A DNA stretch of 64,000 bases from Actinomadura sp. KC06 (GTDB lineage: Bacteria > Actinomycetota > Actinomycetes > Streptosporangiales > Streptosporangiaceae). Positions 1-64,000 of the stretch are shown piece after piece. The position numbers and the translations under genes were made by a program. Under the pieces are notes generated by a model. The model ran no database searches and was not told the origin of the DNA. It was given only the letters and a program-made list of their open reading frames with translations. The stretch's first letter is position 1, and each line of letters opens with the position of its first letter. The DNA lies in the NCBI RefSeq assembly GCF_004348735.1, contig NZ_SMKT01000022.1:1-64000 (forward strand), in the 5' to 3' direction.

Positions 1-162
1 CAGCAGGTGGCGTGGACGGATCTCGGGATCGGGCGGCCGGTGCTGCACACCACGGGAGTGGTGGGGGAGAAGATCGTGGTGGTGCTGACGCTGCATCCGG
101 CGGGGACGTCGTTCCGGACGGCGGCGGCGCGGGTCACGGAGCTCACGGCGCAACTGGTGTGA
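1..162 (+). CDS. C-terminal fragment of an unidentified protein
   Basis: An open frame enters from the left edge and stops with TGA at 160-162, giving the last 53 residues of a protein. The tail ends ELTAQLV and contains a hydrophobic stretch, GEKIVVVLTLHP, followed by a short amphipathic helix. Codon use matches the neighbouring genes, so it is very likely coding. No family can be named from this piece. The next gene starts about 180 bases downstream on the same strand. Confidence 0.6.
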   Translation, partial: QQVAWTDLGIGRPVLHTTGVVGEKIVVVLTLHPAGTSFRTAAARVTELTAQLV

Positions 163-343
163 CCTGAGTCACAGGGCGGGGAACAGTTGTCTCCGGGGAC
201 GGTCACCGGTACCGGTCAAGTTCGGGCGTGAAGGGAAAAGTCGGGCAAAGAACTGGGCGGTTTGTGCTGTTCTGAGCGGATTGTTCGTCACTGACGTATG
301 TAGCTTTTTTCTCCCAGGCACCAGCGCCGAACGGGGGACAGGG

Positions 344-2242
344 TTGGCGGATGCGGAGGGCACCTGGGCGCAGCCCGGGGTGCACGTTGCGGATCTTGAC
401 GACCTGCGGGACGCCGCGCACGACCGGGCGGTGCTGTCCGAGGCGCGGGTCGTGCTGGCCCGGCGGCTCGGGGTGCCGCCGGGCGAGGCTCTGCAGCATC
501 TGATCTGGCTCGCGCGCGATCTGGACATGGAGCTCAGCGAGGCCGCTTCGCTGCTGGTCAAGGACGGCGGCGCCGGGCCGGTCGGGGCGGTGGCGGCGGG
601 ACGGCAGGCGCCCCGCACCGAGGGCGGCGCGGTGGAGCGTCAGGCCGTGCTGTCAGAGGCCGAGGACGTCCTGCGCCGGGTGACGGCCGAGGACACCGCG
701 GGGGACGCGGAGATCCTGGCCCGGGTGCCGGACGACCCCGCGGCGAGGGCCGTGCTCGACGGGGCGCTCGACTCGTCCGCCCATATGGTGCCGGTCCGGG
801 GGCCCGATGGGAGCGTGGCCGACTTCCTGTTCGTGGATCTCAACGGTGTCTCACGCGACATGTTCGGGCGGGGACGGGAGGAGCTCGCCGGGCGCCGGCT
901 GCTGCAGACCGACCCCGGCGCGGTGCTGAGCGGGCTCTTCGACCAGTACGTGGAGGTGCTGGAGAGCGGGACGCCTTTGGAACGTTCCCTGAACCAGTAC
1001 ACGACCGCGCAGCGCGGGCTGTCCCGGACGTCCCGGATGAGCGTGCGGTGCGTCGCGGTGCCGACCGGCGTGTGCGTGACCTGGCGTTACCACGACCGCG
1101 AGGACCGGGTCGCGCGGCGGCTGGAGCGGGTCGAGCGGCTGGCCCTGATCGGGTTCGGCGAGTGGGACCTCGCCACCGGCGAGGCGGCCTGGACGCCGCA
1201 GATGCTGGCCAACTACGGGCTCTCCCCGGACGAGGTGCCGCCGATGCCGCACGACCTGCCGAAGGTGGTGGCGGACGACGACCTCCCGCTGGTCGAGGAG
1301 GCGGTGCAGACGATGTTCTCCCGCCGGGAGCCGGTGGAGGCGGAGCACCGCGTCATCGGCCAGGACGGGGCGCCGCGGCACCTGTGGGTGTTCGCCGAGC
1401 CGGTGCTGGCCGAGTCCGGGCTGCCGGTGTCGATCAACATCGTCTCGCAGGACATCACGCGGCGGCGCGGCGTGGAGCGGGCGCTGGCGGAGACCCGGCG
1501 GCAGATGCTGAAGCAGCAGGAGCGGATGGCGCAGGAGCGGCGGGTGGCGGTGACGCTGCGCCGCGCGATCCTGCCGGACGAGGACGAGGTGGAGCAGCTG
1601 CCGGGCCTGCGCACCGCGATCCGCGCGCTGGCGGCGGAGAGCACCGCCCGCATCGGCGGCGACTGGTTCGCCACCCGGTCGCTGCCTGACGGCCGGTCGA
1701 TGTTCGCGATCGGCGACGCGGCCGGGCACGGCCTGCCCGCGGCGGCGGCGATGGCGCGCACCCGCAACGGGCTGCTGGGCCTGACCTGCACGAGGGAGCC
1801 GGCCGGACGGCTGGTGGGCTGGCTGAACGAGCTGGTGAGCAGCATGGACCCGCCGGCGACGGGCACCGCCGTCGTGGCCCAGTTCGACGCGCGCGGGCGC
1901 GTCCTGGAGTGGACGTGCGCGGGGCATCCGCCGCCGATCCTGATCCGGGACGGGCGGGCGGTGCCGATGGAGGTCGTCCGCGACCCGATGCTCGGCGCGA
2001 TGCCCGACTGGGAGTACATGACGATCACGACCCGGCTCAGCCCAGGCGACATGCTGTTCCTCTACACCGACGGCCTCGTGGAGCGTCGGGACGCGGACCT
2101 GGACGAGCGGATCGCCCGCCTCACCGGCATCCTGCGGGACTGCGCCACGCAGCCCGAGCTGATGCTGGACGACGTGCTCGCGCGGATGGAGCACGACCGG
2201 GCGGCGGACGACACCACGCTCTTCGCCGTGCACGTGGAGTGA
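344..2242 (+). CDS. ANTAR-PAS-PAS-SpoIIE/PP2C phosphatase
   Basis: Predicted cytoplasmic serine phosphatase of the SpoIIE/RsbU type, which usually dephosphorylates an anti-anti-sigma factor. From the chosen start, residues about 20-75 form an ANTAR-like helical module (DRAVLSEARVVLARR...). Two PAS-like segments follow, the second ending in a PAC-like HLWVFAEPV...DITRRRG motif. A short coiled coil then leads into the phosphatase domain. The metal-binding motifs are intact: IGGDW, IGDAAGHG, LYTDGLVE and DDTTLF. The TTG at 344 is preferred because GGGGGAC lies just upstream. An earlier in-frame TTG at 281 lacks a ribosome site. ANTAR domains normally bind RNA hairpins and are usually C-terminal, so this N-terminal position is notable. 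No transmembrane segment is visible. The target is unknown. Confidence 0.85.
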   Translation: MADAEGTWAQPGVHVADLDDLRDAAHDRAVLSEARVVLARRLGVPPGEALQHLIWLARDLDMELSEAASLLVKDGGAGPVGAVAAGRQAPRTEGGAVERQAVLSEAEDVLRRVTAEDTAGDAEILARVPDDPAARAVLDGALDSSAHMVPVRGPDGSVADFLFVDLNGVSRDMFGRGREELAGRRLLQTDPGAVLSGLFDQYVEVLESGTPLERSLNQYTTAQRGLSRTSRMSVRCVAVPTGVCVTWRYHDREDRVARRLERVERLALIGFGEWDLATGEAAWTPQMLANYGLSPDEVPPMPHDLPKVVADDDLPLVEEAVQTMFSRREPVEAEHRVIGQDGAPRHLWVFAEPVLAESGLPVSINIVSQDITRRRGVERALAETRRQMLKQQERMAQERRVAVTLRRAILPDEDEVEQLPGLRTAIRALAAESTARIGGDWFATRSLPDGRSMFAIGDAAGHGLPAAAAMARTRNGLLGLTCTREPAGRLVGWLNELVSSMDPPATGTAVVAQFDARGRVLEWTCAGHPPPILIRDGRAVPMEVVRDPMLGAMPDWEYMTITTRLSPGDMLFLYTDGLVERRDADLDERIARLTGILRDCATQPELMLDDVLARMEHDRAADDTTLFAVHVE

Positions 2243-2676
2243 CCGGAACCACCTCTGAGCTGCGATCATCGCCCACTGTGATGTGCGCCTCACCTGGACG
2301 GGCCCGGACGGTCCGCACGGGGCCGGATTGGCGGGCGCCGGGCGGCCTGGAGCAGCCGTTCTTTACCATTTGCGAGGTGGCGGGTAAGTCCGGCGGGCAA
2401 AGGGCTGAGGGGCAGTTCTCGAAAGATCGGGAACAGCCCGCGACCTGACGGTGTTGGTTCTTCCTTGAGAGGGCTTTGAGCAGGCAAGACCGAGTTTTGT
2501 GCCTGATTTGCTTTCTTTGAGAAGGTTGGTACCTTCTTACCGAATCACGCAACGCGTCCCATGCGTTGCTCCGGCCGTGCCAAGCGCGGCCGAGGATCGC
2601 GGAGCGGATACCGCCCGCGATGCGCGCCCACCGAGGCGCGCGGTCAGATCAAGATCAGTCACTGAGATCAATCCGT
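2243..2676. other. Intergenic region upstream of the riboswitch
   Basis: No credible gene is seen. The region has two clear inverted repeats: GAAGGT/ACCTTC within 2521-2536, and GCAACGC at 2549-2555 pairing with GCGTTGC at 2563-2569. These probably belong to the transcribed leader or promoter region of the riboswitch-controlled gene downstream. No confident -35/-10 pair could be assigned. Confidence 0.5.
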
Positions 2677-2840
2677 ATGCGCCGCGCAGGCGGTGCGAGG
2701 CCGAGTCCGTCCCGGTCAAGCCGACCGGAACGGAGCCGGGGACCCAGGTTCCAGGGGTGAATCGGCGCGTCCTAGAGCCGCGCCGTAGGGCTGCTTCCAT
2801 GCCCGAATCCGTCAGCTAACCCGGTAGGCGTCATGGGAGA
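2677..2840 (+). promoter_or_regulatory. ydaO/yuaA-type c-di-AMP riboswitch
   Basis: The conserved core of the ydaO family can be read directly: GCCGGGGACCCAGGTTCC at about 2735-2752, GGGGTGAATCGGC at about 2754-2766, and near the 3' end GAATCCGTCAGCTAACCC then GGTAGGCGTCATGGGAGA. A closing P1 helix can be drawn between ATGCGCC at 2677-2683 and GGCGTCAT at 2827-2834 with one bulged T. In actinobacteria this riboswitch is known upstream of wall-hydrolase and resuscitation-factor genes and turns expression off when c-di-AMP is high. Here it sits about 15 bases before a CHAP hydrolase gene. The exact 5' boundary is inferred. Confidence 0.93.
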
Positions 2841-2855
2841 TAGGAGATTCCCCGC

Positions 2856-3611
2856 ATGACCGGTCGTTTCGATCGACTTTCCCTGAACACCCTCACGCCC
2901 GAGGACAAGGCCGTCGGCGTCGCCCTGGGCGCCGTGCTCGCGGGAGCCGTCGGGCTCGCGATCTTCAACCCGCTCACCGACGACCGCGCCGTGGCCCAGA
3001 CCTCGGCCCAGGCGGCGGCGGTCGCCGAGAAGGGCGGCGTGTCCGCCAAGTCGGACAAGGCCGGGACCCTCTCGGCCGCCGACGCCCGCGCCCAGGGCTT
3101 CAAGGTCCCGCCGCGCGCGGTCAAGCCCGACGAGGTGATCAAGCTCGCGGAGAAGCAGGTCGGCATCTCCGAGGGCAAGGGCGGCATGACCAAGTTCCAC
3201 AAGTGGTACGTGTCGACCCCGCACGCCGCCGCGACCGCTGAGCGGGACGGAGGCTTCTCCGTCAACGACTACAAGGGCGCCCAGTGGTGCAACATGTTCG
3301 TCTCGTGGCTCGGCGCCCAGACCGGCGTGCAGAACATGGGCTGGGACGCCTACACCGTCCAGCACGCCAAGTGGTTCAAGAAGACCGACCGCTGGGGCAA
3401 GACCGCCAAGCCCGGCGCGGTCGTGTTCTTCGACTGGGACAAGGGCTCGCGCGGTGACATCGGCGACATCGACCACGTCGGCCTCGTCGTCAAGGACAAC
3501 GGGAACGGCACCGTGAAAACGATCGAGGGCAACACGGAGAACGCGGTGAACAAGAAGACCCGCGACAAGTCCGAGATCGTCGGTTACGGGTATCCCGACT
3601 ACGCGTCCTGA
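2856..3611 (+). CDS. Membrane-anchored or secreted CHAP-domain peptidoglycan hydrolase
   Basis: A 251-residue protein with a cytoplasmic N-terminus, one hydrophobic helix (about residues 20-38) serving as signal or anchor, an alanine/lysine-rich linker, and a C-terminal CHAP amidase/endopeptidase domain. The likely nucleophile is the cysteine in QWCNMFVSW and the likely histidine is in DHVGLVV. The predicted activity is cleavage of peptidoglycan stem peptides or cross-bridges outside the membrane. The start is supported by TAGGAGA eight bases before the ATG. A c-di-AMP riboswitch ends a few bases upstream, tying this enzyme to turgor and wall-growth signalling. A hairpin terminator follows. 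No resuscitation-factor or LysM domain is visible. Confidence 0.88.
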   Translation: MTGRFDRLSLNTLTPEDKAVGVALGAVLAGAVGLAIFNPLTDDRAVAQTSAQAAAVAEKGGVSAKSDKAGTLSAADARAQGFKVPPRAVKPDEVIKLAEKQVGISEGKGGMTKFHKWYVSTPHAAATAERDGGFSVNDYKGAQWCNMFVSWLGAQTGVQNMGWDAYTVQHAKWFKKTDRWGKTAKPGAVVFFDWDKGSRGDIGDIDHVGLVVKDNGNGTVKTIEGNTENAVNKKTRDKSEIVGYGYPDYAS

Positions 3612-3650
3612 CCCGATCCGCGCGGACCGCGTGATCAGAATGGCGTCATC

Positions 3651-3682
3651 CGAAGGCGTCCGGTTCCGGCCGGGCGCCTTCG
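3651..3682 (+). terminator. Hairpin terminator after the CHAP gene
   Basis: CGAAGGCG-T-CCGG pairs with CCGG-G-CGCCTTCG around a six-base loop, giving a 13-pair stem with one G-T wobble, 40 bases past the CHAP stop codon. There is no T tract, which is usual for actinobacterial terminators. Confidence 0.6.
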
Positions 3683-3836
3683 GGCGTTGCAGGGGGATGT
3701 CGCCCATGTCGCCGCTGAAGGCGGGTAATGCCAAGCATTGACAGCCTTTGACTGCTCTTGGACCTCATCACGGCGTTCCGGGAAAGGAATCCGTGCGCGC
3801 GTCCGATCGGAGCCGGGTCGCGCGGGGAGGGGGCCC

Positions 3837-6770
3837 ATGCGGGTGCGCCCGGACGTCAGCGTCGTCGTGATCGCCTACAACGACGCGTGGCGGCTGCCGC
3901 GGGCGGTCGCCTCCACGCTGGAGCAGTCGCTGGGCGGCGTCGAGACGGTGATCGTCGACGACGGGAGCACCGACGGGACGGGCGAGGCCGCCGACCGGCT
4001 GGCCGCCGCGCATGCCGGACGGGTCAGGGCCGTCCACCTGGCGTCGAACTCCGGCGGCTGCGGGCGGCCCCGCAACACCGGGATCGAGGCGTCCGCCGGC
4101 CGGTACGTGATGTTCCTCGACAGCGACGACCTGCTGGACCGGCACGCCTGCCTCAACCTGTTCGCCGCGGCGGAGGACGCCGGCGCGGACCTGGCCTCCG
4201 GGCTGTGCGACCGGATCTTCCTGGACGTGCCCGCGGGCGCGGAGGGACGCGTCCGCCCCTGGTATCCGTGGCTCTACCGGCGCAGGGCCGTGTACGGGCC
4301 GCTGAAGGACCATCCCGATCTGCTCTACGACACGCTGTCGACCAACAAGGCCTACCGGCGCGATTTCCTGGACGAGCACGGCCTCCGGTTCGTTGAGCGG
4401 CTCCACTACGAGGATCTGCTGTTCACCGCGGAGGCGTACCTGGCGGCCGGGCGGACGGCGCTGATCCCGCACCGCGTCTACAACTGGCTGGTACGGGAGC
4501 GGACGCCGGCGCCGTCCATCTCCAACCGGCGCGCCGACCTGGCCAACTTCGCCGACCGGCTGGAGATCCACCGCCGCATCGACATGCTCTTCGCGCTGCG
4601 CGGCGCCCACGATCTGCGCCGGGCCAAGGACGTCAAGTTCGTCAACCACGATCTCGTCCTTTACCTGCGGGAACTGCGCGACCGGGACCCGGATCACCGG
4701 TCGCGCTTCCTCGACCTGGCGGCGGGCTACCTGGCCGAGCTCGATCCCCGGGTGTTCGAGGAGGCGCACCCGCTGCCCGCGATCGCCGCGTACCTGATCC
4801 GCGAGGGCGACCACGCGGCCGCGCTCGCCGCCGCCGAGCACGGCGGCGCCGTCCAGCGGCCCGAGCTCCGCGCGCAGCTCGTGGAGCGGGACGGGCGGGT
4901 GTTCTGGGGCACGGCCCGTCCGCGCGGGACGCTCGGCCGCCGCATCCTGGACGTCACCGACTTCGGCTTCCATCTGCGGCCGCTGAAGGAGCTGCGTCCG
5001 GCCAACACGGTGACGCTGCTGGAGGCGCGGGGCGGGCGCGTCCGGATGGCGGGGCACGTGCTGAACCCGCTGGGCCGGATCCGTCCGGACGCGCGGCTGT
5101 CGGCCGTTCTGGAGTTCGGCGACCGGCGGCGCCGCGCCCGGAAGGGGCGGGTCCGGGCGGCCGTGCGGCATGAGGGCGACCGGCTCGCCTGGCGGGCCGA
5201 GTTCGACCCGAGGAAGCGCATCAGGCCGGTCGGGTTCGTCGACCCGGTCTGGGACGTGCGCCTCCGCGTCCGGGTGGACGGCGAGGACGTGGTCACCCGG
5301 CTCGGAGAAGGCCGTGGATCACCCCCTCTGGGCGGGGTGGAACTGCCCGTCCGGCCCCGGCTGACGAGGCTCGCCGCCGACCGGCTCCGCTCGTACGTCA
5401 CCGCCGGCGGTCATCTGGCGTTCGTCCTGGAGGCGGGCTCCCCGTGGGCGCGGCTCACGGCGGCCGCGGCGCGCCGGGCCGTCACGTCCCCGGTGGGACG
5501 GCTCGCGTGGGGCCTGATCGGACGGCGGGCGCGGCGGACGGAGAAGGCGGTCCGCCGGACGCTGACGTCCCGCAAGACCAAGATCGCCGTGTTCAACCGG
5601 GTGCTCAGCCGGCTGCCCGTCCGGCAGGGCCTGGTGGTCTTCGAGAGCCACATGGGCAGGCAGTACTCGGACAACCCGAAGTACATCTACCGGGAGCTGC
5701 GCAGGTCGGGGAGGCCCGTGGAGGCCGTGTGGTCGTACGCGTCGTCACCGAAGGGCTTCCCGCGAGACGCGAAGCTGGTGCGGCGCGGATCGTGGGCCTA
5801 CTTCCTGGCGCTCGCGCGGGCCCGGTACTGGGTCGACAACCAGGGCTTTCCGGACGGTCTTCGCAAGCGCCCCGAGACCACCTACATCCAGACCTGGCAC
5901 GGGTCGGCGTTCAAGCTGATGGGCCAGGACCGGCCGCGGGTCAAGCGCGGCCCCGCCGCCGAACGGGCCCGGCTGCGGCGGATGGCGGAGCGGTTCGACT
6001 GCTTCCTCGTCCGGTCGGGGCACGACGTGGAGACGCTGTGCGCCGGGCTCGGCGTCCGGTCGGAGCTGCTCGCGGCCGGGTATCCGCGCAACGATCCGCT
6101 GGTCAACGGCGTGGACGGCGATCCGGAGCTGGCCGCCGAGGTCGACGGGCTCCGCCGCTCGCTCGGCCTGGACGCGGACGGCGGGCGCCGGGCCGTCCTG
6201 TACGCGCCGACGTTCGCCACCGGGCCGCGGGGCCGCCCGGTCCGGCTGCTGGAGCCGCCCATCGCCCCCGGCGTGTTCGCGCGGGAGCTGGGGGAGGAGT
6301 TCGTGCTGCTCGTCCGGCCCCACTACCTGTGCCGCGCCAACCTCCCGCCGGGCGCCGGCGCGGTGATGCGGGACGTCGGCGACGTGCCCGACGTGACCCC
6401 GCTGCTGCTCCTCGCGGACGCCCTGGTCACCGACCACTCCTCGATCATGTTCGACTTCGCGCTGCTCGACCGGCCGATCGTCCTGCACCTCCCGGACGGC
6501 CGGGACCGCGCCGCCGGCTACTTCGACCTCGAACGGCACGCCCCGGGCCCGATCACCCGCACCGAGGACGAGCTCGTCGCCGCCCTCGCCGGGCTCGACG
6601 GCGCGGACGCCGTCCACGCCCCCCGCCGCCGCGCGTTCGCCGAGCGGTTCGGCGAGCACGACCGCGGCGCCGCCGCCCGCACGGTGGCGGACCGCTATTT
6701 CCCGGCCGCCCGGCCGCGCCGCAGGGCAGAACGCCGCCATAAGGGGGGACGCGATGGCAGCACCGCGTGA
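3837..6770 (+). CDS. Bifunctional GT2 glycosyltransferase / CDP-glycerol glycerophosphotransferase
   Basis: A 977-residue protein with two enzyme domains. Residues about 7-230 are a GT-A family 2 glycosyltransferase (VSVVVIAYND, VDDGSTDGT, and the DxD-type MFLDSDD). Residues about 590-960 match the TagF/TagB CDP-glycerol:poly(glycerophosphate) family (TWHGSAFK near 683 and TDHSSIMFDFALLDRP near 865). Such enzymes build teichoic-acid-like wall polymers at the inner membrane face. The ATG at 3837 is preferred over one 99 bases upstream because GGGGAGGGGG precedes it and it begins directly at the GT2 fold. The following glycosyltransferase gene overlaps by 17 bases, so the two are cotranscribed. 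The sugar and polymer are unknown. Confidence 0.88.
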   Translation: MRVRPDVSVVVIAYNDAWRLPRAVASTLEQSLGGVETVIVDDGSTDGTGEAADRLAAAHAGRVRAVHLASNSGGCGRPRNTGIEASAGRYVMFLDSDDLLDRHACLNLFAAAEDAGADLASGLCDRIFLDVPAGAEGRVRPWYPWLYRRRAVYGPLKDHPDLLYDTLSTNKAYRRDFLDEHGLRFVERLHYEDLLFTAEAYLAAGRTALIPHRVYNWLVRERTPAPSISNRRADLANFADRLEIHRRIDMLFALRGAHDLRRAKDVKFVNHDLVLYLRELRDRDPDHRSRFLDLAAGYLAELDPRVFEEAHPLPAIAAYLIREGDHAAALAAAEHGGAVQRPELRAQLVERDGRVFWGTARPRGTLGRRILDVTDFGFHLRPLKELRPANTVTLLEARGGRVRMAGHVLNPLGRIRPDARLSAVLEFGDRRRRARKGRVRAAVRHEGDRLAWRAEFDPRKRIRPVGFVDPVWDVRLRVRVDGEDVVTRLGEGRGSPPLGGVELPVRPRLTRLAADRLRSYVTAGGHLAFVLEAGSPWARLTAAAARRAVTSPVGRLAWGLIGRRARRTEKAVRRTLTSRKTKIAVFNRVLSRLPVRQGLVVFESHMGRQYSDNPKYIYRELRRSGRPVEAVWSYASSPKGFPRDAKLVRRGSWAYFLALARARYWVDNQGFPDGLRKRPETTYIQTWHGSAFKLMGQDRPRVKRGPAAERARLRRMAERFDCFLVRSGHDVETLCAGLGVRSELLAAGYPRNDPLVNGVDGDPELAAEVDGLRRSLGLDADGGRRAVLYAPTFATGPRGRPVRLLEPPIAPGVFARELGEEFVLLVRPHYLCRANLPPGAGAVMRDVGDVPDVTPLLLLADALVTDHSSIMFDFALLDRPIVLHLPDGRDRAAGYFDLERHAPGPITRTEDELVAALAGLDGADAVHAPRRRAFAERFGEHDRGAAARTVADRYFPAARPRRRAERRHKGGRDGSTA

Positions 6771-7998
6771 CGTCTTCATCGTGTGCAACAACGCCGACGA
6801 CATGGGCGGGCTGCAGCGCTGGGCGCATCACATGGCGCGGCTGCTCGCCGGGCGCGGCGACCGCGTCACCCTCGTCGGGATCACCCGCGGGACGCGGCCG
6901 TACCACCACGGCCGGGACGGCTCCTACGCCGTCGAGGTGCTGCACGGGGAGTGGCGTCCGCCCGCGATGGCCTGGCGCCCGGCGACGCTCCGGCAGCGCC
7001 TGGACGCGGCGTCCCGCGCACGCGACCTGTGGCGGAGGGCGGCCCAGCGGCGCGGCGCCGCCCGCCTGACGGAGCTGTTCGCCGCCGCCCGGCCGGGCGC
7101 GGTCGTGATCGCGGCGCAGGTGTGGGCGATGGAATGGGTCCGGCTGGCCGACACGGCCGGGCTGCGGGTCGTGGGCATGAGCCACGAGTCGTACGCGGCC
7201 ACCCGCGCATCGTCGCGGTACCGCCGGGTCAGGGAGAACTACGCGGACGTCGACCGGATGCTCGTCCTCACCGCCGAGGACGCCGACGCCTGGGCGCGGA
7301 ACGGCATGACCAACGTCGACTACATCCCCAACGCGCTGCACGTCACGCCGGACGTCCATCCCACGCTCGACCTCCCCGTCGTGGCGTGCGTCGGCCGCCT
7401 CTCCTACGAGAAGGGCGTGGACCTCATGCTGGAGGCGTGGGAGCGGGTCTCCGCGCGCCATCCGGGCTGGCGGCTGCACGTCTACGGCAGCGGGCCGGAC
7501 GGCGAGCGGCTGCGGGCGCAGGCGGACGCGGCCGGGCTGTCCGGCTCGGTGGAGTTCAGGGGCGTCGTCGCGGACGTGGAGGAGGCGCTCGTCGAGGCGT
7601 CGATCTTCGCGCTCCCGTCGCGGGCCGAGGGCTTCCCGATGTCGGTGCTGGAGGCGATGGCGTACGGGCTCCCGACGGTCGCGTTCGACTGCGCGCCCGG
7701 CGTCCGGGCCCTCCTCACCGCCGAGCACGGCGGCGGCGTGCTGGTCGAGCCGGGCGACACCACGGCGTTCGCCCGGGAACTGGCCCGCCTCATCGAGGAC
7801 CCGGACCTGCGCCGGACCCTCGGAGCCGAGGCCCGGACCTCGGTGCTGAGATTCCACCCGGACACGGTGCTGGACCGCTGGGACCGCCTGTTCGACCTGC
7901 TCCACCGCGATCTCCCGTCCGGCCTGGCGTCCGGCGACGTGGTGGAAGAGCCCGTGGAGGGCGAGAAGGAGCCCGCCATGGAGGGTGATTCTTTCTAA
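6754..7998 (+). CDS. Glycosyltransferase family 4
   Basis: A 414-residue retaining GT-B glycosyltransferase. The N-terminal domain begins DVFIVCNNADDMGGLQRW, the usual GG-containing acceptor loop. The C-terminal donor domain has VGRLSYEKGVDLMLEAW and the nucleotide-sugar motif SRAEGFPMSVLEAMAYGLPTVAFD. No signal peptide or membrane helix is seen. It overlaps the preceding bifunctional transferase, which points to a shared wall-polymer or glycan pathway. The ribosome site is GGGGGG within the upstream gene. Its TAA stop lies inside the KstR2-like operator of the next operon. Sugar specificity cannot be read. Confidence 0.88.
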   Translation: MAAPRDVFIVCNNADDMGGLQRWAHHMARLLAGRGDRVTLVGITRGTRPYHHGRDGSYAVEVLHGEWRPPAMAWRPATLRQRLDAASRARDLWRRAAQRRGAARLTELFAAARPGAVVIAAQVWAMEWVRLADTAGLRVVGMSHESYAATRASSRYRRVRENYADVDRMLVLTAEDADAWARNGMTNVDYIPNALHVTPDVHPTLDLPVVACVGRLSYEKGVDLMLEAWERVSARHPGWRLHVYGSGPDGERLRAQADAAGLSGSVEFRGVVADVEEALVEASIFALPSRAEGFPMSVLEAMAYGLPTVAFDCAPGVRALLTAEHGGGVLVEPGDTTAFARELARLIEDPDLRRTLGAEARTSVLRFHPDTVLDRWDRLFDLLHRDLPSGLASGDVVEEPVEGEKEPAMEGDSF

Positions 7999-8015
7999 CA
8001 AGTGTTTGGTAGAGT
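7995..8015 (+). promoter_or_regulatory. KstR2 operator overlapping the fadE30 promoter
   Basis: CTAACAAGTGTTTGGTAG at 7995-8012 contains AACAAGTGTTTGGT, which fits the published KstR2 motif AnCAAGnnCTTGnT with one mismatch. A TANNNT-type -10 (TAGAGT, 8010-8015) overlaps its right edge. Seven bases separate it from the GTG at 8023, so the transcript is probably leaderless. Repressor binding would block the -10. A second copy lies in front of the other block of the regulon. Confidence 0.75.
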
Positions 8016-8022
8016 TCGCGGC

Positions 8023-9204
8023 GTGAAGGAGAACGAGTCCCCGGCGGACCGGGCGTTCCGCGCCGAGGTCCGCGACTGGCTCCGCGCCAACCTGGCGGGC
8101 GAGTTCGCGCACGCCCGCGGGCTGGGCGGGCCCGGACGCGAGCACGAGGCGTTCGAGGAGCGGCTCGCCTGGGAGCGGCACATGGCCGCCGCCGGCTGGA
8201 CGTGCGTGGGCTGGCCCGAGGAGCACGGCGGGCGCGGCGCCACCGTCGAGCAGCAGGTGATCTTCAACGAGGAGTACGCGCTCGCCGGCGGGCCCGCCCG
8301 GGTCGGCCACATCGGCGAGAACCTGCTCGGCCCCACGATCATCGCGTTCGGCACCGACGAGCAGCGTGCACGCTTCCTCCCGCCGATCGTCGCCGTCGAG
8401 GAGCTGTGGTGCCAGGGCTACTCCGAGCCGGACGCGGGCTCCGACCTCGCCAACGTGCAGACCCGCGCTGAACTCGACGGCGGCCACTGGGTGATCAACG
8501 GCCAGAAGGTCTGGACGTCCCTGGCCCTCGAAGCGGACTGGTGCTTCGCCGTCTGCCGCACCGAGCCGGGCTCGTCCCGCCACCATGGCCTGTCGTACCT
8601 GCTCGTCCCGATGCGGCGGGACGGCGTCGAGATCCGGCCGATCGTCCAGCTCACCGGCACGTCCGAGTTCAACGAGGTGTTCTTCGACGGCGCCCGCACG
8701 GACGCGTCCAACATCGTCGGCGCGCCGGGGGAGGGCTGGAAGATCGCGATGGCCACGCTCGGGTTCGAGCGGGGCGTCGCGACGCTCGGCCAGCAGGTCG
8801 GGTTCCGGCGCGAGTTCGACGGCGTCGCCGAGCTGGCCCGGCGCACCGGCGCGCTCGGTGATCCGCTGCTCCGCGACCGGCTGACCAGGGCGTACATGGG
8901 GCTGGAGATCATGCGGCTGAACGCGGTGCGCACGATGGCGGGCGTCGCCGCAGGCGCGCCGGGCCCGGAGTCGTCCATCTCCAAGCTCGTCTGGGGCACC
9001 TGGCACCGGGAGCTGGGCGAGCTCGCCATGGACATCCTCGGCGCCGCCGGTCTCGTCGCGGACGGCGAGCCCTACGACCTGAACGACTGGCAGCGGCTCT
9101 TCCTGTTCTCCCGCGCCGACACGATCTACGCCGGGTCGAACGAGATCCAGCGCAACATCATCGCCGAGCGCGTCCTCGGCCTGCCCAGGGAGGCACGCGG
9201 ATGA
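8023..9204 (+). CDS. fadE30: Acyl-CoA dehydrogenase FadE30 (HIP/steroid ring degradation)
   Basis: A 393-residue FAD-dependent acyl-CoA dehydrogenase. Family landmarks are WCQGYSEPDAGSDLA, the QKVWTS turn, and the C-terminal DTIYAGSNEIQRNIIAERVLGLPR. In the Mycobacterium steroid pathway FadE30 desaturates the CoA ester of the propionate-side-chain remnant of rings C and D (5-OH-HIP-CoA). The assignment rests on gene order: the next three genes are ipdF-, kstR2- and fadA6-like, the same order as M. tuberculosis Rv3560c to Rv3556c. The GTG at 8023 is chosen because a -10 box ends seven bases upstream. An in-frame GTG at 8002 lies inside the operator. The stop overlaps the ipdF start (ATGA). Confidence 0.82.
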   Translation: MKENESPADRAFRAEVRDWLRANLAGEFAHARGLGGPGREHEAFEERLAWERHMAAAGWTCVGWPEEHGGRGATVEQQVIFNEEYALAGGPARVGHIGENLLGPTIIAFGTDEQRARFLPPIVAVEELWCQGYSEPDAGSDLANVQTRAELDGGHWVINGQKVWTSLALEADWCFAVCRTEPGSSRHHGLSYLLVPMRRDGVEIRPIVQLTGTSEFNEVFFDGARTDASNIVGAPGEGWKIAMATLGFERGVATLGQQVGFRREFDGVAELARRTGALGDPLLRDRLTRAYMGLEIMRLNAVRTMAGVAAGAPGPESSISKLVWGTWHRELGELAMDILGAAGLVADGEPYDLNDWQRLFLFSRADTIYAGSNEIQRNIIAERVLGLPREARG

Positions 9205-9980
9205 CCCCGCCCCGATACGTCCCCGGGCACGATCTCCTCAAGGACCGCGCCGTCGTGATCACCGCGGCGGCCGGGGCGGGGATCGGCGGCGCCACCGCCC
9301 GCCGCTGCCTGGAGGAGGGCGCCCGCGTCCTGATCTCCGACACGCACGAGCGGCGGCTCAGCGCGTCCGTCCGGGAGCTCGAGAGGGAGTTCGGCGCGGA
9401 GCGCGTCGCCTCGCTGCCCTGCGACGTCACGTCCGAGGAGCAGGTCCAGGCCCTCTACGCCCTCGCGGTCGAGCGGTTCGGACGCGTCGACGTCGCCGTC
9501 AACAACGCCGGCCTCGGCGGGACGGCCGACCTGGTCGACATGACCGACGACCAGTGGGGACGCGTCCTCGACATCACCCTCAACGGCACCATGCGCTGCA
9601 CCCGCGCCGCCCTCCGCGTCATGCGCGGCCAGGGCGCGGGCGTCATCGTCAACAACGCGTCGGTGATCGGCTGGCGGGCGCAGAAGGGGCAGTCGCACTA
9701 CGCCGCCGCCAAGGCCGGGGTGATGGCGCTCACCCGCTGCGCGGCTCTGGAGGCCGCCGAGTACGGCGTCCGGATCAACGCCGTGTCGCCGTCCCTGGCC
9801 ATGCACCCGCATCTCGTCAAGGTCACGTCCGAAGACCTCCTGGACGAGCTGACGCGCCGCGAGGCGTTCGGCCGCTATGCGGAACCATGGGAGGTGGCCA
9901 ACGTCATCGTCTTCCTGGCCGGCGACTACTCCTCGTACATGACGGGCGAGGTCGTCTCCGTCTCCTCCCAGCACCCATAG
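9201..9980 (+). CDS. ipdF: SDR-family 5-oxo-HIC-CoA/HIP-CoA reductase IpdF
   Basis: A 259-residue short-chain dehydrogenase. The cofactor loop appears as ITAAAGAGIGGAT, NNAG is present, and the catalytic residues lie in NASVIGW and SHYAAAKAG (Tyr-x3-Lys). The N-terminal stretch PGHDLLKDRAVVITAAAGAGIG resembles the IpdF (Rv3559c) group rather than a typical TGxxxGIG enzyme. IpdF interconverts the ring-C keto and hydroxy forms of HIP-CoA intermediates. It is translationally coupled to fadE30 by a 4-base overlap and followed after 10 bases by kstR2. The assignment is from synteny and motif style. Substrate preference is not readable. Confidence 0.78.
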   Translation: MTPPRYVPGHDLLKDRAVVITAAAGAGIGGATARRCLEEGARVLISDTHERRLSASVRELEREFGAERVASLPCDVTSEEQVQALYALAVERFGRVDVAVNNAGLGGTADLVDMTDDQWGRVLDITLNGTMRCTRAALRVMRGQGAGVIVNNASVIGWRAQKGQSHYAAAKAGVMALTRCAALEAAEYGVRINAVSPSLAMHPHLVKVTSEDLLDELTRREAFGRYAEPWEVANVIVFLAGDYSSYMTGEVVSVSSQHP

Positions 9981-9990
9981 GAACCCACTG

Positions 9991-10608
9991 ATGAGTCCAC
10001 GACGGCGCGACGCCGAGGGCACCGCCGCCGCCCGCGCGGAACGGCGGGCCGAGCTGCTCGCCACGGCCGCCGAGGTGTTCGCCTCCCAGGGCTACTCCGC
10101 CACCACCGTCCGGAAGGTCGCGGACGCCGCCGGGATCCTCGGCGGCAGCCTCTACTACCACTTCGACTCCAAGGAGGCGATGGCGGACGAGATCCTGTCG
10201 ACGTTCCTGGACGAGATGTGGGCCGCCTACGACCGCGTCCTGGAGTCGGGGCTCAGCGCCCGCGACACGCTCGAGGGCATCGTCGTGGAGTCGTTCCGGA
10301 CGATCGACCGGCACCGTCCCGCCGTCGTCCTCTACCAGAACGAGTCCAAGCACCTCGGGAACAGCGAGCGGTTCCGCTACCTGCACGACTCCCGGCGCCG
10401 GTTCGAGGAGATGTGGCTGTCGCTGCTGCGCCGGGGCGTGCAGGAGGGCGCGTTCCGCGCCGACCTCGACCCCGACCTCGTCTACAGGTACATCCGCGAC
10501 ACCGTCTGGGTCGCCGCGAACTGGTACAAGCGCGGCGGGCGGCTGTCCGCCGACGACATCGCCAAGCAGTACCTCGCCATGTTCCTCGAAGGCATCCAGG
10601 CGAGCTAG
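9991..10608 (+). CDS. kstR2: TetR-family repressor KstR2
   Basis: A 205-residue TetR regulator. The N-terminal helix-turn-helix reads ATTVRKVADAAGILGGSLYYHFDSKEAM, and an all-helical ligand domain follows. KstR2 represses the HIP-degradation genes and is released by HIP-CoA. The identification rests on position between ipdF and fadA6, as in M. tuberculosis, and on two AnCAAGnnCTTGnT-like operators at 7997-8010 and 26822-26835 that bracket the two gene blocks. As part of its own target operon it should be autoregulated. If the operator match were coincidental it would be an ordinary TetR regulator of beta-oxidation. Confidence 0.82.
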   Translation: MSPRRRDAEGTAAARAERRAELLATAAEVFASQGYSATTVRKVADAAGILGGSLYYHFDSKEAMADEILSTFLDEMWAAYDRVLESGLSARDTLEGIVVESFRTIDRHRPAVVLYQNESKHLGNSERFRYLHDSRRRFEEMWLSLLRRGVQEGAFRADLDPDLVYRYIRDTVWVAANWYKRGGRLSADDIAKQYLAMFLEGIQAS

Positions 10609-10633
10609 GCCCCCGTACGAAGGAGACACCCCC

Positions 10634-11788
10634 ATGGCCGAGGCATACATCGTCGACGCTGTGCGCGCGCCCGTCGGGCGGCGCGGCGGCGGCCTGTCCG
10701 GCGTGCACCCCGCCGACCTCGGCGCGCACGTGCTGACGGCGCTGATGGAACGCACCGAGGTCGACCCTGCCGCCGTCGAGGACGTCGTGTTCGGCTGCGT
10801 GGACGCGGTCGGCCCGCAGGCCGGCGACATCGCCCGCACCTGCTGGCTCGCCGCCGGGCTGCCCGAGGAGGTCCCTGGCGTCACGGTCGACCGGCAGTGC
10901 GGGTCGTCGCAGCAGGCCGTGCACTTCGCCGCGCAGGCCGTCCTGTCCGGGACGTCCGACCTGGTCGTGGCGGGCGGCGTGCAGAACATGTCGCAGATCC
11001 CGATCGCGTTCGCGATGACCGCCGCCGAGCCGCTCGGCTTCACCCAGGGCCCCTTCGCGGGCTCCACCGGCTGGACACGCCGCTACGGCGACGCCGAGGT
11101 CTCCCAGTTCAACGGCGCCGAGATGATCGCCCGCGACTGGGACATCTCCCGCGCGGACATGGAGGCGTTCGCCTACGAGTCGCACCGGCGGGCGATCCGC
11201 GCGATCGACGAGGGCCGGTTCGAGCGGGAGATCGTCCCCTGTGAGGGCGTCGCCGCCGACGAGGGGCCGCGCCGCGACACGTCCCTGGAGAAGATGGCGG
11301 GCCTGAAGACCCTCGTGGAGGGCGGGCGGCTCACCGCAGCGCTCTCGTCCCAGATCTCGGACGGCGCCGCCGCGCTCCTCATCGCCTCCGAGCAGGCCGT
11401 CAAGGACCACGGCCTCACCCCGCGCGCCCGCGTCCACCACCTCTCCGCGCGCGGCGAGGACCCGATCAGGATGCTGTCCGCGCCGATCCCCGCCACCGCG
11501 CACGCGTTCAAGAAGACCGGCCTGAGCATGGACGACATCGACGCCGTCGAGATCAACGAGGCGTTCGCGTCCGTCGTCCTCGCCTGGCTGAAGGAGACCG
11601 GCGCCGACCCGGCGAAGGTCAACCCCAACGGCGGCGCCATCGCCCTCGGCCACCCCCTCGGCGCCACCGGCGCCCGCCTCATGACCACCCTGCTGCACGA
11701 GCTGGAGCGCACCGGCGGACGCTACGGCCTGCAGACCATGTGCGAAGGCGGCGGCCAGGCCAACACGACCATCCTCGAACGCCTCTGA
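10634..11788 (+). CDS. fadA6: Thiolase FadA6 (steroid C/D-ring degradation)
   Basis: A 384-residue acetyl-CoA acyltransferase. The acyl-accepting cysteine is in DRQCGSSQQA, the histidine is in NPNGGAIALGHPLGATGAR, and the second cysteine is in MCEGGGQAN. FadA6 performs a terminal thiolysis in HIP catabolism, releasing acetyl-CoA. AAGGAG lies upstream of the ATG, 25 bases after kstR2. The gene closes the first KstR2 block and ends next to the convergent glpD stop with a hairpin between them. Naming follows the conserved gene order. Confidence 0.82.
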   Translation: MAEAYIVDAVRAPVGRRGGGLSGVHPADLGAHVLTALMERTEVDPAAVEDVVFGCVDAVGPQAGDIARTCWLAAGLPEEVPGVTVDRQCGSSQQAVHFAAQAVLSGTSDLVVAGGVQNMSQIPIAFAMTAAEPLGFTQGPFAGSTGWTRRYGDAEVSQFNGAEMIARDWDISRADMEAFAYESHRRAIRAIDEGRFEREIVPCEGVAADEGPRRDTSLEKMAGLKTLVEGGRLTAALSSQISDGAAALLIASEQAVKDHGLTPRARVHHLSARGEDPIRMLSAPIPATAHAFKKTGLSMDDIDAVEINEAFASVVLAWLKETGADPAKVNPNGGAIALGHPLGATGARLMTTLLHELERTGGRYGLQTMCEGGGQANTTILERL

Positions 11789-13432
11789 CTACGCCGCGGA
11801 TAGAGTATCGCGGCGTTCCGTCCTGATCTGCAGGACGTAGCGCTTGATCTGGTCGGTGATCTCCTCGTTGCCCCAGCCCAGCGCCGGGGCGAGGAGGCGG
11901 GCGACGTGCGAGGCGGCCGCGACGCCGCCGTCCCGCTGCTCGATCGAGACGCGCAGCCGCCGGGACAGGACGTCCTCCAGATGCAGGGCGCCCTCGTGCG
12001 TCGCCGCGTAGACGGCCTCGGCGCACAGGTAGTCCTCGGCGCCGGGGACGGGGCCGCCGAGCGCCGGGTCGTCCGCGACCAGGCCCAGGACCTCGCGGGC
12101 GCACGAGCCGTACCGGCGCAGGAGGTGCTCGACCCGCGCGACGTGCAGCCCCGACTCGGCGGCGAGGCGGCGCCGCTCGTTCCACAGCACCTCGAACCCG
12201 ACCGCGCCGATGATCGGCAGCCGGCCCGTGACCGACTCGGGGACGGCGTCGTCCAGCCCCTCGGCGACGACGTCGACCGCGTCCCGCGCCATCACCCGGT
12301 ACGTGGTGAACTTCCCGCCGGTCACGACGACGAGGCCCGGCACGGGCTCGGCGACGGCGTGCTCGCGGGACAGGCGCGTCGTGTCGTCCACCTCGGCGGA
12401 GAGCAGGGGCCGGAGACCCGCGTACACGCCCTGGATGTCGTCGTGGGTCAGCGGGGTCCGCAGGACGGCGTTCGCCTGGTCGAGGAGGTAGCCGATGTCG
12501 GTGTGGTCGGCGACCGGTTCGTCCGGGCCGTCCTCGTGCGGGGTGTCGGTCGTCCCTACGAGCCAGTACCGCCCCCACGGGATGATGAAAAGGACGCTCT
12601 TGGACGTCCGCGTGATCAGCCCGGTCTCCATCGGGATCCGGTCGCGCGGCACCACCAGATGGACGCCCTTGGACGCCCGGACGGCGAACGACGCGCGGGA
12701 GCCCGTCATGGCCTGGGCGCCGTCCGTCCACACGCCCGTCGCGCATACGACGCGCCTGGCGCGGACGGCGATTTCCCGTCCGCCCTCCAGGTCCAGGACG
12801 TGGGCGCCGGTCACCCGCTCGCCCTCGCGCAGGAACCCGGTCGCCTCGGCGCGGGTGACGACCTTCGCGCCGTACTGCGCGGCCGTCCTGGCGACCATCA
12901 TCGTGTAGCGGGCGTCGTCCACCTGCGCGTCGTAGTACTGGATGGCGCCGATCAGCGCGTCCGAGCGCAGCGCCGGAGCCTCCCGCAGCGCGCCGCGCCT
13001 CGTCAGCTGCCGGTGCCGGGGGAGCGCGCGGGCCCCGCCCAGCGAGTCGTACAGGGTGACGCCCGCGCTGACGTAAGCCCGCTCCCACACCCGGTTGCGC
13101 AGCGGATACAGGAACTGGACGGGACGAACCAGATGCGGCGCCAGCCGGTGCAGAAGCAAGCCGCGCTCCCGCAACGCCTCCCGGACAAGACCGAAGTCGC
13201 GCTGTTCGAGGTAGCGCAGCCCGCCGTGGATCAGCTTGCTGGAGCGTCCGGACGTCCCGGCCGCCCAGTCCCGCGCCTCCACGAGCGCGACGGACAGGCC
13301 GCGGGAGACGGCGTCGAGGGCCGTGCCGGCGCCGACGATGCCGCCGCCGACGACCAGGACGTCGAACTCGGTGTCCGCGAGGCCGCGCAGGGCGTCCTCC
13401 CGGTACCGCGGTCCGAGGGCTACGGATGTCAC
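11789..13432 (-). CDS. glpD: FAD-dependent glycerol-3-phosphate dehydrogenase GlpD
   Basis: A 547-residue flavoprotein that oxidises glycerol-3-phosphate to dihydroxyacetone phosphate at the membrane and passes electrons to quinone. The FAD-binding fold begins DVLVVGGGIVGAGTALDAVSRG. The GlpD signatures SGRSSKLIHGGLRYLE and VTGGKFTTYRVMA are present, and a C-terminal GlpD cap domain follows. The GTG at 13432 has GGGAG just upstream. The longer open frame running back into glpK is non-coding overlap. It follows glpK by about 120 bases on the same strand and completes a glpF-glpK-glpD set. Confidence 0.92.
   Translation of the reverse strand: MTSVALGPRYREDALRGLADTEFDVLVVGGGIVGAGTALDAVSRGLSVALVEARDWAAGTSGRSSKLIHGGLRYLEQRDFGLVREALRERGLLLHRLAPHLVRPVQFLYPLRNRVWERAYVSAGVTLYDSLGGARALPRHRQLTRRGALREAPALRSDALIGAIQYYDAQVDDARYTMMVARTAAQYGAKVVTRAEATGFLREGERVTGAHVLDLEGGREIAVRARRVVCATGVWTDGAQAMTGSRASFAVRASKGVHLVVPRDRIPMETGLITRTSKSVLFIIPWGRYWLVGTTDTPHEDGPDEPVADHTDIGYLLDQANAVLRTPLTHDDIQGVYAGLRPLLSAEVDDTTRLSREHAVAEPVPGLVVVTGGKFTTYRVMARDAVDVVAEGLDDAVPESVTGRLPIIGAVGFEVLWNERRRLAAESGLHVARVEHLLRRYGSCAREVLGLVADDPALGGPVPGAEDYLCAEAVYAATHEGALHLEDVLSRRLRVSIEQRDGGVAAASHVARLLAPALGWGNEEITDQIKRYVLQIRTERRDTLSAA
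11791..11816. terminator. Hairpin between convergent fadA6 and glpD
   Basis: ACGCCGCG (11791-11798) and CGCGGCGT (11809-11816) form a perfect 8-pair stem around a 10-base loop. It starts three bases past the fadA6 stop and lies within the last codons of glpD on the other strand, so it can serve as terminator for fadA6 and possibly both genes. Confidence 0.5.
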
Positions 13433-13550
13433 TGCATGCTCCCGACGAGAGATCGGTTCGAGTGTCGTGCGGCCGGGTTGCGGCGAGCCGTCGCCCGGAG
13501 AACGTCCCGGACAACCGGACGACAACGCGCCGCGACCCGGCGGGACGGAC

Positions 13551-15068
13551 CTAGTCGACGTCGACCCAGTCGAGCGTCCGGGTGACGGCCTTCTTCCAGC
13601 CGGCGTAGCCGTGGCTGCGTTGGTCGTCGTCCCAGGTGGGTTCCCAGCGGCGGTCTTGGTTCCAGTTGCGGCGCAGTTCCTCGGTGGTGGTCCAGAACCC
13701 GACGGCCAGGCCGGCGGCGTAGGCGGCGCCCAGCGCGGTGGTCTCGGCCACCACCGGGCGTGAGACCGGGACGCCGAGGATGTCGGCCTGCAGCTGCATG
13801 CACAGTTCGTTGGCGGTGACGCCGCCGTCGACCTTGAGCACGTCCAGCGCGACGCCGGAGTCTTCGCGCATGGCTTCGACCACGTCGCGGGATTGGTAGC
13901 AGATCGATTCCAGGGTGGCGCGGGCCAGGTGGGCGTTGGTGTTGAAGCGCGACAGGCCGACGATGGCGCCGCGGGCGTCCGAGCGCCAGTAGGGGGCGAA
14001 CAGGCCGGAGAAGGCGGGCACGAAGTACACCCCGCCGTTGTCGTCGACCTGGCGGGCCAGGGCCTCACTTTGCGCGGCGCCGGAGATGATGCCCAGCTGG
14101 TCGCGCAGCCACTGCACCGCCGACCCGGTCACCGCGATCGACCCCTCCAGCGCGTATACGGGCTTGTTCTGGCCGAACTGGTAGCACACCGTCGTCAGGA
14201 GGCCCTGCGAGGAGCGGACCAGTTCCTCACCGGTGTTGAGCAGCAGGAAGTTGCCGGTGCCGTAGGTGTTCTTGGCCTCGCCGGGCGCGAAGCACACCTG
14301 CCCCACCGTCGCCGCCTGCTGGTCACCGAGGGCGGCCGTCAACGGGACCTCGCCGCCGAGCGGGCCGTCGGTGCGGGTCATCCCGTACGGTTCGGGCGCG
14401 GAGGACGGTTTGATCTGCGGCAGCATCTGGCGCGGGATGCCGAAGAACGACAGGAGTTCGTCGTCCCAGGTGAGGGTCTCCAGGTCCATCAGCATGGTGC
14501 GGCTGGCGTTGGTGGGGTCGGTGACGTGGACGCCCCCGTCCGTCCCGCCGGTCAGGTTCCACAGGATCCAGCTGTCGGTCGTGCCGAAGATCGCGTCGCC
14601 GTTCTCGGCGGCCTCGCGGACGCCGTCGACGTTCTCCAGAATCCACTGGATCTTCCCGCCGGAGAAATAGGTGGCCGGAGGGAGACCGGCCTTGCGGCGG
14701 ATGACGTCGCCCTTGCCGTCCCGCTCCAGGGCGGACGCGATGCGGTCGGTCCGGGTGTCCTGCCAGACGATCGCGTTGTAGTACGGACGCCCGGTCCGCC
14801 GGTTCCACACCACGGTCGTCTCGCGCTGGTTGGTGATCCCGAGCGCGGCCAGGTCGGTGTGGCTCAGATCGGCCTTGTGCAGCGCCGACTGGATGACGGC
14901 GCGGGTGCGTTCCCAGATCTCGGTGGGATTGTGCTCCACCCATCCCGCCTGGGGCAGGATCTGATCGTGTTCGAGCTGGTGGCGGGCGACCTCGTTCCCG
15001 CCGTGGTCGAAGATCATGAAGCGGGTGCTGGTGGTGCCCTGGTCGAGCGCTCCGACGAAGTCAGCCAT
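13551..15068 (-). CDS. glpK: Glycerol kinase GlpK (copy 1)
   Basis: A 505-residue FGGY-family kinase converting glycerol to glycerol-3-phosphate with ATP. The phosphate-1 loop is [15 protein letters not shown], the substrate region contains [11 protein letters not shown] and QDTRTD, and the FGGY signature regions are [13 protein letters not shown] and [13 protein letters not shown]. The length is full for the family. It lies 39 bases after glpF, so uptake and phosphorylation are cotranscribed. A second glycerol kinase about 2 kb away on the other side of gylR is clearly divergent in sequence. Confidence 0.95.
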
Positions 15069-15107
15069 GCGTGATCTCTCCTGGGACGGGATGCTGGACG
15101 GGACGGC

Positions 15108-15959
15108 TCATGTCTTCTCGTACTCGGGTTCGGGCTTGGCCGGCAGGTCGGGGGAGACCGCGTCCTCGTCGGGAAGGAACCGTCCGATGAGGAGCTTGTA
15201 GAGCCCGGCGCCGAGCACGCCGCCGATGAGCGGCCCGACGATCGGCACCCAGAAGTAGAGGTCGCCGTACTGGTCCCGCCACGCGCCGCCGTATCCGGTG
15301 AGGAACGAGGCGAGCCGAGGGCCGAAGTCGCGGGCGGGGTTGATCGCGTACCCGGCGGCCGAGCCGAACGCCATCCCGATCGCGACCACCACGAGGCCGA
15401 TCAGGAACGGGGCCAGGTTCGCCAGCGGCGGCCTGTTGCGCGCGTCGGTGAGGACCTTGATCAGGAAGAGCAGGATGGCGGTGCCGATCACCTGGTCGCG
15501 GAACGCGCCCCAGGTGCCGACCGGAAGGCCGCCGTTGCCCGGCAGCGTCGAGAAGACGCCCTGCGACTTGATCGTCAGGCCGGGGTCGAACTTGTTGAGG
15601 ATCTCGCTGTAGTTCCACCGGACGATCAGCGCCGCGACGAACGCCCCCGCGGTCTGCGCGGCGATGTAGGGCGCCGTCTTGCGCCAGGCGAACTCCTTGA
15701 ACACGGCGAGGGCGATGGTCACGGCCGGGTTGAGGTGCGCGCCGCTGATCCGCGCGGCGACGTAGACGCCGAGCGTCACGCCGAGCCCCCAGGCCCAGGC
15801 GATGCTGTCGTGGCCGCCGAGGCTCTGCGGATCGCCGAGCCCGCTGCCGGCGACGGCCTGCGCGACGACGCCGACGCCGAACAGGATGAGGATCATGGTG
15901 CCGGCGAACTCGGCTGCGAGCTCGCCGGCGAGCGCGGGGATTCTGGGTCGTTCCGCCAT
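15108..15959 (-). CDS. glpF: Glycerol facilitator GlpF (MIP family)
   Basis: A 283-residue aquaglyceroporin with six membrane helices and two half-helix motifs, HLNPAVTIALA and NPARDFGPR. The wider selectivity filter is suggested by the Arg after the second NPA and by GlpF-like flanks. The ATG at 15959 is chosen because GAGGAG sits at the right distance. A GTG six bases earlier is too close to it. Glycerol diffuses in and is trapped by the downstream kinase. The gene is divergent from the gylR regulator, with two IclR-type operators between. Confidence 0.92.
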   Translation of the reverse strand: MAERPRIPALAGELAAEFAGTMILILFGVGVVAQAVAGSGLGDPQSLGGHDSIAWAWGLGVTLGVYVAARISGAHLNPAVTIALAVFKEFAWRKTAPYIAAQTAGAFVAALIVRWNYSEILNKFDPGLTIKSQGVFSTLPGNGGLPVGTWGAFRDQVIGTAILLFLIKVLTDARNRPPLANLAPFLIGLVVVAIGMAFGSAAGYAINPARDFGPRLASFLTGYGGAWRDQYGDLYFWVPIVGPLIGGVLGAGLYKLLIGRFLPDEDAVSPDLPAKPEPEYEKT

Positions 15960-16050
15960 GGGCACTCCTCGTGACGCTGGGGGGCTGGACGCGGCCCGCG
16001 AGGGTTGGGCAGGACGGTAAGCCGGGGCGGACCGGCGGACAACGGGAGCC

Positions 16051-16068
16051 TGCCGACAATGTCGAACA
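16051..16068. promoter_or_regulatory. Candidate GylR operator 1
   Basis: TGCCGACAATGTCGAACA contains the palindromic core CGACA-A-TGTCG. It shares TGCCGACA-n-TGTCG with the second site 114 bases away. It lies about 90 bases upstream of glpF in the divergent gap, where an IclR-family GylR would act. Confidence 0.6.
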
Positions 16069-16164
16069 CTTTCGCCGGAGCCCGGCGGCAGTTACCCTCC
16101 AGTACGTGCACCAGATCCCAGAATCCGGGCAGTTCAGGCCATGTAGGGCGGTCATGACGGCGGG

Positions 16165-16181
16165 TGCCGACATTGTCGGCA
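16165..16181. promoter_or_regulatory. Candidate GylR operator 2
   Basis: TGCCGACATTGTCGGCA is a perfect palindrome with 8-base arms around one base, 29 bases before the gylR start codon. It fits autoregulation by an IclR-family repressor and repeats the core found at 16051. Confidence 0.7.
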
Positions 16182-16209
16182 TCCTGCTCGTGGAACTAGC
16201 ATCGGATTC

Positions 16210-16977
16210 GTGCCGGGACCTGTGCAATCGATCGAGCGCGCCGCCGCGATCCTGCGCCTGCTCGCCGCGAGTTCGGGCCGGCTCGGCGTCGGCGAGATCG
16301 CCGCGTCCCTGGGACTCGCCCGCGGCACCGCGCACGGCATCCTGCGCACGCTGGAGCGCGTCGGGTTCGTCGAGCAGGACGGCGGCAGCGGCAAGTACCA
16401 GCTCGGCGCCGCGCTGCTCCATCTCGGCACCAGCTACCTGGACGTCAACGAGCTGCGGTCGCGCGCCATCAACTGGGCCGACGCCCTCGCCTCCCGCAGC
16501 GGCGAGGCCGTCCGCATCGGGACGCTCCTGGACGGCAAGGTCCTGGTCGTCCACCACGTGTTCCGTCCGGACGACACGCTCCAGGCCATGGACGTCGGCT
16601 CCCTGCTCCCGCTGCACGCCACCGCGCTCGGCAAGGCGCTGCTCGCGCACGACGCCAACGCCGCCGCGTCCATCCGCGACACGGTCCTGGAGTCGTACTG
16701 CAGGCGGACCATCACCGATCCGCGCCAACTCGCACGGGCCGCCACCCGCGTGCGTGAGAACGGGTGGGCGGCCGAGATCGAGGAGCTGTCCATCGGCGAG
16801 GCCGGGGTCGCCGCGCCGATCCGCGGGTACGGCGGGCTGGTCGTCGGGGCGATCGGCGTCTCCGGCGCCGTCGAGCGGGTCTGCGACGCGCGCCGCGTCC
16901 CCGAGCCGAGGCTCGTCGCGTTCGTCCGGGACGCGGCCCGCGCGGTCTCCCGGGACCTCGGCGGCTCGCGCTGGTGA
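16210..16977 (+). CDS. gylR: IclR-family glycerol regulator GylR
   Basis: A 255-residue regulator with an N-terminal winged helix (AAAILRLLAASSGRLGVGEIAASLGLARGTAHGILRTLERVGFV) and a C-terminal IclR effector domain (LLPLHATALGKALLAH, IRGYGGLVVGAIGVSGAVERV). GylR of Streptomyces represses glycerol genes and is induced by glycerol or glycerol-3-phosphate. The gene is divergent from glpF-glpK-glpD and 36 bases upstream of a second glycerol kinase. Two palindromes of shared sequence flank the divergent promoters. The GTG start matches the usual VPGPVQSIERA opening of this family. Confidence 0.88.
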   Translation: MPGPVQSIERAAAILRLLAASSGRLGVGEIAASLGLARGTAHGILRTLERVGFVEQDGGSGKYQLGAALLHLGTSYLDVNELRSRAINWADALASRSGEAVRIGTLLDGKVLVVHHVFRPDDTLQAMDVGSLLPLHATALGKALLAHDANAAASIRDTVLESYCRRTITDPRQLARAATRVRENGWAAEIEELSIGEAGVAAPIRGYGGLVVGAIGVSGAVERVCDARRVPEPRLVAFVRDAARAVSRDLGGSRW

Positions 16978-17013
16978 CGCCGCGGCCGCGCCTTCCGGGG
17001 GAGGGGGCCGGCC

Positions 17014-18549
17014 GTGACCGAGCGCTTCGTGATGTCGGTCGACCAGGGCACCACCTCCACGCGCTGCATCCTGTTCGACCACGCCGGACGCCTGGTGTCG
17101 GTCGCGCAGCGCGAGCACCGGCAGCACTTCCCGAAGCCGGGCTGGGTCGAGCACGACCCGATGGAGATATGGCGCAACCTCGAACGCATCGCTCCCGAGG
17201 CGCTCGCCCAGGCCGGGGTCACGACGGCGCAGATCGCGGCCGTGGGGATCGCGAACCAGCGTGAGACGACCGTGCTGTGGGACCGGCTGACCGGCGTCCC
17301 GATCGGCCGCGCCATCGTCTGGCAGGACATGCGGACCGGCGCGCTCGTGGACGAGCTGTCCCGCGCCCCCGGCGCCGCGATGGTCGCCGAGCGCAGCGGG
17401 CTGCCGCTCGCCACCTACTTCTCCGCGCCGCGCGTCCGGTGGCTGCTCGACCACACGCCCGGCCTGCGGGAGCGCGCCGAACGCGGCGAGGTGCTGTTCG
17501 GCACGATGGAGAGCTGGCTGATCTGGAACCTCAGCGGCGGCGTCGACGGCGGCGTCCACGTCACCGACGTGACCAACGCCGGACGCACCCTGATGATGGA
17601 CCTGCACACCCTGAGCTGGGACGACGGCCTCCTCGACTTCTTCGGCGTGCCGCGGGCGATGCTGCCGGAGATCAGGTCGTCCACCGAGACCTACGGGACG
17701 GCCCGCCGCGTGTTCCCCGGCGTGGTGATCGGCGCGGCGCTCGGCGACCAGCAGGCCGCGCTGTTCGGGCAGACGTGCTTCTCCCCGGGCGAGACGAAGT
17801 GCACCTACGGGACGGGCGCGTTCCTGCTGATGAACACCGGCACCACGCCGATCAAGTCCGACAACGGGCTGCTCACGACCGTCGGCTACAAGATCGGCGA
17901 CGAGCCCGCGGTTTACGCGCTCGAGGGCTCGATCGCGATCACCGGCGCGCTCGTCCAGTGGTTCCGGGACGGCCTCGGCCTGATCACCACCGCCCCGGAG
18001 ATCGAGACCCTCGCCCGCTCGGTCGACGACAACGGCGGCTGCTACATCGTCCCGGCGTTCTCCGGCCTGTTCGCGCCGCATTGGCGCAGCGAGGCGCGCG
18101 GGATCATCGTCGGCCTCACGTCCTACATCACGCGGGGGCATCTGGCGCGGGCCGTGCTGGAGGCGACCGCCTGGCAGACCCGCGAGGTCGTGGACGCGAT
18201 GAACGCCGACTCCGGGCTCGGCCTGAAGGAGCTGAAGGCCGACGGCGGCATGACGTCCGACAACCTGGTCATGCAGATGGTCGCCGACATGCTGAACGTG
18301 CCGGTGGAACGTCCCATGGTCGTGGAGACGGTGTCGCTCGGCGCCGCCTACGCCGCCGGGCTCGCCGTCGGCTACTGGGCGGGGCTCGAAGGGCTGCGGC
18401 GCAACTGGCACCGCGCGGCCCGGTGGGTCCCGGCGATGGAGCCCGGACGGCGCGCCGCCGAGTACGACAACTGGAAGCGCGCCGTGGAACGCACCTTCGA
18501 CTGGATCCGCCCCGGCGACGACTCCACCGGCCAACCCGATATTGTATAG
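17014..18549 (+). CDS. glpK2: Glycerol kinase GlpK (copy 2)
   Basis: A 511-residue FGGY kinase with the same landmarks as the first copy ([53 protein letters not shown]). It starts at GTG behind GGGGGAGGGGG and is coupled to gylR. The two kinases face opposite ways from the regulator, so both may respond to GylR. Why two are kept is not evident; a different polyol substrate or regulation is possible. An unusually AT-rich spacer (ATATTGTATAGAAAATT) follows its stop. Confidence 0.92.
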
Positions 18550-18569
18550 AAAATTCCGAGGAGGGGTCG

Positions 18570-19364
18570 ATGAGCGACGCGGAGGCGTCCCGCCGCGACG
18601 TGGTCACGGTGGCGGACCATGACGCGGCACGGGTGATCACGCTCAACCGTCCCGCGGCGCGCAACGCGATCGACGTCCCGACGCGGCACCGGCTCGCGGA
18701 GGAGCTGCGGCGCGCCGCCGGCGACCCCGGCGTCCGGGCGATCGTGCTCACCGGCGCGGGCGGGACGTTCTCGGCGGGCGGCGACGTCCGGTCCATGGAG
18801 GGCGCCGGGCCGGACGAGGTCAAGGCCAGGCTCGCGCCGCTGCACGAGGCCGTCCAGATCATCACGACCTGCGCGAAGCCCGTGATCGCGGCCGTGGAAG
18901 GCGCCGCGGCCGGGCTCGGCGTCTCCTTCGCCGCCGTCTGCGACCACGTGGTCGCCGCCGAGGACGCCCGTTTCGTCGCCGGGTTCGGCAAGGTCGGCCT
19001 CGTCCCGGACGGTGGCCTGCTGTGGTCGCTGCCCCAGCGCGTCGGGACGGGCCGCGCCAAGGAGATGCTCGTCTTCGGCCGGACGGTCCCCGCGCTCCGC
19101 GCCTACGAGATCGGCTTGGCCGACTCGCTCGTCCCGGCCGGCAAGGCCCTGGACGCCGCGCTGGACCTCGCCGCCGAGGCCGCCGCCCTCGCCCCGCTCT
19201 CGGTCGCCGCCGCCAAGCGCCTGCTCGCGCGGACGGGCGACAGCCTGGGGCGCCTGCTGGAGGCCGAGGGCGAGGCGCAGGCCGCGCTGTTCGGCACCGC
19301 CGACTTCGCCGAGGGCCGCGCCGCGTTCGCCGAACGCCGCCCGCCCCGCTTCGAGGGCCGCTGA
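18570..19364 (+). CDS. Enoyl-CoA hydratase/isomerase family protein
   Basis: A 264-residue crotonase-fold protein. The oxyanion-hole segments are AGGTFSAGGDVRSM and EGAAAGLGVSFAAVCD. In the position of the second catalytic glutamate of hydratases it has FGKVGLVPDGG, so Asp replaces the usual Glu and isomerase or other chemistry is possible. GAGGAGG precedes the ATG. It is coupled to the next acyl-CoA dehydrogenase (two-base gap), forming a beta-oxidation pair of unknown substrate. It sits just past glpK2 and may have its own promoter in the AT-rich spacer. Confidence 0.82.
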   Translation: MSDAEASRRDVVTVADHDAARVITLNRPAARNAIDVPTRHRLAEELRRAAGDPGVRAIVLTGAGGTFSAGGDVRSMEGAGPDEVKARLAPLHEAVQIITTCAKPVIAAVEGAAAGLGVSFAAVCDHVVAAEDARFVAGFGKVGLVPDGGLLWSLPQRVGTGRAKEMLVFGRTVPALRAYEIGLADSLVPAGKALDAALDLAAEAAALAPLSVAAAKRLLARTGDSLGRLLEAEGEAQAALFGTADFAEGRAAFAERRPPRFEGR

Positions 19365-19366
19365 CG

Positions 19367-20542
19367 ATGAGACTGCAGCAGACCCACGGGCTGACGGACG
19401 AGCAGCGGGAGATCATCGCGACCGTGCGCGCGTTCGTAGACAGGGAGATCCTCCCCGTCGCGACCGAGCTGGAGCACGCCGACGAGTACCCGCAGGCCAT
19501 CGTGGACGGCATGCAGAAGCTCGGGCTCTTCGGCCTGACGATCGCCGAGGAGCATGGCGGGCTCGGCGAGTCGTTGCTGACGTACGCGCTCGCGGTCGAG
19601 GAGCTGGCGCGCGGCTGGATGAGCGTGTCCGGCATCGTCAACACCCACTTCATCGTCGCCTGGATGATCGCCCAGCACGGCACCGCCGAGCAGAAGGCGC
19701 ACTACCTGCCGAGGATGGCGACCGGGGAGATCAGGGGCGCGTTCTCGATGTCGGAGCCGGGCTGCGGCTCGGACGTCTCGGCGATCACGACGCGCGCCGT
19801 CCCGGACGGCGACGGCCACCACGTCATCGACGGCCAGAAGATGTGGCTGACGAACGGCGCGTCCGCCAACCTCGTCGCGACCCTCGTCAAGACCGACCCC
19901 GCCGCCGGGCACCGCGGCATGACGACGTTCCTCGTCGACAAGACGCCCGGGTTCGGCGAGGTCGCGCCCGGCCTGACCGTGCCCGGCAAGATCGACAAGA
20001 TGGGGTACCGGGGCGTCGACACCACCGAGCTGGTCTTCGACGGGTACCGGATCCCGTCCGCGCAGGTCCTCGGCGGGACGCCCGGCCGCGGCTTCTACCA
20101 GATGATGGACGGCGTCGAGGTCGGCCGCGTCAACGTCGCGGCGCGCGGCTGCGGCGTGGCCATGCGCGCCTACGAGCTGGCCCTCGCCTACGCGCGGCAG
20201 CGCGAAACGTTCGGCAAGCCGATCGCCGAGCACCAGGCCGTCCTGTTCCGCCTGGCGGAGATGGCCACCAAGGTCGAGGCCGCGCACCAGATGATGGTGA
20301 TGGCGGCGCGGCGCAAGGACTCCGGCGAGCGCAACGACCTGGAGTCGGGAATGGCGAAGTACCTGGCCAGCGAGTACTGCAAGGAGGTCGTGGAGGACGC
20401 GTTCCGCATCCACGGCGGCTACGCCTACTCCCGGGAGTACGAGATCGAGCGCCTCTACCGGGAGGCGCCGATGCTGCTGATCGGCGAGGGCACCGCCGAC
20501 ATCCAGAAGATGATCATCGGCCGCCGCCTCCTGGAGGGCTGA
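19367..20542 (+). CDS. Acyl-CoA dehydrogenase
   Basis: A 391-residue FAD-dependent dehydrogenase. It shows FSMSEPGCGSDVSAITTRA, GQKMWLTNGASANLV, and the C-terminal region FRIHGGYAYSREYEIERLYREAPMLLIGEGT with the catalytic-base Glu in YREAPM. It is a typical full-length short- to medium-chain or branched-chain acyl-CoA dehydrogenase. Together with the upstream crotonase it can carry out the first two steps of a beta-oxidation round. No KstR2-like operator was seen in front of the pair, so a role in HIP degradation is not supported. Confidence 0.87.
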   Translation: MRLQQTHGLTDEQREIIATVRAFVDREILPVATELEHADEYPQAIVDGMQKLGLFGLTIAEEHGGLGESLLTYALAVEELARGWMSVSGIVNTHFIVAWMIAQHGTAEQKAHYLPRMATGEIRGAFSMSEPGCGSDVSAITTRAVPDGDGHHVIDGQKMWLTNGASANLVATLVKTDPAAGHRGMTTFLVDKTPGFGEVAPGLTVPGKIDKMGYRGVDTTELVFDGYRIPSAQVLGGTPGRGFYQMMDGVEVGRVNVAARGCGVAMRAYELALAYARQRETFGKPIAEHQAVLFRLAEMATKVEAAHQMMVMAARRKDSGERNDLESGMAKYLASEYCKEVVEDAFRIHGGYAYSREYEIERLYREAPMLLIGEGTADIQKMIIGRRLLEG

Positions 20543-20565
20543 CGGGCGGCGGATATCGTGGCGAT

Positions 20566-21420
20566 ATGTCCAGTTCGACACCCGCCTCGGGCCACCGCCA
20601 TGACCAGCTCCGTGACTTCCTGCGGACGCGCCGCGCCCGGCTCACGCCCGCCGACGTCGGGATGCCGGACGGTGGCAGGCGCCGCACGCCGGGCCTGCGC
20701 CGCGAGGAGGTCGCCGTCCTCGCGGGCGTCGGGGTGTCCTGGTACACGTGGCTGGAGCAGGGCCGCGACATCAGGGTGTCCGGGGACGTCCTGGACGCGA
20801 TCGCCCGCGCCCTCCGCCTGGACGACGCCGAACGCGGGCACCTCTACCTGCTCGCCGGCCTGAACCCGCCCCAGGCAGGGGCGGCCCCCGTCGCGCCGCT
20901 CACCCCGGAGCTGCGGCGGCTCCTGGACGCCTGGTCGCCCCGCCCCGCCTACATCCGCGACCGGCACTGGAACCTCATCGCGTTCAACGACTCCGCCCGC
21001 GACGTGTTCGGCTACGGCGGCACCGACCACAACTGCCTGATCACGTTCTTCACCAGCGTCCGGTACCGGGACCTGCACATGCAGTGGGCCGCCGTCGCGC
21101 CCGACGTCGTCGGACGGTTCCGCGCCGACGCCGCCCGCTACCCCGACGACCCCGAGTTCGCCCGGATCGCCGGGGACCTGCTGGCCGTCAGCGACGAGTT
21201 CGCCGAGCTGTGGCACCGGCACGAGGTCAGCGCCGCGACGCAGGCGGTGAAGGCGATCCGGCATCCGGACGCCGGTGAGATGATCTTCGAGTCGACGGTG
21301 CTGCCGCTCGCCGACCGTCCCGGCCAGGACCTCGTCCTCTACAACCCGCGCCCGGGGACGGGGACGCTGGAGCGCCTCGAACGGCTGACGGCCCGCCGGG
21401 GCCTGGCCGCCGCCGGCTGA
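20566..21420 (+). CDS. XRE-family regulator with MmyB-like ligand domain
   Basis: A 284-residue protein. The N-terminal helix-turn-helix (LRDFLRTRRARLTPADVGM...LRREEVAVLAGVGVSWYTWLEQGRDIRVS) is followed by a PAS-like MmyB domain (RPAYIRDRHWNLIAFNDSARDVFG ... SVRYRDLHMQWAAVAPDVVGRFR). MmyB-type regulators usually control an adjacent short-chain dehydrogenase and bind a fatty-acid-like ligand. The next gene here, 99 bases on, is exactly such an SDR. The ATG is 23 bases after the dehydrogenase stop. Confidence 0.88.
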   Translation: MSSSTPASGHRHDQLRDFLRTRRARLTPADVGMPDGGRRRTPGLRREEVAVLAGVGVSWYTWLEQGRDIRVSGDVLDAIARALRLDDAERGHLYLLAGLNPPQAGAAPVAPLTPELRRLLDAWSPRPAYIRDRHWNLIAFNDSARDVFGYGGTDHNCLITFFTSVRYRDLHMQWAAVAPDVVGRFRADAARYPDDPEFARIAGDLLAVSDEFAELWHRHEVSAATQAVKAIRHPDAGEMIFESTVLPLADRPGQDLVLYNPRPGTGTLERLERLTARRGLAAAG

Positions 21421-21519
21421 CCCGGCCACCCGCCCGGCCCGCCCGGCGAGCCTGGTGGTGCCACACCCACGATAAACGGACTCTGCCGCCCTTCCTCCGG
21501 CCCCGGCACGATCGACGGC

Positions 21520-22305
21520 ATGACACATAGCTCACGATTCGCGGGCAAGACCGCATTGATCACCGGAGGGTCGAGCGGGATGGGCCTGGCCGCCGCGCGA
21601 CGGCTGCTGGACGAGGGCGCGTCCGTCGTCATCACCGGCCGCGACCAGGCCCGCCTCGACGCCGCCGCCAAGGAGTTGGACGCCGGAGACCGCGTCCTGC
21701 CGGTACGAGCCGACGCCGCCAGCTTGCCCGACCTGGACGCGCTGATGGAGACCGTCCGGGAACGGCACGGCCGCCTGGACGTCGTGTTCGCCAACGCGGG
21801 CATCGCCGTGTTCGGCCCGGCCGCGGAGACGACCGAGGCCGACTTCGACAACGCCGTCGACGTCAACTTCAAGGGCGTGTTCTTCACCGTCCAGAAGGCG
21901 CTGCCGCTGCTGGCCCCGGACGCCGCCATCGTGATCAACGCGTCGTGGACGATGCACCGCGGCCTGCCGATCGGCTCGGTCTACTCGGCGACGAAGGCGG
22001 CCGTGCAGAGCCTGACCCGGACGTTGGCGGCGGAGCTGGGGCCGCGGGGCGTCCGGGTCAATTCGGTCAGCCCGGGCTACATCGACACGCCGATGTACCG
22101 TGGCGCCGTCCCCGCGGACGAGGCGGACGCGATCCGCGCGCAGGTGGCGTCCGGCCGGATCGGCACGCCGGAGGAGGTGGCCGGGGCGGTCGCGTTCCTC
22201 GCCTCGGCGGACGCGGCCTACGTCAACGGCCAGGACCTGATCGTGGACGGCGGCCTGGTGGCCGCGGTCGCCGGGCCCTCCCGGCTGACCACGGCGACGG
22301 CTTGA
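21520..22305 (+). CDS. SDR-family oxidoreductase, probable target of the MmyB regulator
   Basis: A 261-residue classical short-chain dehydrogenase. TGGSSGMG is the cofactor loop, FANAG the stabilising motif, and NASWTMHRGLPIGSVYSATKAAV carries Ser, Tyr and Lys of the active site. The PGYIDTPMY and NGQDLIVDGG ends are typical. It follows an XRE/MmyB regulator and precedes an aldo/keto reductase by 19 bases, a common arrangement. The substrate is unknown; quinones, aldehydes or small carbonyls are the usual guesses. Confidence 0.88.
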   Translation: MTHSSRFAGKTALITGGSSGMGLAAARRLLDEGASVVITGRDQARLDAAAKELDAGDRVLPVRADAASLPDLDALMETVRERHGRLDVVFANAGIAVFGPAAETTEADFDNAVDVNFKGVFFTVQKALPLLAPDAAIVINASWTMHRGLPIGSVYSATKAAVQSLTRTLAAELGPRGVRVNSVSPGYIDTPMYRGAVPADEADAIRAQVASGRIGTPEEVAGAVAFLASADAAYVNGQDLIVDGGLVAAVAGPSRLTTATA

Positions 22306-22324
22306 GAACGAAGGGGCAGGAATT

Positions 22325-23335
22325 ATGAGGAATCGCGATTTCGCGGGCACGCCGGTCGGCGCGGTCGGACTCGGCTGCATGGGGATGAGCTGGGCGTACG
22401 CCGCGTCCGAGCGCGACGACGACGTGTCGGTCGCGCTGATCCGCGAGGCGCTGGACATCGGCGTCACGTTCCTGGACACCGCGCAGCCCTACGGCGACGG
22501 CCACAACGAGGCGCTCGTCGGCCGCGCGCTCGCCGGACGCCGCGACGAGGCGGTCGTCGCCACCAAGACCGGCCTCGTCGTCACGGACGCGGACCGCATG
22601 GGCATCGCCAGGCGGGGCACGCCCGCGCACGTCAAGGCGTCCGCCGACGACAGCCTGCGCCGCCTCGGGATCGACGTCATCGACCTGTACTACCTGCACC
22701 GGGTCGACCCGGCCGTGCCGCTCGCCGACACCTGGGGCGCGATGGCCGAGCTGGTCGCCGCCGGGAAGGTCCGCAGGCTGGGCCTGTCGGAGGTCAGCGT
22801 GGCGCAGGCCGCGGAGGCGCACGCGATCCACCCGGTCGCGGCCGTCCAGTCGGAGCTGTCGCTCTGGACCCGCGACGCGATGGGCGCCCCCGGCGGCCTC
22901 GCGGGCGGCGTCCCCGGCGACACCCCGTCCACCGAGGACGGGCCGGGCGACGTGGTCTCCTGGTGCGCCGGCAACGGCGCCGCGTTCGTGCCGTACTCAC
23001 CGCTCGGCCGCGGCTTCCTCACCGGGACGGTCACCAGCGCCGCTTTCGAGACCAACGACTTCCGCGGCGGCAACCCGCGCTTCCAGGAGGAGGCGCTGAA
23101 GGCCAACCTGCGCATCGTGGACGTCGTCAAGGCCGTCGCCGAGCGGCACGGCGCGACCCCGGCGCAGGTCGCCATCGCCTGGACGCTCGCGCAGGGCGAC
23201 CACGTCCTCCCGATCCCCGGCACCAAGAAGCCCCGCTACCTGCGCGACAACGCGGCCGCCGCCGACCTGGACCTCACCCCCGCCGACCTGGCCGAACTGG
23301 ACGGCGTCCCCGCACCGGTGGGCGGCCGCTACTGA
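22325..23335 (+). CDS. Aldo/keto reductase
   Basis: A 336-residue NADPH-dependent (beta/alpha)8 reductase. The tetrad is visible as Asp in FLDTAQPYG, Tyr four residues on, Lys in VVATKTG and His in YYLHRVDP. The cofactor end has PIPGTKKPRYLRDN. About 20 residues rich in Gly/Pro (MGAPGGLAGGVPGDTPSTED) lie after the QSELSLWTR strand, which makes it slightly longer than usual. It is cotranscribed with the upstream SDR. Convergent ipdC follows past a strong hairpin. Confidence 0.9.
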   Translation: MRNRDFAGTPVGAVGLGCMGMSWAYAASERDDDVSVALIREALDIGVTFLDTAQPYGDGHNEALVGRALAGRRDEAVVATKTGLVVTDADRMGIARRGTPAHVKASADDSLRRLGIDVIDLYYLHRVDPAVPLADTWGAMAELVAAGKVRRLGLSEVSVAQAAEAHAIHPVAAVQSELSLWTRDAMGAPGGLAGGVPGDTPSTEDGPGDVVSWCAGNGAAFVPYSPLGRGFLTGTVTSAAFETNDFRGGNPRFQEEALKANLRIVDVVKAVAERHGATPAQVAIAWTLAQGDHVLPIPGTKKPRYLRDNAAAADLDLTPADLAELDGVPAPVGGRY

Positions 23336-23355
23336 CGCTCGGGCGGGCGGTGACG

Positions 23356-23409
23356 CGGCGACCGGCCAGGCCGTGCCGCACAGCCGGACGGCCTGGCCGG
23401 GCTCGCCGC
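23356..23409. terminator. Strong bidirectional terminator hairpin
   Basis: CCGGCCAGGCCGT (23362-23374) pairs perfectly with ACGGCCTGGCCGG (23388-23400) around a 13-base loop. Outer arms GCGGCG and CGCCGC extend the helix past a small internal loop. It lies between the convergent aldo/keto reductase and ipdC stop codons. Confidence 0.75.
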
Positions 23410-23412
23410 GGG

Positions 23413-24474
23413 TCAGCGCGCCAGCAGAGCCTGCTGGGCGGCGATCGCCTCCGCCGCCTGCCGGACGATGCCGTCGATCAGGTCGCCGCAGGTGGGCAGG
23501 TCGTCGATGACGCCGACGACCTGGCCGGACGCCATGACGCCGAGGTCGGGGCGGCCGTCCACCATCGCCGCCTTCAGCAGCATCGGGGTGTTCGCGGCCA
23601 TGAGGACCTGCGACCACGTCAGGTCCTTGCCGCGCTTCATCGCCTTCCCGTCGACGATCATCTCGCGCCACGACATGCCGGACAGCTTCTTGAACCGGGC
23701 CCCGTTGCGCAGCGCCCGGACCAGGCCGCCGACCCGTCCGGACCCCTCCAGCGCGTCGACCAGCCCGCTGCGCAGCACCCGGTGCGGCATGCCGTCCACC
23801 TGGCGGGTCACCACGGTCTCGCCGGTCTTCAGGTAGACCTGCTTGACCGCGTCCGGGACGGAGCTGTCGGACGTCAGCAGGAACCGGGTCCCCATCGCGA
23901 CGCCCGCCGCCCCGTACGCCAGCGCGGCGGCGAGGCCGCGTCCGTCGAAGAAGCCGCCGGCCGCGATCACGGGGATGTCCACCGCGTCCACGACCTGCGG
24001 CAGCAGCAGCGTGGTCGCGACGGCGCCGGTGTGCCCGCCGCCCTCGCCGCCCTGCACGAGCACGGCGTCCGCGCCCCAGCCCGCGACCTTCTCCGCGTGC
24101 CTCCGCGCGCCCACGGACGGGATCACGACGACGCCCGCGTCCTTCAGCTTGGAGATCAGCTCCTTCTTGGGCGCGAGCGCGAACGAGGCGACCGTGACGC
24201 CCTCCCTGATGAGCAGGTCGATGCGGTCGCCCGCGTCCCCGGCGTCGGCCCTGAGGTTGACGCCGAACGGCGCGTCCGTCCGGTCCTTCACCTCGTGGAT
24301 GGCGTCCGCGAGCCGATCGAGCGTCATCGTCGCGGACGCCAGGATCCCGAGGCCCCCGGCGTTCGCGACGGCGGTGACGAGCCGCGGCCCCGCCACCCAG
24401 CCCATGCCCGTCTGGACGACCGGATGCCGCACGCCCGTCAGCCGTGTCAGCGGAGTGTCGAGAACCCGCTCCAT
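23413..24474 (-). CDS. ipdC: NPD-family flavoprotein reductase IpdC
   Basis: A 353-residue FMN enzyme of the nitronate monooxygenase (2-nitropropane dioxygenase-like) family. It shows QTGMGWVAGPRLVTAVANAGGLGILA, VQGGEGGGHTGAVAT and IPVIAAGGFFDGRGLAAALAYGA. In steroid-degrading actinobacteria IpdC acts on the ring-opened COCHEA-CoA intermediate released by IpdAB. The order echA20-ipdA-ipdB-ipdC is that of M. tuberculosis Rv3550-Rv3553. The start overlaps the ipdB stop by one base. Outside this context the sequence would be called nitronate monooxygenase. Confidence 0.85.
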   Translation of the reverse strand: MERVLDTPLTRLTGVRHPVVQTGMGWVAGPRLVTAVANAGGLGILASATMTLDRLADAIHEVKDRTDAPFGVNLRADAGDAGDRIDLLIREGVTVASFALAPKKELISKLKDAGVVVIPSVGARRHAEKVAGWGADAVLVQGGEGGGHTGAVATTLLLPQVVDAVDIPVIAAGGFFDGRGLAAALAYGAAGVAMGTRFLLTSDSSVPDAVKQVYLKTGETVVTRQVDGMPHRVLRSGLVDALEGSGRVGGLVRALRNGARFKKLSGMSWREMIVDGKAMKRGKDLTWSQVLMAANTPMLLKAAMVDGRPDLGVMASGQVVGVIDDLPTCGDLIDGIVRQAAEAIAAQQALLAR

Positions 24475-25205
24475 CAGGACGGGACCTCCCGCTCCCGCAG
24501 CCCCTTCGGATCGAGGACCTCGCGCATGATCCGCAGCTCCTCCCCGTCCGGCGACCGCGTCTCCGGCACCCGCTCCGGGACGACGAGTTCGAACCCCGTG
24601 GCCGCCACCACGTCTTCGGCGCGCACGCCGGGATGCACCGAGCGAAGCCGCATCCGCTTGTCAGGGGTGTCGAAGTCGAGCACGGCGAGGTTGGTCACCA
24701 CGGCGCGGATCTCGTGCGCTCCCCGGTCCCAGCCGACGCCGCTCACCATGTCGACCTTCGCGGTGAACACCCGCGTCGAGTGCTTCGGCGCCCAGTAGCT
24801 CGTCGGGTTCAGCAACGTGTTGCCCGGCCCGCCGCGCACTCCGAGCAACTGCCGCGACGGACGTTCCCAATCCCCGATGCACGAGATGTTGGTGTTGCCG
24901 TGCGCGTCGATCTGGCTCGGCCCCATCACCACGTGCCGCCGCCCGTTCAGGACGAGCCACAAATGCTCGCGAAACGGCAGCCATCCCTCGGCCACCGCCG
25001 CGGACGACCCGAGCGGGACGGGCTCGGCGCTCAGCGACGGACCTCCGTCCGTGGTCAGCAGATCGGGCGCGAACGTCGCCCGCGCCAGCCGCGACCCGAG
25101 CATCGGCACGAACCCGGCCACCGCCGCCGCGACGATCTCCCCGTCGCCGCGGAACAGATCGGCGCACGCCGCCGCGCACACTTCCGCCCTCGTCACGTCG
25201 CTCAC
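24474..25205 (-). CDS. ipdB: COCHEA-CoA hydrolase subunit beta IpdB (CoA-transferase fold)
   Basis: A 243-residue protein with the class I CoA-transferase beta-subunit fold (LFRGDGEIVAAAVAGFVPMLGSRLARATFAPDLL, VVMGPSQIDAHGNTNISCIGDW, RGGPGNTLLNP). Together with IpdA it opens the last steroid ring by retro-Claisen hydrolysis. IpdAB are CoA-transferase relatives that act as hydrolases. The GTG start overlaps the ipdA stop (GTGA) and its stop overlaps the ipdC start, giving tight coupling. Confidence 0.87.
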   Translation of the reverse strand: MSDVTRAEVCAAACADLFRGDGEIVAAAVAGFVPMLGSRLARATFAPDLLTTDGGPSLSAEPVPLGSSAAVAEGWLPFREHLWLVLNGRRHVVMGPSQIDAHGNTNISCIGDWERPSRQLLGVRGGPGNTLLNPTSYWAPKHSTRVFTAKVDMVSGVGWDRGAHEIRAVVTNLAVLDFDTPDKRMRLRSVHPGVRAEDVVAATGFELVVPERVPETRSPDGEELRIMREVLDPKGLREREVPS

Positions 25206-26065
25206 CGGTTTTCCTCCTGCCAGACGCGGACGGCGTCCTGATAGGCGGCCTCATCGCCGGACAGGAATCGCTCCCGGAACACCGCCCACTTCTCCGGATC
25301 GGCGGCCGACTGCGCGTAGAGCTTCTGGAACGCCTCGTCCCGTCCGAATTCGGGCGCGCAGTCGGTGAAGTGCGCGCCGTTCGGCGTCTCCACGACTCCG
25401 GCGACCTGCGCGCGGCTGATCAGCAGCGACTGGACGGGCCCTTCCTTGGCGAATTCGCCGGTGTCGACGAGCCGTTCGCACGACACATAAGTACGGTCAG
25501 CCGCTTTGGCGAACAGGTCGTCCATGTAGGGGTCGGAGCCGAGATATTGGGCGTTGCCGCGGGAGTCGGCTCGGTTCATATGAACAAGCGCCACGTCCAT
25601 CGTCAGCGCCGGGACGGCGACCAGTTCCCGTCCGTCCTCATACGGCGACACGACGGTCTTCAGCTCGGGATTGACCTTCATCACGTCCGAGCCGAGCCCG
25701 ACCGGGGTGGGCAGGAACGGCAGCCGGTGCGCCGCCGCGTACAGCCCGAACATGAACATGCCCTCGTCGTATTCGGTCAGCTCGATGGCACCCGATTCCC
25801 GCGCCCGCCGGAAATGCGGCTCCAGCGGGATCGAGTCCATGGTGACGAACGCGGTGACGAGCCGCCGGACCTTGCCCGCCGCGCACAGCAGCCCGACGTC
25901 CGGCCCCCCGTAGGTCACGACGGTCAGGTCGGTGACGGGGGAGCGGAGGATCGCCCGGACGAGCGCCATCGGCTTGCGCCGCGACCCCCAGCCGCCGATC
26001 CCGACGGTCATGCCGCTCTCCAGCGACCCGGCGACCTCCTCCGCCGACATCACCTTGCCGCTCAT
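25202..26065 (-). CDS. ipdA: COCHEA-CoA hydrolase subunit alpha IpdA (CoA-transferase fold)
   Basis: A 287-residue CoA-transferase alpha subunit with GMTVGIGGWGSRRKPMALVRAIL near the N-terminus (the oxyanion loop region) and a mid-protein EYDEGMFMFGLYAAAHRLPFLPTP segment typical of IpdA. It pairs with IpdB, encoded next. The ATG at 26065 overlaps the echA20 stop (ATGA). The longer upstream open frame runs inside echA20 and is not real. Regulation is predicted from the KstR2-like operator upstream of echA20. Confidence 0.88.
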   Translation of the reverse strand: MSGKVMSAEEVAGSLESGMTVGIGGWGSRRKPMALVRAILRSPVTDLTVVTYGGPDVGLLCAAGKVRRLVTAFVTMDSIPLEPHFRRARESGAIELTEYDEGMFMFGLYAAAHRLPFLPTPVGLGSDVMKVNPELKTVVSPYEDGRELVAVPALTMDVALVHMNRADSRGNAQYLGSDPYMDDLFAKAADRTYVSCERLVDTGEFAKEGPVQSLLISRAQVAGVVETPNGAHFTDCAPEFGRDEAFQKLYAQSAADPEKWAVFRERFLSGDEAAYQDAVRVWQEENR

Positions 26066-26808
26066 TCGGCCCCCTTGGCGACGAAGGCGTCGCGGTGCTC
26101 GTCTCCGGCGCCGACGAGGTTGAGCTCGAACGTGAACCCCTGCTCGTAGCGATAGCTCCGCTTGACGTCGACGGGATCGATTCCGTTCAGCGACTCCTTG
26201 GCGCGCCGGATCACGTACCGGTCCTTGGCGGCGATGTCCGCGGCGACCTCCATAGCCTTGCCGCGCAGTTCGTCCTCCGGGACGACCTCCAGCACCGACC
26301 CGTAATGGTGCAATTCCTCGGCCGTGACGTTGCGGCACGTGTAGACCATCGCGCGCATCAGATGCTGCGGGACGAGCCGCGCCAGATGTGTGGCGGCGCC
26401 GAGCGCACCGCGGTCCACCTCGGGCAGCCCGAAGTAGGCGTCCCGCGAGGCGATCACGATGTCGGCGTTGCCCGCGAGCCCGACGCCGCCCCCGAGGCAG
26501 AACCCGTGGACGGCCGCCACGACCGGAACCTCGCAGTCGTACACGGCCGCGAAGGCCGCGTAGCAGCCGCGGTTGGCGCCGACGAGGGCGGCATGGCCCT
26601 CCGTGCTCTGCATCTCCTTGATGTCGACCCCGGCGTTGAAGCCCCGTCCCTCCGCGCGGAGCACGACCGCGCCGACCTCCGGATCGCGGCCCGCCGCGAG
26701 CACCGCGCCGGCCAGCTCGTACCAGCCCGCGACGGTGAGCGCGTTGACCGGCGGCGCGGCCACGACGATCTCGGCGACCCCGTCCAGGGTCGTGGTGGAG
26801 ACTCCCAT
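26062..26808 (-). CDS. echA20: Enoyl-CoA hydratase-fold ring hydrolase EchA20
   Basis: A 248-residue crotonase-family protein (GRGFNAGVDIKEMQS, VHGFCLGGGVGLAGNADIVIAS, FGLPEVDRGALGAATHLARLVP). In HIP catabolism EchA20 hydrolytically opens ring D. The Asp in PEVDRG and the synteny with ipdAB support this over a simple hydratase. It is the first gene of the minus-strand block and starts only 12 bases from a KstR2-like operator shared with the divergent SDR genes. Confidence 0.86.
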   Translation of the reverse strand: MGVSTTTLDGVAEIVVAAPPVNALTVAGWYELAGAVLAAGRDPEVGAVVLRAEGRGFNAGVDIKEMQSTEGHAALVGANRGCYAAFAAVYDCEVPVVAAVHGFCLGGGVGLAGNADIVIASRDAYFGLPEVDRGALGAATHLARLVPQHLMRAMVYTCRNVTAEELHHYGSVLEVVPEDELRGKAMEVAADIAAKDRYVIRRAKESLNGIDPVDVKRSYRYEQGFTFELNLVGAGDEHRDAFVAKGAE

Positions 26809-26810
26809 GC

Positions 26811-26850
26811 GCTACCTTTCCACCAAACATTTGTTAGAACAGAAGGTAGC
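26811..26850. promoter_or_regulatory. KstR2 operator nested in an outer inverted repeat
   Basis: ACCAAACATTTGTT (26822-26835) matches the KstR2 consensus frame AnCAAGnnCTTGnT and is nearly the reverse complement of the operator before fadE30. It is flanked by perfect 8-base arms, GCTACCTT (26811-26818) and AAGGTAGC (26843-26850). It lies between divergent echA20 and the SDR pair and should control both directions. Confidence 0.72.
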
Positions 26851-26872
26851 AGAGCCTCCTAGAGGAGACGGA

Positions 26873-27640
26873 ATGTCACTGACGCTCGACCTGAGCGGCA
26901 AGACCGCCGTGGTCACCGGGGGCGTCCGCGGGGTCGGCGCGGGCATCAGCCGCGCCCTCCTGGACGCGGGCGCCGACGTCGTCGCGGTCGCCCGCCGCGA
27001 GCCCGAGACGCTGCCGGAGGCGGGCGGCCGGACCGCGAGGTTCGTGTCCCTGGACGCCCGCGACCCCGACGCCGCCGAGGCCTTCGCGGCCGGCCTGGAC
27101 CGCGTCGACGTCCTCGTCAACAACGCCGGCGGCGCCCCGTTCCTGCCGGTCGCCGACGGCCCCGTCCGCACCCACATCAAGATCATCGAGCTGAACCTGA
27201 CCGCCGCGCTGATCATGGCGCGAGCCCTTCGGCCGCGCATGCTCGACAGCGGCGGCGGCTCGGTCGTCAACATCTCCAGCGTGAGCGGTGTGCGCCCCTC
27301 GCCCGGCACCGCCGCTTACGGCGCCGCCAAGGCCGGCCTGCACAACCTCACCCAGTCACTGGCCGTCGAATGGGCCCCGGACATCCGGGTCAACGCGCTG
27401 ACACTCGGCATGGTCCGCACCGAGCTGTCGCACCTGCACTACGGAGACGAGGCGGGCGTCCAGGCCGTGGCGGACACCGTCCCCCTCGGCCGCCTCGCCG
27501 ACCCCTACGAGGTCGGCGCGGCCTGCGTGTTCCTGGCGTCCGACCTCGCGTCCTACGTCACCGGCTCGACGATGCTGCTGCACGGCGGGGGAGAGCGCCC
27601 CGCCTTCCTGGACGCCGCCACCGTCAACAAGGACCAGTGA
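26873..27640 (+). CDS. SDR-family oxidoreductase of the KstR2 regulon (Rv3549c-like)
   Basis: A 255-residue short-chain dehydrogenase with TGGVRGVGAGI, NNAGG, NISSVSGVRPSPGTAAYGAAKAG and a C-terminal LHGGGERPAF. GAGGAGA precedes the ATG at 26873. A longer frame upstream overlaps echA20 and is rejected. Its place divergent from echA20, and its coupling to a second longer SDR, match Rv3549c-Rv3548c of M. tuberculosis, whose exact reactions in C/D-ring breakdown are not settled. The stop overlaps the next start (TGATG). Confidence 0.83.
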   Translation: MSLTLDLSGKTAVVTGGVRGVGAGISRALLDAGADVVAVARREPETLPEAGGRTARFVSLDARDPDAAEAFAAGLDRVDVLVNNAGGAPFLPVADGPVRTHIKIIELNLTAALIMARALRPRMLDSGGGSVVNISSVSGVRPSPGTAAYGAAKAGLHNLTQSLAVEWAPDIRVNALTLGMVRTELSHLHYGDEAGVQAVADTVPLGRLADPYEVGAACVFLASDLASYVTGSTMLLHGGGERPAFLDAATVNKDQ

Positions 27641-28545
27641 TGATCTGCAAGGACCGCGTCGTCGCAGTCACCGGCGCGGGCCGCGGCCTCGGCCGCGCCC
27701 ACGCCCTGGAATTCGCCCGCCAGGGCGCGCACGTCGTCGTGAACGACCTGGGCGTGGCCCGCGACGGCACCGGCGACGCCTCCTCCGGGCCGGCGCACGA
27801 CGTCGTCCAGGAAATCCAGTCCATGGGAGGCCGGGCGGTCGCCCACACGGCTGACATAGCCACCGACATAGGAGCCGCGTCCCTGATCGCCACCGCGCTC
27901 GACACGTTCGGACGCCTGGACACCCTCGTCAACAACGCCGGTTTCCTCCGCGACCGCATGCTGATCAACCTCGACGAGGACGAATGGGACGCCGTCATGC
28001 GCGTCCACCTCAAGGGCCACTTCCTGCCGCTCAAACACGCGGGCAGGTACTGGCGAACCGAGACCAAAGCAGGCCGCCCGGTGGACGCCCGCATCATCAA
28101 CACCTCGTCCGGCGCGGGCCTGCTGGGCAGCGTCGGCCAGGGCAACTACTCCGCCGCCAAAGCCGGAATCGTGGGCCTGACACTGGTGGCGTCCGCCGAA
28201 CTGGCCCGCTACGGAGTGACGGTCAACGCGATCGCCCCCGCCGCCCGCACCCGCATGACCGAAGACGTCTTCGCACAAACAATGGCCGCCCCCGCCGAAG
28301 GCGAATTCGACGCGATGGCCCCAGAAAACGTCTCGCCCCTCGTCGTCTGGCTAGGCTCCGCAGAATCACGACACATAACCGGACGGGTCTTCGAGGCCGA
28401 AGCCGGAAAGATCTGCGTCATGGACGCCTTCCGCCACGGCCCGTCCATCGACAAGGGCGCCCGCTGGAACCCGTCCGAGATAGGCGCAGCGGTCACCGCC
28501 CTACTCGCCAAAACCCCAACCCCCGAACCGGTCTACGGCGCATAA
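27640..28545 (+). CDS. SDR-family oxidoreductase of the KstR2 regulon (Rv3548c-like)
   Basis: A 301-residue SDR of the long 3-hydroxyacyl-CoA dehydrogenase-like type. It shows TGAGRGLGRAHALEFARQGAHVVVNDLG, NNAGFLRDRML and NTSSGAGLLGSVGQGNYSAAKAG, and ends with a family-specific tail of about 60 residues (GRVFEAEAGKICVMDAFRHGPSIDKG). This N-terminal style is shared with multifunctional beta-oxidation dehydrogenases. It closes the second KstR2 block. The 3' third has weaker GC bias than the rest of the block. The next gene is convergent, with stop codons one base apart. Confidence 0.83.
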   Translation: MICKDRVVAVTGAGRGLGRAHALEFARQGAHVVVNDLGVARDGTGDASSGPAHDVVQEIQSMGGRAVAHTADIATDIGAASLIATALDTFGRLDTLVNNAGFLRDRMLINLDEDEWDAVMRVHLKGHFLPLKHAGRYWRTETKAGRPVDARIINTSSGAGLLGSVGQGNYSAAKAGIVGLTLVASAELARYGVTVNAIAPAARTRMTEDVFAQTMAAPAEGEFDAMAPENVSPLVVWLGSAESRHITGRVFEAEAGKICVMDAFRHGPSIDKGARWNPSEIGAAVTALLAKTPTPEPVYGA

Positions 28546-28546
28546 T

Positions 28547-28843
28547 TCAGCGCCGCCGATAGGCATCGGCACGATGCGAGATCATGGTGACAGCGATGAC
28601 GACGGTGTCGTCTTCGATGAGGTACAGAACGCGGTACGCGCCGCGCCGGGCGCAATACTGCGGTGCGAGGGGTTCGACGAGAGGCTTGCCGACCCGGTAC
28701 GGGTCGTCGGCGAGGGGGCCGTTGACGAACTCCCAGCAGGCGGCGGCGATCTTCTCCGGCATCCGCTGAAGCGCCCGGGCGGCCGCCGGACGCAGGATGA
28801 TCCGGTAGCGCTCGGGGTGCGGCTCCTGGGACGGTCCGGTCAC
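28547..28843 (-). CDS. relE: RelE/ParE-family toxin
   Basis: A 98-residue RelE-superfamily protein with the typical core: YRIILRPAAARALQRMP, RVGKPLVEPLAPQYCARRGAYRVLYLIEDDTVVIAVTMISHRADAYRR. RelE toxins cleave mRNA at the ribosome, and the C-terminal HRADAYRR tail is typical of active members. The GTG start overlaps the antitoxin stop (GTGA), so the toxin is made after its antitoxin from one mRNA. Convergent to the SDR pair. Confidence 0.88.
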   Translation of the reverse strand: MTGPSQEPHPERYRIILRPAAARALQRMPEKIAAACWEFVNGPLADDPYRVGKPLVEPLAPQYCARRGAYRVLYLIEDDTVVIAVTMISHRADAYRRR

Positions 28844-29238
28844 TTGGCGGCCTCGTGGCGGTGGCGCATGATGATCGCCTTCAGCGCCGCCATGCACACC
28901 TCGTCGGGGACTCCGGCCGCGTGCATGTCGGAGATCACATCGGTCTGGTCTCCGAGATCGATCCCGTCGGCGCGAGCCGCGATGATCTCGCTCATCTCAT
29001 CGCCGGTGATGTAACGTCCGGCCTCGGCGTCGTGCTCGGACTCGAGCACGCCGCGCATGAGCGCCGGGTCGGACAGGACCTCGATCGTCTCCATGATCGC
29101 TTCGTAGTCGTCGTCGGCGATCATCACGACGGCGGGCCTGCCGTTGCGGGTGACGCGGATGCGCTGGTGCGTCTTGACGGCCTCTTCGACCAGACTGGAG
29201 AACAGCTGCCTGGCCTCGGCCACCGGAAGCGTCGTCAT
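28840..29238 (-). CDS. Phd/YefM-family antitoxin with long C-terminal extension
   Basis: A 132-residue protein. Residues 1-60 are the Phd/YefM DNA-binding fold (LPVAEARQLFSSLVEEAVKTHQRIRVTRNGRPAVVMIADDDYEAIMETIEVLSD). Usual antitoxins end near residue 85-90, but this one continues for about 45 residues (ITGDEMSEIIAARADGIDLG...AALKAIIMRHRHEAAK), predicted helical. It should neutralise RelE and autorepress the operon. A perfect TATAAT lies seven bases before the ATG, so the mRNA is probably leaderless. Confidence 0.85.
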   Translation of the reverse strand: MTTLPVAEARQLFSSLVEEAVKTHQRIRVTRNGRPAVVMIADDDYEAIMETIEVLSDPALMRGVLESEHDAEAGRYITGDEMSEIIAARADGIDLGDQTDVISDMHAAGVPDEVCMAALKAIIMRHRHEAAK

Positions 29239-29245
29239 GTACAGA

Positions 29246-29251
29246 ATTATA
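29246..29251 (-). promoter_or_regulatory. -10 box of the toxin-antitoxin operon
   Basis: TATAAT read on the minus strand, with seven bases (TCTGTAC) before the antitoxin ATG. That spacing puts the transcription start at or next to the start codon. No good -35 is visible. Confidence 0.6.
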
Positions 29252-29334
29252 GCCAACTCGGCGGTGTCGGCCGGTGTTGTCAGGGGAGCGGGGTGGCGGT
29301 GAAGGTGTCGGCCGGGCTGACAGACTCTTCGGCC

Positions 29335-29874
29335 ATGGCGAACAGCGGACTGTGGGTCGGCGTCCTCACCGCGCTGACCGCACTCGGAGCCAGCTACATC
29401 ACCTCGCGGGCAACCTTGCGCGCGGCGCTGACTCAAGCCCGGACGACGACACGGGCGGAGGCCCTTCGTCAGCAGCACGAGCGGCGCCGATCCTCCTATC
29501 GGGAAATGATGAGCTGCGTACACGCGTTCAACGCGATCACGTGGCAGATCGATGAGGTCGACGCGACGAGCGACCGTGAGGGCAAGGACCGGCTCCTGTC
29601 GCAGATGTTCGAGCGCATCGGCCCGGCCATCGCGGACATGAACAGGGCGATCCACGAGGTCCGGCTGGACGGCCCTACCGGGGTCTCCGATGCGGCAGAT
29701 CACACGCGGAATCTGGCGCGCGAGGTGCAGTCGCTCCTCAAGACGCTCATCGGTGATCACAGCCCGGACGGGCGGGACGCGTATGACGCCGCCTACCGGG
29801 ATTTCCGGGAGTCCTACGTCACGTTCATCGCTCTGGCGCGAGAAGCCCTTGAGGTGAAGGACGAGGACGCCTAG
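29335..29874 (+). CDS. Membrane-anchored coiled-coil protein of unknown function
   Basis: A 179-residue protein with an N-terminal hydrophobic helix (GLWVGVLTALTALGASYIT, about residues 6-24), then charged helical segments rich in Arg, Glu and Gln (ARTTTRAEALRQQHERRRSSYREM), suggesting a membrane anchor with a cytoplasmic helical domain. The layout resembles small actinobacterial proteins of unknown role that often sit near mobile or toxin-antitoxin genes. It diverges from the antitoxin with about 96 bases between. No enzymatic motif is visible. Confidence 0.65.
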   Translation: MANSGLWVGVLTALTALGASYITSRATLRAALTQARTTTRAEALRQQHERRRSSYREMMSCVHAFNAITWQIDEVDATSDREGKDRLLSQMFERIGPAIADMNRAIHEVRLDGPTGVSDAADHTRNLAREVQSLLKTLIGDHSPDGRDAYDAAYRDFRESYVTFIALAREALEVKDEDA

Positions 29875-29892
29875 CCCGGACCGGCCTGGGAG

Positions 29893-31320
29893 TCAGCGGG
29901 GGCGGTAGTCCTGTAGGTAGCGGTGCACCTTGTCGGTGTACGGCTTGAATCTGGCAGGGACGCCGCCCTCCTTGACGACCGTCTTGGACGAGCTGCGGTA
30001 GGTGGCGGCGAGGTTAAGAGCCGGGTCGCCCGGGACGTTCTTCAGGTCTTTGCCCCAGTAGCAGAGGAACCGGCCCATCGCCGGGATCGACATTTCCGGA
30101 GTGATCTGCTCGGGCTTCGGCTCCGGGTTGTTGAGGCCGCCCGGCTGCCAGGCCACCAGGACGCTGGGCGTCCAGCGGGCGATGCCGTATTCGTCCTTGG
30201 CCGGGTCGGACAGGTTCGGGTTGAAGCCGCTCTCCGTCTTGAGCATCGCCGCGATCAGCGCGGGGCTCAGGCCGGGCATCTCGCACCAGGTGCCCGCCTT
30301 GACGATCAGGTCGCGGTATTGCGCGGGGACGTCGGACTCGGCGCGCAGCCAGCGGCCGTGGTTCCCGGACGAGGCGGAGCCGTCGTCCCCGCCTCCGATC
30401 ACTGCCCAGAGAACACCGGCGGCGACGGCGGCGACGGCCGCTCCGGCTCCGGCGATCACGCCGGTCCGCCGCCGGAGGCGCGGACGGCGCCGTGCCGGCT
30501 TGGCAGGTGAGGGGTCGGGGAGCGGGTCGGTGTCGATCTCGCTGGTGGCCTCGCCGAGCGCGTTCCCGAACTCCGTCGCGGACGTCCAGCGTCGTTCCCG
30601 GTCGGGCTCCAGCGCGCGGAGCACGGCCGCGTCCACGCCGGGCGGGATGCCGGGGCGGAGCTCGCCGGGCGGACGGGCCGGGCTCGCGGGCGGCTCGCCG
30701 GTCAGCAGGTGGTAGGTGAGGGCGCCGAGGCCGTACACGTCCGAGCGGCGGTCAGGGGCGCCGTCGATCTGGGTCTGCTCGGGGGCCATGTAGCCGGGCG
30801 ATCCGGCGGGAAGCGTCAGGCTCGACAGGCGGTCCTCGGTCCGCGCGATGCCGAGGTCGGAGATCATGAGCCGCTCGCCGCCACCGGACGACGACCGCAG
30901 CAGCACGTTGGACGGCTTGAGGTCGCGGTGCACAACGCCCAGGTCGTGCAGCTCCTGGACGCCCCGGATGATCTCCCGGGCGGTGCGGAGCGCCTCGTTC
31001 AGCGGGAGCGGGCCGTCGGCGAGCCGCTCGGAGAGGGTGCCGCGGTCGGCGTAGGTCATCACGAAGTAGGGGCGGCCGTCCGGCAGCTCGCCGATGTCGA
31101 AGACCTGGACGACCCGGTGCGAGTCGGCGCGCCGCAGCAGCCGGGCCTCCTGGACGAACCGCTCCCGCACGTCGGTGCGCAGCGTCCAGTGCTCCCCCAG
31201 GATCTTGATCGCGACGGGGGAGTCGAGCTCCGGGTCGTGCCCCAGCCAGACGGAGGCGAACCCGCCCGATCCGAGGAGGCGGTCGATCCGGTAGCGGCCG
31301 GCGGCTGTCGGGTAGTCCAC
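29893..31320 (-). CDS. Ser/Thr protein kinase fused to an extracellular lytic transglycosylase-like domain
   Basis: A 475-residue protein. Residues about 10-265 are a Hanks-type kinase: LLGSGGFASVWLG loop, HRDLKPSNVLL at 131, DLG in place of DFG, and GYMAPEQ. A basic stretch RRRPRLRRRTG leads to one membrane helix (about 288-310). The outside domain resembles soluble lytic transglycosylases: MLKTESGFNPNLSD with the putative catalytic Glu at 363, then YGIARWTPSVL and a wall-hydrolase-like C-terminus. Most such kinases instead carry PASTA or other sensor domains. The start is uncertain: GTG at 31320 has GGGAGG very close, and TTG at 31329 has none. It could sense or cut peptidoglycan while signalling inside. 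The fusion is seen; the activity of the outer domain is inferred. Confidence 0.85.
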   Translation of the reverse strand: MDYPTAAGRYRIDRLLGSGGFASVWLGHDPELDSPVAIKILGEHWTLRTDVRERFVQEARLLRRADSHRVVQVFDIGELPDGRPYFVMTYADRGTLSERLADGPLPLNEALRTAREIIRGVQELHDLGVVHRDLKPSNVLLRSSSGGGERLMISDLGIARTEDRLSSLTLPAGSPGYMAPEQTQIDGAPDRRSDVYGLGALTYHLLTGEPPASPARPPGELRPGIPPGVDAAVLRALEPDRERRWTSATEFGNALGEATSEIDTDPLPDPSPAKPARRRPRLRRRTGVIAGAGAAVAAVAAGVLWAVIGGGDDGSASSGNHGRWLRAESDVPAQYRDLIVKAGTWCEMPGLSPALIAAMLKTESGFNPNLSDPAKDEYGIARWTPSVLVAWQPGGLNNPEPKPEQITPEMSIPAMGRFLCYWGKDLKNVPGDPALNLAATYRSSSKTVVKEGGVPARFKPYTDKVHRYLQDYRPR

Positions 31321-31563
31321 GCCTCCCAATGATGAACGATCGGCGTCGGCGCGTGCAGTGTCTTGCCGTGAACGGCCGAACGCGTCGCGTATGCGGTAGG
31401 ACCGGAATGTCGTCTTGGACGGGGACGTTCTAAAAGGTTGCCCGGAAAACGGATCGCTTTCTGTGGGGCGCTCCGGCTACGGTTCGTAGGTTTGCGGGGC
31501 GCCGGGCCCGCCGGGCGGACACGGCCCGACCCCATATCTTTGTCGATGGTAATGAGGACGAGT

Positions 31564-34500
31564 GTGAGATCGCCGCTCGCCGACGCGCGTGCGCGGCTGC
31601 CACGGCTGATGCTGCGCGACCAGCACCGGCTGCGCCGCCGGATCGACGGCGCCCAGAAGATGCGGGACGCCGGCCGCCGCGCCAAGGCCGCCGAGGAGAT
31701 CACCGCCGATGTCGGCGCCGCGGAGAAGCGGGTCGAGCGGCGGCGGCTCGCCGTGCCCGCGATCACCTATCCGGCGCAGCTCCCGGTCGCGCAGAAGAAG
31801 GACGACATCCTCGCCGCGATCCGCGACCACCAGGTCGTGATCGTCGCGGGGGAGACGGGGTCGGGGAAGACCACGCAGATCCCGAAGATCTGCCTTGAGC
31901 TGGGCCGGGGCGTCCTCGGCTCGATCGGCCACACCCAGCCGCGGCGGCTCGCCGCCCGGACGGTCGCCGACCGCATCGCCGAAGAACTCGGCACCGAGCT
32001 GGGCGAGGCCGTCGGGTACAAGGTGCGCTTCACCGACCGGTCGAGCGACGACACGCTCGTCAAGCTGATGACGGACGGCATCCTGCTCGCCGAGATCCAG
32101 ACCGACCGGCTGCTCCGCCAGTACGACACGCTGATCATCGACGAGGCGCACGAGCGGAGCCTGAACATCGACTTCCTGCTCGGCTACGTCAAGGAGGTCC
32201 TGCCGCGCCGCCCCGACCTCAAGGTGATCATCACTTCGGCGACGATCGACCCCGAGCGGTTCTCGGAGCATTTCGGGGACGCGCCGATCGTGGAGGTGTC
32301 GGGCCGGACGTATCCGGTCGAGGTGCGGTACCGGCCCGTCGTCGACCCGGACGACCCGTCCGCCGATCCCGATCGCGACCAGATCCAGGCGATCCTGGAC
32401 GCCGTGGACGAGCTGGGCCGCGAGGCGCCCGGAGACGTCCTGGTGTTCCTCAGCGGCGAACGGGAGATCCGCGATACCGCCGACGCGCTGACCAAGCACT
32501 TCACGCGGCGGCGAGAGACGACGGACGTGCTGCCGCTGTATGCGCGGTTGTCGTCCGCCGAACAGCATCGCGTGTTCCAGCCGCATCGGGGGCGCCGGAT
32601 CGTGCTGGCGACGAACGTCGCGGAGACGTCGCTGACCGTCCCGGGCATCAAATACGTCGTCGATCCCGGCACCGCGCGCATTTCCCGGTACAGCCACCGG
32701 CTGAAAGTGCAGCGGCTGCCGATCGAGCCGGTGTCGCAGGCGTCGGCGAACCAGCGCAAGGGGCGCTGCGGCCGCGTGTCCGAGGGCGTGTGCATCCGGC
32801 TGTATTCCGAGGACGATTTCGAGTCGCGTCCCGAATTCACCGACCCGGAGATCCTGCGGACGAATCTCGCCTCCGTCATTCTGCAGATGACGTCGCTGGG
32901 GCTCGGCGACATCGCGGCGTTCCCGTTCGTGGAGCCGCCGGATCGGCGCAACGTCAAGGCCGGGGTCGATCTGCTACACGAGCTGGGCGCCATCGACCCG
33001 TCCCAGAGCGACCCGCGCAAGCGCCTCACCCCGCTCGGCCGCCGCCTCGCCCAGCTTCCCGTCGACCCGCGGCTCGGCCGGATGATCCTGGAGGCCGACA
33101 AGAACGGCTGCGTCCGCGAGGTGCTGATCATCACGGCCGCGCTGTCGATCCAGGACCCGCGCGAGCGTCCCGCCGAACAGCAGCAGGCGGCCGACGACAA
33201 GCACCGCCGGTTCGCCGACCCCACGTCCGACTTCCTGGCCTACCTGAATCTGTGGAATTACCTGCGCGAGCAGCAGAAGGAGTTGTCGGGGAGCGCGTTC
33301 CGGCGGATGTGCAAGAGCGAGTTCCTGCATTTCCTGCGCGTCCGCGAATGGCAGGACCTGCACGGGCAGCTCAAGCAGGTCGCCAAGTCGCTCGGCGTGA
33401 CGCTCAACACCGCCGACGCCGCGCCTGACCGCGTCCACATGTCGTTGCTCGCGGGCCTGCTGTCCCACATCGGCCTCGCCGACGCCGAGAAGAAGGACAG
33501 GCAGCGCCGCGGCCAGGAATATCTCGGGGCGCGTGGCGCGAAGTTCGCCGTTTTCCCTGGATCGTCGCTGTTCAAGAAGCCGCCGCGCTGGGTCATGTCG
33601 GCGGAGCTGGTCGAGACGTCCCGGCTATGGGGACGCGTCAACGCCAGAATCGAACCCGACTGGATCGAGCCGCTCGCCGAGCACCTCGTCAAGCGCAACT
33701 ACAGCGAGCCGCACTGGTCGAAGAAGCAGGCCGCCGTCATGGCGCATGAGAAGGTCACCCTCTACGGGGTGCCGATCGTCGCCGACCGCCGCGTCAACTA
33801 CGGCCGCATCGACCCGGAACTGTCGCGCGAACTGTTCATCCGGCACGCCCTCGTCGAAGGCGACTGGGAGACCCACCACCGGTTCTTCCACGACAACCGC
33901 GCCCTGCTCGACGAGGTCGAGGAACTTGAGCACCGCGCCCGCCGCCGCGACATCCTCGTGGACGACGAGACGCTCTTCGACTTCTACGACGAGCGGATCC
34001 CCGAGGACGTCGTGTCCGGGCGGCACTTCGACTCCTGGTGGAAACGGGCCGCCCGCACCGAGCCCGACCTGCTCGGCTTCGAGAAGTCGATGCTCATCAA
34101 CGAGACGGCGGGCGGCGTCAGCGAATCCGACTACCCGGACGCGTGGAAGCAGGGCGCGCTGCGGCTGCGCCTCACCTACCAGTTCGAGCCGGGCACCGAC
34201 GCGGACGGCGTGACCGTCCACATTCCGGTGCAGATCCTCAACCAGGTCCGGCCGGACGGCTTCGAATGGCAGGTGCCCGGCCTGCGCACCGAACTGATCA
34301 CCGAGCTGATCCGGTCGCTGCCGAAGCAATTGCGGGTCAATTTCGTCCCGGCGCCCGACTACGCCCGCAAGGTCCTCGACCGGGTCGCGCCCCGCACCGA
34401 GCCGCTCCTGGACGCCCTCGAACGCGAGCTGACCGAGATGACGGGCGTCCAGGTCGCGCGGGAGGCGTGGGACCCGTCCCGCCTGCCCGCCCACCTGCGC

Positions 34501-35496
34501 ATCACGTTCCGCGTCGTCGACGACAAGGGCGGCGCCGAGGGCCGCTCCCTCGGCGAGGGCACCGACCTGGACGAGCTGAAACGCCGCCTCGCCGGCAAGG
34601 TGCGCGGGACGCTGGCCAAGGCGGCGTCCACCGTCGAGCGCTCCGGCCTCCGCGAATGGACGATCGGGGAGCTGCCCCGCACCTACGAGCGCAACCAGGC
34701 CGGATACGACGTTAAGGCGTACCCGGCGCTCACCGACGACGGTGAGAGCGTCTCCGTCCGGATGTACGAGACGGAGGCCGAGCAGGCCCGCGCGATGTGG
34801 CTCGGGACGCGGCGGCTGATCCTGCTGAACGCGCCGTCGCCGGTGAAGCTCATCCAGGGCCGCCTCACCAACCAGGGGAAGCTCGCGCTGAGCCACAACC
34901 CGCACGGCTCCGTCGCCGCGCTGTTCGACGACTGCGTCACCGCCGCCGCCGACCGGCTCATCGCCGAAGCGGGCGGCCCCGCCTGGGACGAGGACGGCTT
35001 CCGCGCCCTGTACGACCGCGTCCGCGCCGATCTGCACGACGCGACCGCCGCGATCGTCGCGCTCGTCGAGCGCGTCCTGGCCGAGGCCCATGAAGTCGAC
35101 CGGCGGGTGCGCGGGACCACGAGCCTGACGCTCGTCCCGGCGCTGACCGACGTCCGCGGACGCCTCGCGGCGCTCATCCATCCCGGTTTCGTCACCGCGA
35201 CCGGATGGACGCGGCTGCCCGACCTTCCCCGCTACCTGCGCGCCCTGCAGGTCAGGCTCGACAAGCTCCCCGAGAACCCCGGACGCGACCGCCTGCTCGC
35301 GGGCCAGGTCGACGCCTTGACGCAGGAGTACGAGCAGGCGCTGCGCCGCCTGCACCCGTCCCGCCGGGAGGACGAGCCCGCACGCCAGATCCGCTGGATG
35401 CTGGAGGAATTCCGCGTCAGCCTCTTCGCCCAGCAGCTCGGGACGCGCTTCCCCGTCTCCGACAAGCGCATCCGCAAGGCGATGGCCCAGCTCTGA
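31564..35496 (+). CDS. hrpA: ATP-dependent RNA helicase HrpA
   Basis: A DEAH-box SF2 helicase of 1310 residues, the usual length of HrpA. Motif I is GETGSGKTTQIPKI, motif II DEAHERSLN, motif III SATID, motif V TNVAETSLT and motif VI QRKGRCGRVSEG. The helicase-associated, OB and long C-terminal HrpA domain follow. HrpA helicases act in mRNA processing and rescue of stalled ribosomes. The GTG at 31564 has TGAGGA five bases upstream and gives the family-typical opening PLADARARLPRLMLRDQHRLRRR. ATG codons at 31546 and 31552 are alternatives. It is divergent from the kinase. Confidence 0.93.
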   Translation: MRSPLADARARLPRLMLRDQHRLRRRIDGAQKMRDAGRRAKAAEEITADVGAAEKRVERRRLAVPAITYPAQLPVAQKKDDILAAIRDHQVVIVAGETGSGKTTQIPKICLELGRGVLGSIGHTQPRRLAARTVADRIAEELGTELGEAVGYKVRFTDRSSDDTLVKLMTDGILLAEIQTDRLLRQYDTLIIDEAHERSLNIDFLLGYVKEVLPRRPDLKVIITSATIDPERFSEHFGDAPIVEVSGRTYPVEVRYRPVVDPDDPSADPDRDQIQAILDAVDELGREAPGDVLVFLSGEREIRDTADALTKHFTRRRETTDVLPLYARLSSAEQHRVFQPHRGRRIVLATNVAETSLTVPGIKYVVDPGTARISRYSHRLKVQRLPIEPVSQASANQRKGRCGRVSEGVCIRLYSEDDFESRPEFTDPEILRTNLASVILQMTSLGLGDIAAFPFVEPPDRRNVKAGVDLLHELGAIDPSQSDPRKRLTPLGRRLAQLPVDPRLGRMILEADKNGCVREVLIITAALSIQDPRERPAEQQQAADDKHRRFADPTSDFLAYLNLWNYLREQQKELSGSAFRRMCKSEFLHFLRVREWQDLHGQLKQVAKSLGVTLNTADAAPDRVHMSLLAGLLSHIGLADAEKKDRQRRGQEYLGARGAKFAVFPGSSLFKKPPRWVMSAELVETSRLWGRVNARIEPDWIEPLAEHLVKRNYSEPHWSKKQAAVMAHEKVTLYGVPIVADRRVNYGRIDPELSRELFIRHALVEGDWETHHRFFHDNRALLDEVEELEHRARRRDILVDDETLFDFYDERIPEDVVSGRHFDSWWKRAARTEPDLLGFEKSMLINETAGGVSESDYPDAWKQGALRLRLTYQFEPGTDADGVTVHIPVQILNQVRPDGFEWQVPGLRTELITELIRSLPKQLRVNFVPAPDYARKVLDRVAPRTEPLLDALERELTEMTGVQVAREAWDPSRLPAHLRITFRVVDDKGGAEGRSLGEGTDLDELKRRLAGKVRGTLAKAASTVERSGLREWTIGELPRTYERNQAGYDVKAYPALTDDGESVSVRMYETEAEQARAMWLGTRRLILLNAPSPVKLIQGRLTNQGKLALSHNPHGSVAALFDDCVTAAADRLIAEAGGPAWDEDGFRALYDRVRADLHDATAAIVALVERVLAEAHEVDRRVRGTTSLTLVPALTDVRGRLAALIHPGFVTATGWTRLPDLPRYLRALQVRLDKLPENPGRDRLLAGQVDALTQEYEQALRRLHPSRREDEPARQIRWMLEEFRVSLFAQQLGTRFPVSDKRIRKAMAQL

Positions 35497-35587
35497 CCCG
35501 CCCAGCGCCCGCCCCACCCCGCCCCGCTCCGTCGCGCCGCGCATCCTAGGCGGGGCGACCTGGGCGAACCATGATCAATCGTCGGGT

Positions 35588-36559
35588 ATGACTGGACGCA
35601 TGGGGTTGCGAGAGTTCTATCCGCCTGTGGAGCCCTACGACTCCCGGCTGCTCGACGTCGGCGACGGGAACCGGATCTACTGGGAGACCTGCGGGAACCC
35701 GGACGGCAAGCCCGCGGTGTTCCTGCACGGCGGGCCCGGCGGCGGGATCCTGCCCGACCACCGGCGGTTCTTCGACCCGTCCGCCTACCGGGTCGTGCTG
35801 TTCGACCAGCGGGGCTGCGGGCGGAGCCTGCCGCACGCCGGCGACCCCGCCGTGTCCCTGGAGCGCAACACGACACCGCATCTGGTGGACGACATCGAAC
35901 GGCTGCGCGAGCACCTGTCCGTCGACCGCTGGCTCGTGTTCGGCGGAAGCTGGGGGAGCACCCTCGCGCTCTCCTACGCGCAGACTCACCCGGGGCGCGT
36001 GTCTGAGATGGTGCTGCGCGGCGTGTACCTCGTCCGTCCGGCCGATGAGGCGTGGGGGTTCACGCCGACGGGCGCGGCGCACCTCTTCCCGGCCGAGTGG
36101 GCGGCGTTCCGGGACGCGATCCCGCCCGCCGAGCACGACGATCTGCTCGCCGCCTACGGCCGCCGGATCGGCGACCCGGACCCGTCCGTCCACCTCCCGG
36201 CGGCGAAGGCGTGGATCGGCTGGGAGCTCACCGCGAACACGCTGCTGCCCGTCCCGCCGCCCGAGCTGGACGACGCCGACGTGATGGCGTTCGCTCGCAT
36301 CACGCACCACTACATCGCGAGCGGCGGCTTCCTCCCGGACGGCGGTCTGCTCGCCGGAGTCGACCGCGTCCGGCACGTCCCCGCCGTGATCGTGAACGGC
36401 CGCTACGACATGAAGACCCCGCCCGACCAGGCATGGGACCTGCACCGCGCCTGGCTCGAGGCGGACTTCCACATCGTGGAGGACGCGGGGCACGGCGGCT
36501 CCGAGCCCGGCGTCCGGGACCGGCTGATCGAGGCCACCGACCGCTTCGCCGGACGCTGA
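35588..36559 (+). CDS. pip: Prolyl aminopeptidase (proline iminopeptidase)
   Basis: A 323-residue alpha/beta hydrolase of peptidase family S33. The oxyanion region HGGPGGGILPDHRRFFDP, the DQRGCGRS motif, the nucleophile elbow GGSWGSTLAL and the C-terminal DAGHGGSEP histidine are intact. It removes N-terminal proline from peptides in the cytoplasm. Either ATG 35588 or ATG 35600 may be used. The family usually opens at about LREFYPPVEPYDSRLL, present here. It is a single gene with no clear partner. Confidence 0.92.
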   Translation: MTGRMGLREFYPPVEPYDSRLLDVGDGNRIYWETCGNPDGKPAVFLHGGPGGGILPDHRRFFDPSAYRVVLFDQRGCGRSLPHAGDPAVSLERNTTPHLVDDIERLREHLSVDRWLVFGGSWGSTLALSYAQTHPGRVSEMVLRGVYLVRPADEAWGFTPTGAAHLFPAEWAAFRDAIPPAEHDDLLAAYGRRIGDPDPSVHLPAAKAWIGWELTANTLLPVPPPELDDADVMAFARITHHYIASGGFLPDGGLLAGVDRVRHVPAVIVNGRYDMKTPPDQAWDLHRAWLEADFHIVEDAGHGGSEPGVRDRLIEATDRFAGR

Positions 36560-36716
36560 GCCACGCCGCCCCGCCGGAGCCCTTACGCGGCGGGCGTTTC
36601 CGAGATCTGCCCCGTCCGGCGTGACCATTGGTACCGAGTCCGGCACGACCTGTGCGTCCCCACATGTACCTCGCAAGTCACAGCAGCAACCCGGATCAGT
36701 GCGTATGGTTCATTCC

Positions 36717-38282
36717 ATGCCTAACAGCGAAGAGCGCGACAATAGCGGCCCCGAGGGGACGGCCGCGGCTCCCCAGGGCGCGGTCTCCGAAGGCGCGGGG
36801 GACGGCGGTGCCGGATCCCCCGGCGCCGGTTCGACGCATGACCCCGGCGCAGGCGGCCCGAGCCCAGGCGGCCCGAGCCCCGGCGGCGGCGAATTCACGG
36901 ACACCGGCCCGGCCGCCGAGGGCGACGTCAAGGTCGCCGGCACCGGCTCCGGCGGATCCACGGAGACGGCGGTCGCCCGGATGGGCGACCCGGTCACCGT
37001 GTGGCCGTGCGCCAATTGCGGACGTCCCGTCCCGCAGCCCATGGGCGCCGTCCGCGCGGTCCGCTACTGCCAGGACAACGACGGCGCCTGCGCCCGCGAG
37101 GCGCGCGACCGCCGCGACCGCGGCCGGGACGCGCCGGGCCTCACCGGGCAGGTCGCCGCCGCCTGGGAGATGGTCGAGCGGCTGGAGAAGGCCGCCGACG
37201 CGCTCGCCGACTCGCTGACGTCCGAGCTGAGCGTCGCCGGGGTGGAGCGGCGCGTCGCCGAGGTGCGGGCCGAGGCGGCCCGCGAGCTCGCCATCGCGCA
37301 GAGCGAGCGCGACGCGTCCCAGCGCAAGGCCGAGGAGGCGTGGCACGAGGCGTCGTCCGCCCGGCAGCGCGCCGAGTCCGCGGAGCAGGACGCCGCCCGC
37401 GCCCGCGAGGAGGCCAAGGTCGCGACCGCCAAGCGCGACGCCGCTCAGCAGGCGTGGGAGGAGGCGCACCAGGTCGCGCAGCAGTCGACGACCGCGAAGC
37501 TGGCCGCCGAGAGCGAGCGCGACCGCGTCGCCGCCCGCGAGACCGAGCTGCTCGCCGCGCTGGAGAGCACCCGCGCCGAGCTGGTCGGCCTGCACTCCAA
37601 GCTCGCCGAGGCGGAGGGCGCCGTCGAGGCGCAGCGCGTCGAGGCCGCCGTCGCCAAGCAGGGCGCCGAGGACCTGCGCAACGCGATGCGCGACACCGAG
37701 GCGCAGCGGCAGCGCGCCATGCAGACCGCCAGCAAGGCCGAGGCCGAGCGCACCGCCGCGATGCGGGCGCAGTCCGAGGCGGAGGCGGAGACCGTCCGCG
37801 CGATCGCCCGCGCCGACGAGGCCGTCAAGGACCGCGACGCCGCGCAGGCCCGTGCCCAGGCCACGGCCACCGACCGCGAAGAGCTCCTCGCCAAGATCAA
37901 CGATCAGACCGTGCAGCTGCGGCAGCTGTCGCAGTCGGTCGCCGAGCAGCAGGCCGCGCTCACCGCCCTCGCCGAGGAGCGCGACGCCGCCCGCGCCGAG
38001 GCCGACCGCGCCCGCCGCCAGATCGACCAGTTCACCCACAACACGCTGTCGTCCAACGTCCCGCCCGGCGGCCGGATGCCCGGCGGCGGCACGCCGGTCC
38101 CGCCCGCGGGCCACGCCGGACCGCCGCCGCCCGCCGGCATGCCGCCCCGGCACCGCTCGGCGCGCCCGTCGCACCCGTTCCGGACGGACCGCCGGGACAG
38201 GGCGCCGGGAACCGTCCGCCGCACGGCGCCAACCCGCACGGCGCCAACCCGCCCGGACCGCCGAACCGCGGCCGGCCGGTGA
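36717..38282 (+). CDS. Zinc-binding long coiled-coil protein, C-terminus possibly frameshifted
   Basis: About 521 residues. Residues 1-95 are Gly/Pro-rich and disordered. A short zinc-binding patch follows (WPCANCGRPVP and YCQDNDGACARE, four cysteines). Residues about 140-440 form an almost unbroken coiled coil with strong Ala/Glu/Arg heptads. The tail is Pro/Gly-rich. The last 45 residues in this frame become arginine-rich and end at 38282. The +1-shifted frame instead continues the Gly/Pro/Asn-rich style and ends NGADREDPLFTGP at 38323, suggesting a one-base loss in the C run near 38143. The function is unknown; it resembles actinobacterial structural or segregation-type coiled-coil proteins. 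The start could be the ATG at 36705. Confidence 0.7.
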   Translation: MPNSEERDNSGPEGTAAAPQGAVSEGAGDGGAGSPGAGSTHDPGAGGPSPGGPSPGGGEFTDTGPAAEGDVKVAGTGSGGSTETAVARMGDPVTVWPCANCGRPVPQPMGAVRAVRYCQDNDGACAREARDRRDRGRDAPGLTGQVAAAWEMVERLEKAADALADSLTSELSVAGVERRVAEVRAEAARELAIAQSERDASQRKAEEAWHEASSARQRAESAEQDAARAREEAKVATAKRDAAQQAWEEAHQVAQQSTTAKLAAESERDRVAARETELLAALESTRAELVGLHSKLAEAEGAVEAQRVEAAVAKQGAEDLRNAMRDTEAQRQRAMQTASKAEAERTAAMRAQSEAEAETVRAIARADEAVKDRDAAQARAQATATDREELLAKINDQTVQLRQLSQSVAEQQAALTALAEERDAARAEADRARRQIDQFTHNTLSSNVPPGGRMPGGGTPVPPAGHAGPPPPAGMPPRHRSARPSHPFRTDRRDRAPGTVRRTAPTRTAPTRPDRRTAAGR

Positions 38283-38339
38283 ACGGCGCCGACCGGGAGG
38301 ACCCGCTCTTCACCGGCCCCTGACCCACCGACGGCACGG

Positions 38340-38359
38340 GCCCGGCGCCGCCGCCGGGC
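38340..38359. terminator. Hairpin between convergent genes
   Basis: GCCCGGCG (38340-38347) and CGCCGGGC (38352-38359) form a perfect 8-pair stem with a CCGC loop. It sits just past the possible frameshifted stop at 38323 and directly before the stop of the convergent small membrane gene. Confidence 0.6.
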
Positions 38360-38575
38360 TCAGCCGTACCTCGTCACGACGTAGAGCGTCAGCACCACCA
38401 CCACGGTGATGATCGCCACGTGGCCGCGTTCCCGTGCCACGGTCTGCTTGAGGCCGTTGACCCGCCTGCGGCCGTGCCGGAGGTCCGTCACGGCACGGCG
38501 GGCGCGTTCCCAGTGGACGCCCGTGTAGATGGCCAGGGCGGCGACCCCGACCAAGAGCAAAGCGTCTCCGCTCAT
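38360..38575 (-). CDS. Small two-helix membrane protein of unknown function
   Basis: A 71-residue protein with two hydrophobic helices (ALLLVGVAALAIYTGV and VAIITVVVVLTLYVV) joined by a basic loop (RARRAVTDLRHGRRRVNGLKQTVARERG), so both ends should lie outside. No family is recognised. It is convergent with the coiled-coil gene, sharing a hairpin. The ribosome site is weak. The coding call rests on the clean two-helix pattern. Confidence 0.55.
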   Translation of the reverse strand: MSGDALLLVGVAALAIYTGVHWERARRAVTDLRHGRRRVNGLKQTVARERGHVAIITVVVVLTLYVVTRYG

Positions 38576-38769
38576 CAGGACCCGCCTCCGTTGTCGCGGA
38601 AGCTCAGATTGAACACCCGGAGCGGGCCGCCTGGCCATGTCCGGCGACACATTTCAAGATTTCAGGCGGAACCGAACATGGTTCACGGCCGACGGATCAT
38701 CGGCCGCGAAGGCCGCTCACCGCCCGAACCGCGTCACCGCCCGAACCGCGTCACCCCGAACCGCTCGGG

Positions 38770-39459
38770 TCACTGCCCGAACCGCTCGGGGTCGATCTCG
38801 ATCCAGATCTGCTCGGCGCGGCCCAGCAGCCGCCCGTCCGCCCCGTACAGCGCCGTCGCCGCGTGCAGCTTGCGGCCCTCGCTGCTGCGCGCGAACCCCA
38901 CCACGACGCACCGCTCGCCGGCGTCCGGGACGTCCATGACCTGCGCCGTCATCGTGCCGAGCACGGCCGGACGGCCCGCGACGGCGAACGACCATCCGCC
39001 GGGGCAGTCGAGCGCCGCCCACACCAGCTCCCGCTCGGGCACCCGCTCCGGCACCCAGGGCGTAGCGACCGTGCCGTCGGCCACGGGGCCCGGTTCGAGC
39101 CCGAGCCCGACCCCCGGCTCCCGCTCCGTTCCGCAGACGAAGCAGCGCGGGAACGGATGGTGCTCCGCCGTCCGGTACTTCTCCGCCCCGTCGAGCGCCT
39201 CCTCGAACGAGACCGGCGCGATGGGCGGCACCACGATCGCCCCGGCGAGGGCCTCGGCGACGAGGACGTCCCCGTCCCAGAGCCGCATGCTGTGCCCGCG
39301 CTCGTCCTCCTGCGTGACGGTCAGCTCGGTGTCGAGCGGCGGCGGCCGCCGCAGCGTCACCGTCACCGTGTCGACCGGCACCCGCCCCGCGAGGCGCCCC
39401 GCCACGTACCCGCCGTTCCCCGAATCGTCCGGACCGCAGAAACGTCCATCGATGATCAT
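38770..39459 (-). CDS. Probable double hot-dog acyl-CoA thioesterase-like protein
   Basis: A 229-residue protein. The N-terminal half opens FCGPDDSGNGGYVAGRLA (a glycine-rich hot-dog helix) and continues with TVTVTLRRPPPLDTELTV. The middle contains PRCFVCGTERE. The C-terminal half looks like a second hot-dog unit (WAALDCPGGWSFAV...LHAATALYGADGRLLGRAEQIWIEID). These are features of acyl-CoA thioesterase-like proteins, but no catalytic Asp or Glu can be assigned with confidence. The ATG at 39459 begins directly at the conserved fold. An upstream extension of about 25 residues is not favoured. Confidence 0.6.
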   Translation of the reverse strand: MIIDGRFCGPDDSGNGGYVAGRLAGRVPVDTVTVTLRRPPPLDTELTVTQEDERGHSMRLWDGDVLVAEALAGAIVVPPIAPVSFEEALDGAEKYRTAEHHPFPRCFVCGTEREPGVGLGLEPGPVADGTVATPWVPERVPERELVWAALDCPGGWSFAVAGRPAVLGTMTAQVMDVPDAGERCVVVGFARSSEGRKLHAATALYGADGRLLGRAEQIWIEIDPERFGQ

Positions 39460-39612
39460 CTGTTGCTTCCCCCGTGTTCGCCACCACACCCCAAAACGGC
39501 ATCGATCATAATCCGCGCCTCCGACACCGTTCATCCCGCCCTGCGCCCACGCAGGTCACCCCACTTGGACGGGCCCCACCGCCCGTGACGGGAATCCAGG
39601 GATTCCAGGGGC

Positions 39613-40131
39613 TTACACAGCTCGGGAAGGCTGGGGGCGGCCCGGACGGGTGGTGAAGAAGACGGAGAGGGAGCCCTGGAGGCGGGCGCGGACGGTCTCC
39701 TCGTCGACGGGGCCGTCCGCGGGGACGGGGGTGCGGTCGAGGGCGCGGTCGATGAGGACGTCGACGTTGCGGTCGGCGACGAGCACGGAGCACGTGTCGC
39801 ACCCGTACCACGGGTAGAGCATGTTCAGGACGGCGACGGCGGTGTCGTCGTCCGACAGGTGCGTGGTGTCGAGCTCGACCTCGAACATGTCGGTGTCCTC
39901 GGGGTCGAGCGTGGGGTAGTAGAGCCACCGCGGCCCGGGCGCGCCGCAGAAGTCGCAGGCCTGGTCGTGCTGGGCGGGTTCGCCGACGGCCAGTTCCAGC
40001 TCGTGGTCCCACGGCTCCACGCGCCGGTTGTGGCGGTAGCCGACCCCGTCGAGCGACCCCTCGCGGTTGTGGGTGACGTCGTGCACCTCGCCGCCGCAAC
40101 GGGCGCACATGAAGCCGATGTCCTCCTCCAT
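39613..40131 (-). CDS. Zinc-ribbon protein of unknown function
   Basis: A 172-residue protein with three CxxC pairs (CARCGGEV, CDFCGAPG, CDTCSVL), implying one or two structural zinc sites. The rest is acidic and mostly alpha/beta, with no enzyme signature. The opening EDIGFMCARCGGEVHDV and the mid-part WLYYPTLDPED look like a conserved actinobacterial hypothetical family. It stands alone, about 126 bases downstream of the helicase end of the next operon and on the same strand. Confidence 0.65.
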   Translation of the reverse strand: MEEDIGFMCARCGGEVHDVTHNREGSLDGVGYRHNRRVEPWDHELELAVGEPAQHDQACDFCGAPGPRWLYYPTLDPEDTDMFEVELDTTHLSDDDTAVAVLNMLYPWYGCDTCSVLVADRNVDVLIDRALDRTPVPADGPVDEETVRARLQGSLSVFFTTRPGRPQPSRAV

Positions 40132-40257
40132 GTCCCTCCCCCTGATCGCTGAGGCACCCGGAACTCACAGTATCCGTCCGGGCGGCCGGCTCGTACCGGA
40201 CGGCGCGATCCTCGACCCGAAGAAGATCTTCGTCCCGCGACGGCCGGGCCCGCGCGT

Positions 40258-41613
40258 TCAGTCTCCCGGGACGCGGTGCCGCGCCAGATGCGCGAGGACC
40301 GACTGGTTGGCCTCCCAGCCGTCCGGGAACTTCACCGGCACGCCGAGGTGCACCGGCTCGGCGGACGGGTGCGCGTCCAGCAGCTCGGGGATGCCCGCCC
40401 GCGCCACGACCACGCAGGCGTGCCGGTGGCGGGACGCCAGGACGCACAGCCGCCCCGACTCCAGGTGGAACGCTGTGGCGTCGCGGCGTCCGGACAGCGG
40501 GTGCAGGACGACCGTCGCATCGTATTCACGGCCTTGGAGCCGGTTCGCGGTGTCGACGGTGATGCCCTCGCCGTGCGGGCCGAGCGCGGCGCGGATCGCG
40601 GTGACCTGGTCGCGGTGGGCCGCGCCGATCGCGATGCGCGCGGCGTCCACCGGCCTCGATCCCAGCTCGGAATGCGCGACGGGACCGCGCTGCAGCAGCC
40701 GGACGGCCAGCGCCGCCGTCGCGCGGACGGCCTCGGCGTCGGTGCGCAGCGTGTGCCGCGCGGGCAGCTCGTAGAGCGCCCAGCCGGTGGCGGCGGCCTC
40801 CTCGAGCGCCCGGTCGTAGGTGGTGCCCATGCCGCCCGCCCCGAACTCCAGCCGCCGGTCGCCGGGGCCCGTCCCGGCGCGGAAGCCGGTGAACGGGTAG
40901 AACGCGTCCGACACGACGGGCGCGGCCGACGCGGGCAGCCGCCACGACACCGGCAGCCGGTGGACGGGCAGGTCCGGGTTGTGCGCCAGCAGGACGGACA
41001 CGGCGCTGCGCATCGGGTCCCAGGTCAGGCCCGCCCAGCGCTCGACCTCGACCGTGGAGAACGGGTCGAGCTGGCCCGGGTCGCCGACGAACAGGGCGCG
41101 CTCGAAGCGTCCGGCGATGCGCAGCAGCATGTCGGAGCGCATCTGGTACGCCTCGTCCACGATCGCCCACGGCCAGGACCCCTCGGAGAGCGTCGCCCAC
41201 TTCGCGGCCGTGGCGATGACGACGGTGTGCTCGGCGAGGTCGCCGGCCTTCTGCGCGACCCGCACCGCCGGATGCGCCAGGACCCGCTCGGACGGCGCGT
41301 ACCCCGACGCCGAGAGCCGGCCCAGCGTGATGCCGGGATGCCCGCCCGCGATCCGCTCGATGAGGTCGTCGACCTGCTCGTTCGTCTGCGCGACGATCAT
41401 GAGGCGCTCGCCGGCCTCGGCCAGGTGCGCGGCGGCGCGGACCACCAGCGTCGACTTGCCCGCGCCGGGCGGGGAGTCGACCACCACGCCGCGATGCCCG
41501 CCGCCCAGGTCGGTGAGGACGTCGCCGACGACCTGCGCCGCGGCCTCCGCCGGGTTCGGATCGTCCGCCGGCGCCGGCGCCGGTGCCAGGTGGCGGGTTG
41601 CGTGTTCGGTCAC
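40258..41613 (-). CDS. SF1B helicase of the Upf1/Dna2 type (last gene of the split-Dna2-like operon)
   Basis: A 451-residue superfamily 1 helicase. Walker A is SPPGAGKST (Lys53), Walker B AIVDEAYQM, motif III LFVGDPGQLDPF, motif IV SWRLP, motif V VDTANRLQGREYDATVV, and motif VI VLASRHRHACVVV. These are the Upf1/Dna2 signatures rather than UvrD/RecB ones. The protein begins almost at motif I, so the N-terminal beta-barrel normally found in this family is missing; the upstream gene may supply it. The GTG start overlaps that gene's stop (GTGA). The predicted role is 5'-3' unwinding of DNA or RNA in partnership with the nuclease two genes up. Confidence 0.85.
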   Translation of the reverse strand: MTEHATRHLAPAPAPADDPNPAEAAAQVVGDVLTDLGGGHRGVVVDSPPGAGKSTLVVRAAAHLAEAGERLMIVAQTNEQVDDLIERIAGGHPGITLGRLSASGYAPSERVLAHPAVRVAQKAGDLAEHTVVIATAAKWATLSEGSWPWAIVDEAYQMRSDMLLRIAGRFERALFVGDPGQLDPFSTVEVERWAGLTWDPMRSAVSVLLAHNPDLPVHRLPVSWRLPASAAPVVSDAFYPFTGFRAGTGPGDRRLEFGAGGMGTTYDRALEEAAATGWALYELPARHTLRTDAEAVRATAALAVRLLQRGPVAHSELGSRPVDAARIAIGAAHRDQVTAIRAALGPHGEGITVDTANRLQGREYDATVVLHPLSGRRDATAFHLESGRLCVLASRHRHACVVVARAGIPELLDAHPSAEPVHLGVPVKFPDGWEANQSVLAHLARHRVPGD

Positions 41614-43082
41614 GACCAGTCCTCCTTGGCGTCCTCGTTGGCCGGCACGTACTCCTCGGGCGGTCCGCCGTGCGTCCACGGCGTGGCCTCGCGGTCGGGG
41701 AACTTCGCCGCGCCGAACGAGCCGTCCGTGAGGGAGGTGAAGCACACCCGGTCGCCGACCTGCGGGACGGCGCCCGGCTCGGGCGTGAGCTTGCGGCCCA
41801 TCCCGCCCGTCAGTTCCAGCAGCACCGTGCCGCCGTCGATCTCCATGATCTTTCCCTTGAGCGCCGGACGCGCCGCGTTGCACACGGTCGTCCCGGCGTC
41901 GAGGCGCACCGGGTCCTGCGTGCTGACGCGCAGATGCGGGCGGAGCTTGGGGCGCTTGCCCGTCTCGTCCAGGCGGGTCGGGTCGCAGTCGGCGACGACG
42001 CCGCCGAACGCCTGGCCCGCCAGCCGGTGCTCGGCCATGACCAGCGGATCGTCGAAGGCGCGCTGCGCGTCGTAGGCGTCCTGGGCGCGTTCGAGGTCGT
42101 GCAGCCGCCGCGCCGCCCGGACGGGCGGGTCGCGGCGCGCCTGCGGATACGCCTCGCCGAACGTCTGGTGGTAGTAGGTGAAGGCGTCACGGTCGCGCTC
42201 CCAGCGCCCCGGCACGCTCGCGCCTTCCGGCAGGGCGCGCAGGAGTTCGACGGCCCGCCACATCAGGTCCCAGGTCGGGGCAAGCTGGCCGGACAGGGCG
42301 GTGCGGAGCCGCTCCTCGGCGGGGGAGCCGGGGCCTGACCGGTCGTAGGCGGCGACCGCCGGGGCGAGGACCTCGTTGTCGAACGTCGGGTCGGTCGCAG
42401 GGCCCGCCGGCGGGCAGATCACCGGGTCTTCGGCGCGGGCCGCGGCGGCGGGGCCGTCCAGGCCGTCCGGCGGGTCGATCCAGCCCATCAGGGCGGCGAG
42501 GTTGCCGTCTTCCAGGGAACTCTGGCCCGTCGCCCAGTGCAGCCTCAGCATCTCCGTCATGGCGCCCAGCAGCGACGACCCGGGATGGTCGTGCCGGTCG
42601 GCGAACCACGTCAGCCACCGTCCGAGCACCGGGACCGCCGGGTCCACCGCGTACGGGCCCTCGGTGCTGCGGAACCGCGTCGAGCGTCCCATCAGCCGCA
42701 GGAACGCGACGCCGCCCCGGTTCGGGACGAGCAACTGCGGCGCGTTCCCGTACCGGATGCGTTCCTCGCCGTCCTTGGCGGGCGGTAGCTCCTCTGCCGC
42801 GCCGTGGCTCGTCTCGATGTGGTTCAGGACGAGCCTGGCCAGGTCGGCGGCGAACGCGAACCGCAGGTCGCGGTTGCGCGGCTGCGGCACGACCAGCAGC
42901 GACGGGTCGTCCGGCCTGCTCCCGGCCATGACCGCCAGCGGCGCCGCGGCTTCCCCGGCGAGCTTCAGCGGGACGAGCACCAGCGGCGCGTCCGACACAT
43001 GGCAGTGCCGCACCGTCGCGAGCGGCCGCGCGACCCCGGCGGCCGTCGCCTCCAGCCGGGCGAGCGAAGTCAGCGCGCTCAT
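41610..43082 (-). CDS. Unknown protein of the split-Dna2-like operon, with C-terminal barrel-like region
   Basis: A 490-residue protein, not assignable to a named family. Most of it is helical with Trp/Arg-rich patches (LGRWLTWFADRHDHPGSSLLGAMTEMLRLHW). Residues about 400-465 contain beta strands around TTVCNAARPALKGKIMEIDGG, VLLELTGG and VGDRVCFTSL. They resemble the 1B beta-barrel that precedes the helicase core in Upf1 and Dna2 (inference). The next gene encodes such a core lacking the barrel. It starts 7 bases after the nuclease gene and overlaps the helicase gene by four bases. It may bridge nuclease and helicase in one complex. Confidence 0.7.
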   Translation of the reverse strand: MSALTSLARLEATAAGVARPLATVRHCHVSDAPLVLVPLKLAGEAAAPLAVMAGSRPDDPSLLVVPQPRNRDLRFAFAADLARLVLNHIETSHGAAEELPPAKDGEERIRYGNAPQLLVPNRGGVAFLRLMGRSTRFRSTEGPYAVDPAVPVLGRWLTWFADRHDHPGSSLLGAMTEMLRLHWATGQSSLEDGNLAALMGWIDPPDGLDGPAAAARAEDPVICPPAGPATDPTFDNEVLAPAVAAYDRSGPGSPAEERLRTALSGQLAPTWDLMWRAVELLRALPEGASVPGRWERDRDAFTYYHQTFGEAYPQARRDPPVRAARRLHDLERAQDAYDAQRAFDDPLVMAEHRLAGQAFGGVVADCDPTRLDETGKRPKLRPHLRVSTQDPVRLDAGTTVCNAARPALKGKIMEIDGGTVLLELTGGMGRKLTPEPGAVPQVGDRVCFTSLTDGSFGAAKFPDREATPWTHGGPPEEYVPANEDAKEDWS

Positions 43083-43089
43083 CGGCCGA

Positions 43090-44220
43090 TCACGCGACCC
43101 CGTGCAGAGCGCCGTGCAGAGCGCCGTGCGCGCCTTCGTGCAGGGCCTCGGCGCGCAGGCGGGCCGCCGCGCGGAGCTGCTCGGCCGTCTCCGCCAGGTC
43201 GTCGGACGGCGTCAGCGACCCGTCCGCCAGCGCGAGCGCCGTGCCGATCGTGTCGACCCCGCCGAGATCGTCGCGGACGGACCGGCCGAGCGCCCCCGTC
43301 TCGCCGCACGCCCGCGCCTCGTCCCGGCAGAACAGCGCCATCTCGCAGCCCGCCATGCACTCGGGCGCGTACCGCGCGTCCACGGCCCGGACGGACGCGG
43401 CGAGCGCCTCCCCGGGCTCGAACGTCAGATCGCCGGGCAGCTCCGCCAGGATCGCGTCGACGCGGGTGAGGCGTGCGAGCTGCCGTTCCAGGACGGCGAG
43501 CTGCGGCCGCACGTCCAGCGGCGTCGCGGACGGACGGTTGGAGAAGTTCTCCGGGCAGACGAGGAACACGTCGTGCGAGACGCGTCCCGGATCGTGCCCC
43601 AGCTCGGTCACGAGGCGGCGCAGCGCCAGCACGTACACGGCCGACTGGCGCGCCGCCGCGGCGACCTGCTCCGGCTCGGCCTGCCCGTCCACGACGGCGA
43701 ACGACTTGATCTCGATGACGTGCAACCGGCCCGCGAGCTGGAACGCGATGACGTCCGGCTCCAGGTAGGCGGGGCGCCCGGCGATCTCCAGCCGCAGCAG
43801 CGGATGGTCGAACAGCGTGCCCTCGCCGGTCTCCAGCGCGCGGGCGAGGAGCCGGCGGGTGCGCGAATGCCGCAGCTCGCGGCCCTCGTTCCCGGCGACC
43901 ACCGCCAGGTCGTCGTAGGCGACCTCCGGGACGTCGAGGCCGAGCCGGTCGCGCAGCAGCGTGAGCAGCTCCGCGCAGCCGTCCGCCTTCACCTGCGCCT
44001 CGAACGCGTTCCCGCGCGTGATCGCGAACTGCGACTGCCCGAACGGCGCGGGAAAGCCCAGCTCCCGCGCCACGGCGTCCTTGTCGACGCCGGCCGCGTC
44101 CAGCACGCCGCGGCGGGCGCAGCCGGGGTTGGACGTCAGCGCGGCGATCGTGCGGGCGTCGTGGTTGCGCGGTGGCGCACCGCCGCGCAACCGGTCCAGA
44201 TCCGGCGCGGTATCGGTCAT
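43090..44220 (-). CDS. PD-(D/E)XK nuclease with predicted 4Fe-4S cluster (Cas4/AddB/Dna2 type)
   Basis: A 376-residue nuclease. The active site shows RGNAFEAQV (helical entry motif), then Asp in YLEPDVIAF and Glu-x-Lys in HVIEIKSF. Four cysteines match the iron-sulfur staple of Cas4, AddB and Dna2: Cys34 in SNPGCARRGVL before the active site, and Cys288, Cys292, Cys298 after it (C-x3-C-x5-C). It should cut single-stranded DNA ends. Its ATG overlaps the stop of the upstream gene (ATGA). No Cas genes or CRISPR repeats are nearby, so Cas4 function is unlikely. The acidic/His-rich tail repeats HGALHGALHG. Confidence 0.85.
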   Translation of the reverse strand: MTDTAPDLDRLRGGAPPRNHDARTIAALTSNPGCARRGVLDAAGVDKDAVARELGFPAPFGQSQFAITRGNAFEAQVKADGCAELLTLLRDRLGLDVPEVAYDDLAVVAGNEGRELRHSRTRRLLARALETGEGTLFDHPLLRLEIAGRPAYLEPDVIAFQLAGRLHVIEIKSFAVVDGQAEPEQVAAAARQSAVYVLALRRLVTELGHDPGRVSHDVFLVCPENFSNRPSATPLDVRPQLAVLERQLARLTRVDAILAELPGDLTFEPGEALAASVRAVDARYAPECMAGCEMALFCRDEARACGETGALGRSVRDDLGGVDTIGTALALADGSLTPSDDLAETAEQLRAAARLRAEALHEGAHGALHGALHGVA

Positions 44221-45101
44221 CGGTCGGTCTCTCCACTGATCGCGGGGTTGATGGCAGAGCTGGTGGCGGAGCGCTGTCCGGGGCGTTGCGCTGGGCGCCC
44301 TCCGGAGCCCCGCACGGCCCGGAGCCGGCTGCCGAAGAGCCGTTCCGCGTCGTCGAGCCGGTCCCGGGCGCGGCGCGCGGCGGACGCGCGCCGCCGCCGG
44401 TCGGGCTCCCGGTGCACGTCCAGCTCGGCCCGGGCGGCCTCGGCGAGCGCGGCCGGATCGGCCGTACCGACCGTACCGGTCGCGGCACCGGGAATGGTGG
44501 ACGCGAAACGCCACAGGAGCCTCTGCACCTCGGGGGACGGCGGCGTCCCGCGTCCGGCGGCGTGCTCGGCGAGCCGGGCGGCGGCGGTCAGGAAGTCGGT
44601 ACGCGGACTCAGCGGGCCGACGATCCGCTGCTCCAGCGGCCACGTGCTCACGGTGAGCAGGCCGCGGGCGGGTGCGAGCAGGTCGGCGGTCAGCGCGGCG
44701 CAAAGATAGTAGGGACGTGCGTAAGGGGAGGTGCGGAAAGAACGTTCCTCGTCGCGCCGCAGGCTCGTCAACCGGGTGGACGGGATCTCGCCGGGGAAGA
44801 ACGCCGCGTAGACCGCCCCGATCAGCTTCGGCGCGGCGGGCGCGCCGAGCAGGGTCAGCGCCTGGTGTACCTGCTCGCGGACCGGCAGCAGCCCGCGCCC
44901 CGCGTCACCGCCGTCGCCGGTTCCGGGGTCGTCGCCGAGGACGGCGTCGTCCCATGCCCGCTCCGCCTCCCGCAGCTCGGCGCGCAGCTCGCGGGCCGTC
45001 CGCCGGTCGCCCGCCGCCACGGCCCGCCGGACGGCGGCGCGCAGCAGGGTGATGCGCGCTTCCAGCTCGTCGGGGGTCGCGGCGCCGGGGGGCCTGGACA
45101 T
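44217..45101 (-). CDS. Unknown first protein of the split-Dna2-like operon
   Basis: A 294-residue protein of no named family. Residues about 10-55 are charged and helical (ARITLLRAAVRRAV...AELREAERAWDDAV). Residues about 75-165 (REQVHQALTLLGAPAAPKLIGAVYAAFF, SLRRDEERSF, RPYYLCAALTADLLAPARGLL) look like a winged-helix unit, which is inference. The C-terminal 60 residues are very basic (RRRRASAARRARDRLDDAERLFGSRLRAVR). It could be the DNA-binding or regulatory part of the operon. The stop overlaps the nuclease start. A possible -10 lies seven bases before its ATG. Confidence 0.7.
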   Translation of the reverse strand: MSRPPGAATPDELEARITLLRAAVRRAVAAGDRRTARELRAELREAERAWDDAVLGDDPGTGDGGDAGRGLLPVREQVHQALTLLGAPAAPKLIGAVYAAFFPGEIPSTRLTSLRRDEERSFRTSPYARPYYLCAALTADLLAPARGLLTVSTWPLEQRIVGPLSPRTDFLTAAARLAEHAAGRGTPPSPEVQRLLWRFASTIPGAATGTVGTADPAALAEAARAELDVHREPDRRRRASAARRARDRLDDAERLFGSRLRAVRGSGGRPAQRPGQRSATSSAINPAISGETDR

Positions 45102-45108
45102 GCGGCCG

Positions 45109-45114
45109 ACAGTA
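45109..45114 (-). promoter_or_regulatory. Candidate -10 of the split-Dna2-like operon
   Basis: TACTGT (TANNNT type) on the minus strand is followed by seven bases, then the ATG, the same leaderless spacing seen before fadE30. The -35 is weak (CTGGAA 17 bases upstream), with a GCTGGAA repeat nearby. Confidence 0.3.
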
Positions 45115-45184
45115 CATCCGCCGCCCGACACTTCCAGCCTTTTCCAGCTTTCACCCGTAGCCGCGCCCAGGAGCGGGGTCGCGG

Positions 45185-45574
45185 TCAGGAGCGCGGGTCG
45201 CGGCGGAGGGGATGGGCGTCCGGGACCTCGACGATGACGATCTCGACGCCGTCCGGGTCCTCGATCCACATCTCGACCAGGCCCCACGGCTCCTCGCGCG
45301 GCTCCCGCGTGACGCGCGCCCCGGCCGCCGCGAGCCGCTCGTGCTCCGCCCGGACGTCCCGCACCTGGAGCCAGATCATGGGGGACGAGCCCGTCCCGCC
45401 CGCGCCGTGGCCCGACACCTCCAGGAACCCGGGACCGAGGAAGAACACGACGCCGGGCGAGTCGGCCGGGCCGAACTCGCGGTACACGGCGAGCCCGAGC
45501 ACGTCACGGTAGAAGCGCCGGGTGCGGGCCGGATCGGCCGGTCGCAGCAGGATGCGGCTGCTCAGAACGTCCAT
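45185..45574 (-). CDS. Glyoxalase/VOC-family protein
   Basis: A 129-residue vicinal oxygen chelate protein made of two beta-alpha-beta-beta-beta units (SSRILLRPADPARTRRFYRDVLGLAVYREF, then MIWLQVRDVRAEHERLAAAGARV, WIEDPDGVEIVIVEVPD). Such proteins bind metal and act as lyases, dioxygenases or resistance proteins. The substrate is unknown. ATG 45574 has GAGG nine bases upstream; ATG 45583 is an alternative. It lies 83 bases downstream of the operon start on the same strand but is read away from it. Confidence 0.78.
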   Translation of the reverse strand: MDVLSSRILLRPADPARTRRFYRDVLGLAVYREFGPADSPGVVFFLGPGFLEVSGHGAGGTGSSPMIWLQVRDVRAEHERLAAAGARVTREPREEPWGLVEMWIEDPDGVEIVIVEVPDAHPLRRDPRS

Positions 45575-45645
45575 GCCCAGCATCCTCGGCCCCTGCGCGC
45601 CGGCCGTCCGGCACCGCCACGCCCTCCGGCGCCTTCTGGTCCGGA

Positions 45646-46512
45646 TCAGGTGGGAAAGCTCGCGCGGTACGTGGCGGCCATGTCCTCGTCGCCGTGCCCC
45701 TGCTCGATGACGCGCCGGAACCGCGCCCCGGACGCGTCGTTGACGTCGACCCGGATCCCGGCGGACTCCGCGGCCTCGTGGATCAGCCGGGTGTTCTTCT
45801 CCGCGTTCCGGACGGCGAAGCTCGGCTCGAAATCGTCCGTGAGCATCGCCTTCATCTTCACCTGCAGGTAGCCGCAGTCGAGCGGGCCGCCCGCGAGGAC
45901 CTGGCCGAACAGGGACGGGTCGAGCCCGAGGCCCTCTGTCAGCGCGACCGACTCGGCGATGACGGACGTCAGCGAGATCGCGTAGCTGACTGCGGCGAGC
46001 TTGAGCCGGGTGCCCGCGCCGCTCGCGCCGTCCTCGTCCAGCCAGTGCGTCTTGGACCCGAGCGCGTCGAAGAGGGGGTCGAGGACGGTCCGCGCCGACT
46101 CCGGCCCGGCCGCGAGGACGATCAGCTTTCCCTGTTCGGCGGGCTGCTTCGTCCCCTGGACGGGCGCGTCGGCGAACGTGAGCCCGTGCTCGGCGGCGAA
46201 CCCGGCGAGGCGCGGCACGTCCGCGACGCCGACCGTGCCCATCTGCGCCCAGACCTGACCGGCCCGGAGCTCCGGCGCCGCCTGCGTCATCACCGACATG
46301 GCCGTCTCGCCGTCGTTGAGCATCGTGATGACGACGTCGGCGCCGGACACGGCCTCCGCGGGGGAGCCGGTCACGGTTGCGCCGTCGGCGGCCAGTGGTT
46401 CGGCGCGCGACCGGGTGCGGTTCCACGCCGTCACCCGGTGGCCGTCCTTGAGCAGGTTCCGGGCCATCGCCGCGCCCATGATCCCGGTGCCGAGCATCGC
46501 GACTGCGGTCAT
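45646..46512 (-). CDS. NAD(P)-dependent beta-hydroxyacid dehydrogenase-like oxidoreductase
   Basis: A 288-residue member of the 3-hydroxyisobutyrate/6-phosphogluconate dehydrogenase family. The Rossmann start is MLGTGIMGAAMARNLLKDGHRVTAWNRT, and the substrate loop appears as DAPVQGTKQPAEQGKLIVLAAG. The catalytic-Lys region LKLAAVSYAISLTSVIAES has Leu-Lys where the family usually has xKxxxN, and no Asn four residues on, so substrate or activity may differ from the textbook enzyme. The ribosome site is AAAGGAG. It may be an imine-reductase-like branch. Confidence 0.82.
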   Translation of the reverse strand: MTAVAMLGTGIMGAAMARNLLKDGHRVTAWNRTRSRAEPLAADGATVTGSPAEAVSGADVVITMLNDGETAMSVMTQAAPELRAGQVWAQMGTVGVADVPRLAGFAAEHGLTFADAPVQGTKQPAEQGKLIVLAAGPESARTVLDPLFDALGSKTHWLDEDGASGAGTRLKLAAVSYAISLTSVIAESVALTEGLGLDPSLFGQVLAGGPLDCGYLQVKMKAMLTDDFEPSFAVRNAEKNTRLIHEAAESAGIRVDVNDASGARFRRVIEQGHGDEDMAATYRASFPT

Positions 46513-46595
46513 CGTGCACTCCTTTTAGACTGTTCGATCCAGAATTTCTATCACACGACGCGTCCCTACCCCAGGGGAACGCGGGCCGTCGCAGG

Positions 46596-47720
46596 CTAGC
46601 CGAACGCGGGGCTGTCGCCGGGCGCGTCCGCGTAGACGGCGGTGTACGGGGCGGCGAACGCGTCCAGCGTCCGGTCGAGCTGCGCCGACCACCAGGACAC
46701 GAGGGCGGCGGAGCCGCGCCCGGCGGCGCCGTCCTCGCCCAGGTACCGGTGCCGCAGCGGCGCCACGTCGCAGAGCCGCTCCCACCACTCCCGGTGCACC
46801 GCCGACTGGATCTGCCCGGCGTCCAGCGGGAACGCCGAGCGGTGGCCGCGCACGAACGCCTGGACGCGGTCGAGGTCGAGCCCGCGCTCGTCGTCGCACG
46901 CGAACAGCCGCGCCGCGGCCCGCACGACCTCGCCCGCGACGGGACCGGTCGTCAGCGAGCCCCAGCCGAGGACCGCCGTGACGTTGCCCGACCCTCCGTA
47001 CCGCAAATGCCCGGCGTGGAACGACCCGTGCAGATGGCCGACCGTGGTGACCTCGATCTCCGGCGGCTGGTGGTCGGCGAACTCGGCGAGCAAGCCTCGG
47101 CGCTCCCGCAGGCGGCGCCCGGTCAGTGCGTCGAAGTCGGTGCCGTCGCCGTCGTCCGGTACGTCCCGCAGCATCTCCTCGACGGCGGCGGCCGCGTCTG
47201 CGGCGCGCGGCGTCGGGATCAGCAGGCTCTGCTGGACGGGCGGCGTCAGCCGGTCGAGCGCGGCGTGCAGCCGTCCCAGCAGCTCGCCGAGGGCCTCGCA
47301 CTGGCCGAACGTGAGCTCCAGGCCGCCGCGCCCGCGCCCCCCGACCCATGGATGCAGGACGTAGCCGCGCCCGGCCGCGGTGACCAGCGTCCGGCCGCCG
47401 CGCGCCGGCATCGGCGCGAGGACCGGCAGGCCTTCCTCGTCCAGCGCGGCGGTCACGGAGTGCCGGAACCGCAGGCGGCGGCGGTCGGGCTCGGCGTACT
47501 CCTTGAGGAAGAACGCCCCGTCCGGCGTGTCGACCCGCCAGCAGCGGCGCCCCGGCCCTGCGCCGTCGGTGAGGCCCGCACCGTGTGCCTCCGCTCCGTT
47601 GTGCGGGTTCGTGCCGTTGTGCGCGCTGCCGTGCGGGCTGGTGCTGCCGGGCGCGTCGATCTCCCAGCGCCTCAGCAGCCGTCGCGGCGGCTCGGTGTCA
47701 GCACTCTGTGACGTCGGCAC
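46596..47720 (-). CDS. Aminoglycoside-phosphotransferase-fold protein lacking catalytic residues
   Basis: A 374-residue protein with the APH/choline-kinase fold (AFFLKEYAEPDRRRLRFRHSVTAALDEEGLPVLAPMP, GYVLHPWVGG, LGELLGRLHAALDRL). In active enzymes the loop reads HGDxHxxN, then the metal Asp in IDW. Here the same places read LHGSFHAGHLRY and VLGWGSL, so catalytic Asp, Asn and metal Asp are all replaced. The nucleotide Lys (FLKEY) is kept. It is probably a pseudokinase or ligand-binding protein. Residues 30-55 are a His/Asn/Gly-rich insert. The GTG start has GAGGTG upstream. Confidence 0.75.
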   Translation of the reverse strand: MPTSQSADTEPPRRLLRRWEIDAPGSTSPHGSAHNGTNPHNGAEAHGAGLTDGAGPGRRCWRVDTPDGAFFLKEYAEPDRRRLRFRHSVTAALDEEGLPVLAPMPARGGRTLVTAAGRGYVLHPWVGGRGRGGLELTFGQCEALGELLGRLHAALDRLTPPVQQSLLIPTPRAADAAAAVEEMLRDVPDDGDGTDFDALTGRRLRERRGLLAEFADHQPPEIEVTTVGHLHGSFHAGHLRYGGSGNVTAVLGWGSLTTGPVAGEVVRAAARLFACDDERGLDLDRVQAFVRGHRSAFPLDAGQIQSAVHREWWERLCDVAPLRHRYLGEDGAAGRGSAALVSWWSAQLDRTLDAFAAPYTAVYADAPGDSPAFG

Positions 47721-47839
47721 CCCGGCACCTCGGCTGCGTCGGACGGACGATGGTCGAATGAATGTTCTACAACGACGCTACACGCCCGCCCCGCACCGCG
47801 AAAGCGAAACGGCTCGGGCTCGCTCAGTTTGCGCGGGCT

Positions 47840-47875
47840 CGCTTGGTTCGCTTGGTTCGCTTGGTTCGCTCGGTT
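47840..47875. repeat. Four tandem copies of a 9-base unit
   Basis: CGCTTGGTT occurs three times head to tail, then once as CGCTCGGTT, ending eight bases before the stop codon of the next minus-strand gene. A 9-base period keeps any frame open. No gene covers it convincingly. Confidence 0.85.
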
Positions 47876-47882
47876 CCCTGGC

Positions 47883-48284
47883 TCAGACGCGTTCGAGGAT
47901 GACGACCGGAATGTCGCGGCTCGTCTTCGTCTGGTAGACGTCGTAGTCGGGCCAGACGGCCGTCATCTTCGCCCAAAGGGCAGGCTTTTCGTCCTGCGTC
48001 GCGGTCCGGGCCCGCGCAGTGAACTTGTCGCCTTTCACCTGGACTTTCACTTCGGGATCGGCCTGGATGTTCTTGTACCAGAGCGGATCGTCGTCGGCGC
48101 CGCCGTCGGACGCCACGACGATATGGGCGTCCCCGTCGAGCTGGTAGATGAGCGGCGTCGTGCGCTCCTTCCGGGTGTGGCGCCCGGTCGTGGTGAGCAG
48201 CAGCGTGACGGTGCCTCTCCACTCGTGCCCTTCTTCGCCGTCCGTTTCCTGGTACCGCGCGACGTGCTCTTTCCCGTACAGCAT
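47883..48284 (-). CDS. Deazaflavin (F420)-dependent nitroreductase-family protein
   Basis: A 133-residue split-barrel protein of the DDN/DUF385 type (TVTLLLTTTGRHTRKERTTPLIYQLDGDAHIVVASDGGADDDPLWYKNIQADPEVKVQV). The family reduces quinones or xenobiotics with F420H2. TAGGAG precedes the ATG. Actinomycetes make F420, which fits. A cluster of 9-base repeats lies directly after its stop, and the paaI-like gene is divergent. Confidence 0.86.
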   Translation of the reverse strand: MLYGKEHVARYQETDGEEGHEWRGTVTLLLTTTGRHTRKERTTPLIYQLDGDAHIVVASDGGADDDPLWYKNIQADPEVKVQVKGDKFTARARTATQDEKPALWAKMTAVWPDYDVYQTKTSRDIPVVILERV

Positions 48285-48421
48285 GGTTCTCCTAGAAGTC
48301 GGGTTCGGCGGATCACGTACGGGCCGTGCAGCCGGGCACGACCTTGTCTCCATAACCGCCGATCCCTAGGTCACCTTCCCTGGACGGACGCTCCGATTCC
48401 GGCCTCTCTTACGCTGTCCTG

Positions 48422-48859
48422 GTGGACGAGGCAGAGGTGGCGCGGCGATGCGCAGAGACGATGTACGCACGGGACAAGGTGGCGCAGGACCTCGCCATGC
48501 AGATCACCGAGATCGCCCCCGGACGGGCGCAGCTGCGTATGACGGTCGGCGACACGATGGTGAACGGCCACGGAATCGCCCACGGCGGATACGTCTTCCT
48601 GCTCTCCGACTCGGCGTTCGCCTACGCCTGCAACACCCATGACGCGGTGACGGTCGCGGCGTCCGCAGAAGTCGTGTTCGTCGCGCCCGCCCGGACAGGG
48701 GACGTCCTAGAGGCGACCGCAGTCGAACGCACCCGCTACGGGCGCAGCGGAATCTACGACGTCACAGTGCGCCGCGTCCCCGGCGGCGAAGTCGTCGCGG
48801 AGTTCCGGGGCGGGAGCCGCAGCCGCGACGAGCCCGTCCTCGACCCTCCCGCCACCTGA
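48422..48859 (+). CDS. paaI: PaaI-family hot-dog thioesterase
   Basis: A 145-residue hot-dog thioesterase. VNGHGIAHGGYVFLLSDSAFAYACNTH holds the catalytic Asp in LSDSAFA and the HGG turn, and EVVFVAPARTGDVLEATAVERTRYGRSGIYDVTV is the partner strand. PaaI hydrolyses stalled hydroxyphenylacetyl-CoA intermediates, but no other paa gene is nearby, so a general acyl-CoA housekeeping role is possible. It starts with GTG. Confidence 0.85.
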   Translation: MDEAEVARRCAETMYARDKVAQDLAMQITEIAPGRAQLRMTVGDTMVNGHGIAHGGYVFLLSDSAFAYACNTHDAVTVAASAEVVFVAPARTGDVLEATAVERTRYGRSGIYDVTVRRVPGGEVVAEFRGGSRSRDEPVLDPPAT

Positions 48860-48872
48860 CGCCGCGAACGTC

Positions 48873-49796
48873 TCACAGGTCGTTCAGGATGGTGGTGAGG
48901 TAGTCGGCGGTCCGGTCTGGACGGGCGGCGGTGATGCACAGGTTGTTCATGGCGCGCATGTACGTGTCGACGTCCGTCGGCTTGTCGAGGTAGAGCGCGC
49001 TGGTGAGCTGCTCCAGGTAGACCACGTCGGACAGGCCAGGCTCGGCGAATCGCAGGATCGTGAACGGGCCGCCCGCCGCGGCATGGCCGCCGGCGCCGAA
49101 CGGCACGATCTGCAGCGTCACGTTGGGCAGGTCCGACATCTCGATCAGATGCTTGATCTGCTGCCGCATCACCTCGCGTCCGCCCAGCGGACGGCGGACG
49201 ACCGCCTCGTCCACGACGGCCCACAGCGTCGCAGCGCCCGGCGACGTGAAACGTTCCTGCCGGATCGTGCGGAGCTGCACGCGCCGTTCGACCTCGTCCT
49301 CGGCGGCGTCGGAGAAGCCCAGCCGGACGACGGCGCGGGCGTAGTCCTCGGTCTGCAGCAGGCCGGGGACGAACTGCAGCTCGTAGGCGCGCAGCAGCGA
49401 GGCCGCCTCCTCCAGGCCGAGGTACACCTCGAACCAGCTCGCGAGGACGTCGCCGTACCGGTGCCACCAGCCGGGGGTGTTGGCCTCCTTCGCCAGCTCC
49501 AGCAGCGGCGCGCGCTCGGCCGGGTCGGACACGCCGTACAGGGTCAGCAGATCGGAGACGTCGCGCTCCTTGAACCCGACGCGGCCGAGCTCCATCCGGC
49601 TGATCTTGGAATGCGAACCGCGGATCTCGTAGCCCGCCTGCTCGGTGGAGATTCCGCGCGCCTCGCGCATCCGGCGGAGCTGAGCGCCGAGCAGAATGCG
49701 CAGCACCGTGGGCCCGCCGCGGCGGGGATAATCGATCAGCCGTCCGGCCGGATCACCTTCGGACGGAGGTGTGGGGGCAGCTGAATCCTGGGCCAA
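48873..49796 (-). CDS. XRE-family regulator with DUF5753 domain
   Basis: A 307-residue actinomycete regulator. A helix-turn-helix (LLGAQLRRMREARGISTEQAGYEIRGSHSKISRMELGR) is followed by the DUF5753 domain (RAYELQFVPGLLQTEDYARAVVR ... NVTLQIVPFGAGGHAAAGGPFTILRF ... LYLDKPTDVDTYMRAMNNL). These are usually followed by a small DUF397 gene. None is present; the downstream gene is convergent paaI. Such pairs act in development or as self-regulated switches. Confidence 0.9.
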   Translation of the reverse strand: MAQDSAAPTPPSEGDPAGRLIDYPRRGGPTVLRILLGAQLRRMREARGISTEQAGYEIRGSHSKISRMELGRVGFKERDVSDLLTLYGVSDPAERAPLLELAKEANTPGWWHRYGDVLASWFEVYLGLEEAASLLRAYELQFVPGLLQTEDYARAVVRLGFSDAAEDEVERRVQLRTIRQERFTSPGAATLWAVVDEAVVRRPLGGREVMRQQIKHLIEMSDLPNVTLQIVPFGAGGHAAAGGPFTILRFAEPGLSDVVYLEQLTSALYLDKPTDVDTYMRAMNNLCITAARPDRTADYLTTILNDL

Positions 49797-50368
49797 GGGG
49801 TCACCAGCCAGTCGACGGTCTACTTCGGAGCACTCAACGGCACCGCCCTATGTTAGAGGATGGGACCGCCTTTTTGGGAAGTACGAATAGCGCCTCGGAG
49901 GCGTAAGGTCGCCGCCCGGCCGTCCTGGCGCCGACCGGCGGATACGCCCGGTGACCAGTGCTGTCAGTGGCTGGACGGCTGCGGAACGTGGCCAACTATG
50001 GCGGCCCTGCGGACGGCTGATCATTTCCCGGCGCCCGGGTCGCCGATGGTGCACGAATTGGCCTGTGCTCTCCTGCGCTGCGGACGGCCAATCCGGGGTG
50101 TCGGCCATTTCGCGTTCCACCGTTATGACGGCCGAATGAAGGACGTCCCGCATTCCGGTGAATATTCGGGGACCCCGCCGTCGTGCAGATCATGCCAGAA
50201 CCGCGTGCGCGCTGAGGCTGGAGCGGCGGGCGGGTGATGAAGCTCTCGTCCGGCGCGGGAGAGTTCTGGGACGGACGAGGCGTTTCATTGTTCAGAGGGG
50301 CGATCATCACCGCCGCCACTCCGCACCACCGCCGCCTCACCGTCGAGGCGACCGTAACAGGGGGAATC
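49797..50368. other. Intergenic region with no supported gene
   Basis: It lies between the divergent XRE-DUF5753 and HPF-like genes. Several overlapping open frames exist on both strands, but none shows a domain, a ribosome site or consistent coding bias. A TAACAT -10-like element for the regulator (minus strand) lies near 49850. Base composition is somewhat less GC-rich than the genes. Confidence 0.5.
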
Positions 50369-50677
50369 ATGAACGCAACTCGTGAGAGACCGGAGATACG
50401 CTTCCTGACCTCGGGCGACGTCACGGCCCACGAACGGGCGGCGGCGGAACGGGCCGTCCGGCAGGCGCTCGGCTCCGCGCAGGGCGTCTCGTCCATCCAG
50501 GTCACGCTGAGTGTCGTGGCCGACCCGTCGCTGCCGCGCCCCGCACTGGCCCAGGCGGTCGTCGACCTGGACGGCCGCCGCGTCCGCGCCCAGGCCGCCG
50601 CGCCGCGCATCGTCGAGGCCATCGACCTGCTCCGCGAACGCCTGGCGGTCCGCGCGTCCTCCCTCCAGCCGCGCTGA
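50369..50677 (+). CDS. Small HPF/RaiA-like ribosome-associated protein
   Basis: A 102-residue protein. AGGGGGA lies four bases before the ATG. The sequence reads like the ribosome-binding half of hibernation-promoting factors: an opening strand-helix with HERAAAERAVRQALGSA, strand SIQVTLSVVADP, and the family ending AVVDLDGRRVRAQAAAPRIVEAIDLLRERL. The long C-terminal dimerisation domain of long HPF is missing. It may therefore be a short RaiA/YfiA-type factor that silences ribosomes in starvation. The match is by eye and moderate. An upstream ATG at 50234 is less likely. Confidence 0.5.
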   Translation: MNATRERPEIRFLTSGDVTAHERAAAERAVRQALGSAQGVSSIQVTLSVVADPSLPRPALAQAVVDLDGRRVRAQAAAPRIVEAIDLLRERLAVRASSLQPR

Positions 50678-50909
50678 ACGCCCGCAACCCCTGACGGCGG
50701 CGCCCCACCCCGGGCCCGCCGCCGGGGCACAGGCGTCGCCGCAAGAAAGCACGAACCCGGCGAGCACGAGCGGCACGAGCGCGTACGCCACCATCACGGC
50801 CGCCGCCGCACCTGGGGACGAAGGTCGGCCTAGATCGAGCATGTTCGCGCAGAGCCCGGCGACCTGACAGACCAGCGCGCCAGGCATCACCGACACGGCG
50901 GGCCAGGAT

Positions 50910-51011
50910 GGCGGGATTAGAGGAGCGCGGGCTGAAGGTCGGGACGGCGGGCCAGAGGAGCGGGAAGTAGAGGGCAAGCTATGGGGACGGCGGGGTTGGA
51001 GGAGCGCGGGC
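50910..51011. repeat. Degenerate 23-base direct repeats
   Basis: GGCGGGATTAGAGGAGCGCGGGC at 50910-50932 recurs as a near-copy at 50989-51011, with two substitutions and a partial third copy between. The region 50678-51093 otherwise holds no supported gene. A minus-strand frame with one hydrophobic stretch near 50800 overlaps the HPF-like gene and is not favoured. Confidence 0.5.
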
Positions 51012-51093
51012 CAGAGGAGATAGGGCGAGGCGCTCGAACGAATCCGGCCTGGCCCGGCCGCCACTGCCGCCTCCATTCACCCCAGGCAGGGCA

Positions 51094-51246
51094 TTACGCC
51101 TGGCAGGCCCGGCGGGTCGATCGGCCAAGGAGATTCAGGGTCTGCTGGACGTCGTCCAGCAGCGCCGGATCGATCGCCAAGGTGATCGGCCTGATGCCCG
51201 CGGCGGCGGCGTTGACGAGCTTGCCGAGCCGTCCGTCGCGCGACAT
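51094..51246 (-). CDS. Small ORF in frame with the stop of the upstream F420 oxidoreductase
   Basis: A 50-codon frame that opens MSRDGRLGKLVNAAAAG, continues PITLAIDPALLDDVQ and ends GRSTRRACQA. It lies in the same reading frame as the oxidoreductase upstream, separated only by that gene's TAG and four codons, and has actinobacterial codon bias. It lacks a good ribosome site. The phrase ITLAIDPALLDDV resembles pieces of large secreted or glycosidase-like proteins. It could be a tail cut off by a nonsense mutation, a read-through extension, or a remnant. Confidence 0.35.
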   Translation of the reverse strand: MSRDGRLGKLVNAAAAGIRPITLAIDPALLDDVQQTLNLLGRSTRRACQA

Positions 51247-51258
51247 CTCGGTCGGGGA

Positions 51259-52155
51259 CTAGAGGAGGGCTGGGGCGAGTCGCTCGTACTCGTCGGCGGA
51301 CGACGCCAGGTCCGGGGTGAACACCGTGACGCACACGTGGTCGGCGCCCGCGTCCAGATGGTCCTGGATTCTGCTCCGGATGGCGTCTTCGTCGCCCCAG
51401 GGGAAGCAGGCGTCGATGACCTCGTCCGACCCGCCGCCGGCGAGGGCCGCATCGTCGTATCCGAGGTTCTTGAGCGAGCGGACGTACGGCGAACCGGGCA
51501 TCTCCAGCATCTGCGTCCCCCTCGCGATGCCGCGCGCCTTCTCCGGATCCGTCTCCCGGATCGCGGTCTGCATGACGACGAGCAGTTTGTCCGGGCCGAG
51601 CCGCTCCCGGGCCAACCTGGTGTGCTCGACGGGCATGGCCGCCGGGAGCGCGCCGTCCGCCTTCTCTCGCGCCACGTCCTGCATCTTCGGTCCCAATGCC
51701 GCCACCATCCGGGGGAACGGCACCTCGGGCGTCGGCGCGGCCTCGACCGCCGCGTCCATGTCGTCCAGATACCGGCGCATCCGATTCAGTGGACTCGTCC
51801 ACTTCTGCCCGCTCTGCTCGACGATCGCGCCTATGCTGACGCCGACGCCGAGCGCGAGGCGTCCCGGATAGGCGTCGGCCAGCACGGACGCGGCGCCCTG
51901 CATGGCGGCCGGATGCCGCGCCCACAGGTTCGCGACCGCCGACCCGAGCACCACGTGCCGGGTCGCCGCGAGCATCACGCTCAGCTGCGTGAACACCTCG
52001 CGGCCTCCGATGCCTTCGTTCACCCAGATCGACCCGTAGCCCGCGTCCTCGATGCGGCGCGCCGCCCGCCGCCATTCCTCGGCGGGCGCGATGGGCGTCA
52101 TGAGCCCCACGCCGATCCGTCCCAGCCGCTTCCTCGCCTCGTCCACCGTCGTCAT
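51259..52155 (-). CDS. LLM-class F420-dependent oxidoreductase
   Basis: A 298-residue luciferase-like TIM-barrel enzyme (RIGVGLMTPIAPAEEWRRAARRIEDAGYGSIWVNEGIGGREVF, LGSAVANLWARHPAAMQGAASVLADAYPGRLALGVGVS). Actinomycete members use F420 to oxidise or reduce alcohols, ketones or xenobiotics. It is divergent from a TetR regulator with a palindrome between, so it is the likely regulated target. Its UAG stop is followed in frame by 54 open codons. Confidence 0.88.
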   Translation of the reverse strand: MTTVDEARKRLGRIGVGLMTPIAPAEEWRRAARRIEDAGYGSIWVNEGIGGREVFTQLSVMLAATRHVVLGSAVANLWARHPAAMQGAASVLADAYPGRLALGVGVSIGAIVEQSGQKWTSPLNRMRRYLDDMDAAVEAAPTPEVPFPRMVAALGPKMQDVAREKADGALPAAMPVEHTRLARERLGPDKLLVVMQTAIRETDPEKARGIARGTQMLEMPGSPYVRSLKNLGYDDAALAGGGSDEVIDACFPWGDEDAIRSRIQDHLDAGADHVCVTVFTPDLASSADEYERLAPALL

Positions 52156-52196
52156 CGGCTCTCCCTATAATCGGAACGTGCAACCCGCTTTAAGGG

Positions 52197-52211
52197 ACGT
52201 TAGCGGAACGT
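52197..52211. promoter_or_regulatory. Candidate TetR operator
   Basis: ACGTT-AGCGG-AACGT is a 15-base inverted repeat in the 90-base gap between the oxidoreductase and TetR genes. Its right half repeats as CGGAACGT at 52172-52179. Position and symmetry suit the adjacent TetR regulator. Confidence 0.45.
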
Positions 52212-52245
52212 ACGCCCCGCTTGTCAATCGTGGGAGGAGAAATTA

Positions 52246-52947
52246 GTGAGCGGCCAGCCGCGGCGCGCCGACGCCCGCCGGAATCGCGACCGCATCCTCC
52301 AGGCGGCGTTCGAGGCGTTCGCCGCCGACGGCCGCCTCGCCCCGCTCGACGAGATCGCCCGCCGGGCCGGCGTCGGCGCCGGGACGGTCTACCGCAACTT
52401 CGCCACCAAAGAGGCCCTGTTCAAGGCCGTCGTCACCGACCGCATCGAGCGCATCATCACCGAGGCGCGCGCCCTCATCGACGCGGACGACGACCCGGCG
52501 GAGGCCTTCTACGGCTTCCTCACCTGGGTCGTCGAGCGCGCGATGTTCAACCACGCCCTGTGCGACGCGCTGGCGATGGAGATGGGCGCCTTCGACGAGT
52601 CCGGCCAGGACGCGGAGTTCACCACGGCCCTGGACGCTCTGCTCCGCCGAGCCCAGTCCGCCGGCGCGGTCCGTCCGGACGTGAGCGTGCAGGACGTCCG
52701 GACTCTCCTGGTCGGCGCCATGCTCATGGAACGCCTCCGCCGCCGTGACGGCCCCCCGGGACGTATGGCGTCCCTGGCCTGCGACGCCCTGCGTCCTGCA
52801 ACGAAATGTAACGAAACTGCGCCCCGTAACGAAACACGGTGCGAGCTCTGCGCGACCGCCTTCACGCCCGCCGCCACGGGCCGCCCTGCCCGCTTCTGCA
52901 GCGCCGCCTGCCGCCAGAAGGCCCACCGCCGCGCGAAACCCACCTGA
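52246..52947 (+). CDS. TetR-family regulator with C-terminal zinc ribbon
   Basis: A 233-residue protein. Residues 1-185 are a TetR regulator (RRNRDRILQAAFEAFAADGRLAPLDEIARRAGVGAGTVYRNFATKEALF). The last 40 residues are unrelated: CELCATAFTPAATGRPARFCSAACRQKAHRR, a CxxC...CxxxC zinc-ribbon seen as a small stand-alone or terminal module in actinobacterial proteins. The join (ATKCNETAPRNETR) is coded by a local low-GC stretch with three AACGAAA copies. It probably represses the divergent F420 oxidoreductase. GGGAGGAGA precedes the GTG start. Confidence 0.82.
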   Translation: MSGQPRRADARRNRDRILQAAFEAFAADGRLAPLDEIARRAGVGAGTVYRNFATKEALFKAVVTDRIERIITEARALIDADDDPAEAFYGFLTWVVERAMFNHALCDALAMEMGAFDESGQDAEFTTALDALLRRAQSAGAVRPDVSVQDVRTLLVGAMLMERLRRRDGPPGRMASLACDALRPATKCNETAPRNETRCELCATAFTPAATGRPARFCSAACRQKAHRRAKPT

Positions 52948-52948
52948 C

Positions 52949-53638
52949 CTACAGGCGGGTGCGGTATTCCTCCAGGCGTTCGGCGAGCTCCTGGGGTCTG
53001 CTGAGCGCCAGCGCGTGTCCGCCGGGCATCTCGTCCACCGGAATGCCCAGCCGTTCGCCCACGACACGGCGCTGGAATTCGAGCGGGAAGAGGCGGTCGT
53101 CCCGTCCTTGCAGGAAGACGGTCGGAGTGCTCGGCCACCCCTGAAGCGGCCACGGTTCCGTGAACGGCGTCCCCGACTGCGCCGGCTCGCCCTGGGCGAA
53201 CGCCTCCGCCGTCACCTCCGGTGGGACGTCGTGGAAGAAGATCTCCTCGGCATCGAACTCCGCGGACAGAGTGCGTCCCTCCCGCGCCGCATGGTCGGCC
53301 ATGGCCTTCGACTGTCCGGTGTTGTCCCACCAGGCGCCGCCCGTTTCACCGGGAGCCGGCACCATCGCGTTGAGCAAGACCAGCAAGTCCACCGGCACCC
53401 GTTCGCAGACGAGCGGGGCCGTGAAGCCGCCCATGGACTGTGCCACCAGGATTACGTTCGTCCGACCGCCGATCGCGTCCACCACGGTGTCGGCGTACTC
53501 GCGGAGCCCGGCCGAATCGTCACCGGCCGGAAGCTCGACGGCGACGACCTCGTGCCCCCGAGCCTGCAACTCCGGAACAAGCCGATGCCAGTACCACGCC
53601 TGCCCGCCGGCGCCTGGGATGAGCGTGTAGGTCGCCAT
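52949..53638 (-). CDS. Alpha/beta hydrolase
   Basis: A 229-residue hydrolase of the EstC/salicylate-esterase-like group. LIPGAGGQAWYWHRLVPELQARGHEVVAVELPAGDD is the opening strand and oxyanion loop, VAQSMGGFTAPLV the nucleophile elbow, GRDDRLFP the acid strand, and GGHALALSRP the histidine. It is convergent with the TetR gene, with stops two bases apart. Substrate unknown. Confidence 0.88.
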   Translation of the reverse strand: MATYTLIPGAGGQAWYWHRLVPELQARGHEVVAVELPAGDDSAGLREYADTVVDAIGGRTNVILVAQSMGGFTAPLVCERVPVDLLVLLNAMVPAPGETGGAWWDNTGQSKAMADHAAREGRTLSAEFDAEEIFFHDVPPEVTAEAFAQGEPAQSGTPFTEPWPLQGWPSTPTVFLQGRDDRLFPLEFQRRVVGERLGIPVDEMPGGHALALSRPQELAERLEEYRTRL

Positions 53639-54366
53639 GGGTCTCCGTCCCGTGGGGCCGTCCTCGATGGGAGGACGCTACCGGTCGCCCCCGACATTTC
53701 CAGAGCGCCCACTCATAACCTGGGGTGACTCGCCGACCTGCCCGGACGCCGTGCGGCACATCGCGAACGCCCGACATGGCGGGGGAACGGTGGATCGATT
53801 CGGCGTCCCTGCACTGCGTGCTGTCCGAGATGAGCCAGAACGTCCTGCCGCGGCTCCTGCGCCCTCGAACAGGCCGACGTCGCCCGGCACCCGACACTGA
53901 AAACGCCCACCAGCACCCGCGCGTACGCCGACCAGGATCTCGAACCGGGTCCCTCCTCGCCCGTGCGAAGTGAGGTAAGTCGCGCCTTCCTCGACATGTC
54001 GTCCACCGCCGACCTCAACGTGGAAGCGATGACGTTCGCACTAAATCCACGTTTGACCCCGACCACCGCATCAGACGCGACCGCCCCCGAGTGGCCTTCC
54101 GTTTCCAGAACGACAACTCCACGGCGGCGCTCGAATCCGGCCGCCTCCACATCACTCGGGCAGACCCGCTGCTACCCACCAAAGCCACCCACCCCCGAAG
54201 TCGGCACGCACAGGACACCGGCATTCCGCAGACGTCCACAAGCGGGGCCATTGGGACCGATGAACCTTCCCACCCAGAGGTCGAGACGATCTCCCGGCCC
54301 GCTTCCTCGCCTGCTGTCGACGTCCGCCGCCCCACCCCCCTGACAGCGCGGCGCGGCGTCCTTTTC
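53639..54366. other. Gene-poor, apparently decayed region
   Basis: About 730 bases with no frame showing a domain, ribosome site or coding bias. The GC content looks lower than in genes around it. Short frames on both strands overlap without pattern. It ends at a LexA box. It may be a remnant of lost genes or a transferred segment. Confidence 0.5.
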
Positions 54367-54390
54367 TCGAACACCTGTTCGGGCTAGGGT
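54367..54390 (+). promoter_or_regulatory. LexA (SOS) box and -10 of the DUF6504-like gene
   Basis: TCGAAC-ACCT-GTTCGG at 54367-54382 matches the actinobacterial SOS box TCGAAC-N4-GTTCGA with one mismatch. A TANNNT -10, TAGGGT (54385-54390), follows at once. Eight bases later is the GTG at 54399, so transcription is probably LexA-repressed and leaderless. Confidence 0.75.
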
Positions 54391-54398
54391 GACGTCTC

Positions 54399-54626
54399 GT
54401 GCTCATCGATGAACCGGTCTCCGCGGAGACGACGCCCACCGGCCGACCGTCCCGGACCACCGGCCCGCGCGGCTGCTACCGGGTGCGTCGCGTCCTAGAG
54501 GAATGGCAGGCGCCCGGCGAAGCGAGGTACTACCGCCTCCAGGTCGCCACCCCGGACGGTCCAGCGGTCGCCGAAGTGATCGCAGCCGCTACCTCCCAGT
54601 GGACACTCCGCCGAATCTGGCCATGA
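54399..54626 (+). CDS. DUF6504-like small protein under SOS control
   Basis: A 75-residue protein: N-terminal LIDEPVSAETTPTGRPSRTTGPRGCYRVRRVLEEWQAPGEARYYRLQV, then PAVAEVIAAATSQWTLRRIWP. The pattern (LIDEPV..., a basic YRV-x-R-VLEEW strand, YYRLQV, and a terminal W-x-LRR-x-W) resembles DUF6504. That family often lies beside imuA'/imuB/dnaE2 translesion polymerase genes in actinobacteria; none is visible here. A LexA box and -10 lie directly upstream. It is probably part of DNA-damage tolerance. Family identity is moderate. Confidence 0.6.
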   Translation: MLIDEPVSAETTPTGRPSRTTGPRGCYRVRRVLEEWQAPGEARYYRLQVATPDGPAVAEVIAAATSQWTLRRIWP

Positions 54627-54675
54627 CCCCCACCGCCTCCAGGAAACACCTACCGGGCCGACGTGCCAGCCAAAA

Positions 54676-55365
54676 TCACTTAGGCAGCCGCAGCACGATG
54701 CGATTCGAGAAACCCCCACGAATCGCCGCCTTGGCCGAACGCCGTTCCTCCAATTCCTCCGGCGAGATTCCGTGAACCGCCGCAAGAGCGTGGACGACCT
54801 CCAGCAGATCAGAAAGCTCGCCGGGGTCTCCGCTCGCGACGTACTCACCGGCCTCCTCGTAGAGCTTCGCGCGCAGCAATGACGCATGCTCATCAGGACC
54901 TGCGACTCGGGTATCCGGACGCCGCCCGTCCTCCCGGATGATCTCGGGTATGCGATCCCGGACCAGCTTCTCAGCATGTCCGATGCCGTCCTTGCCGCGA
55001 TGCGCCGTAGCGCCATGACGCCGGTCCAACGACTGGACCCACTTCACCGCGACCGCCGCCGTCTGGACGAGCTCCGTCCGGAGAGCGCGGGGATCCGACT
55101 CGGCAAGCGCCTCGAAGAACTCCTCCGCCAGGATGTGCCGCCACGTCAACTCTCCGCGCGTCCATGCCGCAGCGCATTCCTGTTTGGCCTCCTCCGCACT
55201 TTCGGCGAACTCCGGCCCGCTCCCGTCCGGGAACTCCTGGACACCCCCCATCCGATCCTGGGCCTCACGCTCAGCCGCAACGTCCGCCAGCACCTTCGCC
55301 AACGCCCCCGGCACCAGATCGTTCTCCAAATCAGGGATCTCGCTCGAATTCCATGAAGCAGTCAC
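54676..55365 (-). CDS. MazG-like nucleotide pyrophosphohydrolase with extra N-terminal domain
   Basis: A 229-residue protein. The C-terminal half matches the PRA-PH/MazG-like house-cleaning fold: AEKLVRDRIPEIIREDGRRPDTRVAGPDEHASLLRAKLYEEAGEYVAS...LSDLLEVVHAL, with the metal-binding E-x3-E...E-x2-D pattern. The N-terminal half (VLADVAAEREAQDRMGGVQEFPDG ... TWRHILAEEFFEALAESDPRALRTELVQTAAVAVKWVQSLDRR) resembles phage- and toxin-linked dNTPase-like helical domains. It may hydrolyse damaged NTPs. The GTG start has GGAG. It is convergent with the SOS-controlled gene. Confidence 0.75.
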   Translation of the reverse strand: MTASWNSSEIPDLENDLVPGALAKVLADVAAEREAQDRMGGVQEFPDGSGPEFAESAEEAKQECAAAWTRGELTWRHILAEEFFEALAESDPRALRTELVQTAAVAVKWVQSLDRRHGATAHRGKDGIGHAEKLVRDRIPEIIREDGRRPDTRVAGPDEHASLLRAKLYEEAGEYVASGDPGELSDLLEVVHALAAVHGISPEELEERRSAKAAIRGGFSNRIVLRLPK

Positions 55366-56624
55366 AGAGCGCGCTCCATAAGTAGTTGAGACGGGCCGAA
55401 CCGCGGCTGACAAACCGTCCGCGCCTTGAACAGCCGCCCGCCAGGCCCATCCCCTCCCGGAACCACCCACCAAACGACCGCGAGGTCATTGTCCTGCACC
55501 TCCGCCCGAACGAGCACCTACCCGCTTCAGCCTCCCGTCCCCCAAAGCCGTGGCAGCGCCCCTCCCGGCAATCCGCGCTCCACCCCTTCCTTCTACGGGA
55601 ACGCCTCCCCGCCGCGCCCAGCACCTCTGCACCTGCCCCTCGGAACCCTGGCACCGGCCGCGCCGACCGACCAGTGGCGTCCACAAGTGGCGGCGACCAG
55701 CCATGGCGTCGCGCGTCGCGGCAACTCGCATCCCACTCCTGCGTCTGCACCAGCGTGTCTCGTACAGTGACCAGCGCCCACCCCGTATCTGGTTCTCGCC
55801 GGCCCGGCGGCAAGTGCGGGTGCTCTGCCCTCTCACCGGCCACACACTGGCCACTGGTCGCGACACTCCCGGCCAGCAAGTCACACCCAGCCCTTGTTCG
55901 CACGCCTCCGGTCGTGACCAGCGCTTCGCTATGCATCTCGTCGAGCAGCGCGAACGACAGGTCGAGCAACGCGGCGGGGAGTCGTTGACGCCGCGCAACA
56001 GCACGCCCTGATTGCGGATGTCGCGGATGCCGTACTACCTGTACATGCGACATGATCCCCAACAGCGAGCACTGGCGGCTCGCGGTCTGGATCTTGTGTC
56101 CCCGGCGCGGTGGGTGGGGAACGCCGGTCCTCCCACCAATCAACCTGAGCAATTGTGGTTGTGCGGTCCGGGAGTCCTCACTCCACCTCGTCGCCTGCAC
56201 CCGCACATCTCCGGGCGTGACTGGCACTTCACTCGGCACGTGGCCCTTGCTGCCCTGGGCGGTTGGTGCGGAGACCTGCGGTCCGCTCACCGGCCACGTC
56301 GACCAGCTGAGTCGGCGTCCAAGTCCGGAGCGCCTCGGACCTTCGTCTGTACAGGAGAAACACGGGGACGTGCAGCGCGGTCTCTGTGAATTCGGCTACG
56401 GCGGCGTCGTTCCGCTGGTGGGGAAGCTCTGTGGGACGGGCTGTTCACATCTTGGGGCGCCGTTGCTGGCGCTGAGACGCGCGGGATAGCGGGTGGCGCG
56501 ACGAGGATCTGGGGTGCGCGGGCCTGATGGCTGCCTTCGGGGCTGTCGGTCAGGCGAGCGTGTCCGGTCCAGCCTCCCTACCCCCTGTGGAGAAAGGCCG
56601 GACCGGGCACGCTCTAGCTGTGCT
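55366..56624. other. Long gene-poor region
   Basis: About 1.26 kb with visibly lower GC than flanking genes. A minus-strand frame across 55331-56290 and several plus-strand frames exist, but they show no family, poor codon bias and no ribosome site. No transposase or tRNA is recognised. It probably represents decayed or horizontally acquired DNA beside the peptidase gene. Confidence 0.5.
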
Positions 56625-56671
56625 GACGGCTGGTGCTCCAGCCGTCGTGGGACCGTGTGTCACCGGTCCCA
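56625..56671 (-). terminator. Two tandem hairpins after the peptidase gene
   Basis: GACGGCTGG/CCAGCCGTC (56625-56646, 9 pairs, 4-base loop) and TGGGACCG/CGGTCCCA (56648-56671, 8 pairs, 8-base loop) lie 8-55 bases beyond the stop codon of the minus-strand peptidase. Confidence 0.75.
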
Positions 56672-56678
56672 GGGGTGG

Positions 56679-59147
56679 TCACGATCGCTTGCCGTTGCCG
56701 GATGCCGGCTGGGCGCCTACGGCGACCTTCCATAGGGCGTAGGCGATCGCGTCGGAGCAGCGGTCGAGTGCGGTCGTGTTGACGTTGCTGGGGTAGCTGT
56801 CGCAGGACTGGTGGTAGCACCGGTCGAACGCCTGGTTGGCGGTGCCGCCCCACTTCTGCGCCTGGGCAGCGGTCTTGCGTGCCGGAGCGCCGGTGAACAG
56901 GAACGTCGTGGCGATCCCGGCGTTGCGGAACGAGCCGTCGTCACTGCAGCACTCGGCGACCTCTTCTGTCGGCACGTTAATCGAGTCGAAGTACTCCTTC
57001 AGGTTCTTCGCCAGCGGCGAGTTGATGTCGTCGATGAAGTAGCCCGGGTTCGGCGAGCCGACCATGTCGAAGTTGAAATAGCCCTTGATCTTCGTCCGGT
57101 CGGTTGCCGACAGGCGGCTCACGTAGTACTTCGAACCGCGCAGGCCCTGCTCCTCGTCCGTCCACCAGGCGAACCGCACGTGGTTGAGCATGGTGGGCTT
57201 GGACTGGGCGAGCTGGAGCGCTACCTCCAGCTGGGCCGCGGACCCGGTGCCGTTGTCGTTGATGCCCGGACCCGCCGCGACGCTGTCGAGGTGGGCGCCG
57301 AACATGTAGACGTTGTTGTCGTTGCCGCCGGGCCAGTCGGCGATCAGGTTGGGCCCGGCTCCGCCGCTGCATCCGGACGCGCAGGCCTGGCGGGCCACGG
57401 TGAACCCGGCGGCCTTCAACTTCTGCTCGATGTAGGACACCGACGCGGTGTAGCCGGGGCCCGTGGAGCGGCGATTGCCGCCGTTGCTGCTGGCGATGGT
57501 CTGGAACTGCTGCAGGTGTGCCTTGACGCTCTCGACGTTGATGTCAGGCGGTGCCGCCGCTTTTGGGGTACCGCCCCCGACCGTGTAGGCGGTGGCCTCG
57601 TTCGCTCCTGGGGTGCAGGTCGGCTCACCGGACTGCGCGCCGAGCTGGACGGCGTCCCAGGCCGCCTTGACCTTGTTGAACGACGCGCAGGTGGCGTCGA
57701 GGTTCTTCGCCGCGGTGAGCGTCAGCGTGCGGTACCGGCCGTAGCTGGTGCCGGACGTCTTGAGCATCATCGCGTTGTAGAAGATCTTCGCGGCGTTCAT
57801 GACGCCGATCCCCGTCAGCTGGCCGCCCTGGCAGACCGGGCTGTTCGGCTTGCCGCCACCCGGCTGGGAGCCCTCGGCGAGCAGGTAGAACCAGTGGTTG
57901 CCCGGCCCGGCCGCCTTGTGCACCTCCATCCGCGGAACGGACGACGAGTAGCAGTTCGGGTCGTTGTTGACCTGCGACGGGTTGTACATGTTGCGGATCG
58001 GGCCCCGCCCGACCAGGTCGACCAGCTCACCGACGAGGTAGTCCGGAGTGTCGGCCGGGTTGTTGATGGCGTGCTCTACGACCGCGCCCCACACGTCTCC
58101 GACGAACTCCTGGGTGCCGCCGCCGGACATGCCGCCGGGGGTGAAGTTGTCGAGCCCGTGACCGAACTCGTGGGCCACCACGTCGGTCGAGGTGAGCCAC
58201 TGGTTGCGCTGGTTGTGGCCGAACTGGGCGTCGGTGCCGTTCCAGTAGGCGTTGACGGCGTTGAGGCCGACCCTCGCCGGGGCCCATTGGTTGTTCCGCA
58301 GGCCGGTGCGCCCGAAGGACTTCAGCAGGTCCCAGAAAGCGGCGGAGGAGTACATGACGTCCACGCAGCCGGATTCCTTGTCGGTCTTGGACGCGCTGCC
58401 CCAGACGTCGTCCGGGCCGGTGAAGATCCGGTTGCCGCTGTAGTCGGCGCAGGTCAGGCCGGCCCGGTTCGGGTCCCGCATGGAGTAGGTGCTGCCGGAC
58501 TGGGTCGTCCCGATGGTCAGGTTCGGGCCGCCCCAGATGCCGGTGCCCGTACCCGCCTGGATGGTCTCCTGCGCGTCGAACCGCTTGCCGGTCAGCGCGT
58601 CGATGTAGACCTTCTTCCGGCTCGGCTGCTCGCCGTCCCGCCCGGACACGACCGTCTCCCACGCCAGCCTGGGCTTGGTCAGGGCGTGCACGACAAGGCG
58701 CGGCTTGAGCTCGGCCTTGTCCGGCTTGGTCAGCGCGGTGCGGGAGCGCCCCGCGGCGGCGGTCTCGCTCACCTTCGGGGTGGTTCCGACCGTGATCTGC
58801 TGATTCTGCGCCACCGAGAGGGTGCGGACGCGGCCCTTCCCGTCGGTGGCGATCACGAAGTCGCCGCCGACCACGGGAAGCCCGTGGTAAGTGCGCTCAT
58901 AGGCGACGTAGTACTGGTCCCACGGGGTGCCGACCACCTGGGTCCGGATGTACTTCTCGTCCTTTCCCGTGTACAGGTCGGCGGCGTTCCCGGCGATCAG
59001 CCGGTCCGCCGACGCCATCGCGGCCGCCTTCGGATCGGCGCTGGGGCCTCGACTGCCTCCGGTGGACGTCATGGCCGGAGCAGCCATGCCCGTCACCGCG
59101 AGTGCGGCGACCACCGTGGTCACCAGGAGATGATTTCTGCGTTTCAC
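56679..59147 (-). CDS. Secreted double peptidase: M4 thermolysin-like plus M28 aminopeptidase
   Basis: An 822-residue exported protein. The signal peptide is MKRRNHLLVTTVVAALAVTGMAAPAM. A propeptide of FTP/PepSY type follows (YYVAYERTYHGLPVVGGDFVIATDG). The M4 domain has HEFGHGLD at 326-333 as zinc site, and GTQEFVGDVWGAVVEH carrying the third ligand. After a Pro/Ala linker an M28 peptidase begins near residue 560: GAHLDS (His619), GINDNGTGSA, DEEQGLRGS, FNFDMVGSPN, and a late H-x-SCDSYP. Both catalytic sets look complete. Together they would cut proteins and trim the peptides. The two are usually separate proteins. Tandem hairpins follow the stop. Confidence 0.9.
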   Translation of the reverse strand: MKRRNHLLVTTVVAALAVTGMAAPAMTSTGGSRGPSADPKAAAMASADRLIAGNAADLYTGKDEKYIRTQVVGTPWDQYYVAYERTYHGLPVVGGDFVIATDGKGRVRTLSVAQNQQITVGTTPKVSETAAAGRSRTALTKPDKAELKPRLVVHALTKPRLAWETVVSGRDGEQPSRKKVYIDALTGKRFDAQETIQAGTGTGIWGGPNLTIGTTQSGSTYSMRDPNRAGLTCADYSGNRIFTGPDDVWGSASKTDKESGCVDVMYSSAAFWDLLKSFGRTGLRNNQWAPARVGLNAVNAYWNGTDAQFGHNQRNQWLTSTDVVAHEFGHGLDNFTPGGMSGGGTQEFVGDVWGAVVEHAINNPADTPDYLVGELVDLVGRGPIRNMYNPSQVNNDPNCYSSSVPRMEVHKAAGPGNHWFYLLAEGSQPGGGKPNSPVCQGGQLTGIGVMNAAKIFYNAMMLKTSGTSYGRYRTLTLTAAKNLDATCASFNKVKAAWDAVQLGAQSGEPTCTPGANEATAYTVGGGTPKAAAPPDINVESVKAHLQQFQTIASSNGGNRRSTGPGYTASVSYIEQKLKAAGFTVARQACASGCSGGAGPNLIADWPGGNDNNVYMFGAHLDSVAAGPGINDNGTGSAAQLEVALQLAQSKPTMLNHVRFAWWTDEEQGLRGSKYYVSRLSATDRTKIKGYFNFDMVGSPNPGYFIDDINSPLAKNLKEYFDSINVPTEEVAECCSDDGSFRNAGIATTFLFTGAPARKTAAQAQKWGGTANQAFDRCYHQSCDSYPSNVNTTALDRCSDAIAYALWKVAVGAQPASGNGKRS

Positions 59148-59902
59148 AGCCGCATGCCTCCATCAGGGCGGGGGTGAGGCCGCCCCGCGGGGGCGGGGCG
59201 GCGGCTGACGCGACGACGGACCGGGGGAGTGGCGGCGCGCACACGGTTTGGGGAGCTGTGCGGCGCGCGTGGCCGGCCATCGCGTCCTGCAAAGACGAGA
59301 TTGACACCTCATGAACGCGTGGGGACCATCACATTTGGTCATAAGTTCGCGCTATGTAGGCTGAACTGCGTCGTTTCCACTTACTTGGCCAAATTGTTGT
59401 GATGTCCAGCCTCATGCGTGCCATTGTCGATCTGAACGTCTCCTATCCCGCACCGAGTGACAACTCTTGGTATCGAATAAACGTTCGATTGGTTGGCGTT
59501 CTGGCGCGTCGTCGAGGGTGATCTGCGGTGATGAGGCCGAGGGTGCCGACGCGGCCCTCGACAGCGTCACGCCCTTGACCTCGCCGTTTGGCGCTTTCAT
59601 CCGTGCTTGCGGGACCCTTTTCGGACGTGGACGGCCTGCTTGCCACCGGCGACGATGTCCAGAGCGGGGAACCGGTCTCCAGGCCCGGAAGGACATCGTC
59701 GAAGTCGGCATCGCGGGTGCTCAGTGCCGAGGTCGAGGGACGGTGTCGCCCGCGCATGGGACCGTTCCGCAGCACGTGTCCGAGGAGAACTGGGCTTTTG
59801 GCTGTCGCGGTATGCGGAGCAGTCGCGCGGGCTCGGCAGCGGCGGCGGGTCGCGACTTCCGGTACGTGGGCGGTGCGCAAGGCGACCCGGTACCGGCGGA
59901 TG
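59148..59902. other. Intergenic region with an SOS-type palindrome
   Basis: No supported gene. The first 300 bases probably hold the promoter of the peptidase gene and include GACCA-N7-TGGTC at 59324-59340. TCGAAT-AAAC-GTTCGA at 59473-59488 fits the LexA box in 11 of 12 positions but precedes no recognised gene. Later frames overlap each other without domain or coding bias. Confidence 0.5.
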
Positions 59903-60805
59903 TCAGGTGGGGACGGGGTGGTCGGGTTCGCAGCTGAGGAGTTCGTGCAGGACGGGCGGGAGCTCGTCCCAGAGCCATTCGTTGAGCGTGCCGGGGAAGT
60001 CCGCCGGCGGTCGGATGGCGAGACGGCTGGGGGCCGCCTCCGTCAGGCGTATCGAGATGGGCCCGTCGTCCCAGATCGAGTCGTTGCTCCCCCAGTACGC
60101 CGCGAAGTCGGCGCTCGTGAGCATCAGCTCGGCGGGCAGGGTGTGCTCGCCCGGGTGCCTGCCCAGGGGTAGCAGCCGTTGCGCGGTCGTTCGGAGGACG
60201 TTGAGCGCGGCCAGGTCATGCGGGCAGGCGACGCCGGTGATCTCCAGTTCGGGCAGCCCGAACCGGTGCAGGCCGCGGGTGGCGAGGTCGACGCAGGCGC
60301 AGCCGTCGATGTCGTCCTCCTTGGCCGTGCAGAGGCCGGAGTTCCGGTAGGGCGGCGGCGAGGCGCCGAGCCAGTTGTCGGCGAGGACGAACTCGTCGAA
60401 GCGCCCGAACGGCGTGACGGGCAGGACCTCGTTGGCGGCGACGTCCACGGGGACGCCGCAAAGCGACTCGGCGACGGCCATGGCGGCGGCGCGCGCCAGA
60501 TGCGGCCCCGACGGGAGGTCGCTGACCGGTAGGACGGACGTGACGCCGACATGTCGTGTCGCCTGCCGGACCCGGTCGGCGTCATCTTCGTCGGCACCCG
60601 TCACGCCGCTGAGATCCCACGGCGAGTCGGCGGCGCGGTGGCAGGTCACCATGAGCCGGGGACTGCCGAGGCGGATCGACACCGCTGCGGCGAACGGGCC
60701 GGGGAGCCGTTGCCGGATCGCCGCCGGAAGGTCGCCGGGATCCCTGTCGGTGGCGACGACGAAGCCGGCGGTCGTCTCTTCGGGAACGGTGATCGTGACG
60801 GACAT
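59903..60805 (-). CDS. Hypothetical protein
   Basis: A 300-residue protein with good coding bias and no recognised family. It begins MSVTITVPEETTAGFVVATDRD and reads as alternating strands and helices (VSIRLGSPRLMVTCHRAADSPWDL, RAAAMAVAESLCGVPVDVAANEVLPV). The centre holds a Cys-rich patch, LCTAKEDDIDGCACVDLATRGL. The end is acidic with Trp (LNEWLWDELPPVLHELL). No signal peptide is seen. It is probably cytoplasmic; function unknown. The nearest genes are the P450 downstream end and the peptidase. Confidence 0.65.
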   Translation of the reverse strand: MSVTITVPEETTAGFVVATDRDPGDLPAAIRQRLPGPFAAAVSIRLGSPRLMVTCHRAADSPWDLSGVTGADEDDADRVRQATRHVGVTSVLPVSDLPSGPHLARAAAMAVAESLCGVPVDVAANEVLPVTPFGRFDEFVLADNWLGASPPPYRNSGLCTAKEDDIDGCACVDLATRGLHRFGLPELEITGVACPHDLAALNVLRTTAQRLLPLGRHPGEHTLPAELMLTSADFAAYWGSNDSIWDDGPISIRLTEAAPSRLAIRPPADFPGTLNEWLWDELPPVLHELLSCEPDHPVPT

Positions 60806-60934
60806 GGCGCTCTCCTCGGGCCTTGAACCGGCTGGTGCAGTCCAGCTTCGAGGAGACTCACGAGCGGAAGAAGGGAAATCGCGTCCTGTGGATAACCCCT
60901 CGGGGAACTATCGGAAATGTCGGAATAAAGGTGG

Positions 60935-62158
60935 TCAGAAAGCGCAGGGGAGGACCTTGATTCCGTTGATGAAGCTGCTGCGTTGCCTGACCGGCGCGTC
61001 CGTGGCGTGAAGGTTCGGGAGACGCGTGTACAGCTCGCGTAGCAGCACGGTGACCTCGCGGCGGGCGAGGTGGGCTCCGAGGCAGAAATGCGGTCCGGGG
61101 GACCCGAATCCCACATGCGGGTTGGGGGAGCGCGTGATGTCGAACAGGTGGGGATCCTTGAACACGTTCTCGTCCCGGTTGGCCGAGTTGTAGTAGAGGA
61201 TTACGCGGTCACCGGAACGGTAGACGTGGCCCTGCAGTTCGTAGTCGCGGGACAGGGTGCGGCGCATCCACGTCACTGGCGAGGCATAGCGGACGATCTC
61301 CTCGACGGCGCTCGGCAGGCGTCCGTCCAGGTCTGCGACGAGGACGTCCCTCTGGGCGGCGTGCTCGGTGAGCAGGGCGACGGCGTGCGAGAGCGCGTTC
61401 CGGGTCGTCTCGTTGCCGGCGATGACGAGCAGCGAGAAGAAGCGTCCGAGGTCACGGTCGTTGAGGGCCTCGCCGTCCACGTTCGCGCTCGTCAGCGCGG
61501 TGACCAGGTCGTCGGCGGGTTTCTCGCGGCGCAAGCGGCCGAGGTCGGCCATGAGCCCGTGCAAGTATGAGAACTTCTCCGCGAGGACGGTCGGACGGTC
61601 CCTGCCGTCCGCGCTGACGTGGTCCGGGTCACCGACGGCCAGGATGACGTTAGTGGCGTCGATGACGTCGTCGTACTCCGAGTCCGGGATTCCCATCATC
61701 GAGCAGATGATTTGCAGGGGCATCGGCATGGCGACGTGCTCGACGAAGTCGCACGGTCCCCGCTCGGCCAGCTCGTCCACGATGCGGCGCGCAAGGGCGG
61801 CGACGTCTCCCGTCACCCTTTCGACAAGCCGTGGCGTGAACGAGCGGGAGACGATTCGCCGGAGCCTGGCGTGTCGCGGATCGTCCATGCTGATCATGGA
61901 GCCGACGTACTCGGTGAGCTGCGGCGGCGGATCGACGAGGCTGACGGCGGTGGGCGCGGAGCTGAACACCTCGGGTTTCCGGCTCGCCTCGGCCACCTGC
62001 TCGTACCGGGTCAGGGCGTAGAACCCGGGTCCCTCAGGGAGGGGACAGAACACCGGCCTGTCCTCCGCCCGGAGCTCGGTGAAGAAATCGTCCCGCTCGG
62101 CTTGGGGTTTCGCCCAGAAATCAAGGCTCGACAGATTCTGCTCGACAAGGGAGGGCAT
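60935..62158 (-). CDS. Cytochrome P450
   Basis: A 407-residue bacterial class I P450. The I-helix oxygen motif is VIAGNETTRN, the ExxR pair is VEEIVRYASP, and the haem loop is FGSPGPHFCLGAHLAR with the Cys ligand. MISMDDPRHARLRRIVSRSFTPR resembles the CYP124/125-like clades that hydroxylate sterol or methyl-branched chains, but the clade cannot be settled by eye. The ATG at 62158 is followed by the usual N-terminal LDFWAKPQAERDDFFTELR. No ferredoxin gene is adjacent. Confidence 0.88.
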   Translation of the reverse strand: MPSLVEQNLSSLDFWAKPQAERDDFFTELRAEDRPVFCPLPEGPGFYALTRYEQVAEASRKPEVFSSAPTAVSLVDPPPQLTEYVGSMISMDDPRHARLRRIVSRSFTPRLVERVTGDVAALARRIVDELAERGPCDFVEHVAMPMPLQIICSMMGIPDSEYDDVIDATNVILAVGDPDHVSADGRDRPTVLAEKFSYLHGLMADLGRLRREKPADDLVTALTSANVDGEALNDRDLGRFFSLLVIAGNETTRNALSHAVALLTEHAAQRDVLVADLDGRLPSAVEEIVRYASPVTWMRRTLSRDYELQGHVYRSGDRVILYYNSANRDENVFKDPHLFDITRSPNPHVGFGSPGPHFCLGAHLARREVTVLLRELYTRLPNLHATDAPVRQRSSFINGIKVLPCAF

Positions 62159-62313
62159 TCGTGGGAGCCGCCTTCCGTTGGGAGTCGCCGTCTTCAGGCT
62201 AACCCCGGACACCGCGGAACGCAGTCAAGAGCGGACGGGTTAACGAACCCGCCCGCCCTGCACGAGACGACGTGAGCGGCTCCTGTCGGTGAGGCCGCGT
62301 GGAGGAGACCCGG

Positions 62314-63597
62314 TCAGCGGGCGGACGGCTCCACGTAGTGACGCTCTCCCGGTCCCACGTACACCTGGCGCGGACGACCGATCTTGGTGGACGGGTCGTT
62401 CATCATCTCGCGCCACTGCGCGATCCAGCCGGGCAGCCGCCCGAGCGCGAACAGCACGGTGAACGCGTTGGTCGGGAAACCCATCGCCTTGTAGATGACG
62501 CCGGTGTAGAAGTCCACGTTCGGGTACAGCTTGCGCTCGACGAAGTAGTCGTCGCTCAGCGCGACCTCCTCCAGACGCATGGCGAGGTCCAGCAGCGGGT
62601 CGGATTTGCCGAGGGCGTCCAGGACCTTGCCCGTCGCCTTCTTCACGACAGCGGCGCGCGGGTCGTAATTGCGGTAGACGCGGTGCCCGAAACCCATCAG
62701 CTTGACGCCGGGCTCCTTACGCTTGACGCGCTCTACGAACGAGTCGATGTCGTCGCCGCTCTCGTGAATGCGCTCCAGCATCTCAAGGACGGCCTGATTG
62801 GCGCCGCCGTGCAGAGGGCCGAACAGCGCGTCCACGCCTGCGGACACCGACGAGAAAAGGTTCGCCTGGCTGGACCCGACCAGCCGCACGGTGGACGTCG
62901 AACAGTTCTGCTCGTGGTCGGCATGCAGCACGAACAGCATGTCGAGGACGCGCACGATCTCAGGGTCGATCTCGTACGGCTGCGTTGGGAGCCCGAAAGT
63001 CATGCGCAGGAAGTTCTCGATGTAACCCAGGGAGTTGTCCGGATACAGAAGCGGCTGGCCGTTGGACGTCTTGTACGCGTAGGCCGCGATGGTGGGGAGC
63101 TTGGCGATGAGCCGGACACTGGACTGGTCGACCTGCTCCGGGTCGAACGGGTCCAAGCTGTCCTGGTAGAACGTCGACAGTGCGCTGACCGCGGACGACA
63201 GCACCGCCATGGGGTGCGCCCTACGCGGGAACGCGGAAAAGAACGCGCGGAACTTCTCGTCCAGCAGCGTGTGGTTACGGACCTGGTCGGTGAACTCGCT
63301 CAGCTGGTCGGGCGTGGGCAGCTCGCCGTAGATGAGCAGGTAGGCGACCTCAAGGAAGGACGACTTCTCCGCCAGCTCCTCGATGGGGTAGCCCCGGTAG
63401 CGCAGGATGCCCGCCTCACCGTCGATGTAGGTGATCGCCGACGTGGTGGACGCGGTGTTGGTGAAGCCGGGGTCGAGGGTGACGTGACCGGTCTCCTTGA
63501 GAAGGCTGCCCACGACCAGTCCCGAGGGGCCCTCAGTCGACTCGGTCACCTCCAGAGGCATCCGGCCGCCCGCGTGGCCCAGCTCGAAATCCGACAT
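62314..63597 (-). CDS. gltA: Citrate synthase
   Basis: A 427-residue type II citrate synthase that condenses acetyl-CoA with oxaloacetate. The active residues are in GPLHGGANQAV (His), GFGHRVYRNYDPRA (His) and LYPNVDFYTGV (Asp). The family opening VTLDPGFTNTASTTSAITYIDGEAGILRYRGYPIEELA is complete. It is divergent from the TenA-like gene at the window edge. Confidence 0.95.
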   Translation of the reverse strand: MSDFELGHAGGRMPLEVTESTEGPSGLVVGSLLKETGHVTLDPGFTNTASTTSAITYIDGEAGILRYRGYPIEELAEKSSFLEVAYLLIYGELPTPDQLSEFTDQVRNHTLLDEKFRAFFSAFPRRAHPMAVLSSAVSALSTFYQDSLDPFDPEQVDQSSVRLIAKLPTIAAYAYKTSNGQPLLYPDNSLGYIENFLRMTFGLPTQPYEIDPEIVRVLDMLFVLHADHEQNCSTSTVRLVGSSQANLFSSVSAGVDALFGPLHGGANQAVLEMLERIHESGDDIDSFVERVKRKEPGVKLMGFGHRVYRNYDPRAAVVKKATGKVLDALGKSDPLLDLAMRLEEVALSDDYFVERKLYPNVDFYTGVIYKAMGFPTNAFTVLFALGRLPGWIAQWREMMNDPSTKIGRPRQVYVGPGERHYVEPSAR

Positions 63598-63727
63598 GCG
63601 CGCTCACTCCCAACTGCGTCCCACACCTGCGTAGACGTTCCGTTCATCATCGTATCCACGTGATCACCGGCGCTTTTCAGTGGCCGCCTCGTTGACGGCG
63701 GGCACGTGCGGGTGCTCCGGTGGAACC

Positions 63728-64000
63728 ATGACCCGTCACAGCGCCACCGAGCTCGCCGCCCGCGCCCGCCGGGAGATCGCGGACGCGACGACCCAGAACC
63801 GCTTCATCGACCTGCTGGAATCAGGCGACATGCCCAGGGAACGCCTGGTCTGGCTGGCCGGAGAGGAGTACCGGATCGTCAGCAGCGACCGGCGCAGTTT
63901 CGCGCTGCTGGCCGCGCGGTTCCCCGAAGGGCCGTCCGGCGAGCTGTTCCTCGGGCTCGCCCAAGGCGAGTGCAAGGCGCTGAAGCTCCTCGGCGACTTC
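63728..64000 (+). CDS. TenA/PqqC-like helical protein, N-terminal part
   Basis: The frame runs off the window after 91 codons. It reads TELAARARREIADATTQNRFIDLLESGDMPRERLVWLAGEEYRIVSSDRRSFALLAARFPEGPSGELFLGLAQGE, with the helical pattern of the haem-oxygenase/TenA fold (a long substrate-side helix with R/F-rich faces). TenA enzymes salvage thiamine pyrimidine, but many relatives have other roles. The family is inferred from the fold pattern only. Confidence 0.6.
   Translation, partial: MTRHSATELAARARREIADATTQNRFIDLLESGDMPRERLVWLAGEEYRIVSSDRRSFALLAARFPEGPSGELFLGLAQGECKALKLLGDF

Follow-up and report, generated by a model that had tools for sequence, protein, structure and literature searches.

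The locus studied here raises the question whether four adjacent genes of Actinomadura sp. KC06 encode a Dna2-like nuclease-helicase divided over separate chains and, if so, whether such an enzyme would serve DNA repair or defence. The window analysed is the stretch of 64,000 nucleotides at positions 1 to 64,000 of contig NZ_SMKT01000022.1.

Organization and conservation of the operon

ORF calls in the window place four genes on the minus strand from position 45101 to 40258, in the order g1-g2-g3-g4:

g1, 44220..45101, minus strand: 294 aa, ATG start; putative N-terminal coiled coil and a conserved domain; optional subunit
g2, 43090..44220, minus strand: 376 aa; PD-(D/E)XK nuclease with Cys34, Cys288, Cys292 and Cys298 (iron-staple pattern)
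g3, 41610..43082, minus strand: 490 aa; predicted fold with a DEDD-exonuclease-like N-terminus, a helical stalk and a 1B-type beta barrel
g4, 40258..41613, minus strand: 451 aa, GTG start; SF1B motor core of the Upf1/IGHMBP2/Dna2 type

The junctions in the window sequence are ATGA between g1 and g2, a 7-base gap between g2 and g3, and GTGA between g3 and g4, which agrees with an earlier note made from the letters of this DNA. With gene starts picked by script, the commonest junction across loci was a 4-base overlap (69/104 for g1-g2, 52/134 for g2-g3 and 45/134 for g3-g4). Nuclease and helicase are encoded by separate ORFs in the window and not by one polypeptide, as they are in Dna2 and in the bacterial enzyme Bad; no ORF was matched by two of the four gene models in 152 + 20 loci.

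Conservation was assessed in a set of 152 loci, mostly from Actinomadura and with some genomes present twice. Genes were taken as neighbours when they lay on the same strand at ≤4.5 kb, and only loci with room for the neighbour were counted. The g2 gene was found upstream of g3 in 151/151 loci and g4 downstream of g3 in 145/150; in the other 5/150 g4 was not adjacent, and in both such genomes tested it was still present, 36–49 kb off. Two genomes that do not belong to the class, L219 and L220, also keep the order g2-g3-g4. All 65 genomes of Actinomadura (65/65) contain g3, as do 141/150 genomes of a second genus, presumed to be Streptomyces. Seven of the nine Streptomyces-type genomes without g3 also lack g2 and g4 orthologues, and the remaining two have pieces of the operon near contig ends. 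A chance operon was rejected, since the conserved order and the joint absence of the genes speak against it. The expectation that all four genes stay together in relatives holds for g2-g3-g4, which are mostly lost together, but not for g1, which was present in only 117/147 loci with room. The core loci occupy fixed neighbourhoods, the Streptomyces-type core clade is monophyletic in the tree, and the operon of the window is a core copy in its genus. No long DNA match among plasmids was found for two core loci, L100 and L103.

The g2 nuclease

The motifs of g2 comprise Cys34, Cys288, Cys292, Cys298, LEPD...EIK and QxxxY. The nuclease residues in the window are E154, D156, E170, K172, Q192 and Y196, corresponding to a PD-(D/E)XK core with a RecB-type QxxxY motif. 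The cysteine quartet, one residue before and three after the nuclease core, is present in 216/216 g2 records (duplicates included) and in 39/39 sequences of alignment A5, which bears out the Fe-S-type signature pointed out in the earlier note; g2 may carry a 4Fe-4S cluster. D156, E170 and K172 are all kept in 198/216 records, with at least one of them changed in 18/216. All five pPIWI-RE-linked loci have both E170L and K172R; therefore the g2 nuclease is probably dead there.

The AF2 model of g2 (pLDDT 92.5) has the Cas4/AddB/Dna2 nuclease fold. Its best VIA match was Cas4 (7mi4, Z 10.6, 202 residues, rmsd 4.9), and AddAB (Z 8.8), EXO5 (Z 8.3), Dna2 (Z 6.9–7.3) and RecB were also near; a DinG (9.4) and phage exonucleases (9.0) ranked high as well. 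PDDEXK_1 was matched weakly by 10/39 members. PDB profile matches of g2 to designed repeat proteins look like composition noise and were set aside.

The g4 motor and the predicted g3 barrel

The motifs of g4 are PPGAGKST (from residue 48), GDPGQLDPF and VDTANRLQGREYD, and the protein starts shortly before motif I, without a 1B insert. Pfam AAA_11 and AAA_12 scored above cut-off, the closest profile matches in the PDB were IGHMBP2 (E 6e-12) and DNA2 (E 9e-11), and the Walker lysine and DE box are present in 214/214 aligned g4 records (one gap). The protein is an SF1B motor of the Upf1/IGHMBP2/Dna2 clade and, as had been read from the sequence, one that has no barrel of its own.

The guess that the missing barrel resides in g3 is supported by structure prediction (AF2 model, pLDDT 90.5, pTM 0.88); the model of g3 also holds a DEDD-exonuclease-like domain. 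The C-terminal part of the model, at about residues 318–468, matched IGHMBP2 in VIA (4b3f, Z 9.5 over 318–468; 4b3g, Z 9.4 and rmsd 2.3 over 352–452) and is predicted to form the stalk and 1B barrel known from helicases of the IGHMBP2/Dna2 type, both of which g4 lacks. Unrelated barrels reach up to Z 7.9 in the same list, and IGHMBP2 alone stands above them; Dna2 (Z 7.4–7.9, rmsd 4.3–7.2), Senataxin and Sen1 do not. The stalk and barrel that Dna2 and Bad carry would here be supplied in trans, as seen in the predicted fold of g3 only. A Foldseek search with g3 gave nothing below 0.001.

Residues 31–338 of g3 match the exonuclease of B-family polymerases (VIA, Z 9.5–9.6), and DEDD exonuclease folds overall score Z 8.0–9.6. 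Acidic residues are absent from positions 34–41, the first strand of this domain, in 47/47 sequences, and the domain is apparently catalytically dead.

The g1 protein

No Pfam, PADLOC or NCBIfam match was obtained for g1, and the family (34-member alignment) gave only weak matches, mostly of the coiled-coil type; the protein probably consists of an N-terminal coiled coil and a conserved domain. The idea from the alignment that g1 is a winged-helix protein was dropped, since Pfam per member returned noise of the coiled-coil type and just one weak winged-helix match (E 0.067). Searched with positive controls, three Streptomyces-type genomes that have only the core copy gave no g1; the three are among 14 genomes in which a search without a positive control did not find it either. 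The g1 protein is an optional, non-fixed subunit.

Comparison with known systems

The combined data read as one Dna2-like enzyme in three chains because the predicted g2 fold is closest to that of Cas4 and the g3 model supplies the stalk and barrel missing from g4. The proposal in the earlier note that the Dna2 order is rebuilt from subunits holds in that the order nuclease-barrel-motor is conserved, but g1 is not a fixed part of it. Eukaryotic Dna2 shares the order of Fe-S nuclease, 1B barrel and SF1B motor and differs in being a single chain; its fold matches to g2 and g3 are weak, and it is not known to have a counterpart of the exonuclease-like domain in g3.

AdnAB and AddAB likewise combine a nuclease with an SF1 motor for end resection, and in these enzymes UvrD-type motors are fused to nuclease domains. 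The g4 motor is of the SF1B type and lies in a separate ORF, so that the distinction from AdnAB drawn in the earlier note stands. The adnAB genes are reportedly essential in Streptomyces. AdnAB is described there as the main helicase-nuclease, in the part of the source available (PMC5869714). The Cas4/pfam12705 nucleases resemble g2 in fold and cysteine pattern and include its best structural match; the helicase links described for them in the available part of the survey are to UvrD-like SF1 and YprA-like SF2 enzymes, unlike the SF1B motor g4 (PMC5704561).

Single-chain Dna2-like enzymes are not confined to eukaryotes, contrary to what the earlier note implied. Bad of Geobacillus, a published bacterial DNA2-like helicase-nuclease, likewise places an iron-staple RecB-family nuclease ahead of an SF1B motor and has an additional domain separating the two; according to the accessible part of that report it is one chain, a monomer, rare and sporadic, and encoded beside a type III-like methyltransferase gene (PMC7430649). 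The operon has three or four chains and is core in the two genera surveyed. Single chains of the TM0106 type (TIGR03491 plus an IGHMBP2-family helicase) occur in relatives of family f6 (presumed Mycobacteriaceae) and on many plasmids; they have a nuclease, an RNase H-like domain and then an SF1B motor, and differ from the operon in being one chain of about 1100–1250 aa. In hhalign, g4 is homologous to this motor over its length (Prob 99.4), g3 (Prob 2.8) and g2 (Prob 0.8) gave no significant match to the single chain, and g1 gave none. When the profiles were cut by domain, g2 (P 0.008) and the C-terminal part of g3 (P 0.0012) each paired best with the expected counterpart. The N-terminal part of g3 did not (P 0.32); its model matches DEDD exonuclease folds, and it has no sequence match to the RNase H-like middle domain (PF13482). 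As the g2 and g3 profiles have no significant match to the single-chain proteins, the sequences do not demonstrate that the operon arose by the splitting of one gene. A search of the open-access literature gave no paper describing the four-gene operon among the matches listed.

Genomic context and proposed function

We consider it probable that g2-g3-g4 form one Dna2-like nuclease-helicase in three chains, whose core copy serves repair and which has elsewhere been recruited to defence. The g4 protein would be the ATP-driven motor, which would grip and split nucleic acid with the stalk and barrel supplied by g3 on its dead-exonuclease-like scaffold, and g2 would be the Fe-S-stapled nuclease that cuts the strand as the motor feeds it. 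The substrates would be free ends, 5' flaps or ssDNA junctions; we infer the physical complex, the Fe-S cluster, a 5'-3' polarity and these substrates. The core copy of Actinomadura and of the Streptomyces-type genomes would most likely act in DNA repair or in the clean-up of replication intermediates. The likeliest task of accessory copies, which have g1 and often lie beside SbcCD, would be to degrade invading DNA at its ends, for instance after a Wadjet cut.

It is unlikely, in our estimate, that the operon is instead a defence system everywhere, degrading incoming phage or plasmid DNA in the window as well, with near-core status reflecting long retention. In a paired test of 10 Streptomyces-type genomes, each with a core copy and an extra copy, g1 was present in 10/10 extra copies; 6/10 lie beside sbcCD, 1/10 beside an sbcD match and 3/10 beside pPIWI-RE/Ppr genes, and Wadjet follows three of the sbc-linked copies. 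Thus 6/10 extra copies adjoin Wadjet or pPIWI-RE/Ppr genes, and several further copies are located in islands, but among the families sought the other 4/10 showed sbcCD only and no defence gene. The fixed neighbourhoods of the core loci, their retention (65/65 and 141/150) and the monophyly of the Streptomyces-type core clade also speak against defence everywhere. In the window, six neighbours gave no meaningful PADLOC match, and no Cas4 neighbour gene was found among those tested; the suggestion that this copy serves defence is not supported. The defence-island context that the earlier note wanted surveyed does exist in other genomes, for extra copies, plasmid copies and the sole copy found in L118, L223 and L220, with sbcCD, Wadjet, pPIWI-RE/Ppr, Hma or type III RM as accessory-copy neighbours. 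Against PADLOC v2 system components, g1 and g3 had no match, g2 reached E 0.08 and g4 showed generic helicase similarity only. A phage origin was rejected, with no relatives in INPHARED (g3 only) or IMG/VR (peptide patterns, g2 and g3) and no fold match of g3 in BFVD below 0.001.

Still less probable is that the genes encode co-expressed separate enzymes, namely a solo Cas4-like nuclease, a structural protein and a Upf1-like motor, whose substrates may be RNA:DNA hybrids and not DNA ends. Upf1-like motors often act on RNA, and g4 is unlinked in the two genomes tested. For the pPIWI-RE systems that adjoin some copies, the available part of the source predicts an action on R-loops (PMC3702460). 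Against separate enzymes stand the presence in the g3 model of the barrel missing from g4, the conserved order and the joint absence of the genes.

If the three-chain Dna2-like reading is correct, two large genera of soil bacteria, probably including Streptomyces, have an uncharacterised near-universal nuclease-helicase besides AdnAB, and an SF1B motor can obtain its 1B barrel from another subunit. A Dna2-like enzyme would also be tied to Wadjet and to Mre11-Rad50 homologues in bacteria, SbcCD being such homologues, and the operon would be a candidate barrier to plasmid entry. More tentatively, and with the balance somewhat against it, the system may be an actinomycete counterpart, in separate parts, of eukaryotic end resection. 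SbcCD, back to back with the three-chain Dna2 and g1 as its loader, would then make up a six-gene mobile module for end degradation, which completes the breakdown of DNA that Wadjet or other defence nucleases have opened, and the g1-less three-gene form would be a core Streptomyces repair machine beside a Prim-Pol-like gene. The presumption that the second genus is Streptomyces draws in part on its extra copy L265, which is 91–94% identical over 7–10 kb to plasmids of named Streptomyces. In L219, a separate TIGR03491 gene directly follows g4.

Conservation and distribution of the operon

The four-gene operon is a conserved unit of the Dna2/Bad kind, in a new variant split over separate chains; no name or description of the conserved g1–g4 unit was found in the open-access literature searched. 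Its genes are g1 (a probable coiled coil with a further domain), g2 (a PD-(D/E)XK nuclease), g3 (an exonuclease-like N-terminus followed by stalk and barrel in the predicted fold) and g4 (an SF1B motor core). The operon and two neighbours are located in the window as follows:

45101–40258, minus strand: ORFs g1–g4, with junctions ATGA, a 7-base gap and GTGA
39613–40131, minus strand: small Cys-rich protein gene 3' of g4; its family recurs downstream of the operon in 45 of the 135 loci clustered
36621–38282, plus strand: probable coiled-coil protein gene with an N-terminal CxxC motif; its family recurs close to the operon in 51 of the 135 loci clustered

In profile searches g1, g2 and g3 had no match in Pfam or NCBIfam and nothing meaningful in PADLOC, while g4 matched AAA_11 and AAA_12 of Pfam; the coiled-coil protein of 36621–38282 matched no Pfam family at E <0.1. 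The operon is flanked in the window by metabolic or unassigned genes (3-hydroxyisobutyrate-dehydrogenase-like, APH and F420-dependent quinone reductase; Pfam). The closest named g3 matches are from Actinomadura (94 and 93% identity, the window's own record possibly being left out of the comparison).

Gene order was assessed in 152 loci (80 of them the best 80 of 392 relatives; mostly Actinomadura, some genomes represented twice). g2 lies upstream of g3 in all 151 loci with room for it, g4 downstream in 145 of 150 and g1 upstream in 117 of 147; in two genomes without an adjacent g4 the gene is 36–49 kb distant. No ORF in these loci or in 20 further ones was matched by two of the four models, and fusion is therefore not seen in them. 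By taxonomic level, g3 was detected in 69 of 150 genomes for the order, 70 of 394 for the class, all 65 for the window's genus (once as two pieces) and 141 of 150 for g56, a genus taken to be Streptomyces. Seven of the nine g56 genomes without g3 also lack g2 and g4 orthologues; one of these seven is only 82% complete and two give weak helicase matches only. In the other two (G1005 and G1014) g3 may be missing through assembly, since pieces of g2 or g4 lie close to contig ends. Across the phylum g2 was found in 16 of 396 genomes, two of which, outside the class (loci L219 and L220), have g2-g3-g4 with no g1 detected. g1 is present in genomes G000, G264 and G463; it was not found in G166, G203 and G309, nor in the nine g56 genomes without g3. 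For g1, 34 members were aligned; any role given to it here is tentative.

Predicted structures of the encoded proteins

The Cys quartet of g2 is unchanged in 216 of 216 aligned records, and D156, E170 and K172 of the active site are all present in 198; these records are non-independent, as they include the window and both short and long loci from the same genome. The AF2 model of g2 (pLDDT 92.5) gave 16 Foldseek matches below 0.001, comprising RecB-type exonucleases (MGME1, RecE, SSO0001 and others), the Cas4-family ACE1 and AdnA. The top VIA match was Cas4 (7mi4, Z 10.6, 202 residues, rmsd 4.9), with DinG (Z 9.4) and phage exonucleases (Z 9.0) ranking below it and AddAB, RecBCD, EXO5, AdnAB and Dna2 at Z 6.6–8.8.

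The AF2 model of g3 (pLDDT 90.5, pTM 0.88) gave weak Foldseek matches (best E 0.029; Senataxin ranked third). VIA aligned residues 318–468 to the IGHMBP2 stalk and barrel (4b3f, Z 9.5, 127 residues, rmsd 4.4) and residues 352–452 to the barrel (4b3g, Z 9.4, 82 residues, rmsd 2.3); Dna2 (Z 7.4–7.9, rmsd 4.3–7.2), Senataxin (7.5) and Sen1 (7.3) did not score above unrelated barrels (up to 7.9). Residues 31–338 resemble exonuclease domains, those of B-family polymerases scoring as high as Z 9.6 and RNase T Z 8.0, a weak relation to the DEDD group. DEDD enzymes carry a DxE motif, which is missing on the first strand of this domain, as all 47 sequences lack an acid at residues 34–41; the domain is therefore probably inactive. 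The N-terminus of g4 lies shortly ahead of motif I; among solved structures g4 is nearest to IGHMBP2 (E 6e-12) and DNA2 (E 9e-11).

Single-chain relatives and proposed mechanism

According to PMC7430649, Bad is a Dna2-like enzyme of bacteria that combines an Fe-S nuclease, an uncharacterised central domain and an SF1B motor in a single chain, and mycobacteria are mentioned there as having a second class. The motor of eight single chains of family f6, taken to be Mycobacteriaceae (L248–L255), aligns along its length with g4; in the two chains that were scanned, TIGR03491 and part of the IGHMBP2 helicase family were matched, RNase_H_2 lying between them. Fused nuclease-RNase H-SF1B proteins resembling the TM0106 type are present on 96 plasmid records from many phyla, 38 of them predicted to be conjugative or mobilizable. 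In L219 a separate TIGR03491/RNase_H_2 gene (4862–6553) directly follows g4, as if the exonuclease part of the single chain formed an additional subunit. Given these single chains and the separate gene, the same domain kinds recur fused or split; sequence comparison does not establish that g2 and g3 share ancestry with parts of the fused chains.

g4 would most likely pull single-stranded DNA, the barrel and stalk of g3 grip and split the duplex, and g2 cleave the strand. By analogy with Bad and Dna2 (PMC7430649), the substrate would be ends or flaps.

Core and additional copies

Core and extra copies were compared as pairs within ten g56 genomes that have multiple matches, picked from a wider set in which further g56 genomes also have several; three matches occur in G1031. 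All ten core copies lack g1 and share the neighbours core34, core48 and core38, with a Prim-Pol-like gene (PF09250) at nine; a tRNA-Lys (CTT) gene is near the operon in 8 of 8 g56 core loci scanned. At core loci L100, L103, L104 and L274–L283 the small gene core38 follows the operon, as does the Prim-Pol-like gene in 9 of 10 paired core loci.

All ten extra copies carry g1. Six adjoin sbcC and sbcD (L265, L266, L268, L269, L270, L273), L267 adjoins an sbcD match only, and three adjoin pPIWI-RE/Ppr genes (L264, L271, L272), with HmaA matches in the last two. Wadjet matches come next, of type 2 at L265 and L267 and of type 1 at L268; tblastn found no defence genes among the families sought in L266, L269, L270 and L273.

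Of the 152 loci, 132 span 14 kb or more. Their neighbours, like those of the paired copies, were named from PADLOC models, Pfam, record annotation and tblastn with those proteins, and the counts that follow are raw. sbcC/sbcD matches adjoin the module in seven (L032, short matches only; L033, L106, L108, L110, L118, L223), five of which have Wadjet matches (L032, L033, L106, L118, L223). L111 and L113 are pPIWI-RE/Ppr islands, the former also with HmaA/HmaB; L220 holds type III RM and a UvrD-type helicase, L045 a Mokosh-like helicase and L042 a UvrD-nuclease. An island copy is not invariably an extra one, since L118, L223 and L220 are the sole copies found in their genomes.

In a tree built from concatenated g2, g3 and g4 of 81 loci the g56 core form (21/21), the pPIWI-RE-linked form (5/5) and Actinomadura (7/7) are single clades, which recur in the trees of all three genes taken singly. 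Copies linked to sbcCD are not monophyletic: 13 of 14 appear to cluster, with L039 and L044, which have no sbcCD match, nested among them. Because L223 is far from the other 13, the sbcCD link is either old or has arisen twice. In accessory copies SbcCD may, as a guess, open blocked ends before the complex acts, and g1 might, equally as a guess, load it.

The pPIWI-RE-linked g2 carries E170L and K172R in all five loci (L111, the same place as L092; L113, the same as L094; L264; L271; L272), with all four Cys retained and the checked motor residues intact. From these substitutions the nuclease is probably dead, and the complex there may only unwind, a neighbouring nuclease making the cut.

Three accessory copies (L106, L266, L273) lie 7–22 kb from the end of an 8–9 Mb contig, possibly near chromosome ends.
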